From: Betaproteobacteria bacterium
GTDB lineage: Bacteria; Pseudomonadota; Gammaproteobacteria; Burkholderiales; Eutrophovitaceae
Length of the DNA: 44,981 nucleotides
NCBI GenBank assembly: GCA_020346185.1
Contig: CP070775.1
Coordinates: 2,210,626-2,255,606, forward strand
Direction of reading: 5' to 3'
In this document: piece after piece, positions 1 through 44,981 of the stretch
Numbering within the stretch: position 1 is the stretch's first letter
Layout: every line of letters starts with the position of its first letter
The notes under the pieces: generated by a model
Database searches by the model: none
The model's input: only the letters and a program-made list of their open reading frames with translations
Told to the model about the DNA's origin: nothing
Program-made: the position numbers and the translations under genes

Positions 1-374
1 TTACTGCCTGGCAGTTTCACTGTGACGACCTGCAATGCCACCTGCTCCTCTTCGCCCGCAAACAATCCGAAAAAATCACGCAGCGCAGCGTAGATCGTCT
101 TGATCAGCGGGAGTTTCAGCAGCAGCTTCTCGGTCAGCGCAAATAGCCGGCGCACGATGTAAGCTCGCATCAGTATGCCAACCGCAAAAATGATCAGTAC
201 ACCGACCGCCAGGCCCATGCCGACACGATAGGATTCCTCTGGAATAAGCCACTGCAGTGGCTTACCGAGAAAAGACTCAGCCGCGTTGAACAACCAGAAC
301 AGCAGATACGCTGTCGCCAGAACAGGTAGTACGGTCAACACGCCGGTGAGGAACATCCTGCCGATATACTTCAT
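1..374 (-). CDS. DUF502 family membrane protein (C-terminus cut by window edge)
   Basis: The first 124 codons of a leftward gene are visible; the C-terminus lies outside the window. The protein begins MKYIGRMFLTGVLTVLPVLA, a first membrane helix, followed by a second hydrophobic stretch (VGMGLAVGVLIIFAVGILM, about residues 52-70). The next segment, LLLKLPLIKTIYAALRDFFG, is the conserved core of the DUF502 family, which has two membrane helices near the N-terminus and a soluble remainder. The function of the family is unknown. The ATG at 374-372 is chosen because it starts directly at the first helix. DUF502 proteins are usually about 200 residues, so roughly a third is missing here. Assignment is from recalled family features, not a search. 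Confidence 0.82.
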   Translation of the reverse strand, partial: MKYIGRMFLTGVLTVLPVLATAYLLFWLFNAAESFLGKPLQWLIPEESYRVGMGLAVGVLIIFAVGILMRAYIVRRLFALTEKLLLKLPLIKTIYAALRDFFGLFAGEEEQVALQVVTVKLPGS

Positions 375-523
375 TCGACTACTCCGCTTATCGAGTGCGC
401 AAGACCTTATCGGACATAGCTCGCCGGCAACTCACACCCAGGCACGACTGAAGGAGCTAATGTCGGCAAGGACGCGCTGCTTCAGCAAGTAACCACGTAC
501 ATCGATTTAGTTCGAACATCACA

Positions 524-919
524 TCATTGCGTACATGGATAACTGCTCGACAGCGCACTGAACAGCAGGAGGTGTGCCTGTTGGATAAGTCGCTCCGGAT
601 GTGCCTCGAGATACCCCACGACAACCGGCACTGCCTGGTGATAACCAAATCCCTCCGGCGGGCAGAAGTACATGTCTTCCCCGCTGCGCCACGCTTGCCA
701 CCCATGCCCCCACAAGAAGCCCTCGACGAACCCGATGCATAACGTCGCATCCGCCCGCGCTGCGGCGTCAAGCTCGGCACCACCCATCAAGTCGGTTGCC
801 AGACGACAGGTATCCAGCAGCCGAGTGCCGTCCTCGCGCGCCAAGCCCCCGCCTGCCATTGCCAGTAATGACGGAAACGAGAAGCAAAGAAAAATTGCCA
901 AAATCCTTGACAAATTCAC
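524..919 (-). CDS. Rap1a/Tai immunity-like secreted protein
   Basis: Starting at the GTG at 919 the product is 131 residues with a signal peptide (NLSRILAIFLCFSFPSLLAMA) followed by a small domain. The domain shows the Rap1a/Tai pattern: an early Cys in LLDTCRLA, a CIGFVEGFLWG segment, an FCPPEGFG motif, a run ending YLEAHPERL, and a terminal SSYPC. Characterised members are periplasmic immunity proteins that neutralise type VI secretion amidase effectors, but many genomic copies are orphans of unknown role. No amidase or T6SS gene is visible here. The frame is open upstream to 1000, but the extra 27 residues do not look like part of a signal peptide. There is no strong ribosome site, so the start is uncertain; the family call is fairly good. 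Confidence 0.68.
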   Translation of the reverse strand: MNLSRILAIFLCFSFPSLLAMAGGGLAREDGTRLLDTCRLATDLMGGAELDAAARADATLCIGFVEGFLWGHGWQAWRSGEDMYFCPPEGFGYHQAVPVVVGYLEAHPERLIQQAHLLLFSALSSSYPCTQ

Positions 920-1034
920 TGGAAAAGGCTGAAAGTTATAAAAAATCAACGGTTGAGAAACAACTGCATGAAATGTGCTTGAGTCTGCAGCGAGAGCCAA
1001 AGGGAAAACTTTCTCAAGGGGGCCTTAACTCACA

Positions 1035-1121
1035 ATGTCGATGCTAGACGCATTTCTCCTCGGTGGATTTATTCTGCTCATCGTTCTGATCATTGTCAGA
1101 AATAAATCCAAATCCGGCTGA
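1035..1121 (+). CDS. Possible 28-aa single-helix membrane microprotein
   Basis: An ATG ORF of 28 codons ends in TGA. After MSMLDAF it encodes one continuous hydrophobic helix (LLGGFILLIVLIIV) and then a basic tail (RNKSKSG), the positive-inside arrangement of a small inner-membrane protein. A purine-rich AAGGGGG lies about 12 bases upstream, slightly far for a ribosome site. It sits between the divergent Rap1a-like gene and the convergent KDG kinase gene. No homologue is recognised; the call rests on composition only and may be chance. Confidence 0.33.
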   Translation: MSMLDAFLLGGFILLIVLIIVRNKSKSG

Positions 1122-1135
1122 TTGACGACACCATC

Positions 1136-2137
1136 TCATTGATTGTGGCTCGGGGTGGCCAGGCGGCTACGGGTTCCCACGAGTTCAATTATTTCACCTG
1201 ACTGCGGCAACGGGTCTACAGCACCGTAACCAGTGCAAGCCAGCGCAGCGGCAGCACATGCGTAGTCAACTGCGGCAGCGAGCGTGTCGTCTAAGCTCAG
1301 ACGCGTCATCAACGAACCCGCGAAACAATCTCCGGCGCCAGTAGCGTCTACCGCATTGACACGGAATCCGCTGGTCCTCTGCTTGACACCAGCCTCGCTA
1401 TGAATTGCGCCGTCGGCGCCAAGTTTGAGCACAACCACGCGAGCACCCTTCTCTTTGCACCAGTCAAGCACCAAATCGGGCTCGACGCCTCCAGTTAGCT
1501 TCTCGGCATCTTCGAGTGACAACAGGAAATAGTCTGCCAAAGGAAGGGTTTTCCCGATCAGTTCACGCGCATGCTCGATGCGCCACAACGCAGAACGTAC
1601 GTTGGCATCGAAAACGATGCGCGCACCAGCACTTCGCGCCAACTCGATCGCCGCGAACACCGCTTTGCGTGCGCTTTCACTGATCGCCTGAGTAATACCA
1701 GAGGTGAAAAAGAATTTTGTGTTCCGAAGAAGATGGACCGGCAGATCCTCAGCGCCGAAGCGGCTGGCGGCCGAGGCCTTGCGCAGGTAACTAAACGCGT
1801 GTCCGGACTGCGTGTGGTTGATGAAATAGACTCCGGTGTGCGCATGTGGGTCAACCTTGACTGCTGATGCGCCGATACCTTCCCGCTCCCAGAGTTGAAA
1901 CATCTGACGCCCGAATTCATCGTCGCCTACAGCGGTGACATAGGCCACACGCGCACCCTGCCGGGCCGCGGCAATGGCGCAGTTCATGGTGTCACCGCCA
2001 AACCCCTGCAAATATTCGCGCGCCTTTCCGGGAATCTGGCTGAACTCATACATCGGTTCCCCGAATGAGACGATATCAAACATCTTTCTTGTCGCAGCGG
2101 TTTGCTGCGTGATACCGCTTTGATCAGCGACAGTCAT
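1136..2137 (-). CDS. kdgK: 2-dehydro-3-deoxygluconokinase (PfkB/ribokinase family)
   Basis: This 333-residue sugar kinase phosphorylates 2-keto-3-deoxygluconate (KDG) to KDPG with ATP in the cytoplasm. It shows the PfkB N-terminal signature around residues 46-60 (GFGGDTMNCAIAAARQG) and the C-terminal anion-hole motif DATGAGD (264-270) with Asp270 as the presumed catalytic base. VSFGEPMYEF near the N-terminus and the SYLRKASAAS segment resemble KDG kinases. Its start codon overlaps the stop of the aldolase gene by one base (TAATG at 2139-2135), so the two are translationally coupled. Together they complete KDG to pyruvate plus glyceraldehyde-3-phosphate. About 18 residues precede the first strand, so an internal start is possible, but the coupling favours this one. 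Sugar specificity is inferred from the partner gene. Confidence 0.88.
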   Translation of the reverse strand: MTVADQSGITQQTAATRKMFDIVSFGEPMYEFSQIPGKAREYLQGFGGDTMNCAIAAARQGARVAYVTAVGDDEFGRQMFQLWEREGIGASAVKVDPHAHTGVYFINHTQSGHAFSYLRKASAASRFGAEDLPVHLLRNTKFFFTSGITQAISESARKAVFAAIELARSAGARIVFDANVRSALWRIEHARELIGKTLPLADYFLLSLEDAEKLTGGVEPDLVLDWCKEKGARVVVLKLGADGAIHSEAGVKQRTSGFRVNAVDATGAGDCFAGSLMTRLSLDDTLAAAVDYACAAAALACTGYGAVDPLPQSGEIIELVGTRSRLATPSHNQ

Positions 2138-2778
2138 TACGCCACGCCGGCGATTTGCAGGAAACGCTTTGCATGTGCGCTTGCCTTAGCGCGGTTCTTG
2201 GTTTGCAAAGCCTGGCGGTCGATGATGCTGCTACCTATGCCGACCATGCTCGCGCCCGCGTCGAAGTACGCATTCTTGTTTTCCGCATTGATGCCACCGG
2301 TTGGACAAAACGCGACCTCGGGAAACACGGCGTGCATCGCAGCAAGGTGGGACGGCCCTCCGCTGGAGGCGGGAAACAACTTCACTATATCGCTGCCTTT
2401 TTCGACTGCCGCAAGCACTTCAGAAGGCGTGAACGCGCCCAGCAGCGCTGCACACCCGGCGTCATGAGCAAGTTTCGTTACACCACTGACGATGCACGGT
2501 GAGACAAGAAAATCAGCACCTGCAGCAATACACTTACACGCCTGCGTAGTGTTGAGTACAGTTCCCGCACCAACCAGGAAAGATCCCGGAACCCTTGATC
2601 GCAGCTCCGAAATAAGGTCTGTCGCGTGCGGCGTAGTCAAGGTAATCTCGATACTGCCGAATCCCGCGTCGACCAGACAGTCAATCGCGAAGCGCGCTTC
2701 GGCCGAATCGTCGAACCGGAGAACAGGTACAACTTTACACGCAAGTAACCTTTGCTTTACAGATTCCGACTCACGCAT
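2137..2778 (-). CDS. eda: KDPG aldolase (2-dehydro-3-deoxy-phosphogluconate aldolase)
   Basis: This class I aldolase of 213 residues splits KDPG into pyruvate and glyceraldehyde-3-phosphate, the last step of the Entner-Doudoroff and hexuronate routes. The Schiff-base lysine is seen in IVKLFPAS (Lys133), the catalytic glutamate in SIEITLTTP (Glu44), and the phosphate-binding region in FCPTGGIN. The position that is Arg49 in the E. coli enzyme is Thr here, a variation I recall in other members. The ATG at 2778 is chosen because a longer start at 2814 would overlap the upstream gene by 28 bases. It is the first gene of a coupled pair with kdgK. No regulatory site was recognised upstream. Confidence 0.9.
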   Translation of the reverse strand: MRESESVKQRLLACKVVPVLRFDDSAEARFAIDCLVDAGFGSIEITLTTPHATDLISELRSRVPGSFLVGAGTVLNTTQACKCIAAGADFLVSPCIVSGVTKLAHDAGCAALLGAFTPSEVLAAVEKGSDIVKLFPASSGGPSHLAAMHAVFPEVAFCPTGGINAENKNAYFDAGASMVGIGSSIIDRQALQTKNRAKASAHAKRFLQIAGVA

Positions 2779-2786
2779 CAACTTGA

Positions 2787-3179
2787 TCAGTTCGCAGTGG
2801 GCACAGTCACGCAACGGGATTGCACACAGTCCGCATTCGGTTTCGGCAGAGCCTCACAGATGCCCACTCCGTCACTTTCGAGTATCAGCTCTTCGCGGAG
2901 CAGGTTGTATTCCGTGACCAGATTTCGAAGTTCGTCTCCAGTATTGTTCCATATCGAAAAAGCGACGTACTCCTCATGACCTCCGCACGGCCGTGCACCG
3001 AGACCAACAATGCGGCAATTGACAATATTCCTGCACCAACTGGCATCGACGATAACGGCAGCGATCTCCCCGCGCAGCCGCGCAGCTGCTTGTGCGTCGC
3101 TTTCCGCTGCAAACGCCACTGACAACCCGAAACCAACCGCCACCGCAAGGGTCACAGAACATGATATCCAGATTCGCAT
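2787..3179 (-). CDS. Secreted small cysteine-containing protein, function unknown
   Basis: A 130-residue protein with a clear signal peptide (MRIWISCSVTLAVAVGFGLSVAFA, cleavage near AFA-AES). The mature part has six cysteines in a repeated layout: CRNIVNC, then GLGARPCGGHEEYVAFS, then GICEALPKPNADC and SRC. The KPCGGP-like motif followed by a Tyr/Ser segment recurs in proteobacterial periplasmic proteins I recall only as hypothetical. Even spacing of cysteines suggests disulfides in the periplasm. The gene lies 8 bases upstream of eda on the same strand, so it may be co-transcribed, but it has no evident link to sugar catabolism. Confidence 0.72.
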   Translation of the reverse strand: MRIWISCSVTLAVAVGFGLSVAFAAESDAQAAARLRGEIAAVIVDASWCRNIVNCRIVGLGARPCGGHEEYVAFSIWNNTGDELRNLVTEYNLLREELILESDGVGICEALPKPNADCVQSRCVTVPTAN

Positions 3180-3281
3180 CCGTTCAGTTTACATCAGTGG
3201 CGACGTCGCTCAAAAAATGACCTCATGCTTGCTTGACACTGATACTATTTTTCCCAATGCAACAATCCAAGGGGTGACTCA

Positions 3282-3620
3282 ATGTCCTGGTTATGGCTAA
3301 AGGCGGTGCCTTGGGGCACCATCATTGCAAATGCCCCGACCATAGTCGAAGGGGCACGCAAGCTGCTTGATCGTCGCACGGCTGGTTCCGAACTGGTCAA
3401 CGAATCCTCGTCCGATCCCGCCTCGCTTGCGCAGCGCTTGCGCATCGTCGAGCTACGCCAGCAAGAGATGCTGGAAGTCATTGACCAACTGGCCAGCAGC
3501 AACGAACAACTGTCTGAAGCCGTAACTTATCTAAGAGCGCGCGCAAAGTTCAATTTTAGACTGTCGCTGGTGCTTGCCGTGGCAGTGGCGGTGCTGGTGG
3601 TGTACGGCGTGATGCCTTGA
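3282..3620 (+). CDS. Coiled-coil protein with C-terminal membrane anchor, function unknown
   Basis: A 112-residue protein not recognised as a named family. Residues 1-30 (MSWLWLKAVPWGTIIANAPT) are mildly hydrophobic, residues 47-88 form a predicted amphipathic coiled coil (LAQRLRIVELRQQEMLEVIDQL), and residues 92-110 make one membrane helix (LSLVLAVAVAVLVVYGVMP). The topology suggests a tail-anchored inner-membrane protein with a cytoplasmic helix bundle. It stands alone, convergent with the ribonucleotide reductase gene, and has no obvious operon partner. Helix composition and codon use look like a real gene. Confidence 0.62.
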   Translation: MSWLWLKAVPWGTIIANAPTIVEGARKLLDRRTAGSELVNESSSDPASLAQRLRIVELRQQEMLEVIDQLASSNEQLSEAVTYLRARAKFNFRLSLVLAVAVAVLVVYGVMP

Positions 3621-3709
3621 CTCGGACCTCGGGTAGCCAGGATCGCAGGTCGAATAATTCAAGGGTGGCCGTGCGCCATTACCCCGTCACGCGACCCTGA
3701 TTAATCGCA

Positions 3710-6550
3710 TCAACCGCAACTCCCCACTGCCCCGCAAGCAGTGCAAAACTCACAACCGTCTTTGGATATTACAGAAGAATTGCCGCACTCGCCGCACACT
3801 TTGCCGGTCGTCACATGGTAACCATGCGACTTGTCTGCTCCCGAATCCTCCGGGATTTCCAACACACCCATCTCACTGATTGGAAAACCTCGTTCATCGA
3901 GAACACCAAGCATCGCGTAACGGTGGATAACCAGGCCCGCGACATATGCCAGCGTACTTGGATAATTACGCTGTCGATTTTCCCGAGGCACGCGCGCCAT
4001 GAAGTCACCAAGCGGCTCCTCGTACGTGAGCAGCTTGCGCAACTTCATACCGATCCAGGCCGGATCAATGACGCGCATGTCGAGCGACAACAGCTTGCAT
4101 AGCCCATCCAGCGCACGCGGGTAGGTGCCAGCCAACCACATCGAATACGGACGACGCTGCCCACCGGGCAGAATCAGTTCCTTCAACATGAGCACGAAAT
4201 CGTCACCAGACCTGGCGTTGTAGACGTCTGCAGTCCATGACATCGTGCCGTCAGTACCCGTTTTCGGTTCTTTCTTGGCAAAAAGCGCATCGAATACAGG
4301 GGAAACACCCGCGCTCCTGTCCAGCACGCCGAGTTGCTCGAGCCGCCAGCGTACGATGCGGGCAAACGCAGCAACGACACTCGGGCATCGCTGCGGCCTG
4401 CCATCCGGCGGCATGGTACAGTCGAACGCGTCATCCCCGGCGGTTCGGGCCAGGATGTCCAGTTTGGTACGCAGCCACACCGAGTCCTTGGCGCGCATAT
4501 CCATCGACAATGTCTTGGCAACCGCACCGAGTCCCCGCGGTTGCTCGGCGCCATTGACCCAGACCTCAAAGGCATGCACCAAGTCGTCTTCAACATGGCC
4601 GACAAATATTGCAAACTTACCGAAAGGCGACTCAAGCATGTAGGTCCAGGCCGGGTTACCGGCCGGCAAATCGGGGCGTCCCGGCCAGCGCAGGCTCGAC
4701 AGTGCCGGTCGCGGCGTGACATCAATGCGGATCCGCCGGTCAGCGTCGCTGGTATCGAGATCATTCGGTTGTTGCTCGCGGTCCCCGACTGACAAGACGC
4801 TGCCCAGCACGCTGTTCGGCCGGTAGGTGGTGATGCCTTTCAGCCCTGCCCGCCATGCCTCGAGATAGAGGTCCTTGAAATCCTCGAACGGATAGTTTTC
4901 GGGGACGTTGACGGTCTTACTGATCGCCGAATCGATGTAGGGAGACACGGCTGCGACCATTCGCATATGGTCGAGTGCGGAAATCTCCAGTGCCGTGACG
5001 AACTGCAAAGGAATCGAGTGCATATCACCACCCAGGTGACGATACAGGCGCCAGGCATGGTCCTCTACATCGTAGACCTTGTGTGAGCCATCGGCTTCAC
5101 GTTTCCTACGTTGATAGGTCCAGGCATAGGGTGGTTCGATGCCGTTGGCCGCGTTATCAGCGAACGCCAGCGATATGGTTCCGGTCGGAGCCACCGAGAG
5201 CAAATGGCTGTTTCGCAGACCGTGGGCACGGATCTTCTCTTGCAAACTCTCGGGAAGACGCGAGGCAAAATGCGGTGCAGCCAAGTAGTGCTCGCAGTCG
5301 AACAAGGCAAAGCTGCCCTTCTCCTTCGCCAACTCCACCGACGTTGCGTAGCTCTGGTCACGCATATGTTCGGCAATCCTGGCAGCCATGCGCCGCGCTT
5401 CGGGTGTGTCATAACGCAAGCCGAGCATGATCAACACGTCGCCGAGCCCGGTGAATCCCAAACCGATGCGACGCTTCTTGCTCGCCTCTGCGGCCTGCTG
5501 CGGCAGCGGCCACACCGTGGCATCGAGCACGTTATCGAGCATTCTCACTGCCGGGCGAACAACGCGCGTCAGCGCTTCGAAGTCGAAGCGCGCATTCGGC
5601 GTATACGGCTCACTCACGAACAGCGTGAGATTGATGCTGCCCAGACAACAGCAGCCATATGCCGGCAAGGGCTGCTCGCCGCAAGGGTTGGTTGCCGCAA
5701 TCGACTCGCAGTAAGACAAGTTGTTATCGACGTTGACCCGGTCAATGAAGACCACGCCGGGTTCGGCATGATCATAGGTCGAGTCCATGATCTGCCCCCA
5801 CAGTTCACGTGCTTTGACGGTGCGATACACCCAGGTGCCGTCCTCGCGCTGCCTTGGCGGGTCGTCGCCCTCCTGTCGCGGCGGCATCTTGTGCACCAAT
5901 TCCCAGTCGCTGTCTGACTCGACAGCGCACATAAAATCATCGGTGATCGCCACGCTCATATTGAAGTTGCGGAGCGCTCCCTGGTCTTTGCCATGAATGA
6001 ATTCCTCAATATCGGGATGATCGCAGCGCAAGATGCCCATCTGGGCGCCACGCCGCGCACCCGCCGATTCCACCGTTTCGCAGCTCTGGTCGAACACCCG
6101 CATATACGACACCGGACCGCTTGCTGTGCTCTGGGTGCCGCGCACCAGAGCACCCTTGGGTCGGATCGCCGAAAAATCGTAGCCGACTCCTCCGCCCCGC
6201 CGCATGGTCTCGGCCGCTTCCATCAGCGCAACATAGATCCCCGGCTTGCCGTCAACTGTCTCAGATACCGAGTCGCCGACCGGCTGAACAAAGCAGTTGA
6301 TCAGAGTCGCTGCCAGGCCGGTTCCGGCGGCCGAGTTGATCCTCCCGCCGGGGATGAATCCGTTCTGCAACGCCTCCAGAAAGACCGGTTGCCACTTTGC
6401 CGGGTCTTTTTCGACCGCAGCGAGCGCCTTCGCGACACGGCGCCGCACGTCGTCGACGCTGCGTTCATCACCCTTGGCATACTTTTCCTCGAGAACGTCC
6501 AAGGAGACTTGCTGCAACGGCAGGGAAAGCCGGGTGTCATCGAGCTTCAT
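3710..6550 (-). CDS. nrdJ: Class II (adenosylcobalamin-dependent) ribonucleotide reductase
   Basis: The 946-residue enzyme reduces ribonucleotides to deoxyribonucleotides using adenosylcobalamin as radical source, so it needs no oxygen and no small subunit. Signature sites are [12 protein letters not shown] (substrate-side Cys), [17 protein letters not shown] (the N-x-C-x-E radical site) and [12 protein letters not shown]. After the barrel come two TSCPD-type domains: one beginning around [12 protein letters not shown] and a second around [14 protein letters not shown], each with an SLDMR-type core. A C-terminal zinc-ribbon-like tail, VCGECG...CEFCTACG, carries the reducible cysteines. The ATG at 6550 is preceded by GGAG at ideal spacing, better than the upstream in-frame start at 6598. 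The gene follows uvrA by 80 bases on the same strand. No cobalamin riboswitch was recognised in that gap. Confidence 0.93.
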
Positions 6551-6630
6551 ATTGACTCCGCAAACGACCACGACGCGGTCTCGCGCCTTGGCCGTCAAGG
6601 AAGAATATTGAATTTTTTATCTTACTCCCG

Positions 6631-9600
6631 TTAGTCGGCGTGCGCACCGGTCTCGGCTGATAGCTTCGTTGTGCCGCCAGGTCGGGTTCTGTGTGCGAGA
6701 AACTCTTGCAGCACCTTGCCGGTGTGTGAATTGCTCGTCGCAGCGACCTCTGGTGGGTTGCCTTGCACAACGACACTGCCGCCGTCGGCACCACCCTCTG
6801 GCCCAAGATCAACGATCCAGTCCGCGTTGGCCATCACGTCCAGATTGTGCTCGATCACAACTGCCGTATTATTGGCATCGACCAGGCGGTGCAGCACGTG
6901 GATCAGTTTTTCCACGTCGGCCATATGCAATCCGACCGTGGGTTCGTCGAGAACGTACAAAGTGTGAGGGAAGTCGGCTACACTGCGCGCCTGGCCGGCC
7001 GGCCGGACCTTTGCAAGCTCGGTTACCAATTTGATGCGCTGCGCCTCGCCGCCCGATAAGGTCGGACTCTGCTGTCCCAGAGTCAAATAACCAAGCCCGA
7101 CATCCTGCAGCAAACGCAACGCGTGGTGGATGTTGCTGTGAGCGGCAAAAAAACCAGTCGCTTCATCCACTGACATGGCCAGCACGTCGCCAATCGACTT
7201 GCCCTTGTATTTCACCGACAGCGTTTCCTGATCGAAGCGTGCACCGTTGCAGAACTCGCAAGTGACTTTGACGTCTGGCAAGAAGCTCATCCCGATTTTT
7301 CGTATCCCTTGACCATCACAGCCAGAACAGCGTCCTTTCGGGGTATTGAATGAAAAGCGTGCTGGGTCAAAACCACGCATGCGTGCATCCTGAGTGCCGG
7401 CAAACAGCTTTCGGATCGCGTCCCAGAAGCCGACATAGGTCGCCGGGCAGGAACGCGGCGTCTTGCCAATCGGAGTCTGGTCGACTTCGAGTACGCGTGT
7501 CACTGCTTGCCACCCGGTGAGCCCGTCGCAACCAGCCAGTTTCACAGCACCGTTGCGGGCACGCCGCTCGCTAACCAACCGCGCCGTGTTGTCGTGCAAA
7601 ACATCGCGGGCGAGCGTCGACTTGCCGCTGCCCGACACACCGGTGACGACAGTCAACCTGCCCTGCGGAAAACGAACGTTGACGCCGCGCAAATTGTGCA
7701 GTCTCGCTTTGCGCACTCGCAACGACGGAGTCGATGCCGTGACCTTCCGCCGCTGCTGTAGCGGGTGCATTAGAGGCTGGTTCAAAAAGCGGCCGGTCAC
7801 TGAATCGGCACATGCCATCAGTTGCTCAAGGCTGCCTTGGGCGATGAGCCGGCCACCGAAACGCCCTGCTCCAGGCCCGAGATCGACCAGATGATCGGCG
7901 CTGCGGATGGTGTCCTCGTCGTGTTCAACCACCAGCAAAGTGTTACCTTTACGCTCGAGCTTTCGCAGTGTATTGAGCAATAAGTGGTTGTCACGCGGAT
8001 GCAGCCCGATGGTCGGTTCATCGAGTATGTAACACACACCGCGCAGGTTCGATCCGAGTTGCGCGGCAAGACGGATGCGCTGCGCTTCGCCACCGGACAG
8101 ACTTGGCGCAGAGCGATCCAGTGTCAGGTAACCCAGGCCAACCTCGCACAAAAAGCCTAGGCGGCTTCGCAGCTCGGCGATCAGATCGCGCGCTATTTCC
8201 TGTTCCCGCCCCTGAAGCCGCACTTGCCCAAAGTGCCGTGTCAGATCTGTTACCGGCTGTGCACCATAGTCGGCAATACTGTGCCCTCCCCACTTGACCG
8301 CCAGCGCTGTCGCATTCAGTCGGCTGCCGTGACATTCAGCACAGCTTTCGTCGACTTCCAGCCAGTCAATCCATGAGTCGAGAACGTGATCCTCCGTACC
8401 ACTATTGGCTCGCTGTTCATCCCATTCGATGTCGGCGATCCTTAGCCCCGTGCCATAACAGGCTGGACACCAACCATGCCGTGAGTTGTACGAGAACAAT
8501 CGCGGGTCTGGTTCCGGGAAGCTGTTACCACAGGATAGACAGGCACGTTTGGTCGAGTACACTTTCTGCGTCATCGGCCCGCCCGACATCAACTGCTCGA
8601 GGGGCGATATTACGTGCACCACCCCTTTGCCGTGGTCCAGCGCACCGTGTAACGCTGTTCGCAGCGTGGCCTCGTCAGCAACACTGACACGCACATCGGC
8701 AACCGGCAATTCGATGTTGTGCTCGCGGAACCGATCAATGCGCGGGAAGGGCCGCGTCGGCAAGTAGTTGCCGTCAATGCGCAGGAAATCAAACCCTCTG
8801 TTGTGCGCCCAACGCGCCAGATCAGTGTAGACGCCTTTGCGATTGATAACGAGCGGTGCAAGAAGGCCAATGTGCTGCCCCCTATACTCGCGCAGAATCC
8901 GCGCCGCAATCGCCTCCTCACTTTGTGGTTCGATTGCCGCTTCGCAATCCGGGCAGTGCTGAATTCCCAGCTTCACAAATAACAAACGCAGGAAGTGATG
9001 AATTTCGGTTAGCGTTCCAACGGTACTCTTTCTGCCGCCACGGCTGGTGCGTTGTTCGATCGCCACCGTCGGCGGGATGCCGTGAATCGCATCCACATCC
9101 GGACGCGACGCCACTTGTACGAACTGCCGAGCGTAAGCATTTAGTGATTCGAGGTAACGGCGCTGCCCTTCCCCGAACACAATGTCAAAGGCAAGCGTTG
9201 ACTTGCCGCTTCCCGAGACTCCCGTAATTACAGTGAACTGTTTGCGGGGTAAGACGACATCGAGGTTCTGCAAATTATGCTCGCGCGCATTGCGAATGCG
9301 GATGAATTCGTCCAATGCCCGCGACACGCTATCCTCTTTTGCCTGCGCTGAAGACTGTGTCAGTTCTTCGAGCTGGCGTCCATACTCGACCAATGCGCGT
9401 CCGGTATGCGATGCAGCGTGTTGTTTGACCGCATCCGGTGTACCAACGCATACCACTGCACCGCCGCCCTCACCGCCTTCGGGTCCCAGGTCGATGATCC
9501 AGTCGGCTGCAGCGATGACATCGAGATTGTGCTCAATAATCACGAGCGAATGGCCAGCCTCCACCAGCTTTCGCAACGAACGAAGCAGCTTGGCGATATC

Positions 9601-12294
9601 GTCGAAATGCAGACCGGTCGTGGGTTCATCGAACAGAAACAGCGTGCCGGTCTTTGCCACACCGTGAACGCGCGCCAGATGGCCAGCCAGCTTGAGCCGT
9701 TGTGCCTCTCCACCAGAAAGCGTCGGTACCGGCTGCCCCAGGCGCAAATAATCGAGTCCAACGTCAGCCAGCGGTTGCAAGCGCCGCAGCACCTCCGTCG
9801 ATTCGGAAAAATACTTCGTGGCTTCCGACACTGTCATCTCGAGGACTTCTGCGATGTTGCGCTCGGGCCTGGTCTGCGGTGCGATCGTCACTTCCAGGAC
9901 TTCGGGCCGAAAACGCTTACCGTCACACTCGGGACAGCGCAGATACACATCCGACAGGAACTGCATTTCGACATGCTCGAAGCCGTTTCCGCCACATGCC
10001 GGGCATCGTCCGTCACCTGAATTGAAGCTGAACATGCCGGGTTTGTAGCCGCGCTCGCGTGCGATCGGCGCCCTGGAGAAAAGATTGCGTATCGCGTCAA
10101 AGGCACCGACATAGCTTGCCGGGTTGGATCGCGTGGTACGCCCGATCGGCGTCTGATCGACCATCACGACATCGGTTATCAACTCGTGTCCGCGCAACGC
10201 CGTGTGGTGACCGGGCGTGTCAGTCGGCTTGCCTTTGTGCTTGAGCATCGCTGCGTACAACACGTCCTGGACCAGCGTCGACTTGCCCGAGCCTGACACG
10301 CCGGTTACGCACACCAACCGGCTCAGCGGAATTGTCACATCGATATTCTTGAGGTTGTTCTGCGACGCGCCTTCGATCTGCAGCGTCGCTAGCGATGCAT
10401 CGACCGGCAGTCGCCCAAGATCGGCGTCGGTCTTGCACCGGCCATACAGGTAATCTCCCGTCAGCGACTCGGCGTTAACGAGTTGCGCCGGCCGGTCGAA
10501 GAACATGACGCGCCCGCCATCTTCTCCGGGCCCTGGTCCCATATCGATGAGGCGGTCGGCAGCAAACATGATCTGTGGATCGTGCTCGACAACAACCATT
10601 GAATTGCCGGCATCTCGCAGATTGCACATCACGTCGATAACGCGGCACATGTCACGCGGATGCAATCCGATCGACGGTTCGTCGAGCACGAACAGTGTCT
10701 CGGTCAACGATGTTCCCAGCGCCGTGGTGAGATTGATTCGCTGTACCTCGCCCCCGGACAAAGTGCGCGATTGCCGGTCGAGTGTGAGATAGCCGAGCCC
10801 GACTTGCTGCAGGTAGCCCAAGCGAGACCGGATCTCGCGCAGTAGCAAATCTGTCGCTTCATCCGCTGCAGCGCCGGCATTCGATTCCACTACCGCGTCG
10901 TGAAATCCGTCAAAAAACAACTTGCAACGGTCGATTGGCAACAGCATGAGATCGTGCAACGTCAAACCGGCAAGTTCTTCGAGCTGCTGCCGCGACCACC
11001 CCACGCCGGGCGGCTTGTAGCGCAACTGCGGTTCGAGTACTGCGTCAGCAGTCGCTTTCTCACCGACCCGCCACAATAATGCCTCGTGCTTGAGACGGCT
11101 ACCGTCACAGACGGTGCACGGCGTATAAGCGCGGTACTTGGACAGCAACACCCGTATGTGCATCTTGTAGGCCTTGCTTTCCAGCCAAGCGAAAAAGTGC
11201 CGCACGCCATACCAGGTGCCTGGCCAGGATTTGCGCCAGTTCACCCACCCCGAATCACCTTCCAGCACCCATTCGCGTTGTGCATCAGTCAGTTCGCGCC
11301 ACGGCTTGTCCAGCGGAATGCTGCGCTTGCCGGCGTAGTTCTCCAGATCCTCCTGGCACTCGCGAAAACTCTTGGTCTGCCATGGTTTGATGGCGCCCTC
11401 GCGCAGCGTTTTCCACTCATCCGGCACAATCAATCCGAAGTCGATGCCGATGACCCGCCCAAAGCCACGGCAGGTTTCACAAGCTCCCACCGGTGAGTTG
11501 AACGAGAACATTCCCTGACTCGGTTCGCGGTAATGGATATCGCAATCGGCACAATGAAGGTCATCGCTGAACTTCCAGGTGCGCTCCGGTTCGCCCAGAT
11601 CGTCAACTGCGTGAATCTGGATCCGACCATGCCCAACACTTAGCGCTGACTCGAGCGCTTCGATTACGCGTTCGCGCTCGGCTGAGGAGAAACGAAAGCG
11701 GTCCTGTACGACTTCGAGCGCGCTTTTGGTTTTCGCCAAAATGCGCGTATATCCTTGCGCCTCCAGAAACCGCAGCACCTCTTTCTCCGAGAAGTTCTTC
11801 GGCACATCAATTGAAAAAGTCATGACCAGACGCGGATCATGATACTGCTCAGCGCGCAGTCTCAACTCACGGTAGATCGAATCGGGTCCGTCCCGCCGCA
11901 CCGGCTGCGAGCACTGGCGGCAGTACAGATGCGACACCCTGGCAAACAACAGCTTGAGATGGTCTGCCAGTTCCGTCATGGTGCCGACTGTTGAGCGCGA
12001 TGTGCGCACCGGGTTGGTCTGATCAATGGCGATCGCCGGCGGCACTCCTTCGATGCGGTCGACCTGCGGACGGTCCATACGATCGAGAAACTGCCGCGCA
12101 TAAGGTGAGAAGGTCTCCACGTAACGCCGCTGCCCCTCGGCGTACAGCGTATCGAACACCAGCGATGACTTGCCCGAACCGGACACACCAGTCACGACCA
12201 ACAATTCACCGAGTGGCAGATCGATATCGAGGTTTTTCAGACTGTTCTGGCGCGCGCCGCGGATGCGGATCACGGTTTTGCTGTTGTTTTTCAT
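6631..12294 (-). CDS. uvrA: Giant tandem-fused UvrA excinuclease subunit (four ABC modules)
   Basis: UvrA recognises DNA lesions and loads UvrB in nucleotide excision repair. It is normally about 940 residues with two ABC ATPase modules. This ORF is 1887 residues and holds two complete units end to end, joined near residue 1000. Each of the four modules has a Walker A (GVSGSGKS), a signature LSGGE and a Walker B with DEP (FVLDEPSIGLHPRD, FLFDEPTTGLH, YILDEPTIGLHPRD, YVLDEPTVGLH). Zinc-finger CxxC pairs are present in all parts (CRQC, CADC, CETC, CTVC, CPAC, CPEC, CPDC, CAEC, CSGC, CEFC). The halves differ in sequence, so this is not an assembly duplication. A similar double UvrA is known in Chlamydia. 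No LexA box was seen upstream. The nrdJ gene follows on the same strand. Confidence 0.93.
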   Translation of the reverse strand: MKNNSKTVIRIRGARQNSLKNLDIDLPLGELLVVTGVSGSGKSSLVFDTLYAEGQRRYVETFSPYARQFLDRMDRPQVDRIEGVPPAIAIDQTNPVRTSRSTVGTMTELADHLKLLFARVSHLYCRQCSQPVRRDGPDSIYRELRLRAEQYHDPRLVMTFSIDVPKNFSEKEVLRFLEAQGYTRILAKTKSALEVVQDRFRFSSAERERVIEALESALSVGHGRIQIHAVDDLGEPERTWKFSDDLHCADCDIHYREPSQGMFSFNSPVGACETCRGFGRVIGIDFGLIVPDEWKTLREGAIKPWQTKSFRECQEDLENYAGKRSIPLDKPWRELTDAQREWVLEGDSGWVNWRKSWPGTWYGVRHFFAWLESKAYKMHIRVLLSKYRAYTPCTVCDGSRLKHEALLWRVGEKATADAVLEPQLRYKPPGVGWSRQQLEELAGLTLHDLMLLPIDRCKLFFDGFHDAVVESNAGAAADEATDLLLREIRSRLGYLQQVGLGYLTLDRQSRTLSGGEVQRINLTTALGTSLTETLFVLDEPSIGLHPRDMCRVIDVMCNLRDAGNSMVVVEHDPQIMFAADRLIDMGPGPGEDGGRVMFFDRPAQLVNAESLTGDYLYGRCKTDADLGRLPVDASLATLQIEGASQNNLKNIDVTIPLSRLVCVTGVSGSGKSTLVQDVLYAAMLKHKGKPTDTPGHHTALRGHELITDVVMVDQTPIGRTTRSNPASYVGAFDAIRNLFSRAPIARERGYKPGMFSFNSGDGRCPACGGNGFEHVEMQFLSDVYLRCPECDGKRFRPEVLEVTIAPQTRPERNIAEVLEMTVSEATKYFSESTEVLRRLQPLADVGLDYLRLGQPVPTLSGGEAQRLKLAGHLARVHGVAKTGTLFLFDEPTTGLHFDDIAKLLRSLRKLVEAGHSLVIIEHNLDVIAAADWIIDLGPEGGEGGGAVVCVGTPDAVKQHAASHTGRALVEYGRQLEELTQSSAQAKEDSVSRALDEFIRIRNAREHNLQNLDVVLPRKQFTVITGVSGSGKSTLAFDIVFGEGQRRYLESLNAYARQFVQVASRPDVDAIHGIPPTVAIEQRTSRGGRKSTVGTLTEIHHFLRLLFVKLGIQHCPDCEAAIEPQSEEAIAARILREYRGQHIGLLAPLVINRKGVYTDLARWAHNRGFDFLRIDGNYLPTRPFPRIDRFREHNIELPVADVRVSVADEATLRTALHGALDHGKGVVHVISPLEQLMSGGPMTQKVYSTKRACLSCGNSFPEPDPRLFSYNSRHGWCPACYGTGLRIADIEWDEQRANSGTEDHVLDSWIDWLEVDESCAECHGSRLNATALAVKWGGHSIADYGAQPVTDLTRHFGQVRLQGREQEIARDLIAELRSRLGFLCEVGLGYLTLDRSAPSLSGGEAQRIRLAAQLGSNLRGVCYILDEPTIGLHPRDNHLLLNTLRKLERKGNTLLVVEHDEDTIRSADHLVDLGPGAGRFGGRLIAQGSLEQLMACADSVTGRFLNQPLMHPLQQRRKVTASTPSLRVRKARLHNLRGVNVRFPQGRLTVVTGVSGSGKSTLARDVLHDNTARLVSERRARNGAVKLAGCDGLTGWQAVTRVLEVDQTPIGKTPRSCPATYVGFWDAIRKLFAGTQDARMRGFDPARFSFNTPKGRCSGCDGQGIRKIGMSFLPDVKVTCEFCNGARFDQETLSVKYKGKSIGDVLAMSVDEATGFFAAHSNIHHALRLLQDVGLGYLTLGQQSPTLSGGEAQRIKLVTELAKVRPAGQARSVADFPHTLYVLDEPTVGLHMADVEKLIHVLHRLVDANNTAVVIEHNLDVMANADWIVDLGPEGGADGGSVVVQGNPPEVAATSNSHTGKVLQEFLAHRTRPGGTTKLSAETGAHAD

Positions 12295-12406
12295 CGATGC
12301 TTCGTTAGGAGACGCCTGAGACTATACAAGTCATCCATCGCCAGTGCACGCCGATTCACTGGCAGCCGACCGACAAGATCCGGATTTACCACCGAGACCG
12401 GATCGA

Positions 12407-13642
12407 TCAATTGCCTGAAACGCCGAGCGTGCTAACTGTCTGAAACAATAACAATAAAACTGCGAGCAGCATTCCGCCATAAGGCACCCATATCGGATAG
12501 ACGCGGATGCCTGCCGGCGCCTGCTGGATTTTCTTGATGCGGATTAACGAAACATTGACCAGAATGAAAACCAACAGGATAGCGAAACTCGTCAACTTGG
12601 CGAGCGTGACCAGCGGCAGCCAGAGCGCGAACAACAGAACACCGATCACAACCGTGACTGTCGCGACAACCGGTGTGCGGGTACGCTCGCTGACATCGCC
12701 GAGTTTTCTGAATAGCCAGCCTGCCCGCCCCATTCCGTACAACATACGTGAGGCCATGATCATCTGAATCAGTGCACCGTTAATAACGGCAAATAGACTG
12801 ATGAGGGCGATGATCGTTGGCCGCGCGCCGGTGGCGTTTTCGAACAGCAGCGCGAGCGGCGCGTTGCTTTGCGACAAATTCGAAACCGGCAACGCCAGCA
12901 CCGCCGCCGTGACGACGAGAAAATACAGTACGGTCGATACGACGAGCACCAGAATGATCGCTCGCGGCATGGTCCGTTGCGGGTCCTTGACTTCCTCGGA
13001 GACGTTGACCATGTCCTCGAAGCCGATGAACGCATAAAAAGCGAGAAACGCACCCATCGCGACGCCCCACCAGGCGTTGGACTCGAACGGCGGAATCAGT
13101 TCCGGGAGTCGCTCAGGCAAGGTAGCAAAACTACTTCCCGAAACCGCAATAATCAACAGCAGGCCAGCGATCTCAATGATGGTTGCTACGGCGGCTACTG
13201 ACACTGACTCGAGTATTCCCCAGAACGCCAATACCCCCAGTGCCAGCACCACAACGCATATCACCAGGATATCGGGCAGCTCCACGAACACACCAAGATA
13301 GCCGACAAAGCCGTTGGCCAGCGTGGCCGACGACACCAGGCCTGAGAAAACGATCAGCAATCCGACCAGCGTCGATAGCTCACGACGCCCCAGTCCTTCC
13401 TGCACGTAGACAGCCTCAGCACCGGAGAGAGGATGACGAGCGGCCAGCTCTGCATAGGTAAACGCCGTGAACGCAGCGACGAGAGCGGCAACCAGGAAAG
13501 CGAGTGGCGCATACATGCCGGCTTCCGCAGCGACTTCGCCAACCAGAACATAAATTCCCGCGCCGAGAATCGTGCCCAGTCCGTAAAAAGTGACCAGCGG
13601 CAGCGACAACGCGCGACGCAGTCCGACTTGCTGTGAGTTCAT
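12407..13642 (-). CDS. APC-superfamily amino acid/polyamine permease
   Basis: A 411-residue integral membrane transporter. The N-terminus MNSQQVGLRRALSLPLVTFY leads into the first helix with the conserved GLGTILGAGIYVLVG motif of APC permeases, whose broken helix 1 binds the substrate backbone. Helix 6 shows the conserved FYAFIGFEDMVNVSEEVKDP segment, typical of amino acid permeases. About eleven hydrophobic helices can be counted, slightly fewer than the usual twelve, and the length is at the short end. Substrate cannot be deduced. It lies 112 bases upstream of uvrA on the same strand and is divergent from the broken GST gene. Confidence 0.88.
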   Translation of the reverse strand: MNSQQVGLRRALSLPLVTFYGLGTILGAGIYVLVGEVAAEAGMYAPLAFLVAALVAAFTAFTYAELAARHPLSGAEAVYVQEGLGRRELSTLVGLLIVFSGLVSSATLANGFVGYLGVFVELPDILVICVVVLALGVLAFWGILESVSVAAVATIIEIAGLLLIIAVSGSSFATLPERLPELIPPFESNAWWGVAMGAFLAFYAFIGFEDMVNVSEEVKDPQRTMPRAIILVLVVSTVLYFLVVTAAVLALPVSNLSQSNAPLALLFENATGARPTIIALISLFAVINGALIQMIMASRMLYGMGRAGWLFRKLGDVSERTRTPVVATVTVVIGVLLFALWLPLVTLAKLTSFAILLVFILVNVSLIRIKKIQQAPAGIRVYPIWVPYGGMLLAVLLLLFQTVSTLGVSGN

Positions 13643-13773
13643 CCCCTCCCTCAGAACCGGCCTCGTCGTTTAGATGACCTTGATAACACTGCGTGCCGGT
13701 GCGACGCAAATTCTACGTTAATCCTTTTGCTAGACTGTGATGACCTGGAAAACTCACGGCAGAAGGCGGCGCC

Positions 13774-14366
13774 ATGATCGACTTGCATTTTGCACCGACC
13801 GGCAGCGGCTTGCGCGCAACCGTCGCGTCGAATGAAACCGGCCTGCCATACCGACTGCACAAGCTCGATCTCAACAAGGGCGAGCAACGCACACCCGAGT
13901 TTCGAAAGATCAACCCGGCCGGATCGATCCCAGTCGTTGTTGATGGGGAAGCCCCCGGCGGCAAGTCGCCGGCACTGAACCGGTCCGCTCCTATCGTATT
14001 GTACTGCGCAGAGAAATCAGGCCGATTCATCCCCGCCAGCGCGGCGACGCGGGCGCTCTTTCGCGCAAACGGCAAGCGACATTTCCCGGGCCGCCATGAC
14101 CAGCTTGCATCTGGAACGCAATACTCCGGAGAAGTCGGATGCAACTGGCTGCGGGATGCGTTTCTGGTGCACGAACGGACGCTGCAAGCCTAATGAATAA
14201 ACACCTAGCGAGGGAGTTGTCCGTTGCCGATCTGATGCTCTACCCTTCTTTCACGCTGCGCCGGTCACTGGTCGAGCATGACGACAACTGCCCAAATTTA
14301 CGCAGATGGGCCGACAATATGGCGTCAGTCCCTGACGTCCAGCGCGGCATGGCCTACGCTGATTGA
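13774..14366 (+). pseudogene. Glutathione S-transferase remnant (frameshift and internal loss)
   Basis: The first frame (from ATG 13774) encodes a good thioredoxin-fold GST N-terminus: MIDLHFAPTGSGLRATVASN, then INPAGSIPVVVD with the cis-proline and an LNRSAPIVLYCAEKSGRF helix. After about residue 90 the sequence is no longer GST-like and stops at 14193. A second frame overlapping from 14139 carries the GST C-terminal helices (LARELSVADLMLYPSFTL, then PNLRRWADNMASVPDVQRGM). The middle of the helical domain, perhaps 60 residues, is missing or scrambled, so a working enzyme is not expected. It opens a stretch with other broken genes. Confidence 0.78.
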
Positions 14367-14504
14367 AAACAATGGCGCACGCGGATTGATCGAAGGCTAC
14401 GCTGAACGGAACGCAAGGCTTGAACAACTTGGCTTGCAGAATAATATACGTCAATCAGGCTGCATCAGACGACACTAACCGCTAACCACTAAACACCGTC
14501 GGCT

Positions 14505-14990
14505 ATGGCAAATCCCTTTCGAAAGCTGATTGACGCGCTCAGCAACGGCCTGCAAAAAATGGCCAACGGCGAAACATCCGGGGAGCGTGCATCGAGAAAA
14601 TCACAGCAAGTTCAACAATCGGTGGCAACGCTGCTCTACGAGACGGCACGTGTCGATCACGAAGTAAGGGACGAGGACCTGCACGTTGCCGAGGACTGTC
14701 TGCGCGAACTCTTTGCGATGTCTACGGTACAGGCACGCACACTGCTGGCGCATGCGGCTCAGCTTCGCCATCGGCCTACGTCCTACCACCCCCTGAGTAA
14801 AGTGATCAATGAGCACTTCAGCGCCGAAGAAAAGCATCGCCTGGTGGAATACATGTGGCGCGTCGCCCATGCCGACCGAGAGGTCGACATGTATGAAGAT
14901 CACCTGGTGCGAAAAATTGCTGATCTCCTGTATGTTCCGCACCGCGACTTCATCTCGGCAAAACACCGTGCGCGTGGCAAAGCCAGGTAG
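14505..14990 (+). CDS. TerB-family (tellurite resistance/DjlA-like) protein
   Basis: A 161-residue cytoplasmic all-helical protein. The core, roughly residues 38-150, matches TerB domains: SVATLLYETARVDHEVRDED then HRLVEYMWRVAHADREVDMY and EDHLVRKIADLLYVPHRDFI. The acidic clusters DHEVRDED and ADREVDMYED resemble the paired metal-binding acidic motifs of TerB. The biochemical role of stand-alone TerB proteins is unclear; names refer to tellurite resistance loci, but no ter cluster is present. The gene ends 29 bases before the broken antiporter on the same strand and ends with TAG, showing that amber is a normal stop in this genome. Confidence 0.85.
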   Translation: MANPFRKLIDALSNGLQKMANGETSGERASRKSQQVQQSVATLLYETARVDHEVRDEDLHVAEDCLRELFAMSTVQARTLLAHAAQLRHRPTSYHPLSKVINEHFSAEEKHRLVEYMWRVAHADREVDMYEDHLVRKIADLLYVPHRDFISAKHRARGKAR

Positions 14991-15019
14991 ATGAACTCCG
15001 CGCAAAAGAGTTAGCGCTG

Positions 15020-16849
15020 GTGGATCACGACATAGCAGTCCAGATTGCCGGCATCGGTGCACTGGCGATTCTCTGCCAGTGGCTCGGCTGGCGTTTGAAG
15101 CTTCCGGCAATCGTATTCCTGCTAACTGCGGGTCTGATCGCCGGCCCGCTTACCGGATGGCTGCGCCCGCTCGAATTCTTCGGAAACCTGCTGTTCCCGC
15201 TGATTTCGCTGTGTGTCGCCGTGATCCTGTTCCAAGGCAGCCTGACCTTGCGTTTTGCCGAGATCCGTGGTGTGCAACAGGTTGTCGTACGTCTGGTGAC
15301 ATGGGGAACGCTGGTCAGTCGGGTCATTTCCGCAGCTGCAACCATGTGGCTGGTAGGCGCCTCGCGGCTGGTCGCAATGCTGTTCGGAGCGATCATGGTG
15401 GTCACAGGACCAACGGTGATCGTGCCGATGCTGCGCACCGTTCGACCCACCGTGACGATCGGCAACATCCTGCGCTGGAAAGGCATTCTGATCGACCCAG
15501 TCGGCGCGATTCTGGCCATTCTGACCTATCAATTCATTACCGCACTGAGTTCACAGCAGGCACTGTTCATGACATTCCTCACACTCGGCAAGATGGTGCT
15601 TGCGGGTGTCGCAATTGGCGCCGGTGCCGGCTATCTAGTCGGCCTCGCTTTGCGCCGCAACTGGCTGCCTGAGTTTCTGCATAACTTTACAGTGCTCGGC
15701 GTGGTGTTCAGCGTCTACGTACTTTCGAATTCAGTGGAGCACGAGACTGGGCTGTTGGCCGTTACCATGATGGGACTGTGGCTGGCGAACATGCCCGGGG
15801 TACACACTGATGACATTCTCGACTTCAAGGAGAGTTTGTCGATTCTGTTCATTTCGGGTTTGTTCATCATTCTCGCGGCACGGATCGATTTCGCGACATT
15901 CGAGCAACTGGGCTGGGCTGCACTGGGCGTTTTCCTGGCAATGCAGTTTCTTGCGCGCCCGCTCAAGATCGCACTGGCTACCGCGGGCAGCAAGCTCACC
16001 TGGCGTGAGCGAACCTTACTCGCCTGGGTCGGGCCACGCGGCATTGTCGCCGCCGCGATCAGTGCCGTATTTGGATTGCGACTGGAACAGGCCGGTTTTG
16101 CCGATGCAGCCTAGCTGGTTCCGCTGACTTTCATGGTCATCATTGGTACTGTGTTGCTGCAGAGCGCCACAGCCAGTAGCCTGGCTCGCTGGCTGCGAGT
16201 GACCGAACCGGAGCCACGCGGCTTTCTGATCGTCGGCGCTAACCGGGTCGCGCGCGAGATCGCCTTGCGGTTACGAAAGATCGGCTATCGAACGTTACTC
16301 GCAGACACTTCGTGGGAAAACACCGAAAAAGCGCGACGCGAAGTTTTCGAAACCTACTAGGGCAGCCTGGTCTCCGAGCATGCCGACAGACATCTCGATC
16401 TCATCGGCATTGGGGGCTTGCTGGGACTATCAGCGCACAGTGCGCTGAACAGTCTGGCGGTGATGCGCTACCGGAGTGAATTTGGTGACGGCAACACCTA
16501 TCCACTGTATGCCACACTCGAAGAGCAACCCGAGAACCTGCGCATCGCTGCCGCTCAGCCCGGCCACGAGTTATTTGGCAAGGATGTCAGTTACACGCGG
16601 TTGAACAAGTTAATCAGCCAGGGTGGAGTTGCCACCGTCGAACTGCATGAGAGAGATAACCTGAATGCGTTCAAAGCGCGAAATCCCGATGCGATTGCGC
16701 TTTTTGTCGTAGATCCAAAAGGCACTGCGCACGCCTTCACAACCGTTAGAAGCCCGTCACCTGCGCAGAGTTGGAAGCTCATCGCGGTCTCAGCAATGTT
16801 TACCCGGCAATCCGGGGCCGAGAGCACCGGTCCGAACAACGGCAGTTGA
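15020..16849 (+). pseudogene. CPA1-type Na+/H+ antiporter with TrkA-N domain, broken by two in-frame TAG codons
   Basis: One reading frame of 609 codons, starting at GTG 15020, covers a full cation/proton antiporter followed by a cytoplasmic nucleotide-binding region. It is interrupted by TAG at 16112-16114 and TAG at 16358-16360, with no frameshift. Before the first stop are about 11 membrane helices (GPTVIVPMLRTVRPT, ILIDPVGAILAIL). After it the frame continues LVPLTFMVIIGTVLLQSA, then the Rossmann segment GFLIVGANRVAREIALRLRK, the second stop just before GSLVSEHADRHLDLIGIGG, and the remainder. A glutamate I recall as usual before GILIDP is Lys here (RWKGILIDP), another sign of decay. Recoding is unlikely because neighbouring genes end in TAG. 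Recent inactivation is the simplest reading. Confidence 0.85.
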
Positions 16850-16950
16850 TCTACCCCACTTTGTCACTTCTGAGTGAATCGCGGGCCTGAACTCAAGGGC
16901 TCGTCCAGTCCCGACGGCTGGCCGGTTTCTTGCGTTTTTCCGGTTTGGGA

Positions 16951-17003
16951 GCACAGGTCCGCCCTCGAGCCGTCGCCGACGAGCGACAGTATTGGGCCTG
17001 TGC
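16951..17003 (+). repeat. Inverted repeat with 10-bp arms in a 245-bp intergenic stretch
   Basis: Arms GCACAGGTCC (16951-16960) and GGGCCTGTGC (16994-17003) pair over ten positions with one G-T wobble on the plus-strand RNA; the 33-base middle contains a smaller CGTCG/CGACG palindrome. No T-run follows, so it is not a classic terminator. The rest of 16850-17094, between the broken antiporter and the next membrane gene, shows nothing else recognisable. Confidence 0.35.
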
Positions 17004-17094
17004 TTATCTGGTTCTCACCTCTATGAAATGTCACAACCGCCTTCCAGCATTATCGATTTCAGTCTAGACATCCACATGTGCCAGGGCTAACACC

Positions 17095-17658
17095 GTGAAC
17101 AGTGAATCTCGTATCGAAATACTGCAGAACAGCGTCAGAAGGCTGCTGGTCACCAACACCGTCGAAAATGCCCGGGCCTTGTTGCGACGCTTTCAGGAAG
17201 TGGACTCCTTCAATGCCTACGTGCACGAACGCATGCCACCGGTCCTGCTCGCGATGCTGATCATGTTCCTCATCAGCCTCGCCTGCGTCACGGGAATCGT
17301 CACGTTGCTGCCTGACATGCATTCGGCATTGATTCTGCCGATGCTTCTGATCTTGCCCGTTGTTTTGGCCGGAAGCTTCCTCATCCAGATCTACGTGTTC
17401 TTTTCCTGGCTCGAGGGCCGTTCCATGGAGCGGAGTCTTGCGCCACGTCGCAAAGCACCGCGGGGCGTCCTCGCCAACTGGGTGCGCTCCAAGCTCAATC
17501 TAGATCTTGGCCCGGTTCCAGCGGTGCCATGGCTGCCTGCGGCGATACTTCTTTTCATGCCGCTGTTGACGCTGACATATTCATGGCGTGGCGCGGCCAT
17601 GACATTCATCGCGTTGGGCATCCTGATGCCGATTGCGTACGCTTGGGTAGATCGCTGA
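17095..17658 (+). CDS. Membrane protein, function unknown
   Basis: A 187-residue protein with a soluble amphipathic N-terminus (residues 1-50, including ENARALLRRFQEVDSFNAYV) and four hydrophobic segments at about 50-72, 80-102, 143-160 and 165-184. A basic loop (RSMERSLAPRRKAPRG, about residues 110-125) between helices 2 and 3 should be cytoplasmic. No named family is recognised. It starts with GTG at 17095 and stands alone, convergent with the GNAT gene. Regular helix pattern and length argue for a real gene. Confidence 0.65.
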   Translation: MNSESRIEILQNSVRRLLVTNTVENARALLRRFQEVDSFNAYVHERMPPVLLAMLIMFLISLACVTGIVTLLPDMHSALILPMLLILPVVLAGSFLIQIYVFFSWLEGRSMERSLAPRRKAPRGVLANWVRSKLNLDLGPVPAVPWLPAAILLFMPLLTLTYSWRGAAMTFIALGILMPIAYAWVDR

Positions 17659-17700
17659 TCACCGACGGGGAGCTCCGCCGGCATCCGAGGCGAAAGCGCC

Positions 17701-18330
17701 CTAAAAGCGGCTGTTGCGCTTCACTGATTGCACGGCTGAAGCAATGTGCTTGATCCAGAATACCATCGGCTTGGGCGACTGCGACGACTCATCAAGGTCC
17801 TGCCAGCAGAACGCTGTCTTGAGTTCGGGACGCTTCTCATAACCGCGCTTGTTCCAGAATCTATCGAGAGGTTGGTAATCTCTCGGGCGGCGTGGGTGGT
17901 TATCTGGGCGCTGCACGGCGCAGAAGGCGCTCCAGTCGTAACACCTCAATGAGGTCGCATGTGCCTCACGCTGTTCAAAAAAACGCACGCCTATTCCCTG
18001 CCCACGATAACCTCTCTCGAGAACCGATTCGCCAAAATAGAACATGCGCTCAATGTCATAGCCATGCGCCGCGAAAGGTCTTTTTATATCGTCTGTTTCG
18101 CTCGACATTGGCAAACCGGTTGAGGCCCCGATCACTCGGCCACCATCAAATGCGACCACCACGACGCTGTTCGGCGCACCAACGTAGGTGTCTAGGTACC
18201 CGCTCTCGTAATCAAGGCTTCCGTCATATAAGTAAGGAAATTCACGAAAGATTGCGATGCGAAGCCGAGCCAATTCACTCAGATAGGGTCGCGCGTCAGC
18301 CCCCGTAAAGCGCTTTACCTTGATACTCAT
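17701..18330 (-). CDS. GNAT-family N-acetyltransferase
   Basis: A 209-residue member of the GCN5-related acetyltransferases, which move acetyl from acetyl-CoA to an amine. The acetyl-CoA pyrophosphate loop is RGYRGQGIG (106-114), within ESVLERGYRGQGIGVRFFEQ. The preceding strand (SVVVVAFDGGRVIGASTG) and the following helix (EQREAHATSL) fit the fold. The first 40 residues (YLSELARLRIAIFREFPYLY) resemble a subset of GNAT proteins that also occur in cyanobacteria and proteobacteria. The C-terminal part, rich in aromatic residues (RFWNKRGYEKRPELKTAFCW), matches that subset. Substrate unknown. It is divergent from nothing intact; the broken isomerase lies just upstream on the same strand. Confidence 0.86.
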   Translation of the reverse strand: MSIKVKRFTGADARPYLSELARLRIAIFREFPYLYDGSLDYESGYLDTYVGAPNSVVVVAFDGGRVIGASTGLPMSSETDDIKRPFAAHGYDIERMFYFGESVLERGYRGQGIGVRFFEQREAHATSLRCYDWSAFCAVQRPDNHPRRPRDYQPLDRFWNKRGYEKRPELKTAFCWQDLDESSQSPKPMVFWIKHIASAVQSVKRNSRF

Positions 18331-18372
18331 ATGTCAATACTGAAGCCAGTTCGGTGCGACACTCCGGTCTCG

Positions 18373-18858
18373 CTATAATGCAAGAATAACGCACGTCTCA
18401 CGGTTATTCACCCGCTCGTGCCTGCCCGGCAAACCCGCGATCTGAAAACGGCCGATGATCACCGCATTCTCGCGAATCGTGTCCGCCAAATTCCCTTTCA
18501 GCATCGGCGTGTGGCAGCTGTCCGGATGCAATAAAAGGTTGGATGCGCCCACTCTTTCAATGATGCGGCGAGCCTGCCAAGTGTAGTTAAGGAAATGCCC
18601 GCTTCCGCGGTGCGCGCGCTCGCGTCCCGCCACTGCGGCCAGACCACGGTCGCCCCGATGCCAGTCACCCATTGGCGCATCGAAAAGTACCCTCTTCTGC
18701 TCATTTGTCCGTAAAGGAGCGCACAACCCTGCCGCCAGATAGTCGCAGGGGACCTAGAGCTCGACTTCCTTGCACCCGGCCCGAGCCGCCGCATCGAACC
18801 GCTCAAGAACGGTCGCCTCGGTGAACAGGGAGTGTAAGTTGGCTGCAAACCTTGGCAT
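18373..18858 (-). pseudogene. Hydroxypyruvate isomerase (Hyi-type TIM barrel) remnant
   Basis: A strong ribosome site (GGAGGGGGGG) precedes an ATG at 18858 that opens with MPRFAANLHSLFTEATVLER, the typical start of Hyi-family sugar isomerases, and continues FDAAARAGCKEVEL before a stop at about 18754. A second frame resumes with VLFDAPMGDWHRGDRGLAAV and, after a large internal loss, jumps to GHFLNYTWQARRIIERVG, LLLHPDSCHTPMLKGNLADT and IGRFQIAGLPGRHE, the C-terminal half of the family. A functional enzyme is about 260 residues; at least two lesions and a deletion near 18600 prevent that here. The intact ribosome site suggests fairly recent loss. Confidence 0.82.
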
Positions 18859-19024
18859 TAGCCCCCCCTCCGCAATCAATGAAACAAAAACGGGTAGACT
18901 GTCGACGCGCTCCGAACAACCAGTCAAGTCGGTCTGCACTCTGCCGAATTGAACTTCAAGCACCGGGCACCGACAAAGTGTCTAGCTGAGCCCATCCTAC
19001 CCGAAACTTCAAACACTGCCTTCA

Positions 19025-20191
19025 ATGCAAAATAATATTGTTGCGTCTGCCCTGATCGCTTGCGCTTGTCTTGTTTGTGCCCTTGCTGCTCCCCGAGTGG
19101 AGGCAACGCCTGGCTGCTTCAGTCCCGGACGCTGGGCTGCGCCCGATGCGCGGGGCGCGCAGAAATCCAGAGGCGACCTCGCCCTAAGCGCTGCGAGCAA
19201 GGCCGATTTCGTGCTCCTCGGTGAAGCCCACGATAACTCCGATCATCACTTATGGCAGTTGCAGTCACTGGGAATGTTGCTCGGCTCCCGTAATAGCCTG
19301 GTGATCGGAATGGAAATGTTTCCGCGCCGGGTGCAGCCGGCACTTGACCGCTGGGTCGCGGGCGAGCTGACAGAAACGGAATTGCTGGAGCAGTCAGAGT
19401 GGGATCGGGTCTGGCGTTTTGATCCGGCACTTTATCTTCCGATACTCCGATTCGCTCGACTGAACCGCGTCCCTGTAGTGGCAATAAACGTGAAGCGCCA
19501 GCTTATAGCTGATATCGCCAAGCACGGACTGAGCGCCATCGAGCCAAACCAGCGTGAAGGTATCGACGATCCCGAGCCGGCTTCCGAAGACTACCGCCAA
19601 ATGCTCAAATTAGCGTTTGAACAGCATGGCGAGAGAGACGATGCGCTGTTCGAGAACTTTGTTGAAGCGCAACTGCTTTGGGATCGCGCGTTTGCACGAG
19701 CATTGTCTGATGCGCGCCAAACCCACCCGGCAGCGCTGGTGGTCGGCGTAATCGGCAGCGGCCATCTCCAGTACGGGTATGGTGTTCCACATCAACTGCG
19801 ATCGCTCGGGCACGACAATGTGACTGTATGGCTCCCAATTTCCAGCTCCCGTAGTTGTGATGAACTCGCCGGCATTGCAGACGCAGTATTCGTCGTCGCA
19901 GACACAGAAAGGGCGCCACGTCCGAGGCTCGGCGTCTTTCTGCACGACGATGAAGACGGCGCGAAAGTCAGTGAAGTAATTCCTGGCAGCGTAGCTGAAA
20001 CCGCAGGGCTGGCGTCGGGCGACCGCATTCTATCTGCCGCCGGCGTTCAGGTGCGAGCGAGCGAGGATGTGATCGCGGTAGTGCGCCGTCAATCACCCGG
20101 CACGTGGTTGCCCATGACCATCGCGCGCAACGGAGAAACAATTAACCTCGTTGCAAAATTTCCGGCTGCGGCTCCAGCGCCCGGACATTAG
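19025..20191 (+). CDS. ChaN/haem-binding family protein with C-terminal PDZ domain
   Basis: A 388-residue exported protein. After a signal peptide (ALIACACLVCALAAPRVEA) comes a ChaN-type domain, about residues 55-280: FVLLGEAHDNSDHHLWQLQ carries the conserved GExHDNxxHH motif, followed by VIGMEMFPRRVQPALDRWV and a late GSGHLQYGYGVPHQL segment. In Campylobacter ChaN these features belong to a haem-binding lipoprotein. Residues 298-380 form a PDZ domain (PRLGVFLHDDEDGAKVSEVI, then GLASGDRILSAAGVQV), suggesting contact with protein C-termini in the periplasm. The M1-like peptidase gene follows after 6 bases, so the two are almost certainly one operon and may act together. No lipobox is obvious. 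Confidence 0.86.
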   Translation: MQNNIVASALIACACLVCALAAPRVEATPGCFSPGRWAAPDARGAQKSRGDLALSAASKADFVLLGEAHDNSDHHLWQLQSLGMLLGSRNSLVIGMEMFPRRVQPALDRWVAGELTETELLEQSEWDRVWRFDPALYLPILRFARLNRVPVVAINVKRQLIADIAKHGLSAIEPNQREGIDDPEPASEDYRQMLKLAFEQHGERDDALFENFVEAQLLWDRAFARALSDARQTHPAALVVGVIGSGHLQYGYGVPHQLRSLGHDNVTVWLPISSSRSCDELAGIADAVFVVADTERAPRPRLGVFLHDDEDGAKVSEVIPGSVAETAGLASGDRILSAAGVQVRASEDVIAVVRRQSPGTWLPMTIARNGETINLVAKFPAAAPAPGH

Positions 20192-20197
20192 CACATC

Positions 20198-22213
20198 ATG
20201 CTGTCGATAAAACGCGCAATGTGTCTGGGGCTCCTCGTAAGGCTGGCCATGTGCGGCGTGGCATGGTGTACCCCGCATCTGGACCTTGACGTCAGCCTTG
20301 ATCCAGCGACGAGTTCTCTAAACGCGACCGCGTCAATCACACCCGAGACATCGATCCTGACTTTCTACCTTGCTGACCGCTTTGTAGTGCGATCAGTCGA
20401 ACTCGACGGTGCCACTATTCCGGCTGAACGCAGCAGCCTCGACGGGCTGCAGCGATTTCAGATTGCTCTTCCCGAGGCAGAACAACGGCACACGGTGACA
20501 GTGCGATACCACGGCAAACTGCAACCGCTTGACACTTTGATGACACACGACGAAACGCTGGCGGCACTGCCAGCCATGTCCTCGGAGCAAGGCAGTTACC
20601 TTCCGGGCAGCAGCGGCTGGCACCCAATGCTCGAAACGCCGTTTACTTACCGGCTGAACACAGCGGTACCAAAGGGTCAGATTGCGGTGGCTCCCGGAAA
20701 TCCGTCCGATGAAACGACGAACCACGCCATTCAGAGGGCCAGTTTTACCATGCAGCAGCCAGTCGAGAACATCGATCTGATGGTAGGCAGGTGGTCAATC
20801 CGCGAGCACGCGATCAACATCGGTGATGCGCATATCCGCATACGAGCGTACTTCGGCGAGGCGGAATTACCGCTGGCCGATGGTTATCTCGATGCCGTCG
20901 CGCGTTTCATCAGACGCTATTCGACACAGATCGGGCCCTATCCCTACCCCATATTCAGTGTCGTATCGAGCCCGATTCCGACCGGTTTCGGCATGCCCAC
21001 GCTGACCTATCTGGGAAGACAGGTTCTTGGCTATCCCTTTATACGGGACATTTCTCTCGGTCACGAGGTTCTTCATAGCTGGTGGGGCAATGGCGTTAGG
21101 GTGAATCCCGTGCGCGGCAACTGGGCAGAGGGACTGACGACTTTCATGGCCGATTATGCATTTCGAGAGGACGAGAGTGCACAAGCGGCAACGCGCATGC
21201 GCCATGGCTGGCTGCGTGACTACGCCGCGTTACCGCCGCACAGCGAACGGCCTCTGTCTGAGTTTCGGGCACGCCACCATACGGCTTCTGCGGCAATCGG
21301 TTACGGCAAGGCAGCGATGATGTTCTATGCCTTACGCGCTCGCCTTGGAAACGACATTTTTGACAAAGGCCTACGGCTTTTCTGGGAAAAGCACCGACAC
21401 GCCAGCGCCAGCTTTGACGATTTGCGTAAAGCTTTCGAGCAAGCCAGCGGATCGTCGCTTGTCGATTTCTTCGAGCAATGGCTCGATCGCACCGGTGCGC
21501 CGCTCATACAGGTAACGCGGGCCGGCATGGTAGATCGCAGCGACAGTGAGGTCGAACTCGAGCTATCCCAAGGTCAAGATACATATCCATACGACCTGTC
21601 GCTGCCAGTGCGTTTGTTCTCGCGCAATGGACCGATTGATGTGCGCGTTCAGCTGTCCGACGGCACACTGAGAGTCAGGTTCACCACCGAAACGCCAGCG
21701 ACAGCAGCACAGCTCGACCCGCAGTTCGAAGTGTGGCGTAAGCTGTCCGCCAACGAAGCTCCGGCCATCCTGCGCGATGTCATCGCTGCCGAGTCAGTTC
21801 AGGCCGCAGCGCTGCAAGAAACGCTGAAGACCGCTGTGATCAATGTGGCTAACGGTTTAAGTGAAGGCAACGTCAGGCTTGTCGACTCCACCGCTGCATC
21901 TGACTCGGACTCGCCACTGATTGTCGCAGGCAGCAAGAAAGCCGTCACCACTTTTCTGCAAAACTCTTCCCTGGCAGCGCGCCCCGAGAACATCGATGCT
22001 GGTGTTGTAGAAGTGTGGATCGTTCCGGATGCCCCACGGAAGGTTGTCGTGGTCGTCATCGAGACCGGCACCGAACAGGATGGTGATTGGACGAGTTTAG
22101 GCAAGCGTCTACGTCATTTTGGACGCTATTCCTGGGTCAGCATTGCTGCAAGTGGCGATACGGCGCGCGGCAACTGGCAGATTGAGTCGCCGCTGATCAC
22201 AATCGCCAGGTAG
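20198..22213 (+). CDS. Exported M1-like zinc metallopeptidase
   Basis: A 671-residue protein with an N-terminal signal segment (MLSIKRAMCLGLLVRLAMCG), a beta-rich M1-type N-domain, and a gluzincin catalytic domain with HEVLH at 289-293 and the third zinc ligand Glu311 in GNWAEGLTTF. The spacing between the HExxH and the glutamate is 17 residues, one less than in classical M1 aminopeptidases; I recall this in a bacterial subgroup with HNWWGNGV-type sequences. The usual GAMEN exopeptidase motif was not found; the region reads SSPIPTGFGMPTLTYLG instead, so cleavage specificity is uncertain. The last 150 residues are an extra domain not recognised. It follows the ChaN-PDZ gene by 6 bases. Confidence 0.86.
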   Translation: MLSIKRAMCLGLLVRLAMCGVAWCTPHLDLDVSLDPATSSLNATASITPETSILTFYLADRFVVRSVELDGATIPAERSSLDGLQRFQIALPEAEQRHTVTVRYHGKLQPLDTLMTHDETLAALPAMSSEQGSYLPGSSGWHPMLETPFTYRLNTAVPKGQIAVAPGNPSDETTNHAIQRASFTMQQPVENIDLMVGRWSIREHAINIGDAHIRIRAYFGEAELPLADGYLDAVARFIRRYSTQIGPYPYPIFSVVSSPIPTGFGMPTLTYLGRQVLGYPFIRDISLGHEVLHSWWGNGVRVNPVRGNWAEGLTTFMADYAFREDESAQAATRMRHGWLRDYAALPPHSERPLSEFRARHHTASAAIGYGKAAMMFYALRARLGNDIFDKGLRLFWEKHRHASASFDDLRKAFEQASGSSLVDFFEQWLDRTGAPLIQVTRAGMVDRSDSEVELELSQGQDTYPYDLSLPVRLFSRNGPIDVRVQLSDGTLRVRFTTETPATAAQLDPQFEVWRKLSANEAPAILRDVIAAESVQAAALQETLKTAVINVANGLSEGNVRLVDSTAASDSDSPLIVAGSKKAVTTFLQNSSLAARPENIDAGVVEVWIVPDAPRKVVVVVIETGTEQDGDWTSLGKRLRHFGRYSWVSIAASGDTARGNWQIESPLITIAR

Positions 22214-22379
22214 GCAGGAATCTTGCGATGCATTGGCTATGAATTGCATCCTAGGGGCGGATCGCCGTTCAAGTTTGCGCAAAGGCAGGCCGATAGCGCA
22301 TCAATACGTTCCCGGGGAATAGGTCAGATAGTTGTACAACAGCCTCAATTCCCGTGATGCTGGCCAATCATCCGTGCGT

Positions 22380-23162
22380 ATGGGGCTGCTCGCCGCACTA
22401 ACGCTTATTATTGCCGGCTGTGGGGGCGGGACGCCCCCCTGCAACGACGAGAGCGTCCTTGCCGCCGTGAGGGGTTCTGCCGAGCACGCGATCAGTGAAG
22501 GGCTACTCAGAAACGACCCCGAAATGCCGATCGAACAAATTATGTCGCGCGTCGGTCTCAGCCTTACGGATGTGGCCAGTAGTGACTACGACAAGGGTAT
22601 CGATAAGCACACGTGCAGCGCAGCGTTGCGCGTTGCACTACCCGCCGAAGTCGCTGCACTAAATAACTATCGGGCCTTTCGAAAGCTGGCGCTTGGGGAC
22701 ACTGTGGTCCATGTCGAGGGAAACGACATCGTTGCTCCGATCATCTTCACCAGTTACATCAGTGAGCAGGATGATCAGCTGATCGTTTATTCGGAAGGCG
22801 AGGACGTTGCCGCCAAATACATCAAGGGGGCACACGAAGCAGGTGCCTTTGACGCTGATCTGACCGCGCTGCCTGACCTGTACCTCGGCCCCAATCTGTA
22901 TACGACAGCGGGCAAGCGTCTGCTAATCGAGCCCGTGGATAAAGACGCCCTTAAGTTTCACATCAATCACCAAAGCCACATGTGTCGCTCGTGGGCGCAG
23001 TTTATCACCGAGCAACGTGCAGACAGGTTGGTATATGACAATCCCGAAGCCGACTGCTCGCTTATTTTCTCAAGGCTCAGTCAGGTCATACTCATTGAAC
23101 ATGAGGGATGCGAACTGATGGTTGAGGCCTGCTACCCCGACGGCGTTTATCAAAGACAATGA
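22380..23162 (+). CDS. Putative lipoprotein, function unknown
   Basis: From the ATG at 22380 the 260-residue product starts MGLLAALTLIIAGCGGG, a short signal with lipobox IAGC, so it should be lipid-anchored. The mature part has two regions: an N-terminal segment with cysteine pairs (PPCNDESV and KHTCSAALRV) and a C-terminal segment with TAGKRLLIEPVDKDALKFHI, SHMCRSWAQF, EADCSLIFSRLSQVILIE, and GCELMVEACYPDG ending GVYQR. The latter resembles cysteine-containing modules that end in a G-x-Y-x-R motif in proteobacterial hypothetical lipoproteins. The frame is open to a TTG at 22332, but the lipobox argues for the later start. It is 166 bases after the peptidase gene. Confidence 0.68.
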   Translation: MGLLAALTLIIAGCGGGTPPCNDESVLAAVRGSAEHAISEGLLRNDPEMPIEQIMSRVGLSLTDVASSDYDKGIDKHTCSAALRVALPAEVAALNNYRAFRKLALGDTVVHVEGNDIVAPIIFTSYISEQDDQLIVYSEGEDVAAKYIKGAHEAGAFDADLTALPDLYLGPNLYTTAGKRLLIEPVDKDALKFHINHQSHMCRSWAQFITEQRADRLVYDNPEADCSLIFSRLSQVILIEHEGCELMVEACYPDGVYQRQ

Positions 23163-23248
23163 AGTCTGACACACCGTTGCAACCTACCCGCGGCTGGTGG
23201 ACAATTCAAGGCGTCGTGCCGAGCACATAACTGCGGCCACGCCATCAA

Positions 23249-23288
23249 CGAAAACGCCCCACCGCCTGCTTTCCTCCGCAGGCGGTGG
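23249..23288 (-). terminator. Rho-independent terminator of the small secreted-protein gene
   Basis: Perfect 11-bp arms CCACCGCCTGC (23259-23269) and GCAGGCGGTGG (23278-23288) with an 8-base loop. On the minus strand the stem is followed by GGGGCGTTTTCG, a short U-run, so it should end transcription of the leftward gene at 23303-23560. On the plus strand no T-run follows, though it may still slow rightward transcription. Confidence 0.7.
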
Positions 23289-23302
23289 TACATATCGACT
23301 CG

Positions 23303-23560
23303 CTATTTCTTCGGCTTGCGGCCGCCGTCCTCGAGGCAGGCCTCGATCGAGTCATAAGGTTTGAAGTTCTTTACGCGCACGTAATGCCGACTGGACGCGT
23401 CATGGCAAACACCGCTTTGACTCATCTTCACAACCTCGGCGTCGTCTTGCGACCAGGAAGTCAATGGTGTCGCTGTCAGCGCTGACGTAAAAAGGAATGA
23501 AGCCAACAACTTCGACGAAAGAAGCCGGATTTTAGTTACCTGAGTGTTTTCGAACGACAT
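23303..23560 (-). CDS. Small exported protein with Cys/aromatic C-terminal module
   Basis: An 85-residue protein with an N-terminal signal peptide (KLLASFLFTSALTATPLTSW). The mature 45 residues include SGVCHDASSRHYVRVKNF and YDSIEACLEDGGRKPK. This C-x-D-x-S-x-x-Y...C-x-x-x-GGR-x-PK pattern is one I recall from small exported proteins and from the tails of HNH-type nuclease proteins, where its role is unknown. Two cysteines could form a disulfide. A strong ribosome site (GGAGG, seven bases before ATG at 23560) fixes the start, and a terminator follows the stop. Confidence 0.72.
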   Translation of the reverse strand: MSFENTQVTKIRLLSSKLLASFLFTSALTATPLTSWSQDDAEVVKMSQSGVCHDASSRHYVRVKNFKPYDSIEACLEDGGRKPKK

Positions 23561-24160
23561 GAGAGTTCCTCCATTTAAGTCAATAAAACGCTACCTCGAT
23601 AAACGTCATACCGATGGCGAGAGAATGTATTGATGCGATAGCCGCTTCGGTTCAAGCTTTTGCCAACTATCTGGTACGGGCACAAACAAGATAATCGACA
23701 CCATTGCCGCTATTCATTCAACGCTTCAGCGAATCGAGTGGTCATCGCTTGCACGCCGTCACATCCATCCCGATGTCATTATTTCTTCATCGCTGCGAGA
23801 TGACGGTGTGCAGTATTTCATATGACATCGGGAAGTTGCACAAAAACCGACGTCGCGAGCGCCTTTCTTAACAAAGTCGCATGATGCGACACGGCGCGTC
23901 TCAAATAACTAGACGAGCAGACAACCTGGACGGTTTACGGCGAACCGTGCTTGCGTGAAGATAGCGCGTTTGATCGGACTTTACGATCAGAAGGCGCGGC
24001 GTGCAGTGCGTTACTCTGCGCCAGTACTGAAGCATGAACAGCGCTGCGACTTTATCAGGCAGCGTCGTCTCGAAAAGCAGCCGAATCGGGCAGCGCAACG
24101 ATGACTTTCCGGCGAAGGTCGGCGCGCAAGAACCGGGAATGGTTCGCGCATGCCGGATGC
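23561..24160. other. Gene-free stretch of about 600 bp
   Basis: No protein in any frame is recognisable between the small exported-protein gene and the broken hydratase. It contains a 12-bp inverted repeat (listed separately) and a short palindrome GTCGCATGATGCGAC at 23876-23890 that could be an operator or a hairpin. The leftward gene's ribosome site and promoter should lie at its left edge. Confidence 0.5.
23768..23833. repeat. 12-bp perfect inverted repeat with 42-bp spacer
   Basis: Arms TCCCGATGTCAT (23768-23779) and ATGACATCGGGA (23822-23833) are exact reverse complements. The spacer holds no ORF and no T-run follows, so it does not look like a terminator. It could be a paired regulator-binding site or the scar of a small mobile element; no target duplication was identified. 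Confidence 0.45.
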
Positions 24161-24947
24161 TCAACGAAATTTCACACTGACCGTGCCGATTTAACTGAGC
24201 TGCGTCTCGATCGCCTCTCCCGCGGCGACGAGGACCGCTTTGGTGAACGGGCCGGTTATGATTGGCTATGCCGCCAGCAAGCTTCGATCAAACCGGTGCC
24301 GCGCATTTGCCAGCCAGGCGATGGCGTGCAAATGGTTGTCCATGAGGTCACGACCGCGAACCGACTGGCGCAGTTCTCCATTGACCTGGACGTCGGCCTG
24401 AATATCACCAAAATCGAGATCGGCAGACAGCGTAATTGGCTCGCCAGGTAAGAACACGTATTTAGACAAGTTGTCGGCAATGCCCAAAGACATGTCGTTG
24501 CGCGCGTCAGAGGCACGCATTTGGACACTCTCGAGCGCCGGTGCGTTTGTTCATATCGCTCAACGAGCATCTTCGAGTGAAACGCCAGGCCCGACCAGAT
24601 CGCGATCCAGAATTACCAAGATTTCGACCTTCACCAGCTGGGTGTGCAGATCGGCAAACTGCAAGACCGTACCCCTCCGCAGGCTGCCGCGCTGCAACAG
24701 AGAGCCAACGGCTGGCCACCGGTGCCAGACATTTAACGCGTGGCATCAGCGGTCAGAGCGACCTCCCAGCCCGCCTGCCCCTCGCCACCTGGCAGTCCGG
24801 ACTGCAACATGTCGAGCTGCGCGCTGAACGCATCGCCAATCCGCAGTATTCCGCGCACAACGCGAGCGCACAGGAATGGTCGCGCTGGCAACTGCAGAGA
24901 AGCGTTTTAACAAGTTGATCGGCGCCTATGTCACCCACCTGCGGCAA
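24161..24947 (-). pseudogene. FAH-family 2-keto-4-pentenoate hydratase/decarboxylase-like remnant
   Basis: Pieces of one hydratase appear in order on the minus strand but in several frames. They are a QAGWEVALTADATR segment (about 24770), VEILVILDRDLVGPGVSLED (about 24600) corresponding to the metal-site glutamate region, and TNAPALESVQMRASDARNDM followed by VNGELRQSVRGRDLMDNHLH and AIAWLAN (24266-24530). Finally ITGPFTKAVLVAAGEAIETQ is followed by a stop and IGTVSVKFR at 24161. Family members act in meta-cleavage degradation of aromatics. At least three stops or frameshifts interrupt the frame, so no active product is expected. Exact boundaries are approximate. Confidence 0.78.
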
Positions 24948-24979
24948 GGTGCAATTGGCTTAGCGGAGCTTTCTTGAGA

Positions 24980-25273
24980 TCAGATTCCGGTTTTGTCGAG
25001 ATAGCGGATGCTCGGCGGCGCACCCAACAGCGGCCCGAGCCGGTCGATGAGGCCGTTTTGCTGGCGCCAGGCAAAGTATTGCTCGTAGTGTGGGCGGGAC
25101 TGCCAGCGCTCAACGATGACTAGGTTGTCGCCGTCATCCTGGTTGAGATGCACGTCCAGACCCTCGCAGCCGTCATACGCCCGCGTATCCGGCAGTATCT
25201 CCACGAATAGTTGCTTGAGGGCATCAATCGATCCCGGTGCAGCTTTCAGGTCAAGCAATATAGTAACGCTCAT
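24980..25273 (-). CDS. Antibiotic biosynthesis monooxygenase (ABM) domain protein
   Basis: A 97-residue single-domain protein of the dimeric alpha/beta-barrel type. MSVTILLDLKAAPGSIDALK is the first strand and helix. The central segment CEGLDVHLNQDDGDNLVIVE and the following ERWQSRPHYEQYFAWRQ match the ABM family, whose members include quinol and haem-related monooxygenases working without cofactors, as well as many uncharacterised proteins. It lies 117 bases downstream of the cystathionine beta-synthase gene on the same strand. Substrate is unknown; a link with the neighbouring broken aromatic-degradation hydratase is possible but unproven. Confidence 0.83.
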   Translation of the reverse strand: MSVTILLDLKAAPGSIDALKQLFVEILPDTRAYDGCEGLDVHLNQDDGDNLVIVERWQSRPHYEQYFAWRQQNGLIDRLGPLLGAPPSIRYLDKTGI

Positions 25274-25390
25274 TTTGTACTGCTCCTTTCCTACCGTGTT
25301 CGAAATAATCCTCGCCGCCTCGAAGCGGGTGAAGCCGTGTTACATCCACGCGTCACAGCAAACGCTGTTTGATATTGAACGTTCGATGGT

Positions 25391-26758
25391 TCAAATGGCG
25401 TTAAGTACGTCGTACCCGGTAACGATATAGACCTTGTCGGCACGGAAATCGCGCACCAGTACAGCCGGTTCCTCCGGCGTAATCATCGAGGCGAGCAGGG
25501 TTACGGGTGTTTCGATGTCAACAAATGGAAATGCCGTCTGCATGATCGACTCCACCGGTTGGCTGCGAATACCCGGATCACGAATAATGCGCGAGTAAAC
25601 ATGCGTCTCACTGAGGGAACCGACAATCCGGTCGTTCTGCCGGACCGGGATCTGCGAGAAATCGTTCTCCCGCATCACCGTTACAGCCTGATCAATGGTG
25701 TCGTTCGCCATCACGTCGACGACATCGACAACCTCCTTGTTACGAATCAGTTCGCGCGCTGTCGGACCAGGCACGGTTTCGTACCCCATCTTCTCCATCC
25801 ACTCGGGGTTGAACATCTTGCCGACATAACGCGTTCCGTGATCGTGGAAGATCACGACCACGGTTTCACCCTTCTTGAACCGGTCCTTGAGTTGCAACAT
25901 CCCGGCAATCGCGGCGCCGGCCGAATTGCCGACCCAGATGCCTTCCTGCCGAACTATCTCACGAGTGAAAATAGCAGCATCCCGGTCGGTGACTTTTTCG
26001 AAATGATCAACCACCGAGAAGTCAACGTTCTGCGGGAGAAAATCCTCGCCAATGCCTTCGGTGACATAAGGGTAGATTTCCTGCTTGTCGAAAACACCGG
26101 TTTCCTTGTACTTCTTGAAAATCGAACCGTAGGTGTCAATGCCCCAAACCTTGATGCCGGGATTCCTCTCCTTCAGATAGCGCCCAGTGCCGGTGATGGT
26201 ACCGCCGGTGCCGACGCCGACAAGCAAGTGATTAATCTTGCCTTCAGTCTGTTCCCAGATTTCGGGGCCGGTGCTTTCGTAATGAGCTTGTGAATTGCTG
26301 AGATTGTCGTACTGGTTCGCCTTCCAGGCGTTGGGCGTCTCTTTTTCTAGTCGTGCCGATACCGAGTAGTACGATCTCGCATCTTCCGGATCGACATCAG
26401 TCGGACAAACCAGGACCTCTGCACCGAATGCACGCAGTGCATCGATCTTTTCCTGCGACTGCTTGTCGGTGGTAGTAAAGATGCACTTATAGCCCTTGAC
26501 GATGGCGGCGATCGCCAACCCCATGCCGGTGTTGCCGCTGGTACCCTCAATGATGGTGCCCCCTGGGCTGAGCAATCCAGCCCGCTCGGCGTCCTCGATC
26601 ATTTTCAATGCCATGCGATCCTTGATGCTATGGCCGGGGTTAAAGGTCTCGACCTTGGCATAGACCGTCGCCTCGATCTCACTCGTGATGGTGTTGAGGC
26701 GTACCAGCGGCGTGTGGCCGATGGTGCCAAGGATATTGTCAAAAACCTGTCGGGGCAT
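25391..26758 (-). CDS. Cystathionine beta-synthase (PLP enzyme with CBS pair)
   Basis: A 455-residue enzyme with a fold type II PLP domain (about residues 1-315) and two CBS domains (about 335-455). The PLP lysine is Lys46 in NPGHSIKDR, the substrate loop is EGTSGNTGMGLA, and the phosphate loop GVGTGGTITGTGRYL. It should condense serine and homocysteine to cystathionine in transsulfuration. The CBS region (DVVDVMANDTIDQAVTVMRE, FSQIPVRQNDRIVGSL) may bind adenosyl ligands. Unlike the human enzyme it lacks a haem N-terminus; length and layout fit bacterial CBS. A cysteine-synthase role cannot be excluded. No cystathionine gamma-lyase gene is in the window. Confidence 0.92.
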   Translation of the reverse strand: MPRQVFDNILGTIGHTPLVRLNTITSEIEATVYAKVETFNPGHSIKDRMALKMIEDAERAGLLSPGGTIIEGTSGNTGMGLAIAAIVKGYKCIFTTTDKQSQEKIDALRAFGAEVLVCPTDVDPEDARSYYSVSARLEKETPNAWKANQYDNLSNSQAHYESTGPEIWEQTEGKINHLLVGVGTGGTITGTGRYLKERNPGIKVWGIDTYGSIFKKYKETGVFDKQEIYPYVTEGIGEDFLPQNVDFSVVDHFEKVTDRDAAIFTREIVRQEGIWVGNSAGAAIAGMLQLKDRFKKGETVVVIFHDHGTRYVGKMFNPEWMEKMGYETVPGPTARELIRNKEVVDVVDVMANDTIDQAVTVMRENDFSQIPVRQNDRIVGSLSETHVYSRIIRDPGIRSQPVESIMQTAFPFVDIETPVTLLASMITPEEPAVLVRDFRADKVYIVTGYDVLNAI

Positions 26759-26926
26759 GTCGATTCAATTGGGCCCGCATTCGATCGGACCTCGATTAAG
26801 TTAGGGCTTAACAGTTAACCGTATCACAACCGGCTTGGGTACCGAAAGCCGTCGTGTTTGCTTATGCTGCGCAACCTACACGGCTTTTCTGGTCTGCTCG
26901 CAACCCATCACCATTATTTGGCCACC

Positions 26927-27805
26927 ATGCCGACGCTCGAGAGAAAAATAACATGGCCGCTGCCGCCGATCCATCCGGAGCCGGAGTACCGCGCCTCCGG
27001 CCAGCGCGCGCAGTGGTACGCAGACATGAAACAAGTATTTCAGGTGCCCTGGATGGGGATCGTGACCATGGCATTTTCGCACTATCCCCGTTTCTTCGAG
27101 GTCCTGTGGCAGGGGCTGAAACCACTAGCGCTGAGCGAGCCGTTTGTCGACGCCTGCGCGAATTTACGCTCGCGTACCGAGGCGCGTATCGCTGACCTCG
27201 GTCCTAGCCCGCTGGTGCGACGGCTCGAGACAATCGGCTACGCGCCACGCGAGATCGACCACATACGTGCAGCCATCGAAGTCTTTTCGCACGGCAACTT
27301 CCCGTATCTTCTCACTGCGACTGCTGCGCGCCGTCTGTTAGAAGGACTCGAATTGGGTTGCTCGCGAAGTGCACCGCAGTACAGCGGTCGCCACGCGCCG
27401 CGAGTCGATGCCCCCTTCGTCTTGATGGAAATGCATCATGCCGATCAGGACACCCGCGCGCTATACGCGGATATCAAGACCACTCTCGGTCTGCCCTTCG
27501 TAAATACCGACTACCGCGCCCTAGCCCGATGGCCAAGCTACTTCGCGCTGGCATGGCGCGATCTGAAACCGCTCGTGGAGAGCAGCAAATACGCTGCCAT
27601 CTGCGAGGACGTGCACGTGCACGCGGATAAGCTCGTCGGCGAGCTGCTTCCCAATCCCGGCGCACTGACCTCTGCTGAGCTATGCGACGCAGCACAAAAC
27701 GACGGTGCACCCGATGAAATACTGGGAGTAACGCGGCTGTTCCAGTGGCTGCTGCCTGGCCTGGTGACCAACGTGGCATTTTTTCGCGCGCAACTAGTTG
27801 GCTGA
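26927..27805 (+). CDS. DehI-family 2-haloacid dehalogenase-like protein
   Basis: A 292-residue protein resembling DehI, the group I dehalogenases that hydrolyse both D- and L-2-haloacids. The family is an internal duplication, and both halves are visible: YADMKQVFQVPWMGIVTMAF and YPRFFEVLWQGLKPL in the first, then YADIKTTLGLPFVNTDYRAL and WPSYFALAWRDLKPL in the second. The Asp in NTDYRA of the second half is the likely counterpart of the catalytic Asp189 of Pseudomonas DehI (inference). The ATG at 26927 is chosen because the frame upstream, to 26858, gives a non-homologous leader. It is divergent from the CBS gene. Many homologues are of unproven activity. Confidence 0.82.
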   Translation: MPTLERKITWPLPPIHPEPEYRASGQRAQWYADMKQVFQVPWMGIVTMAFSHYPRFFEVLWQGLKPLALSEPFVDACANLRSRTEARIADLGPSPLVRRLETIGYAPREIDHIRAAIEVFSHGNFPYLLTATAARRLLEGLELGCSRSAPQYSGRHAPRVDAPFVLMEMHHADQDTRALYADIKTTLGLPFVNTDYRALARWPSYFALAWRDLKPLVESSKYAAICEDVHVHADKLVGELLPNPGALTSAELCDAAQNDGAPDEILGVTRLFQWLLPGLVTNVAFFRAQLVG

Positions 27806-27887
27806 ATGCCCTTGCCAGCCAGCCGAACAAAGCTCGCGCTGGCCGTCAATCAACGGCAGCAAGGTCACCACCTGGACAGGCCGCTCG

Positions 27888-28700
27888 TCATCGTTCAGCT
27901 CGTGATGATGGGCTGCTAACCGCATCGCCAGCGGCATTGCTGGCCACCACATAAGCAGTTTTCAGCTGATCAAGACGCAGGCGCGCGGCACCAATCTCGT
28001 CTGCCCCGAGCTCGTGAACCCAGACCGCATACGGCGCACTCAACTCAACGGCCAGAAAAGCGAACCGCGGCGTGGTTCCTGTTAACCGCGCAACAGCCTC
28101 AGTATAGTGAGCAGCCTGCAAATCGTAACCGAACTGTTCGCGGGTTCGTCTGAACGCGTCGGGCCGGCAATCGCCGGTCGTTTTCAGGTCGAGCACAATA
28201 TCGCGCGTAAAACAATCAGGGCGAGCTTTCCAGCCGGCCCCAGCCTTGTCAGTCCAGTAAATTGACAGTTCTTTTTTTCCCGAGGACATCCAATCCGCTA
28301 CCGGAAACTGCTCGCATGCCAACAAAGTATCGCGTGCACGACACAACGCACTCCACTGCCAGGCATCCAGCCAGGTGCGCTGCATCAACTCGTGTTCAGA
28401 GGGTGCTCGTAGGTCGTGCTCGGCATCGGCAAGAACCAGATACTGCGCTGCAAAGACCTCTGGCTCCAGAACCAACGCATGCAAAGCCTCGCCCATGACG
28501 GTGCCGGTAACCAGGCCACCGTCAGCCAGTTGCGATGCGGTCAGCCCCGACCTGTCGAAGCGCCGCAGCTGCGTGCTGGAAACGAATTCGCGATTGGCCA
28601 GGTAATCAGCAAGCGGTTCACGGCGCGACTCGCAAAAGCGGCTGCTACATTGCGTCGGCACCGTTGTGTCGGTACCGGGTGCGTTGTTTTCGCTGGTCAT
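27888..28700 (-). CDS. RecE/DUF3799-like PD-(D/E)xK exonuclease domain protein
   Basis: A 270-residue protein matching the exodeoxyribonuclease VIII-like nuclease domain usually encoded by phages. Seen in order: VSSTQLRRFDRSG, GTVMGEALHALVLEPEVFAA (the MGxAxHxLxLEP motif), KELSIYWTDKAGAGWKARPD, and the active-site pair ARPD with IVLDLKTT (PD...DLK), then a helix with YDLQAAHYTEAVARL, the QxxxY motif. These are the full set of catalytic residues for a metal-dependent nuclease. No phage genes or annealing protein lie beside it; neighbours are a dehalogenase and rlmJ. It may be a domesticated phage gene. Confidence 0.83.
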   Translation of the reverse strand: MTSENNAPGTDTTVPTQCSSRFCESRREPLADYLANREFVSSTQLRRFDRSGLTASQLADGGLVTGTVMGEALHALVLEPEVFAAQYLVLADAEHDLRAPSEHELMQRTWLDAWQWSALCRARDTLLACEQFPVADWMSSGKKELSIYWTDKAGAGWKARPDCFTRDIVLDLKTTGDCRPDAFRRTREQFGYDLQAAHYTEAVARLTGTTPRFAFLAVELSAPYAVWVHELGADEIGAARLRLDQLKTAYVVASNAAGDAVSSPSSRAER

Positions 28701-28752
28701 TTAGTAAATAGCCACTTCGCAGATAGTCGCCTGGCAAGCATCGGCTGGCGTC

Positions 28753-29595
28753 CTACTCACCGACCAGCCACTGGATGCGATAGCGGCCTGCTGCGTCGAC
28801 CGAAAGCGTTTTCCACAACCAGTGCAACAACGGCGCAGCAGTAGATTCGAGGCCAAACGGCGGATTGATCACCAGCATCGCACTGCCGCGCAGACTCTGC
28901 TGCCAGTCGCCAGGACGAATTGAAAGTTCCAGCTTGAGCACTTTACGTAAGCCGGATTCCACGATAATTTGTTCGAAACCATGAACCGCCGGCTGTTCCG
29001 CCAATGGATACCAGACCGCATAGACACCGGTTGCGAAACGCTTGTACGCAAATACCACGGCCTCGGCAAGGCGGCGAAATTCATTGGCACGATCAAACGA
29101 TGAGTCAATCAGTATTAATCCACGTCGTTCCCTTGGGGGTAGAAACGCCTTCAGCGCCTGATAGCCGTCCATGTTGCGCACCTGAACCCGACGCTGTGCC
29201 CGAAACTGGTTTTGAAGTTGTGCGAAGTCGTCGCGATTCAGTTCGGTTAATACCATGCGATCATTTGCGCGCAGCAACCGGTAAACCAAGCAAGGAGAGC
29301 CGGGGTAATAACGCAGTTCTTCATCCGGATTGTATTGCCGTACCGCATCGAGGTACGGCCGCACCGACGCCGGGCAATCGTCCCGGTCATAAATTCGCGC
29401 AATTCCATTCTCGAATTCGCTATTCTTTTGTGCCCAGGCGTGCGCAAGATCATAGCGGCCGAGACCGGCATGCGTATCAAGATACACAAAAGGCTTATCC
29501 TTTCGCCCGATCAGTGCTGCCAGCTGCACAACAATAGTGTGCTTGAATACATCTGCGAAATTTCCCGCATGGAACAGGTGACGATAGGCAAGCAC
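28753..29595 (-). CDS. rlmJ: RlmJ-family 23S rRNA adenine(2030)-N6-methyltransferase, motif IV altered
   Basis: The 280-residue product fits RlmJ, which methylates N6 of A2030 in 23S rRNA using S-adenosylmethionine. MLAYRHLFHAGNFADVFKHT is the diagnostic start, followed by VYLDTHAGLGRYDLA (SAM binding) and YYPGSPCLVYRLLR. The catalytic motif, normally DPPY or similar, reads LILIDSSFDRANEF, with Asp164 kept but both prolines turned to Ser165 and Ser166 (codons TCA and TCG, each one C-to-T change from proline) and Phe167. The C-terminal SAMLVINPPFGLE segment is normal. Because the PP pair shapes the adenine pocket, activity is doubtful. The rest of the frame is undamaged. Confidence 0.9.
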   Translation of the reverse strand: MLAYRHLFHAGNFADVFKHTIVVQLAALIGRKDKPFVYLDTHAGLGRYDLAHAWAQKNSEFENGIARIYDRDDCPASVRPYLDAVRQYNPDEELRYYPGSPCLVYRLLRANDRMVLTELNRDDFAQLQNQFRAQRRVQVRNMDGYQALKAFLPPRERRGLILIDSSFDRANEFRRLAEAVVFAYKRFATGVYAVWYPLAEQPAVHGFEQIIVESGLRKVLKLELSIRPGDWQQSLRGSAMLVINPPFGLESTAAPLLHWLWKTLSVDAAGRYRIQWLVGE

Positions 29596-29740
29596 GGTCG
29601 GTTTCGAAGCAAATTAAACTACCAACGGCTTAACAACGGCCGCACAATCACCGCGAATCGGGTCTGGAACTACTTTAGATTATCCGCTTACAGGCGGCGA
29701 GGCACTCCCCGTGTGGCCGCTGCCCAAAAGCGAGAGGCCC

Positions 29741-30187
29741 TCAGCGTATCGTCGGTGTCGGCACCTCGTTGCGGCGGCAACGCGCCGACCATCCGGTCAT
29801 CGCCACCCGGTGCGTCGAGTGAATGCTGACGAGGTAGAGATTCTGGATTCGGTATGCTTCCATTTCAGCATTGTTGCTACGCATGCAAGCGTTGCGCACA
29901 GAATCGAAGCGGCCACTTACTGCTTGGACATGGTGCACCAGTTCGTGTAACAGAATCGAACGCGCGTGAACGTCGTGCTCCAAATCGAGGCTTCCATCGA
30001 TGAAAACGCCCTGATGTGGGGCGTAGAAGGCTTTGACACCACATGGTCCCTTGCAGAACCTCTGCTGCAGTTCCACCGGCGCGAGTTGATGTACCTCGGG
30101 ATAGACCTCAGGTACCGGATATCCGCCAATATCATGTATCGCAACGAATAGTTTCGTCAACAATGCAGCTAACGCGACAGAGTCCAT
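29741..30187 (-). CDS. Small HExxH zinc-metalloprotease-like protein
   Basis: A 148-residue protein with HELVHH at 81-86 inside ARSILLHELVHHVQAVSGRF. A likely third ligand is Glu110 in NNAEMEAYRIQNLYL, the E-x-E-A-Y pattern of small gluzincin-like families (I recall DUF6647 as similar). Upstream, CKGPCGVKAFYAPHQGVFID holds two cysteines and a strand that would form the active-site edge. The first 20 residues are hydrophobic (VALAALLTKLFVAIHDIG) but not a clear signal peptide. The start is supported by AAGGAG ten bases upstream. Substrate and role unknown; stands alone between rlmJ and the MazG-like gene. Confidence 0.72.
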   Translation of the reverse strand: MDSVALAALLTKLFVAIHDIGGYPVPEVYPEVHQLAPVELQQRFCKGPCGVKAFYAPHQGVFIDGSLDLEHDVHARSILLHELVHHVQAVSGRFDSVRNACMRSNNAEMEAYRIQNLYLVSIHSTHRVAMTGWSARCRRNEVPTPTIR

Positions 30188-30352
30188 TATGGGTCTCCTT
30201 GATTATCCGGGTGCCCCTCCCGCCGCTCGGACGCTAACAAGATATTGTCAGTTGCGCATACGATAGCAAGTATCGGGCCATAATGCTGCAGCCCAGCGTA
30301 CTTGGCCATCATCCGCCGGTCGGGTGCAAAACCCAATTCGTCATTACATTAC

Positions 30353-30709
30353 CTATAATTTGTCATACTTAGTCGCCCGGCCACGGACCTTTTCGACCGG
30401 ATATCGGTGACGGTTCAATTCCAGCTTTTCTTCTGCCGCCTTGAGCAGATCCACTTGCAGTTTGTCCGCCAAGCGCAACAGAAACATCAGGACATCAGCC
30501 ATCTCCATGACCACCTCATGGCGTTGCGTGGCCCCGAGCGAATCTGCCTCTGATTGACTAAGCCATTGAAAATGATCGAGAATCTCGCCCGCCTCAGCTG
30601 CCAGCGCCATGGCCAGATTCTTTGGATTATGGAACTGGTCCCAGTCGCGTTGCTCCGCGAATTCTGCAATCGCTGCGCTCAACTTGCTCAAGCCGTCATC
30701 GTTGTCCAT
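30353..30709 (-). CDS. MazG-like nucleotide pyrophosphohydrolase
   Basis: A 118-residue all-alpha NTP pyrophosphatase of the small MazG/RS21-C6 type, which hydrolyses non-canonical or excess dNTPs to monophosphates. The metal-binding acidic residues are in ALAAEAGEILDHFQWL (E-x-x-E) and VVMEMADVLMFLLRLAD (E-x-x-D). The last helix LLKAAEEKLELNRHRYPVEK and the tail GRATKYDKL are typical. The ATG at 30709 gives MDNDDGLSKLSAAI, the usual N-terminus; a TTG start six codons earlier is possible. Divergent from the Omp85 gene at 30843. Confidence 0.89.
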   Translation of the reverse strand: MDNDDGLSKLSAAIAEFAEQRDWDQFHNPKNLAMALAAEAGEILDHFQWLSQSEADSLGATQRHEVVMEMADVLMFLLRLADKLQVDLLKAAEEKLELNRHRYPVEKVRGRATKYDKL

Positions 30710-30842
30710 CACGCGAGGATATCTCAACGATATCGGCCCGACGACACCAGCCCCTCAAATGGCTAAATGGGCTGGTCTAAGATTCGCTCGATTCGGGCTG
30801 ATGAATAATGCTTTCCGCATGTACCAAGCGGAACGAAGCCGT

Positions 30843-32471
30843 ATGCTTACGCGGGGGTTTGTTGCTGCCCTACTGGTCAGCACGTGCCTTAGCAAGCAGG
30901 CACTCGCCCAGGAAAACAAACCTCTACCGTCGTTCGAGCAACTAGAAGTTGCTGGCGCGATCATCGGTCAGGTTCTCGTCGACAATCAAAATATCTTTGA
31001 CCTCGACGATCCGAAAGAAAATAACTTTCTATATCGATTCGCCAACACCCTGCATATACGCACGCGCGCTGGTGTCATCCGCCGAATACTGCTGTTTAAG
31101 CCGGGCGATCCGGTTTTGCTGCAACGAATCGAGGAGAGCGAACGGCTTCTGCAAAACACGGCATACATCTACGAGGTTCTCATTCGTCCGGTCGCCTACA
31201 GCGACGGAATAGTCGACATTGAAGTGATAACGAGAGATACCTGGACACTGGACCCAGGACTCGGTTTCTCCCGCAGGGGTGGAGAAAACACATCAAAGTA
31301 CGGACTCAAGGAACTCAACCTGATCGGAACTGGCGCCGCCATCGAATGGCAGCGCGAGGAAGGCGAGCGAGGCAAGACCGATGGTTACCAGTTCAACAAC
31401 GACCTCGTTTTTGGAACCAGATCCAGATTCAACTTCACGTATATTGACGGCTATGATGGCACGTCACAGTCCATTTCGCTGGTCCGGCCATTTTTTGCAC
31501 TGGACTCACGTTGGTCGGCTGGCTTATTCGGTTCCACAAGTGACCGATTGATATCGACCTACAATAACAACGTTGTTACCTCTCAATACCGGCGACAGCG
31601 CAATACCACCAGTATTTTCGGTGGCTTGTCCGGAGGTCTGGTCAATGGCTGGACTCGGCGCTACTCGCTCGGCCTCGACTACCTGGACGAAAACAATGAA
31701 CTGGTTGCCGGAGCACCGCCACCAGATCAGTTACCTGTGGACGAGATTCAGGTTGCACCGTTCGTGCGATTCGAGGTCATCCAGGACCAGTTCGTCAAGA
31801 CCACCAACCGCGATCAGGTCGCACGGCCCGAATTCTTCCTGCTCGGTTTCTCCACCAACATAAAGCTCGGATATGCCTCGACGGCGCTGGGTTCGACCAG
31901 ACCCGCCTGGAATTATGCAGCGGCCCTTAACCAGGGCTGGGATCTGTCTCGCGATCGTATCCTGGTCGCCAAAGCCGCCGCAGCGGGTCTTTACGCTGAC
32001 GGGAAAGAAGAGGACCGGTTATTTTCAGGGTCTTTCGAATACTATGTTCCGCAGAGCAATCGCGCCCAGACCTATGTCGCCATCAAAGGCGATTCAGCAA
32101 GCGATGTGACTCAGAGCAACCAGCTATCGATCGGTGGCGAGAACGGATTGGCCGGGTACCCGGCCAACTATCAGACCGGCGATACGCGGGTCTTGCTCAG
32201 TCTTGAACAGCGGCTTTATTCCGATTGGTATCCGTTCCGGCTGTTCCGGGTCGGCGGTGGCGCGTTCGTCGATATCGGCCGCGCCTGGGGCGGAGACGAT
32301 ACCAACAACGTGGATCGTGACTGGCTCGCCAGTGTCGGATTCGGCCTGCGTATATTCAGTGTGCGCTCCGCCTTCGGAACAGTATGGCGACTCGATATTG
32401 CCTTTCCGATCGACCCAGAAGGCGATGTTCCGAGCTATCAAATCCAGTTCTACAGAACGGTAGGATTCTGA
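30843..32471 (+). CDS. Omp85/BamA-like outer-membrane beta-barrel protein
   Basis: From the ATG at 30843 the 542-residue product begins with a signal peptide (MLTRGFVAALLVSTCLSKQA, cleavage at ALA-QE). It is followed by one POTRA-like domain (about residues 70-125: GVIRRILLFKPGDPVLLQRI, VLIRPVAYSDGIVDIEV) and a long beta-barrel of the surface-antigen type. The barrel shows GFSRRGGENTSKYGLKELNL near its start and ends in IQFYRTVGF, with the C-terminal Phe used for outer-membrane insertion. The strand with GLAGYPANYQTGDTRVLLS resembles the VRGF region of BamA, but with GYP in place of RGF. Full BamA has five POTRA repeats, so this is a shorter relative of unknown partner. The frame upstream to 30609 is not a gene. 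Confidence 0.84.
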   Translation: MLTRGFVAALLVSTCLSKQALAQENKPLPSFEQLEVAGAIIGQVLVDNQNIFDLDDPKENNFLYRFANTLHIRTRAGVIRRILLFKPGDPVLLQRIEESERLLQNTAYIYEVLIRPVAYSDGIVDIEVITRDTWTLDPGLGFSRRGGENTSKYGLKELNLIGTGAAIEWQREEGERGKTDGYQFNNDLVFGTRSRFNFTYIDGYDGTSQSISLVRPFFALDSRWSAGLFGSTSDRLISTYNNNVVTSQYRRQRNTTSIFGGLSGGLVNGWTRRYSLGLDYLDENNELVAGAPPPDQLPVDEIQVAPFVRFEVIQDQFVKTTNRDQVARPEFFLLGFSTNIKLGYASTALGSTRPAWNYAAALNQGWDLSRDRILVAKAAAAGLYADGKEEDRLFSGSFEYYVPQSNRAQTYVAIKGDSASDVTQSNQLSIGGENGLAGYPANYQTGDTRVLLSLEQRLYSDWYPFRLFRVGGGAFVDIGRAWGGDDTNNVDRDWLASVGFGLRIFSVRSAFGTVWRLDIAFPIDPEGDVPSYQIQFYRTVGF

Positions 32472-32474
32472 CGC

Positions 32475-32495
32475 GGCCGAAAGATTCAGTCGGCC
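32475..32495. terminator. Weak hairpin between convergent genes
   Basis: Arms GGCCGA (32475-32480) and TCGGCC (32490-32495) form a 6-bp stem with a 9-base loop, four bases after the Omp85 stop and just before the stop of the leftward SLOG gene. No U-run follows on either strand, so it is only a candidate bidirectional transcript end. Confidence 0.35.
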
Positions 32496-32498
32496 CAA

Positions 32499-33236
32499 TC
32501 AGCCTGTTTGCTTGACAGCATGCTTGGCGCGGTAATGTTGTCCCAGGCCTTTGCGTCTTTGTGCATTGAACTTTTGATTGCGCCCCCTGGAGCTTGTCTC
32601 GGCGCCGTTGCCTGCGGCTGCCTGCACCTGTTCGTTGCTTTTGTACTTGCCATTCCTACTACTCGAGCGCTTGCCGGACGGGCGTTTCTGAGCCAATAAA
32701 TCAACCAGCATGCGCAGGGTATCGAAAGCATATTTGTAACCTTTTTCAATCTTGCTGGCTCGTGGACCGGCAATATTGAGGGTACGTACGCCGCGCTCAC
32801 GCACAAACTCCGCGATTTGTTTGGCTGCCTGTGCGGGCCGTGCCCCGGAACCGTCAATCAACTGATAGGGTTTGGCGAGCTGGACACAATCGTCGAGCGT
32901 GCTCTCCGTACCGCCTTCGATTTCACCGAAGTAAATAATGGCCGAGCCATCGCTATCGACGACATTCTTGCGCGTACGATCGCGATAGTCGCCACCAGGG
33001 AGTTCCTGCATGGGGTATTGCTCGGGTATCGTCCCGTCCTCAGCCAGGCGGCCCTCCGGGCACCAGCCGCCACACTGGATCTTCAGTTCCAGAGCGGCAT
33101 CGAGCACGCCTCGGTCAACACCAGTCTGTCCACCCGTCACAACCTTGATCTTCTGTTGCCACGGGTCTCCTTCGCGCCGTTGCTCGGGCGATTGCCCGTG
33201 TCCTTTCGTACGCGACCCTCTCCGATTTCTGGCCAC
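32499..33236 (-). CDS. Putative molybdenum-carrier/SLOG-family protein with basic tail
   Basis: A 245-residue protein. Residues 29-175 match the putative molybdenum carrier (YpsA/SLOG Rossmann) family: IKVVTGGQTGVDRGVLDAAL, GGWCPEGRLAEDGTIP, SAIIYFGEIEGGTESTLDDC and VRTLNIAGPRAS. SLOG proteins bind nucleotide-like ligands; the carrier role is known only for one characterised relative. The final 70 residues (SGKRSSSRNGKYKSNEQVQA onwards) are highly basic and low-complexity, rich in Lys, Arg, Gln and Ser, and so is the first 28-residue leader (ARNRRGSRTKGHGQSPEQRR). The family is usually about 150-170 residues, so both tails are extra. A GGAAG ribosome site fits the GTG start at 33236. Confidence 0.82.
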   Translation of the reverse strand: MARNRRGSRTKGHGQSPEQRREGDPWQQKIKVVTGGQTGVDRGVLDAALELKIQCGGWCPEGRLAEDGTIPEQYPMQELPGGDYRDRTRKNVVDSDGSAIIYFGEIEGGTESTLDDCVQLAKPYQLIDGSGARPAQAAKQIAEFVRERGVRTLNIAGPRASKIEKGYKYAFDTLRMLVDLLAQKRPSGKRSSSRNGKYKSNEQVQAAAGNGAETSSRGRNQKFNAQRRKGLGQHYRAKHAVKQTG

Positions 33237-33961
33237 CTAGTACTTCCTTTTGTATACGATGTTGTGCGCCTCTTTCACTGCCACCTCCGACGGGTCGTAA
33301 AGATGCATTAATTGCCTGGCTGAACATTCAATTCGACAGTGTCGTCAAAATGTTCTTTCGCTTCTTGTCGCGTCTCGCCGTCTGTATTTGCGATCAATAT
33401 ATCCGCATCCAATCATGCGCAAGCCACAAGCCACAGGCGCTCATTGCGAATCACCGCCTGACGCGCTCCTGGTTTCTCGCGAGTATCGCCATGCAATTCG
33501 GTGGTTGCCGGAAACGCCAATAGTTGCGTTTGCCCCGACCCGGACCGTGACGAAGCCACTTTTCACTCGCAATCGCTTTTTTGGCGGGGGGCCTCATCGG
33601 GCTCTACGGGACGCTTATTGAGCGTAACAAGAGCCGTCCCTCTCCGGCAGCAGCTCGCTCTCTCGCGAGACTAAGATCACAATATCGCTATCGCGTCCAA
33701 ATGCGACAACCACCCCGCGCTTATCGGTGTGTCACGCCTGTTCCTGGCTCGGTCCGCAATGCCCAGCCGAGCGAAGACCCGCCTTCAAAGCTAAACTTTA
33801 ACACTACCCGCAGCAAATGTTGAGAAATCGGCATATCTTCGCGCGGCAGAACCCGATTCGCGCCAGCGAATCCTTTCTGCTTGCCAAGCACATGCCGAGC
33901 CAAGATGTGCGAGGACGTGGGATAATCCTCGCTGAATTCGTAATCACTCACAGGAACGACT
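33237..33961. other. 725-bp stretch with no recognisable intact gene
   Basis: Frames on both strands are short and not recognised. Two minus-strand segments look coding-like: about 33305-33415, encoding ADILIANTDGETRQEAKEHF and ending in NVQPGN, and about 33615-33725, encoding RGVVVAFGRDSDIVILVSRE. They may be small unannotated peptides or scraps of a decayed gene. The promoter of the rightward gene at 33962 and of the leftward SLOG gene should lie at the two ends. Confidence 0.4.
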
Positions 33962-34360
33962 ATGGCCCTGGACAAAGCCACCGAAGAACTGAAAATGAAT
34001 GCAGATACTCTCTTCCGCGAAGAGATTATCACTGATCGCAAGATCGGCACGATCCGGATACTGCACCCGATCAAGACCGACGGCGCGGCCGATGACAGCA
34101 GGCAACGTATTTACGTGGGCGAGACCCAAATCATGACGCCTATGGGCGCCGTGCCACTCTCGTTTCAACTCGATGGTGATACGCTGTCGGAAGCCGTCGA
34201 TAAATTCGCCGAAGGTGCTCAAGCGGCAGTTGAGCGCGCGATGACCGAATTGCAGCAACTGCGACGTGAGGCGGCGTCCTCGATAGTGATTCCTGAAGGC
34301 GTTCCACCGGGGCTTGCCGGCGGCGGAGCACCGGGCGGAGGCAAGATCAAGCTGCCCTGA
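33962..34360 (+). CDS. Conserved-looking cytoplasmic protein, function unknown
   Basis: A 132-residue soluble protein, no signal peptide. The sequence is MALDKATEELKMNADTLFRE, then EIITDRKIGTIRILHPIKTD with a beta-strand-rich centre (RIYVGETQIMTPMGAVPLSF), a helix with SEAVDKFAEGAQAAVERAMT, and a glycine-rich end GGGAPGGGKIKLP. I recall similar short proteobacterial proteins ending in GGGKIKLP but no named function. It starts with ATG at 33962, preceded by AGGAACG at suitable spacing. No operon partner; convergent with the membrane protein at 34405. Confidence 0.62.
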   Translation: MALDKATEELKMNADTLFREEIITDRKIGTIRILHPIKTDGAADDSRQRIYVGETQIMTPMGAVPLSFQLDGDTLSEAVDKFAEGAQAAVERAMTELQQLRREAASSIVIPEGVPPGLAGGGAPGGGKIKLP

Positions 34361-34404
34361 ATCGGAAAACCTGCGCCCGGCGGTTCAGCCTGCAAGACCA
34401 ACAA

Positions 34405-34821
34405 TCAACCTGCCGCGCCTTTTGCCGTGCTTGATACGGATTGCATGGCTCTCACGCTGCTCGCGTTGAGCAACAACCAGGTCAACAACATGACGAAGCA
34501 GCTAAGCACGAAGATCTTGTTGATAAACCAATTGGTGCGCCATATGGTCCACTCCGGCGCCGCGAGAAAAACGACGAACTTGCTGATGATGATGACGATT
34601 TCGGCGATCGACACGGCAACAGCAAACTCAAAGGTGTAGCGCCGCCAGTGCAGCAGTGACCAGCCGAGCACCATGTGCACCACCGGCCAGAAATCCAGAT
34701 ACACGTGGGTGCCTAGCGGCAGATCACTGTCAATCGCATAAGCAATCGGAAACAGGTATTTGATGACGATAGTCCACGCCGCGAGTATGAATAGAAAATT
34801 GGCAAAGAATCGATTCATCAT
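34405..34821 (-). CDS. Four-helix membrane protein, function unknown
   Basis: A 138-residue integral membrane protein. MMNRFFANFLFILAAWTIVI is the first helix. Three more follow at about 46-62 (FWPVVHMVLGWSLLHW), 68-88 (FAVAVSIAEIVIIISKFVVF) and 104-125 (INKIFVLSCFVMLLTWLLLN). Short charged loops separate them. The family is not recognised. The start at 34821 has GGAG seven bases upstream; an upstream in-frame start would overlap the preceding gene. It lies downstream of the aldo/keto reductase on the same strand (40 bases between them), so it may be an accessory membrane subunit of that exported redox protein. Confidence 0.66.
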   Translation of the reverse strand: MMNRFFANFLFILAAWTIVIKYLFPIAYAIDSDLPLGTHVYLDFWPVVHMVLGWSLLHWRRYTFEFAVAVSIAEIVIIISKFVVFLAAPEWTIWRTNWFINKIFVLSCFVMLLTWLLLNASSVRAMQSVSSTAKGAAG

Positions 34822-34861
34822 TTTGTCTCCGGCGTTACAGTAAGCATTGACCGCTGCCGGT

Positions 34862-36073
34862 TCAGGCCAGCCGCAGCGCAGTCTGGCGTGTGAAGCGTGC
34901 AATCGGCACGCCTAACGGGCAGGCGCCGAGACATTGCTGGGTCTCGCAATCGATGCAGGCCGCTGCGCCATCACCAAGCGCTGCATACTCGGCTATCGCC
35001 AGGCTCCGATCGCCATAGTCAACGTCATACATCCGGGTGCGCAATACTTCGGCAATCTGCACATGCTGCGGACATGAAGCCGCGCACACGTTACACCCCG
35101 GTTGACAGTACTGACCGGCGCGCATGAAAGCATAGCGTTCCAGCAGCTGGCGGTGATATGCGTTCGTCGTGCTGGTACCCGAGGCGGCAACAAACTCGTC
35201 GACCTCACTCGTGCTGGACATCGAGATCACCAGGGCATCCACGTTGGGGTCTGACAATACCCAGCCGAAAGCGGCTTGCGAAAACGTCCCGCCCGGTCGC
35301 TCGTAGGCCCGCATGTCGTTGAGCCTGGCGCCCATCAGCGTCTTCATCGCAACTACACCGACGTCTTTCTTCTTCGCTTTCTCGAGAAGGCGTGGCAAAT
35401 CCGGCTGGATGTCAGACCAGTGAAACACATGGCGCAACTTGTCGTAAAAATCGGGATCCTGGGCAAAGTTGTACGCCACCAGAATGACGTCCGCTATATC
35501 ATTGTCGATGGTGTAGTCAATACACTCTGCGAGCCGGCTGCCATGGCCGGATACCCCGCGAAAACGGATCTTGCCCTGCCGCTTGGCCTGCTCAGTGAAC
35601 TCCAACCACTCCTGGTTGCGCAGCCGATCAACGTCATTGACGGAGTGGTTGAAATAAATATCGACGTAATCGGTCTGCAAACGGCGCAAACTTTTCTCTA
35701 GCGACGTCATGATCTCACCGCGTGATTCAGACGCCCCGGCCTTGGTCTTGCTGGTCAGAATCACTTTTTCTCGCCTGCCCTTGAGCGCCTTGCCTATGGC
35801 CTCCTCCGCGCCACCCCAACGATAGCTTTCGGCGCTATCAAAAAAGTTCACGCCCCTGTCGAAAGCGTGCGCGACGACCTTCGGATCCGAGTTACTGGAA
35901 GAACCGAGCGATATATCGGAAACCTGCAGTTCAGTCCGACCGAGGCGAACATAGCGTTGAATGCCGCCCGCCGGTTCGTTCGCAGCGAGGCGGTCAGCGG
36001 GGGCAACTCCAGCGCCTGCCGCTGCGAGCGCCGCGCCGGTTCCCATTCGAAGAAATTCGCGCCTGTCAGTCAT
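34862..36073 (-). CDS. Tat-exported aldo/keto reductase with C-terminal ferredoxin-type cysteines
   Basis: A 403-residue protein starting with a Tat signal (DRREFLRMGTGAALAAAGAG), so it should be folded with cofactor before export to the periplasm. The aldo/keto reductase barrel (about residues 40-320) keeps the catalytic tetrad: Asp and Tyr in NFFDSAESYRWGG, Lys in ILTSKTKAGA, His in YFNHSVND. The C-terminal 85 residues carry CQPGCNVCAASCP and CIDCETQQCLGACPLG, two ferredoxin-like cysteine groups for one or two 4Fe-4S clusters. Such fusions are known among exported oxidoreductases; the electron partner is unknown. A four-helix membrane protein follows on the same strand. Confidence 0.87.
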   Translation of the reverse strand: MTDRREFLRMGTGAALAAAGAGVAPADRLAANEPAGGIQRYVRLGRTELQVSDISLGSSSNSDPKVVAHAFDRGVNFFDSAESYRWGGAEEAIGKALKGRREKVILTSKTKAGASESRGEIMTSLEKSLRRLQTDYVDIYFNHSVNDVDRLRNQEWLEFTEQAKRQGKIRFRGVSGHGSRLAECIDYTIDNDIADVILVAYNFAQDPDFYDKLRHVFHWSDIQPDLPRLLEKAKKKDVGVVAMKTLMGARLNDMRAYERPGGTFSQAAFGWVLSDPNVDALVISMSSTSEVDEFVAASGTSTTNAYHRQLLERYAFMRAGQYCQPGCNVCAASCPQHVQIAEVLRTRMYDVDYGDRSLAIAEYAALGDGAAACIDCETQQCLGACPLGVPIARFTRQTALRLA

Positions 36074-36264
36074 CGCACAATCTCCGCATCAACCCTCCTT
36101 CGCGTTCACTGGCGGTAAAACGATATGGTCCGATGCGCCAATTCTAACCGCCAAACACCTCGAGATGTCGAACCGCCAGCGGTATTGATTGAGATGGAAA
36201 CCCTGATAAAGTTTGCACCGAAATGCGGCTCGGCACTGAACGCCGGAGGTCTAAAGGGCGGGCT

Positions 36265-37455
36265 TCACGCAGTCTTGACCACGCCAGTCTCTTTCATCCG
36301 CGCGATTTCGTCCGCTGAATAACCGAGTTCGGCCAGCACTTCCACCGAGTGCTCACCAAGACACGGCGCTGGTGTCGTTGGCTCGGGCGAAGACTCGGAC
36401 CACGAAGTCGGCGTTCGCATCGCATACATGGGTCCTTCCGTGGGGTGCTCCTCCTCGATGAAGAAGCCGCTGCTTTTCAGATGCGTGTCGGACAGCAAAT
36501 CGTCCACAGTGTTCATCCGCGCCACAGGAATATCGGCCTCCTCGAGCAGCGCCATCCATTCCGCTGAGGTGCGCTGTTGCAGGATACCAGCGAGCAAATC
36601 GTAGATCTCGCCGATGTGGGTGGCCCGCAGTGCGTGCGTCGCAAAGCGTGGATCGTCCATCATCTCGGGACGTCCGATGGCATGAAAAAAACGCCTCCAT
36701 TGCCGCTCGTTGTATACCAGTACGCAGAGATAGCCATCCTTGGTTTCGTAGGGACGGCGATGACGCAAGCGCTCGTAGCCCGAAACACCTTTCGGCGGGC
36801 GATAACTGAGTCCCGCGAGGTGATCCCCCAACACAAAATGAGACACCGTTTCAAACATCGGCACTTCGACCGACTGGCCCTGGCCGGTTCTTTCCCGGTG
36901 GTAGAGAGCTGCGGTGATGGCATAGACCGCATGCAGGCCGGTCACACGGTCGGCAAAATTAAGTGGCACATAGCGCGGGCGTTCGGCGCCACCGCGCGAC
37001 ACCAACCAGGGAACGCCGGTGCTACCCTGAATCAGGTCGTCGTACGCTGCCCTCCCGGCACGTTCACCGCGCTCCGAGTAGCCGTATGTGCCAACGTAGA
37101 TCAGGCGTGGGTTTACCGCGCGCACATCGTCATAGGACAAGCCGAGCCTTGCCATAGCCTGCGGGCGTACGTTGTACACCAGCACATCCATGTCAGGCAG
37201 CATACGCTCGACGACCTCCCGCCCCGCCTCCTGTTTGAGATCGAGCGCAATACAGCGCTTGCCGCGATTTAAATGCAAATGAAGATGCCCCATCGCCGTT
37301 GATTTCATGGGCCCAACATCGCGCATATTGTCGCCATCATGCGATTCAATCTTGATCACCCCAGCACCGAGTTCGGCGAGAATCTGGGTCGCAAACGGTC
37401 CCATAACTACGGAGGTCAGATCCAGAATTTTTACACCTGCAAGTGGCCCGGCCAT
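36265..37455 (-). CDS. CaiB/BaiF family III CoA-transferase
   Basis: A 396-residue enzyme that moves CoA between carboxylic acids. MAGPLAGVKILDLTSVVMGP is the classical start and continues to ILAELGAGVIKIESHDGDNM. The catalytic aspartate of the family follows the substrate loop; ARAAYDDLIQGSTGVPWLVS is the YDxxxQAxSG-type region with Asp. GQGQSVEVPMFETVSHF and YKPP-like SYRPPKGVSG segments fit too. Substrate cannot be told; relatives serve carnitine, formyl, bile acid and dicarboxylate pathways. The ATG at 37455 is chosen because 47 upstream residues are not family-like. Stands alone on the minus strand. Confidence 0.89.
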   Translation of the reverse strand: MAGPLAGVKILDLTSVVMGPFATQILAELGAGVIKIESHDGDNMRDVGPMKSTAMGHLHLHLNRGKRCIALDLKQEAGREVVERMLPDMDVLVYNVRPQAMARLGLSYDDVRAVNPRLIYVGTYGYSERGERAGRAAYDDLIQGSTGVPWLVSRGGAERPRYVPLNFADRVTGLHAVYAITAALYHRERTGQGQSVEVPMFETVSHFVLGDHLAGLSYRPPKGVSGYERLRHRRPYETKDGYLCVLVYNERQWRRFFHAIGRPEMMDDPRFATHALRATHIGEIYDLLAGILQQRTSAEWMALLEEADIPVARMNTVDDLLSDTHLKSSGFFIEEEHPTEGPMYAMRTPTSWSESSPEPTTPAPCLGEHSVEVLAELGYSADEIARMKETGVVKTA

Positions 37456-37876
37456 GTCAATCTTTAAGAGGTCGTGGTGCGGTAAGTGGTACACGCGAGT
37501 ATTTGAGTGTAACCCACTTGACCGGCGCGCCTCGGCCATCGGCGTATGTCTCGCCTGCCGCAAAAGTCTGTTGACGCAACTTGCGCTTGCTGCCATTTAC
37601 CCGACAGCTGAGACTGATTACCCCCATACGTTTGGAAATACCGTCGGTTTTGGCGGCTGCAGCGAACGCGCTTGCCGGCCTGTTAGGATGCTGACATGGA
37701 ATATTCAACGGCACAGGTATCAGCAGCCATGCCACTTTCACTCGCATTTGTTGCAGCAGCCGGCACGGACCGGAGTCCTTGTTTGAATTGCGGGCACGCG
37801 TTTCCCGGTCCTGCCCCGTATCGGCTAGGCACCGACCACCTACTGCCCTACCGAACCGTTTGCCTTCCGTACTGTC

Positions 37877-38677
37877 ATGAGCCGGATCGCTATTCTTTTT
37901 TTACTGACGTCTCGCTGGCTCTGTTCTTGCCGCAACGCAGTGTATTTCAGTTTCGTGATCCGCTCTGGCTGCTGCTGGTTCTCAGCGAATGACTGCTTGT
38001 CGGCTGATTCGCCAGCATCGGCCACAGCCCGCTTTCGGGCGGCACGTTCAAGACCACGCTCGCTCGTTGGCTGCAGTACCACTGCTCGGCATCAATCTCC
38101 CGCATGGCACTCGTTGCTGCCGCTATTGCACTGGCCACCGGACGCATCTCTGCACGTTTCTGCCCGAGTAAAGATCGATCTAGACCGTGCCATGCTAGAT
38201 TTCTTCGCCGCCTGCAGCCAGAACAAACGATCGGCAAGTTTCCCGGTCCTCGTCACGGCGTCCATACGCTCCATTAGCCGATGGCGAAGAGTTCTCGATT
38301 CTGATTGCCGACAAGACGCTCGAGCAAGTACTGCTTTCTCTGGTGAGCCAGCGACTGAACATGACCACTCAAGCGCTCGCGCCACGCAATCGGGAACGAC
38401 GGCAATCACCAAGCAACGACGTAGAGGGAGGCAGAAAAACAGGCGATGTTGCGGGGTGGCCCCGCAGTCGTGGCTCGGCGACGGCTACGACATGGAGTCA
38501 CGCGCTGCGACAGCCAGTGTCAAAGATGCTCAAAGGAACCAACGACTGCATAGGCTGACACAGGACCTTCGGGCAGGCAACAAAGCGCTTTATCGCGCCA
38601 GGGATGCTGGAGGGAGCAGATTAAGCCGTTACCTGGCGAGCCGATTAAGTGCTCGCGCTGAGAAAACGCGCGGCTAA
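37877..38677 (+). pseudogene. Diguanylate cyclase (GGDEF) gene remnant with N-terminal hydrophobic part
   Basis: Pieces of a GGDEF domain appear in order on the plus strand in two frames. RPYAPLADGEEFSILIADKT and LEQVLLSLVSQRLN (about 38259-38360) match the slRPyD...GGEEF core, with the first glycine of GGEEF replaced by Asp. The C-terminal piece AGNKALYRARDAGGSRLSRY (about 38570-38640) is in another frame and corresponds to the ADxALYxAKxxGRNRV motif. A hydrophobic N-terminal segment (MSRIAILFLLTSRWLCSCR and beyond) may be remains of a membrane sensor. Frameshifts near 38240 and between 38400 and 38560 make it inactive. The region 37690-37876 is also non-coding by eye. Confidence 0.72.
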
Positions 38678-38678
38678 A

Positions 38679-38945
38679 TCATCGGCGATATGTCGGGCGA
38701 CGGCCACCACCGGGCATAGCGCGTTCGTCACGATGGCGGAAATTGATGCGCGCCTTGGTCAGATCGTAAGGTGACATCTCAACGGTGACCCGATCACCGG
38801 CGGTGATGCGAATTCGGTATTTACGCATCTTGCCCGACGCGTAGGCGATCACCTCGACGCCGTTTTCGAGTTCGACCCGAAAGGTTGTATTCGGCAACAC
38901 CTCCTGCACCGTTCCTTCCATTTCTATCAGCTCTTCCTTCGCCAT
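38679..38945 (-). CDS. infA: Translation initiation factor IF-1
   Basis: An 88-residue OB-fold protein that occupies the ribosomal A site during initiation. [20 protein letters not shown] and [40 protein letters not shown] and [11 protein letters not shown] cover the whole domain. The typical length is 72; here about 16 more residues, [17 protein letters not shown], make a basic C-terminal tail, as in the longer second IF-1 type I recall from betaproteobacteria. It ends one base after the end of the broken GGDEF gene on the opposite strand. It is a housekeeping gene and looks intact. Confidence 0.94.
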
Positions 38946-39092
38946 TCAGTTACCACTCTTTCTGTTGTTAAACGCGCCTGACGTCAGCAGCTTTTGCATG
39001 TGCACGAGCGAATAATGTTCACGACGATGTCGCAAGCCGCCTTGCCAAAACTGACTCAGCGAAACCGCTCTTCCCAACAGCAAGCTTGTACG

Positions 39093-39263
39093 TCAGCCTT
39101 CTGCCGTCTTCCTGTCGCGGCGCTGCTGCGCCGGCTCGGGCTCGTCCTGCTCGAGCGAGTCGGCCGTCCGCTCGCGCCGCGCCATTTTATCCTCTTCCAT
39201 CTGCTGCAGGCGCCGTCGAATGATCATGACAGCGGCTTCTTCCGGAGAAAGCTTTCTTGGCAT
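39093..39263 (-). CDS. 56-aa charged protein, function unknown
   Basis: MPRKLSPEEAAVMIIRRRLQ opens a highly charged, probably helical protein that ends in a basic/acidic tail (EPEPAQQRRDRKTAEG). An AAGGAG ribosome site nine bases before ATG at 39263 gives good support to an otherwise short gene; a longer in-frame start exists, but would run through the terminator region. No family is recognised. It lies about 150 bases upstream of infA on the same strand, and 60 bases after a promoter-hairpin-terminator unit that could control it. Confidence 0.6.
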   Translation of the reverse strand: MPRKLSPEEAAVMIIRRRLQQMEEDKMARRERTADSLEQDEPEPAQQRRDRKTAEG

Positions 39264-39319
39264 CCGGGATTGCTCCTTGTAACCATAGCGACCACCCCTT
39301 AAACAAGCGAGCGGCCACA

Positions 39320-39357
39320 AAACAAAAAACCCCTTACCGGTCGATCCCGGTAAGGGG
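39320..39357 (-). terminator. Strong Rho-independent terminator upstream of the 56-aa gene
   Basis: Perfect 11-bp arms (39330-39340 and 39347-39357, CCCCTTACCGG and CCGGTAAGGGG) with a 6-base loop. On the minus strand the stem is followed at once by TTTTTT and more T residues. It works only leftward. No protein gene ends before it, so it closes a short non-coding transcript or acts as an attenuator. Confidence 0.85.
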
Positions 39358-39379
39358 CACTGATCGCAACCTAACGATC
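39322..39379 (-). ncRNA. Candidate small RNA or attenuator leader of about 57 nt
   Basis: Starting about 7 bases after the -10 box, the minus-strand transcript would begin with a small hairpin (GATCG/CGATC arms at 39375-39379 and 39362-39366, loop of 8) and then the strong terminator hairpin. No ORF fits. It could be an independent sRNA, or a leader whose read-through feeds the 56-aa gene. No known RNA family is recognised. Confidence 0.45.
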
Positions 39380-39384
39380 GCTTT

Positions 39385-39413
39385 ATTGTACCGGCTGGAG
39401 GCCTTAGACTCAA
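39385..39413 (-). promoter_or_regulatory. Sigma70-type promoter of the small transcript
   Basis: On the minus strand TTGAGT (39413-39408) and TACAAT (39390-39385) are separated by exactly 17 bases, close to the TTGACA/TATAAT consensus. A transcript from here would meet the terminator within 60 bases. Confidence 0.55.
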
Positions 39414-39507
39414 TGACGCTGCCAATCTCGTCTCAGGCGGGCAAGGGTGCAAACCAACGTAGAAGCCACGCAAGTCCGCTACTGGCCAGCCAACACCATC
39501 AGCAAGC

Positions 39508-40137
39508 ATGAATATATACGACCGCTACATCCTGCCGCCTTTAACGCACTACGCGTGCGCCACCCCGCTGCTGGCCCGTCATCGTGCCGCTTTGATTCCC
39601 GCAGCAAGAGGCCAGGTGCTGGAAATCGGCATCGGATCCGCGCTTAATCTTGACTACTACAACGCAGGCAGTATCAGTGGCCTCACCGGAATCGACCCTT
39701 CGCGGCAACTGCTCGCCTATGCTGAAAAGCACATAGACCGTGCCGACTTTCCGGTCAACCTGATAGCTGGAAGCGCAGAATCGCTGCCGTTGCCCGAGGC
39801 CAGCGTCGATACGATCGTTGTCACCTTCTCGCTCTGTTCAATCCCCGACGTAGCTGCTGCACTTGAAGAGATGCGCCGGGTACTAAAGCCCGATGGCCGA
39901 CTGCTTTTCTGCGAGCACGGTCTCGCGCCTGAAACATCGGTACAGCGCTGGCAGCAACGCCTCGATCCATTGTGGGGCAAGATCGCCGGTGGCTGCCACC
40001 TGGCACGCAACATCCCACGACTGCTGAGCGACGCGAATTTCCGCTGTGCCGAACTGCAAAGCGCCTATCTGCCACACGCGCCGCGCTTTGCCGGATACAT
40101 CTACCGGGGGAGCGCCAAAATCGACTCCGGCGCATGA
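39508..40137 (+). CDS. Class I SAM-dependent methyltransferase (METTL7/phospholipid-type)
   Basis: A 209-residue methyltransferase. Motif I is GQVLEIGIGSALNLDYY, motif II GLTGIDPSRQLLAYAEKHID, with SAESLPLPEASVDTIVVTFS and CSIPDVAAALEEMRRVLKPD for motifs IV to VI, then GRLLFCEHGL. The following part, QRWQQRLDPLWGKIAGGCHL, matches the subgroup related to METTL7 and to bacterial phosphatidylethanolamine methyltransferases, so a lipid or small thiol substrate is possible. The short N-terminus MNIYDRYILPPLTHYACATP is family-like. Starts at ATG 39508, divergent from the small RNA unit. Confidence 0.88.
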   Translation: MNIYDRYILPPLTHYACATPLLARHRAALIPAARGQVLEIGIGSALNLDYYNAGSISGLTGIDPSRQLLAYAEKHIDRADFPVNLIAGSAESLPLPEASVDTIVVTFSLCSIPDVAAALEEMRRVLKPDGRLLFCEHGLAPETSVQRWQQRLDPLWGKIAGGCHLARNIPRLLSDANFRCAELQSAYLPHAPRFAGYIYRGSAKIDSGA

Positions 40138-40213
40138 CATCAAATAGCCAGCGGCAGACCCGCGAGATGCAGTCAGGAACAACTCATACGTTCAGCCGCT
40201 AGTGCGGTGCCGG

Positions 40214-40567
40214 TTAGACGGCGCTCTCGTCGAGCCATTCCCGCGCCATGGCTTCATCGTCGAACACCTGTATCTCGGTGTCGACGAACAGATCGGTGAG
40301 CAGCGCGACCCAGGCGACCATTTCCTGCTCACTGATAATGGCAATACGGCCCATGTCGTGGGCATGCTCGCGGGCAAACTTAATGTCCTCCAGTGCGACA
40401 TCAAGAGTGTAATCAAGCATCCCGCGCAGATCGATCAGCAGATTGATCTTGCCGACGCGTTTGAGCTGGGCACCGACCTCGTCTTCGAACTGCCGGTAGT
40501 CTGCGATCTTGAATTCGCCCATAACCGTTGCGACGGTGAGCTTGCCTTCGTGTTGTATTGAGATCAT
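40214..40567 (-). CDS. SpoIIAA-like (STAS-fold) protein
   Basis: A 117-residue single-domain protein with the SpoIIAA-like fold: MISIQHEGKLTVATVMGEFK, then DYRQFEDEVGAQLKRVGKIN, the strand LLIDLRGMLDYTL, and the C-terminal IQVFDDEAMAREWLDE ending typical of the family. These proteins are related to anti-sigma factor antagonists and often have unknown partners. It lies downstream of the small membrane protein on the same strand, 51 bases away, so it could be the last gene of the leftward run that begins at 44882. Confidence 0.85.
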   Translation of the reverse strand: MISIQHEGKLTVATVMGEFKIADYRQFEDEVGAQLKRVGKINLLIDLRGMLDYTLDVALEDIKFAREHAHDMGRIAIISEQEMVAWVALLTDLFVDTEIQVFDDEAMAREWLDESAV

Positions 40568-40618
40568 GGTCTTCCAGAAGTGTTTACCGTATCGTTATCT
40601 TACTTGGCCATCGCCATC

Positions 40619-40858
40619 TTACCTGCCCACACCGCTAACCGGACGCGCCCTGGCAACGCGGACCAGTTTCACAGCCAGAACGATGGCAGGTGCACCGTGC
40701 AGGAACAAGTCCAGAATATCGATCGGCCTGTGTAGCGAACCGGTGAAAAGCATTTTCAGCTTCTGCCATAAATGTGGTTCGGCTCCAAAAGGTGCCAAAG
40801 CCAGCAGTATTGCAATGATTGCAATCAGGGAGAGCGGAGCGCGGTCAAGCCATTTCAC
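40619..40858 (-). CDS. Small two-helix membrane protein
   Basis: A 79-residue protein with a first helix (APLSLIAIIAILLALAPFGA, residues 7-26) and a second (PIDILDLFLHGAPAIVLAVKLV, about residues 45-66), separated by a polar loop with EPHLWQKLKMLFTGSL. Homologues are sometimes labelled RND transporter, but the protein is far too small for one, so I avoid that name. Its GTG start overlaps the stop of the acyl-CoA synthetase by four bases (GTGA at 40858-40855), indicating translational coupling. Confidence 0.74.
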   Translation of the reverse strand: MKWLDRAPLSLIAIIAILLALAPFGAEPHLWQKLKMLFTGSLHRPIDILDLFLHGAPAIVLAVKLVRVARARPVSGVGR

Positions 40859-42396
40859 GGCGTTGCCTGCTCCCTCAAAAGTCTGCGTAACTGCGTCTTC
40901 AACACTTTCCCATAATTATTCTTCGGAAGGCTGTCCACGAAGCGATACTGGCGCGGGCGCTTGAATCGCGCAATGCGCTGCACACAAAAAGCATCCAGCT
41001 CGTTTTCGCTCACCTGGTTTGCCGGTTGCATGACAACAAACGCCACTACCTCCTCGCCCCATTCGGCATGCGTCCGACCCACTACCGATACTTCAGCCAC
41101 CGCCGGGTGATGCAGCAAGACCTCTTCGACCTCACGAGGATAGATATTTGAACCGCCACTGATGATCAGGTCCTTGGAGCGGTCACGCAGCGTCAGGAAA
41201 CCATCGTCATCGAACGAACCAACGTCGCCGGTATGCAACCAGCCGTTGCGCCATGTCTGCGCAGTCGCCTGCGCGTTACGCCAGTAGCCTTGCGCGACCA
41301 CATCACCGCGCACCAGAATTTCACCGATTTGGTTTGCCGCCAGCGGCTGGTCATTATCGTCGGCGACGATCACTTCGACCGAAGACTGGGCAACGCCAAC
41401 CGATGCGAGACGCTCCAGGTAACGCGGGTGCCTAGTGTCATTAATGCATTCACGCGACAGGGCAGTAATCGTCATCGGTGCCTCGCCCTGGCCGTAGATC
41501 TGCACAAAACGCGGACCCAGCACGCGCAACGCCTCCCGGATGTCAACCACATACATTGGCCCGCCGCCATAAACGACAGTCTTGAGCCCAGTCAGATCCG
41601 GTGCATGCTCTCGCGCGTGCGACACCAGCCGCTGTACCGTCGTCGGCGCAAGGAACATCGTCACTCCCGCCCATCGTGAACACAGCGAAAAAACTTCGGC
41701 CGGATCGAAATGTCCGCTTTCGGGTATCACCTGATTGGCCGCCTTGAGCGCGTGCGGCATGTCGTAGATGCCCGACCCATGCGACATCGGCGCGGCATGT
41801 ACGATGCAATCATGCGTGCTGATCTGGTCGACATCGGTGAAGTAACTTTGTGTAGCACACATCAGATTCCGGTGGCTGATCATTACGCCTTTCGGCTGTC
41901 CGGTTGTGCCACTGGTATAGAACAGCCAGGCGACATCGTCGGGCGCGCTGGGATACATTTCCAGTGATGGTTCGGCCGATTGCAGCGTCTGATACTCCGC
42001 CGATCCGACCTCGATGACCCGCTCCAGATCGGCAAGCTCGTCGATCAGCGGTGCAACTGTCTCGGTCAGGTCCGGGGTGACGAAGCACACCCGCGCGCCG
42101 GAATCCGTCAGCATGTAGGCGAACTCCCGCGCGTGCAGTTTCGCGTTCATCGGCACCGCAGCGAGCCCGGCGTACCACGCTGCGTAGCGCACCTCCAGAT
42201 ACTGGGGACAGTTGGTCATCGCCAGCGCGACACAGTCGCCCGGAACCAAACCTAGTTGTTCGCGAAATGCCGCCGCCATCGCGGCAACCCTGCGCATCAG
42301 CCGCGCGTAGTCTGCCCACACGCTTTCACCCTGGGACACTGCAGGGTTGTCTGGAAAAACGCTCGCGGCGCGAGCGAGAAAGTGAGTGATATTCAT
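40855..42396 (-). CDS. AMP-forming acyl-CoA synthetase/ligase
   Basis: A 513-residue adenylate-forming enzyme that activates a carboxylic acid with ATP and joins it to CoA. The P-loop is YTSGTTGQPKG (160-170), followed by SHRN; other motifs are IYGQGEAPMTITALS (A5) and GWLHTGDVGSFDDDGFLTLRD (A7), RSKDLIISGGSNIYPREVEE (A8), and the catalytic lysine in LPKNNYGKVLK (A10). All are intact. The substrate is a fatty or aromatic acid, not deducible. It starts 73 bases after the DUF504 gene and overlaps the following small membrane gene, so it probably belongs to the same leftward transcript as the Prim-Pol cluster. Confidence 0.91.
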   Translation of the reverse strand: MNITHFLARAASVFPDNPAVSQGESVWADYARLMRRVAAMAAAFREQLGLVPGDCVALAMTNCPQYLEVRYAAWYAGLAAVPMNAKLHAREFAYMLTDSGARVCFVTPDLTETVAPLIDELADLERVIEVGSAEYQTLQSAEPSLEMYPSAPDDVAWLFYTSGTTGQPKGVMISHRNLMCATQSYFTDVDQISTHDCIVHAAPMSHGSGIYDMPHALKAANQVIPESGHFDPAEVFSLCSRWAGVTMFLAPTTVQRLVSHAREHAPDLTGLKTVVYGGGPMYVVDIREALRVLGPRFVQIYGQGEAPMTITALSRECINDTRHPRYLERLASVGVAQSSVEVIVADDNDQPLAANQIGEILVRGDVVAQGYWRNAQATAQTWRNGWLHTGDVGSFDDDGFLTLRDRSKDLIISGGSNIYPREVEEVLLHHPAVAEVSVVGRTHAEWGEEVVAFVVMQPANQVSENELDAFCVQRIARFKRPRQYRFVDSLPKNNYGKVLKTQLRRLLREQATP

Positions 42397-42469
42397 TGGC
42401 GAAAATCCGGGCTAGCACCTTATCTTATAACGGCCGGCACGCAGTGCCTCCAACTACGCCGCATGCAGC

Positions 42470-42736
42470 CTATGAACCTTGCGGTTTGTCACGGTGCCAG
42501 ATCAGCTCATCGTCTCGCCACACTTCACGAACGCGGTGAAAAGGGATGCTATGTAAGCTTCCGTCACCCTCAATAGCCTCGAATCCAAAGTGTTCGCCTT
42601 CTGCAAAGCGAATTCGTTCAAACGGCACCTTGACGATCCGATCGGCAACACGATCGTAATAACCGATTTCGAATTTCCCGCGCCCGAACGCCTCATCCCA
42701 CCGTATTCGGTTGAGCAGATCCTGTATTGGCATCAT
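42470..42736 (-). CDS. DUF504 family protein
   Basis: An 88-residue protein matching DUF504, common in archaea and scattered in bacteria. MPIQDLLNRIRWDEAFGRGK, FEIGYYDRVADRIVKVPFER (the GYYDR motif), and DGSLHSIPFHRVREVWRDDE plus LIWHR are the usual conserved points. The function is unknown, but DUF504 is often found in one gene or in one neighbourhood with RNA-processing enzymes. Its start overlaps the stop of rtcA by four bases (ATGA at 42736-42733), so translation is coupled and the two proteins are likely made together. Confidence 0.87.
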   Translation of the reverse strand: MMPIQDLLNRIRWDEAFGRGKFEIGYYDRVADRIVKVPFERIRFAEGEHFGFEAIEGDGSLHSIPFHRVREVWRDDELIWHRDKPQGS

Positions 42737-43773
42737 TGCGAGTGCACCGTCACCGTCACAAGTTTGCCTTCGCTCTTTACCTCAAAGCCCACTGGCAGAA
42801 ATTGCTCAATCAGCCACATCGCGGTTCGCGCATGGCTAGAAAGCCGGTGCGTCCTGAAAAGCGAATCGCCTCCCGCAAGTGCCAGATACACGAGTAACTG
42901 ATCCGATGCGTGCAGGTCGAGCGTGACCCCAGCGGTCAAATCGGTAGCCAGACTGCGGCCGACCGCATCGCCAAGCGTCTCGGCCCGAATACCCCGTTCA
43001 GCGACTCGCCCTGCGCCCAGTACCGTGTGCTTGGTGCGGGCCCAGGCCACTACTGCACCGCCGGGACCGACAGCCGCTTCGGGACCGAACGACAGCATCT
43101 CAACCGCCACCGGCCGCTTGGCGACCGGTTCCAGCCTCGCTGTCACTGCATCACGCATGCGCTCAGCGATATGCAGCGGCAAATTCGACACGTGCACCCT
43201 CGTGTGGAGTGACTGCAGCGGTCGGCTGTCTGCCAGTTGCAGCGGCTGAAGCGGTGCAGGCGTGACGGAAACCGCGACTTCACCACCACCACGTGGGTAA
43301 TATCCGCGCCGCGAGACCTCGAGGCTGACCGACGCTCCCATGCGCCCGATCAGCGGTAACATGACTTCACGCAGGTAATCGACCGGCGGCGACCAACGCA
43401 CGTCGGTACCGCCGGTTACCACAACATGCGCGCGTTCGCGTCCTGCAATCAGCGCCGGCAACACCGCTTGCAGCACCAGTGTGATACTGCCGGCGGTGCC
43501 GACATCAAAACGAAACTCGCCGCCCCGCAACGCCCCCGGAGCGAACCCGATTTGCTGCGAGCGCAACTCCAGCCCGGAAACACCGGCATCACACAACGTT
43601 GCAACAGCGCGCACCGCGGTGAGATGCTGCGCCGCTAATCCCGGTTTGTCACGCCGTGCGCGAATGTTCTCAACGCGAATTCTTGTGCCCGTCAGTGCTG
43701 CCAGCGCGACGGCCGTGCGCACTAATTGTCCACCACCTTCGCCATAAGCGCCGTCGATTTGCAGCGGTGTCAT
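42733..43773 (-). CDS. rtcA: RNA 3'-terminal phosphate cyclase RtcA
   Basis: A 346-residue enzyme that turns an RNA 3'-phosphate into a 2',3'-cyclic phosphate through a covalent histidine-AMP intermediate. IDGAYGEGGGQLVRTAVALA opens the first domain, GTAGSITLVLQAVLPAL follows, then RRGYYPRGGGEVAVSVTP. The nucleophile His314 is in RLSSHARTAMWLIEQFLP. All typical points are intact. The usual partner RtcB ligase and the RtcR regulator are absent. The gene begins 45 bases after the Prim-Pol gene and overlaps DUF504. Confidence 0.93.
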   Translation of the reverse strand: MTPLQIDGAYGEGGGQLVRTAVALAALTGTRIRVENIRARRDKPGLAAQHLTAVRAVATLCDAGVSGLELRSQQIGFAPGALRGGEFRFDVGTAGSITLVLQAVLPALIAGRERAHVVVTGGTDVRWSPPVDYLREVMLPLIGRMGASVSLEVSRRGYYPRGGGEVAVSVTPAPLQPLQLADSRPLQSLHTRVHVSNLPLHIAERMRDAVTARLEPVAKRPVAVEMLSFGPEAAVGPGGAVVAWARTKHTVLGAGRVAERGIRAETLGDAVGRSLATDLTAGVTLDLHASDQLLVYLALAGGDSLFRTHRLSSHARTAMWLIEQFLPVGFEVKSEGKLVTVTVHSQ

Positions 43774-43818
43774 CAGAGCATGCGCAAAGCTTTGCGCAAT
43801 CCAAGATCGAACGGAAAA

Positions 43819-44649
43819 TCAGGCAGTCTCAGCATTCTCGCGCAATGCCTCGCGTTCGTGAAGCCGGAAAATGCTCTCCACCACTCGCGCGACTTCGTGG
43901 TCGGACAGCGGTGGGCGGCACCGCACCCGATTCCAGGCCAGTAACATTTCGAGCACAACCTGGGCATCGACACCACGATGAAACAAATGGCCCGCAAGAG
44001 AGGCGATAGTCGAGTTGCGCTGGCCTTCGGCAACACCTTCACTCACCAGGCTGCGCCAGTGTGTCGATGAATGACCGCCACGCGCTTTGTCACCACGCAC
44101 CAGTTGGAGCAACCAGGCCGGCATCGGTGCCAGCGCTGACTCACCGGGCGCGTGCCCGCGCTTCCATCTGTAACGCCTGCCGTTGCGATGCACCGAGGGA
44201 GGCGCGACGACGCAACCACCATCGCCGCGCAAATCGATGCCCGGCGTCAGTCCGACAAGATTGCGCACCACGCCGGCGGGGTGCGAAAAGTAGAAATGGC
44301 GGCCACCGCTGCCGGTTACCGCCTCGACCGTTGCCGGCAAGGGTTTGTGCTCACGCTCCAAGCGCTTCAGGCTTTCCTTGCCGCCATGCACGATGTCGAT
44401 GTCAAGAACGACCAGATCCGATACGGCACCGGTGACGATGGCAACATTGGGCTTCTTGCGCGTCTCAAACCACTGGCGGACTTCGTCCCCATCAGCAAGA
44501 CGTTGCTGGAATTCCAGCCACCGAACCAGCGGCCTTTTGCCACGCCCTTCAATCGGAATCACCGACCAGCCGCGTGCGAGATATGCCAGCGCTGTTGCCA
44601 GGCAGTCGTTTCCCCGCAATTCCACGGCCGGGGAACGTTTCACCGCCAT
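43819..44649 (-). CDS. Archaeo-eukaryotic primase/polymerase (Prim-Pol) with PriCT-like C-terminus
   Basis: A 276-residue AEP-superfamily protein. The metal-binding motif is VVLDIDIVHGG with Asp83 and Asp85; the second motif is GSGGRHFYFSHP with His118 (sGGxHxyf); the third is DLRGDGGCVVAPPSVH (139-154). They define the bifunctional primase/polymerase fold that makes and extends primers. The final 70 residues (VAEGQRNSTIASLAGHLFHR, and WNRVRCRPPLSDHEVARVVE) match the PriCT helical domain. Such enzymes usually occur in plasmids, phages and integrated elements next to a helicase; no helicase is seen here. The start at 44649 overlaps the stop of the 77-aa gene by one base (TAATG). Confidence 0.88.
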   Translation of the reverse strand: MAVKRSPAVELRGNDCLATALAYLARGWSVIPIEGRGKRPLVRWLEFQQRLADGDEVRQWFETRKKPNVAIVTGAVSDLVVLDIDIVHGGKESLKRLEREHKPLPATVEAVTGSGGRHFYFSHPAGVVRNLVGLTPGIDLRGDGGCVVAPPSVHRNGRRYRWKRGHAPGESALAPMPAWLLQLVRGDKARGGHSSTHWRSLVSEGVAEGQRNSTIASLAGHLFHRGVDAQVVLEMLLAWNRVRCRPPLSDHEVARVVESIFRLHEREALRENAETA

Positions 44650-44882
44650 TAGCCGGCCCGCTTCGAATGCGTAAAGGCTGCAAGGTCCCACTCACCGCTT
44701 GATTCATCATGTCGAAGGACATACAGCGAACCGTCGTCCGTCCGGCACCTGAAGTAGCGCTCGGTCGGCCCTATCCAACGGTCGACGATATCGGTTACCT
44801 CAAGCCTGCGTTCACCAAGCCAGAACGAGCGCGGTTCCTGTTCGCCCCGATAACCCGCGTAACACTCAACTTTGATGCTCAT
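44649..44882 (-). CDS. 77-aa beta-rich conserved protein heading the Prim-Pol operon
   Basis: A small basic-aromatic protein, MSIKVECYAGYRGEQEPRSF followed by WLGERRLEVTDIVDRWIGPT, then RYFRCRTDDGSLYVLRHDES and a WDLAAF end. The strand-turn-strand pattern suggests a small beta-sheet. I recall similar short proteins in many proteobacteria (starting with VECYAGYRGEE, then RFxLGxR), none with a known role. It is the first gene of the leftward run and overlaps the Prim-Pol gene by one base, so it is translated with it. A 16-bp tandem repeat begins 39 bases upstream. Confidence 0.76.
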   Translation of the reverse strand: MSIKVECYAGYRGEQEPRSFWLGERRLEVTDIVDRWIGPTERYFRCRTDDGSLYVLRHDESSGEWDLAAFTHSKRAG

Positions 44883-44920
44883 GGCTTGATCATGTTAGTC
44901 CTGACCGACTTTCAACGCCA

Positions 44921-44981
44921 TTACCTATCAACACGATTACCTATCAACACGATTACCTATCAACACGATTACCTATCAACA
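44921..44981. repeat. 16-bp tandem repeat running off the window
   Basis: The unit TTACCTATCAACACGA is repeated exactly from 44921: copies at 44921-44936, 44937-44952, 44953-44968 and 13 bases of a fourth to the end. No spacers, so it is not a CRISPR array. It is just upstream of the 77-aa/Prim-Pol/RtcA/DUF504 run. The total copy number is unknown because the window ends inside it. Confidence 0.95.

Follow-up and report, generated by a model that had tools for sequence, protein, structure and literature searches.

A primase-polymerase gene clustered with an archaeal-like RtcA in Burkholderiales: a candidate polymerase partner of Rtc RNA repair

Introduction

Why would a bacterial chromosome keep a gene for a primase-polymerase (Prim-Pol) beside one for an RtcA cyclase? 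The question is posed by four leftward genes in the window, by which we mean the whole 44,981-nucleotide stretch of Betaproteobacteria bacterium contig CP070775.1 analysed here. A first-pass annotation had put them forward as a candidate stand-alone repair set whose products may work on the same RNA or DNA end, with phage defence as one idea to test. Literature searches found no description of a link between Prim-Pol and Rtc genes; the 2016 survey of Burroughs and Aravind, the likeliest place for a mention of such gene sets, lay outside their scope.

Gene organization and conservation

The positions and spacing first given for the four genes agree with the ORF list (Table 1). The p77 and Prim-Pol genes overlap by one base (TAATG), those for RtcA and the MJ1316 protein by four (within ATGATG), and 45 bases separate the two pairs. 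Both overlaps are retained in two siblings, the one-base overlap reading TAATG or, in sibling locus L031, TGATG. A search for the exact four-gene order, which had been put forward as a check, found it in the window genome, CP070643.1 and JAOTYY010000320.1, three close relatives, and none other was seen. In the more distant loci read the gene set is scattered, partial or interrupted.

Table 1. Window coordinates of the clustered genes and of the adjoining repeat
Feature	Position	Strand	Source
77-aa gene (p77)	44649-44882	minus	ORF
Prim-Pol, 276 aa	43819-44649	minus	ORF counted from the ATG overlapping the p77 stop
RtcA, 346 aa	42733-43773	minus	ORF
MJ1316/DUF504 protein, 88 aa	42470-42736	minus	ORF
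16-bp tandem repeat, 4.4 copies	44912-44981	no strand	TRF

Comparison of the three siblings gives dN/dS values of ~0.05-0.24 across the four genes (~0.1-0.24 for p77) with differences mostly at codon position 3, and the genes evolve under purifying selection. On the upstream side of p77 the window runs up to an assembly gap of 100 N, and the 16-bp repeat directly upstream of that gene, of which the siblings have about one copy, extends into the gap. A promoter scan of 42300-44981 returned no sigma-70-like site, which is uninformative given a shuffled mean of 0.8, and in an Rfam scan of the window no family reached its gathering score.

Identity of the encoded proteins

Prim-Pol matches PF09250 (2.5e-44; 152 bits against a Pfam cut-off of 22.8) and PriCT_1 (PF08708, 5.9e-16; 58.3 bits against 21.1), and the Pfam search found no helicase domain in its 276 residues. 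D83, D85, H118 and D139, which we take to be the catalytic acidic and histidine residues, are invariant in all nine sequences aligned. Its profile matches ORF904 of pRN1 (E 4.7e-7), which also provides the best Foldseek matches (E 3.6e-5); the model used is of low confidence (mean pLDDT 64), so these structural matches serve only as family support.

RtcA matches PF01137 (RTC, 2.4e-83) and RTC_insert in the Pfam search and exceeds the TIGR03399 equivalog cut-off (397.7 bits against 250.05); it reaches the cut-off of NF003246 (359.6 against 352) and misses that of NF003247 (205.4 against 333). The nearest solved structure is 4o89 (E 3e-71), presumably from Pyrococcus horikoshii, and 1qmh, which we take to be E. 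coli RtcA, comes second (6e-58). The histidine claimed for the protein is indeed there, in a column conserved with solved RtcAs (SSHARTAM aligned to SCHLLTNI and TNHLKTNI), and is presumably the active-site residue. The window protein is a predicted RNA 3'-terminal phosphate cyclase of an archaeal-like clade (‘type B’), unlike the E. coli kind.

The last gene of the cluster encodes a match to PF04457 (6.5e-26; 91.3 bits against a cut-off of 26.3), the MJ1316 domain, which we take to be DUF504; the protein misses the stricter NF003272 (33 against 92). According to PMC6514570, which credits earlier work, MJ1316 recognises RNA 2',3'-cyclic ends, and the window protein is a predicted reader of such ends.

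For the first gene, p77, neither Pfam nor NCBIfam yields a match at E<=1, and PHROG gives a marginal one (E 0.14). Its AlphaFold2 model (mean pLDDT 88.7, six strands) depicts a 77-aa all-beta protein. No named fold could be assigned: the best solved-structure profile gave E 0.22, and the best Z from Foldseek/VIA, 6.0, was level with unrelated beta proteins, which does not imply a new fold. Of 300 order genomes, 8 have a match to p77, the window genome among them. When genomes are sorted by the other genes they carry, p77 is present in 3/10 with Prim-Pol, 4/12 with type B RtcA and 1/14 with neither, and it appears to be a loose accessory of the set.

The idea of phage defence found no support here, since none of the four proteins has a PADLOC match at E<=1. 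A search of viral contigs for p77 relatives yielded eight pattern stretches, none confirmed, and MJ1316 had no match on plasmids.

Two Rtc sets in one order

The order surveyed is Burkholderiales, with 399 genomes in each of the Prim-Pol and RtcA surveys, which we take as the same set. RtcA sequences were called type B at 50% or more identity to the window RtcA and type A at 31-44%, labels that are partly circular because they are assigned by identity to the window protein. In a tree of 42 rows (12 type B, 30 type A) the two types separate at 100/100 support. The tree takes 40 of the 45 order genomes over the cut-off (L032 standing for G003), together with L031 and L034; its type B rows are ten order genomes and these two loci. 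Omitted were G182 and G389 (short), G036, G170 and G209. G170 and G209 have RtcAs 38% and 32% identical to that of the window, and G182 (50%) and G389 (two pieces, 66% and 45%) are partial type B cases. G036, counted as type A, has only RtcA fragments, of 53-55% identity over 42-76 residues, one of which adjoins an RtcB 30% identical to that of the window genome. The single type A sequence tested has 1qmh as its best solved match. Type B RtcA is found in 12/399 order genomes among the matches listed.

It had been noted that the usual RtcB partner is absent. This holds at the cluster but not for the genome, which encodes archease (138 bits) and RtcB (564 bits) in overlapping ORFs at C1:1054508-1056341, its one RtcB match lying at C1:1055049. 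Such an archease-RtcB pair is present in 11/12 type B genomes. Among 50 chosen genomes, whose 26 controls (12 with type A RtcA, 14 with neither type) were hand-picked from listings, archease occurs in 11/12 with type B, 1/12 with type A and 1/14 with neither, and MJ1316 in 10/12, 1/12 and 0/14, respectively. In 200 order genomes that were not hand-picked, archease is found in 39, including 7/7 with type B RtcA and 6/7 with Prim-Pol.

MJ1316 and archease also go together, archease being present in 9/9 MJ1316 genomes against 11 of the roughly 80 others searched for both (p=2.6e-7). Judged from handle order, 11 of the 100 genomes in the MJ1316 survey seemingly fall outside the archease survey of 200; one genome seemingly outside the latter, G002, has archease beside RtcB. 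In G035 archease, RtcB and MJ1316 lie side by side. In two genomes, G060 and G145, type A RtcA is accompanied by archease and MJ1316, so the two Rtc sets are not strictly separate.

The company kept by Prim-Pol

Among the matches listed, Prim-Pol is found at E<=1e-20 in 14 order genomes, including that of the window. Ten were kept as orthologues, two of them imperfect (G060, with an internal stop, and the partial G369); G058, G070, G142 and G186 were dropped (31-38% identity, larger open frames or contig ends). Among the matches listed, type B RtcA accompanies Prim-Pol orthologues in 6/10 genomes against 6/389 others (p=3.4e-8; 5/389 without G389), and with all 14 Prim-Pol genomes the figures are 6/14 against 6/385 (p=4.6e-7). 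For RtcA of any type they are 7/14 against 38/385 (p=2.8e-4, again among the matches listed). These counts ignore phylogeny; collapsed to families, 50 of them being assumed, the test of Prim-Pol against type B RtcA gives p=0.0045. A Prim-Pol orthologue is missing from 6/12 type B genomes, and G005, which belongs to the same family and is 99% complete, encodes Prim-Pol while lacking all of RtcA, MJ1316, archease and RtcB.

RtcA, MJ1316, RtcB or archease lies within 5 kb of Prim-Pol at 8 of the 24 loci read and none of them does at 16, some of which are distant, partial or truncated at a contig end. A Rhizobium relative has phosphoribosyltransferase, YbhB and chaperone neighbours, and L033 is flanked on both sides by genes reading as transporters. 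With siblings merged, 6/22 loci are linked, for which a crude uniform-placement model, computed for 16 and 22 loci, gives a chance of ~1e-7 to 5e-7. The label ‘linked’ needs four changes on the Prim-Pol tree and 36/500 shuffles do as well, so that its clustering is not clear. Prim-Pol appears as a frequent, non-obligate polymerase partner of the Rtc set. In other genomes too, Prim-Pol, RtcA and MJ1316 are repeatedly found together, and a shared pathway on nucleic acid ends, as the first-pass annotation had it, is therefore a fair inference from the compact cluster. A stand-alone set is not supported: this one looks like part of an archaeal-type Rtc set with its ligase arm elsewhere.

The neighbours at other loci bring in a different explanation, in which accessory genes of independent function, among them Prim-Pol, p77 and the Rtc genes, have gathered in proteobacterial stress islands with HPF, CBS, PRTase, BCAM0308, Hsp20 and glycogen genes and share no pathway. 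Various Prim-Pols do neighbour such genes, namely HPF and CBS (L070), PRTase (L012, L069 and L073) or BCAM0308 (L035 and L068), and HPF and CBS flank archease-RtcB in the window genome; the 16 unlinked loci also speak for this view. Hitch-hiking leaves unexplained, however, the one-base and four-base overlaps in siblings, the direct overlap of Prim-Pol and MJ1316 genes at L035, and the co-occurrence of Prim-Pol with type B RtcA even in genomes where the two genes are widely separated or lie on separate contigs (G106, G116 and G308). We consider it unlikely.

It is very improbable that Prim-Pol is instead the leftover or passenger of a mobile element, a replication primase of a plasmid or phage that ended up beside RtcA. 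Its family is certainly common in phages (481/50,697 records) and present in plasmids (43/72,556), all at <60% identity, just as the 44 plasmid records of the RtcA family are all at <60%. The distant relatives L013 and L111 are each followed by an apparent helicase-type gene, and an IS3 transposase gene lies ~1 kb from the Rhizobium relative. Nevertheless, window-type Prim-Pols cluster apart from L013 and L111 (support 92/98), and the window gene is under purifying selection with its neighbours unchanged in siblings. We rejected a mobile-element primase as the leading explanation, since neither a helicase nor an integrase was recognised alongside; nor could any replication gene be made out by eye among the neighbouring ORFs of the window, past the gap or at sibling locus L014, the family scan covering only some of these neighbours.

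A possible pathway

What, then, might the four genes do? We favour, with a probability of about 0.6, the view that the four genes make up the end-healing arm of an RNA-repair module of the archaeal Rtc type, joined by a polymerase. A nuclease or damage would leave a 3'-phosphate on RNA, which RtcA would adenylylate and close to a 2',3'-cyclic phosphate. MJ1316 would then recognise the cyclic end, and archease-charged RtcB, encoded elsewhere in the genome, would seal it to a 5'-OH. Prim-Pol probably re-extends or fills an end by templated synthesis, either ahead of sealing or following it, and p77 may be a small adaptor. This scheme draws on what was computed here, namely the identities of the genes, the overlaps kept between siblings, purifying selection, the separate RtcA clade, genome-level co-occurrence and a repeated neighbourhood, and on the chemistry of RtcA, RtcB and archease known from their families. 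That RtcA, MJ1316, archease-RtcB and Prim-Pol act on one substrate we infer purely from their co-occurrence, and the roles given to Prim-Pol and p77 are all putative.

A more specific proposal, possible though we lean against it, is that Prim-Pol is a working part of bacterial archaeal-type Rtc end repair that primes templated repair synthesis. The substrate would be a 3'-phosphate or cyclic end, and the primer an RNA or RtcB-capped DNA end after RtcA and RtcB had healed, capped or sealed it. If true, there would be a 3'-phosphate-based repair route with a dedicated polymerase.

The substrate might also be DNA. RtcB would GMP-cap a DNA 3'-phosphate (DNA3'pp5'G), Prim-Pol would extend the capped end, RtcA and MJ1316 would handle 3'-phosphate or cyclic ends, and damaged DNA or RNA-DNA ends would be mended. 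This, if right, would account for the recurrence of a DNA-type polymerase next to Rtc genes. PMC4499129 reports that DNA 3'-phosphates are capped by RtcB, that the cap serves as a primer for polymerases of families A, B, C, X and Y, and that DNA 5'-phosphates are adenylylated by RtcA; PMC7790460 raises RtcB in a DNA repair context. However, AEP enzymes do not figure in that list of families, PMC6514570 points MJ1316 to RNA cyclic ends, and half of the 12 type B genomes lack the polymerase. We regard this DNA 3'-end rescue as quite unlikely.

In the genomes examined, the order carries two Rtc systems whose separation is good without being absolute: one is the E. coli-type RtcBA operon, the other an archaeal-type set of distinct RtcA, MJ1316 and archease-RtcB. 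The latter is repeatedly accompanied by Prim-Pol in several related bacteria, which hints at a polymerase step in RNA repair, unsuspected so far. If the link is functional, stand-alone bacterial Prim-Pols gain a job and Rtc repair a polymerase, and the real substrates of RtcA and RtcB become testable with a defined protein set.

Comparison with known systems

The RtcR-regulated RtcBA operon of E. coli and Salmonella shares the RtcA and RtcB enzyme families, and presumably their chemistry, with the system described here. The window genes do not fit it: their RtcA falls outside the type A clade, no RtcB adjoins it, and the RtcB of the window genome is only ~27-32% identical to RtcBs measured beside type A RtcA.

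With ORF904-like Prim-Pols (pRN1) and other primases combining PF09250 and PriCT_1, the window Prim-Pol has domains, catalytic residues and nearest solved structure in common. It differs in its 276-aa length, the lack of a helicase domain and a chromosomal position outside any replication module seen. In the LigD polymerase domain and other repair AEPs, an AEP polymerase works alongside end-processing and ligase activities. The likeness to LigD is one of analogy in this respect; the AEP family is another one, and the ligase partner would be RtcB rather than an ATP-dependent DNA ligase.

Closest is the archaeal-type archease-RtcB ligation system with RtcA and MJ1316, known from archaea and some bacteria. 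The window RtcA is nearest to 4o89, the genome has the archease-RtcB pair, and MJ1316 co-occurs. What sets the window apart is that its RtcA and MJ1316 genes cluster with Prim-Pol and p77, away from archease-RtcB.

The gene cluster and its extent

The four leftward genes of the first-pass annotation are present as minus-strand open reading frames, with the spacing described there: a 1-base overlap between the genes for p77, a small protein of 77 residues, and Prim-Pol, a 45-base gap between Prim-Pol and RtcA, and a 4-base overlap between RtcA and MJ1316, the DUF504 protein. The cluster occupies the right end of the window, immediately before a 100-N assembly gap, in a single-scaffold assembly of 3.6 Mb with 90% completeness.

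Genes of the cluster in the window
Feature	Position	Strand	Evidence
p77	44649-44882	minus	ORF; Pfam/NCBIfam without match
Prim-Pol	43819-44649	minus	ORF; PF09250+PF08708 (Pfam)
RtcA	42733-43773	minus	ORF; PF01137+PF05189 (Pfam)
MJ1316	42470-42736	minus	ORF; PF04457 (Pfam)

Outside the window the exact order was found in CP070643.1 (genome G003, locus L032) and JAOTYY010000320.1 (L031), and more distant genomes offer looser versions. These two siblings share with the window the order p77, Prim-Pol, RtcA, MJ1316 and an acyl-CoA-ligase-type gene, and both preserve the 1-base and 4-base overlaps. G003 belongs to the genus of the window genome, with protein identities of 85-92% across the four cluster genes, and comparison of the window with the siblings gives dN/dS of about 0.05-0.24 for all four. 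In G001 and G002, also of this genus (89% and 71% complete), no match for MJ1316, Prim-Pol or RtcA was found; RtcB is present in both, adjoined by archease in G002. Directly upstream of p77, a 16-bp repeat (window 44912-44981) extends into the scaffold gap, with 4.4 copies against about one in the siblings.

Among the looser arrangements, G362 carries within about 6 kb Prim-Pol, BCAM0308, a CapA-like gene (our own reading of the sequence), RtcA, MJ1316, an MscS-like gene and, on the opposite strand, p77. Locus L034 has Prim-Pol, RtcA, an opposite-strand p77 and then a ribonuclease-Z-like metallo-hydrolase. At L035 (6720-6980) the MJ1316 frame opens shortly before the Prim-Pol frame closes, so that the two either overlap at length or form a fusion with a frameshift. 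About 160 bases separate Prim-Pol from archease in G106, and about 90 separate a partial Prim-Pol from RtcB in G369. At L068, Prim-Pol is separated from RtcA by a BCAM0308-like gene (8362-8874) and a CapA-like gene (8911-9900), of which the second abuts the RtcA start; the first is 61% identical to its L035 counterpart, which matches NF040826, and the CapA-like product, again so named by us, is a candidate end phosphatase.

Two Rtc sets in the Burkholderiales

RtcA (PF01137) matches occur in 46 of 399 Burkholderiales genomes, 45 of them above the cut-off. Identities to the window RtcA have a bimodal distribution: they reach at least 50% in 12 genomes (type B, archaeal-like), counting the partial G182 and G389 (the latter in pieces of 66% and 45%), and lie at 31-44% in the others (type A, of the E. 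coli kind). The exception is G036, which yielded fragments alone, one of them adjoining an E. coli-type RtcB. In a 42-row tree all 12 type B rows, representing 10 of the 12 type B genomes plus L031 and L034, are set apart from the remaining rows by a branch with 100/100 support. The nearest solved structure is 4o89 for the window and L034 proteins and 1qmh for the one type A sequence tested. Where measured, RtcB divides in parallel, archease-linked copies being 60-91% identical to that of the window genome and those beside type A RtcA about 27-32%.

Co-occurrence was assessed in 50 genomes that we chose, comprising Prim-Pol genomes, type B genomes and controls. MJ1316 was found in 10/12 type B genomes, 1/12 type A (G145, a two-piece match) and 0/14 with neither; the figures for archease are 11/12, 1/12 (G145) and 1/14. 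RtcB, searched in 42 of the 50, scored 11/12, 12/12 and 2/14, so that it is archease, rather than RtcB alone, that discriminates. The split is not absolute, since the Prim-Pol genome G060 combines type A RtcA with MJ1316 and archease. In a sample of 200 genomes from the order that was not of our choosing, archease is present in 39, including 7/7 type B (p=6.7e-6) and 6/7 Prim-Pol genomes (p=2.4e-4). All 9 genomes in which a separate survey found MJ1316 have archease, compared with 11 of about 80 others covered for both genes (p=2.6e-7), and in G035 archease, RtcB and MJ1316 are adjacent.

Genes for HPF (ribosome hibernation) and CBS-domain proteins recur beside archease-RtcB and beside MJ1316 (L050 6514-9342; L133 1501-2611; L019 8468-9689), a hint that repair may accompany ribosome dormancy.

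Prim-Pol as a proposed partner

Prim-Pol matches, the window's included, were found in 14/399 genomes of the order (E<=1e-20) and 5/398 of the phylum (E<=1e-30); ten of the former were retained as orthologues. The nearest solved relative is ORF904, and the catalytic residues are invariant among nine aligned sequences. Type B RtcA occurs in 6/10 orthologue genomes versus 6/389 others (p=3.4e-8), RtcA of any type in 7/10 (p=1.4e-5), MJ1316 in 6/10, and archease and RtcB in 9/10 each. The type B association is weaker at family level (p=0.0045, assuming 50 families), and among the four Prim-Pol phylum genomes outside the order MJ1316 was found in none and archease in one (G583).

RtcA, MJ1316, RtcB or archease lies within 5 kb at 8 of 24 Prim-Pol loci read and none of them does at the other 16; with the three siblings counted once, 6/22 are linked, for which a crude uniform-placement model gives a chance of about 1e-7 to 5e-7. 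Several observations, however, count against the link. In G005, a 99% complete genome of the window's family, Prim-Pol is present but RtcA, MJ1316, archease and RtcB were not found; a Rhizobium relative is paired with a phosphoribosyltransferase; at L033 the neighbours read as transporters; and on the Prim-Pol tree the linked state changes four times with no clear clustering.

The small protein p77

The weakest member of the set is p77. It has no Pfam or NCBIfam match at E<=1, and its confidently predicted structure, all-beta with six strands, has no clear fold match. Matches occur in 8/300 genomes of the order, the window's included, and in two Sinorhizobium replicons (34% identity); by class they fall in 3/10 Prim-Pol, 4/12 type B and 0/12 type A genomes and 1/14 with neither. 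A second copy in G003 (L039 5564-5758) ends at a 100-N gap and so may reflect a break in the assembly instead of real paralogy. Elsewhere p77 neighbours an archease-RtcB remnant (L044) or the ribonuclease-Z-like gene (L034, L042), and at L040, L041, L043 and L045 genes with no RNA link that we recognised. Apparently left behind by a deletion, the L044 gene (7436-7777) joins an archease N-terminus to the part of RtcB that matches the last 40 positions of its profile. The ribonuclease-Z-like gene, near type B RtcA or p77 at L034 8378-9403 (the one copy tested, and assigned to PRK02126), L042 5672-6688, L115 5292-6281 and L116 8635-9615, may be a further member.

Proposed working and relation to known systems

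PMC4499129 (see also PMC7790460) describes RtcA as converting RNA 3'-phosphates to 2',3'-cyclic phosphates through an adenylylated end and as adenylylating 5'-phosphates of RNA and DNA, and RtcB as placing on DNA 3'-phosphates a GMP cap that primes several DNA polymerase families; PMC6514570 has the MJ1316 domain recognising RNA 2',3'-cyclic ends. Taking this family chemistry together with the co-occurrence, we read the cluster as end-making and end-reading for archease-RtcB: RtcA would make the ends and MJ1316 read them, both feeding the archease-RtcB pair encoded elsewhere in the genome. Prim-Pol would provide templated synthesis at such ends, a role that, like that of p77 in the set, we infer.

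In the open-access literature searched, no description was found of the recurring Prim-Pol partner or of the split into two Rtc sets in the order. That RtcA, RtcB, archease and MJ1316 take part in RNA repair is already known, the role of MJ1316 being credited in part to a 2016 survey (PMC6514570).
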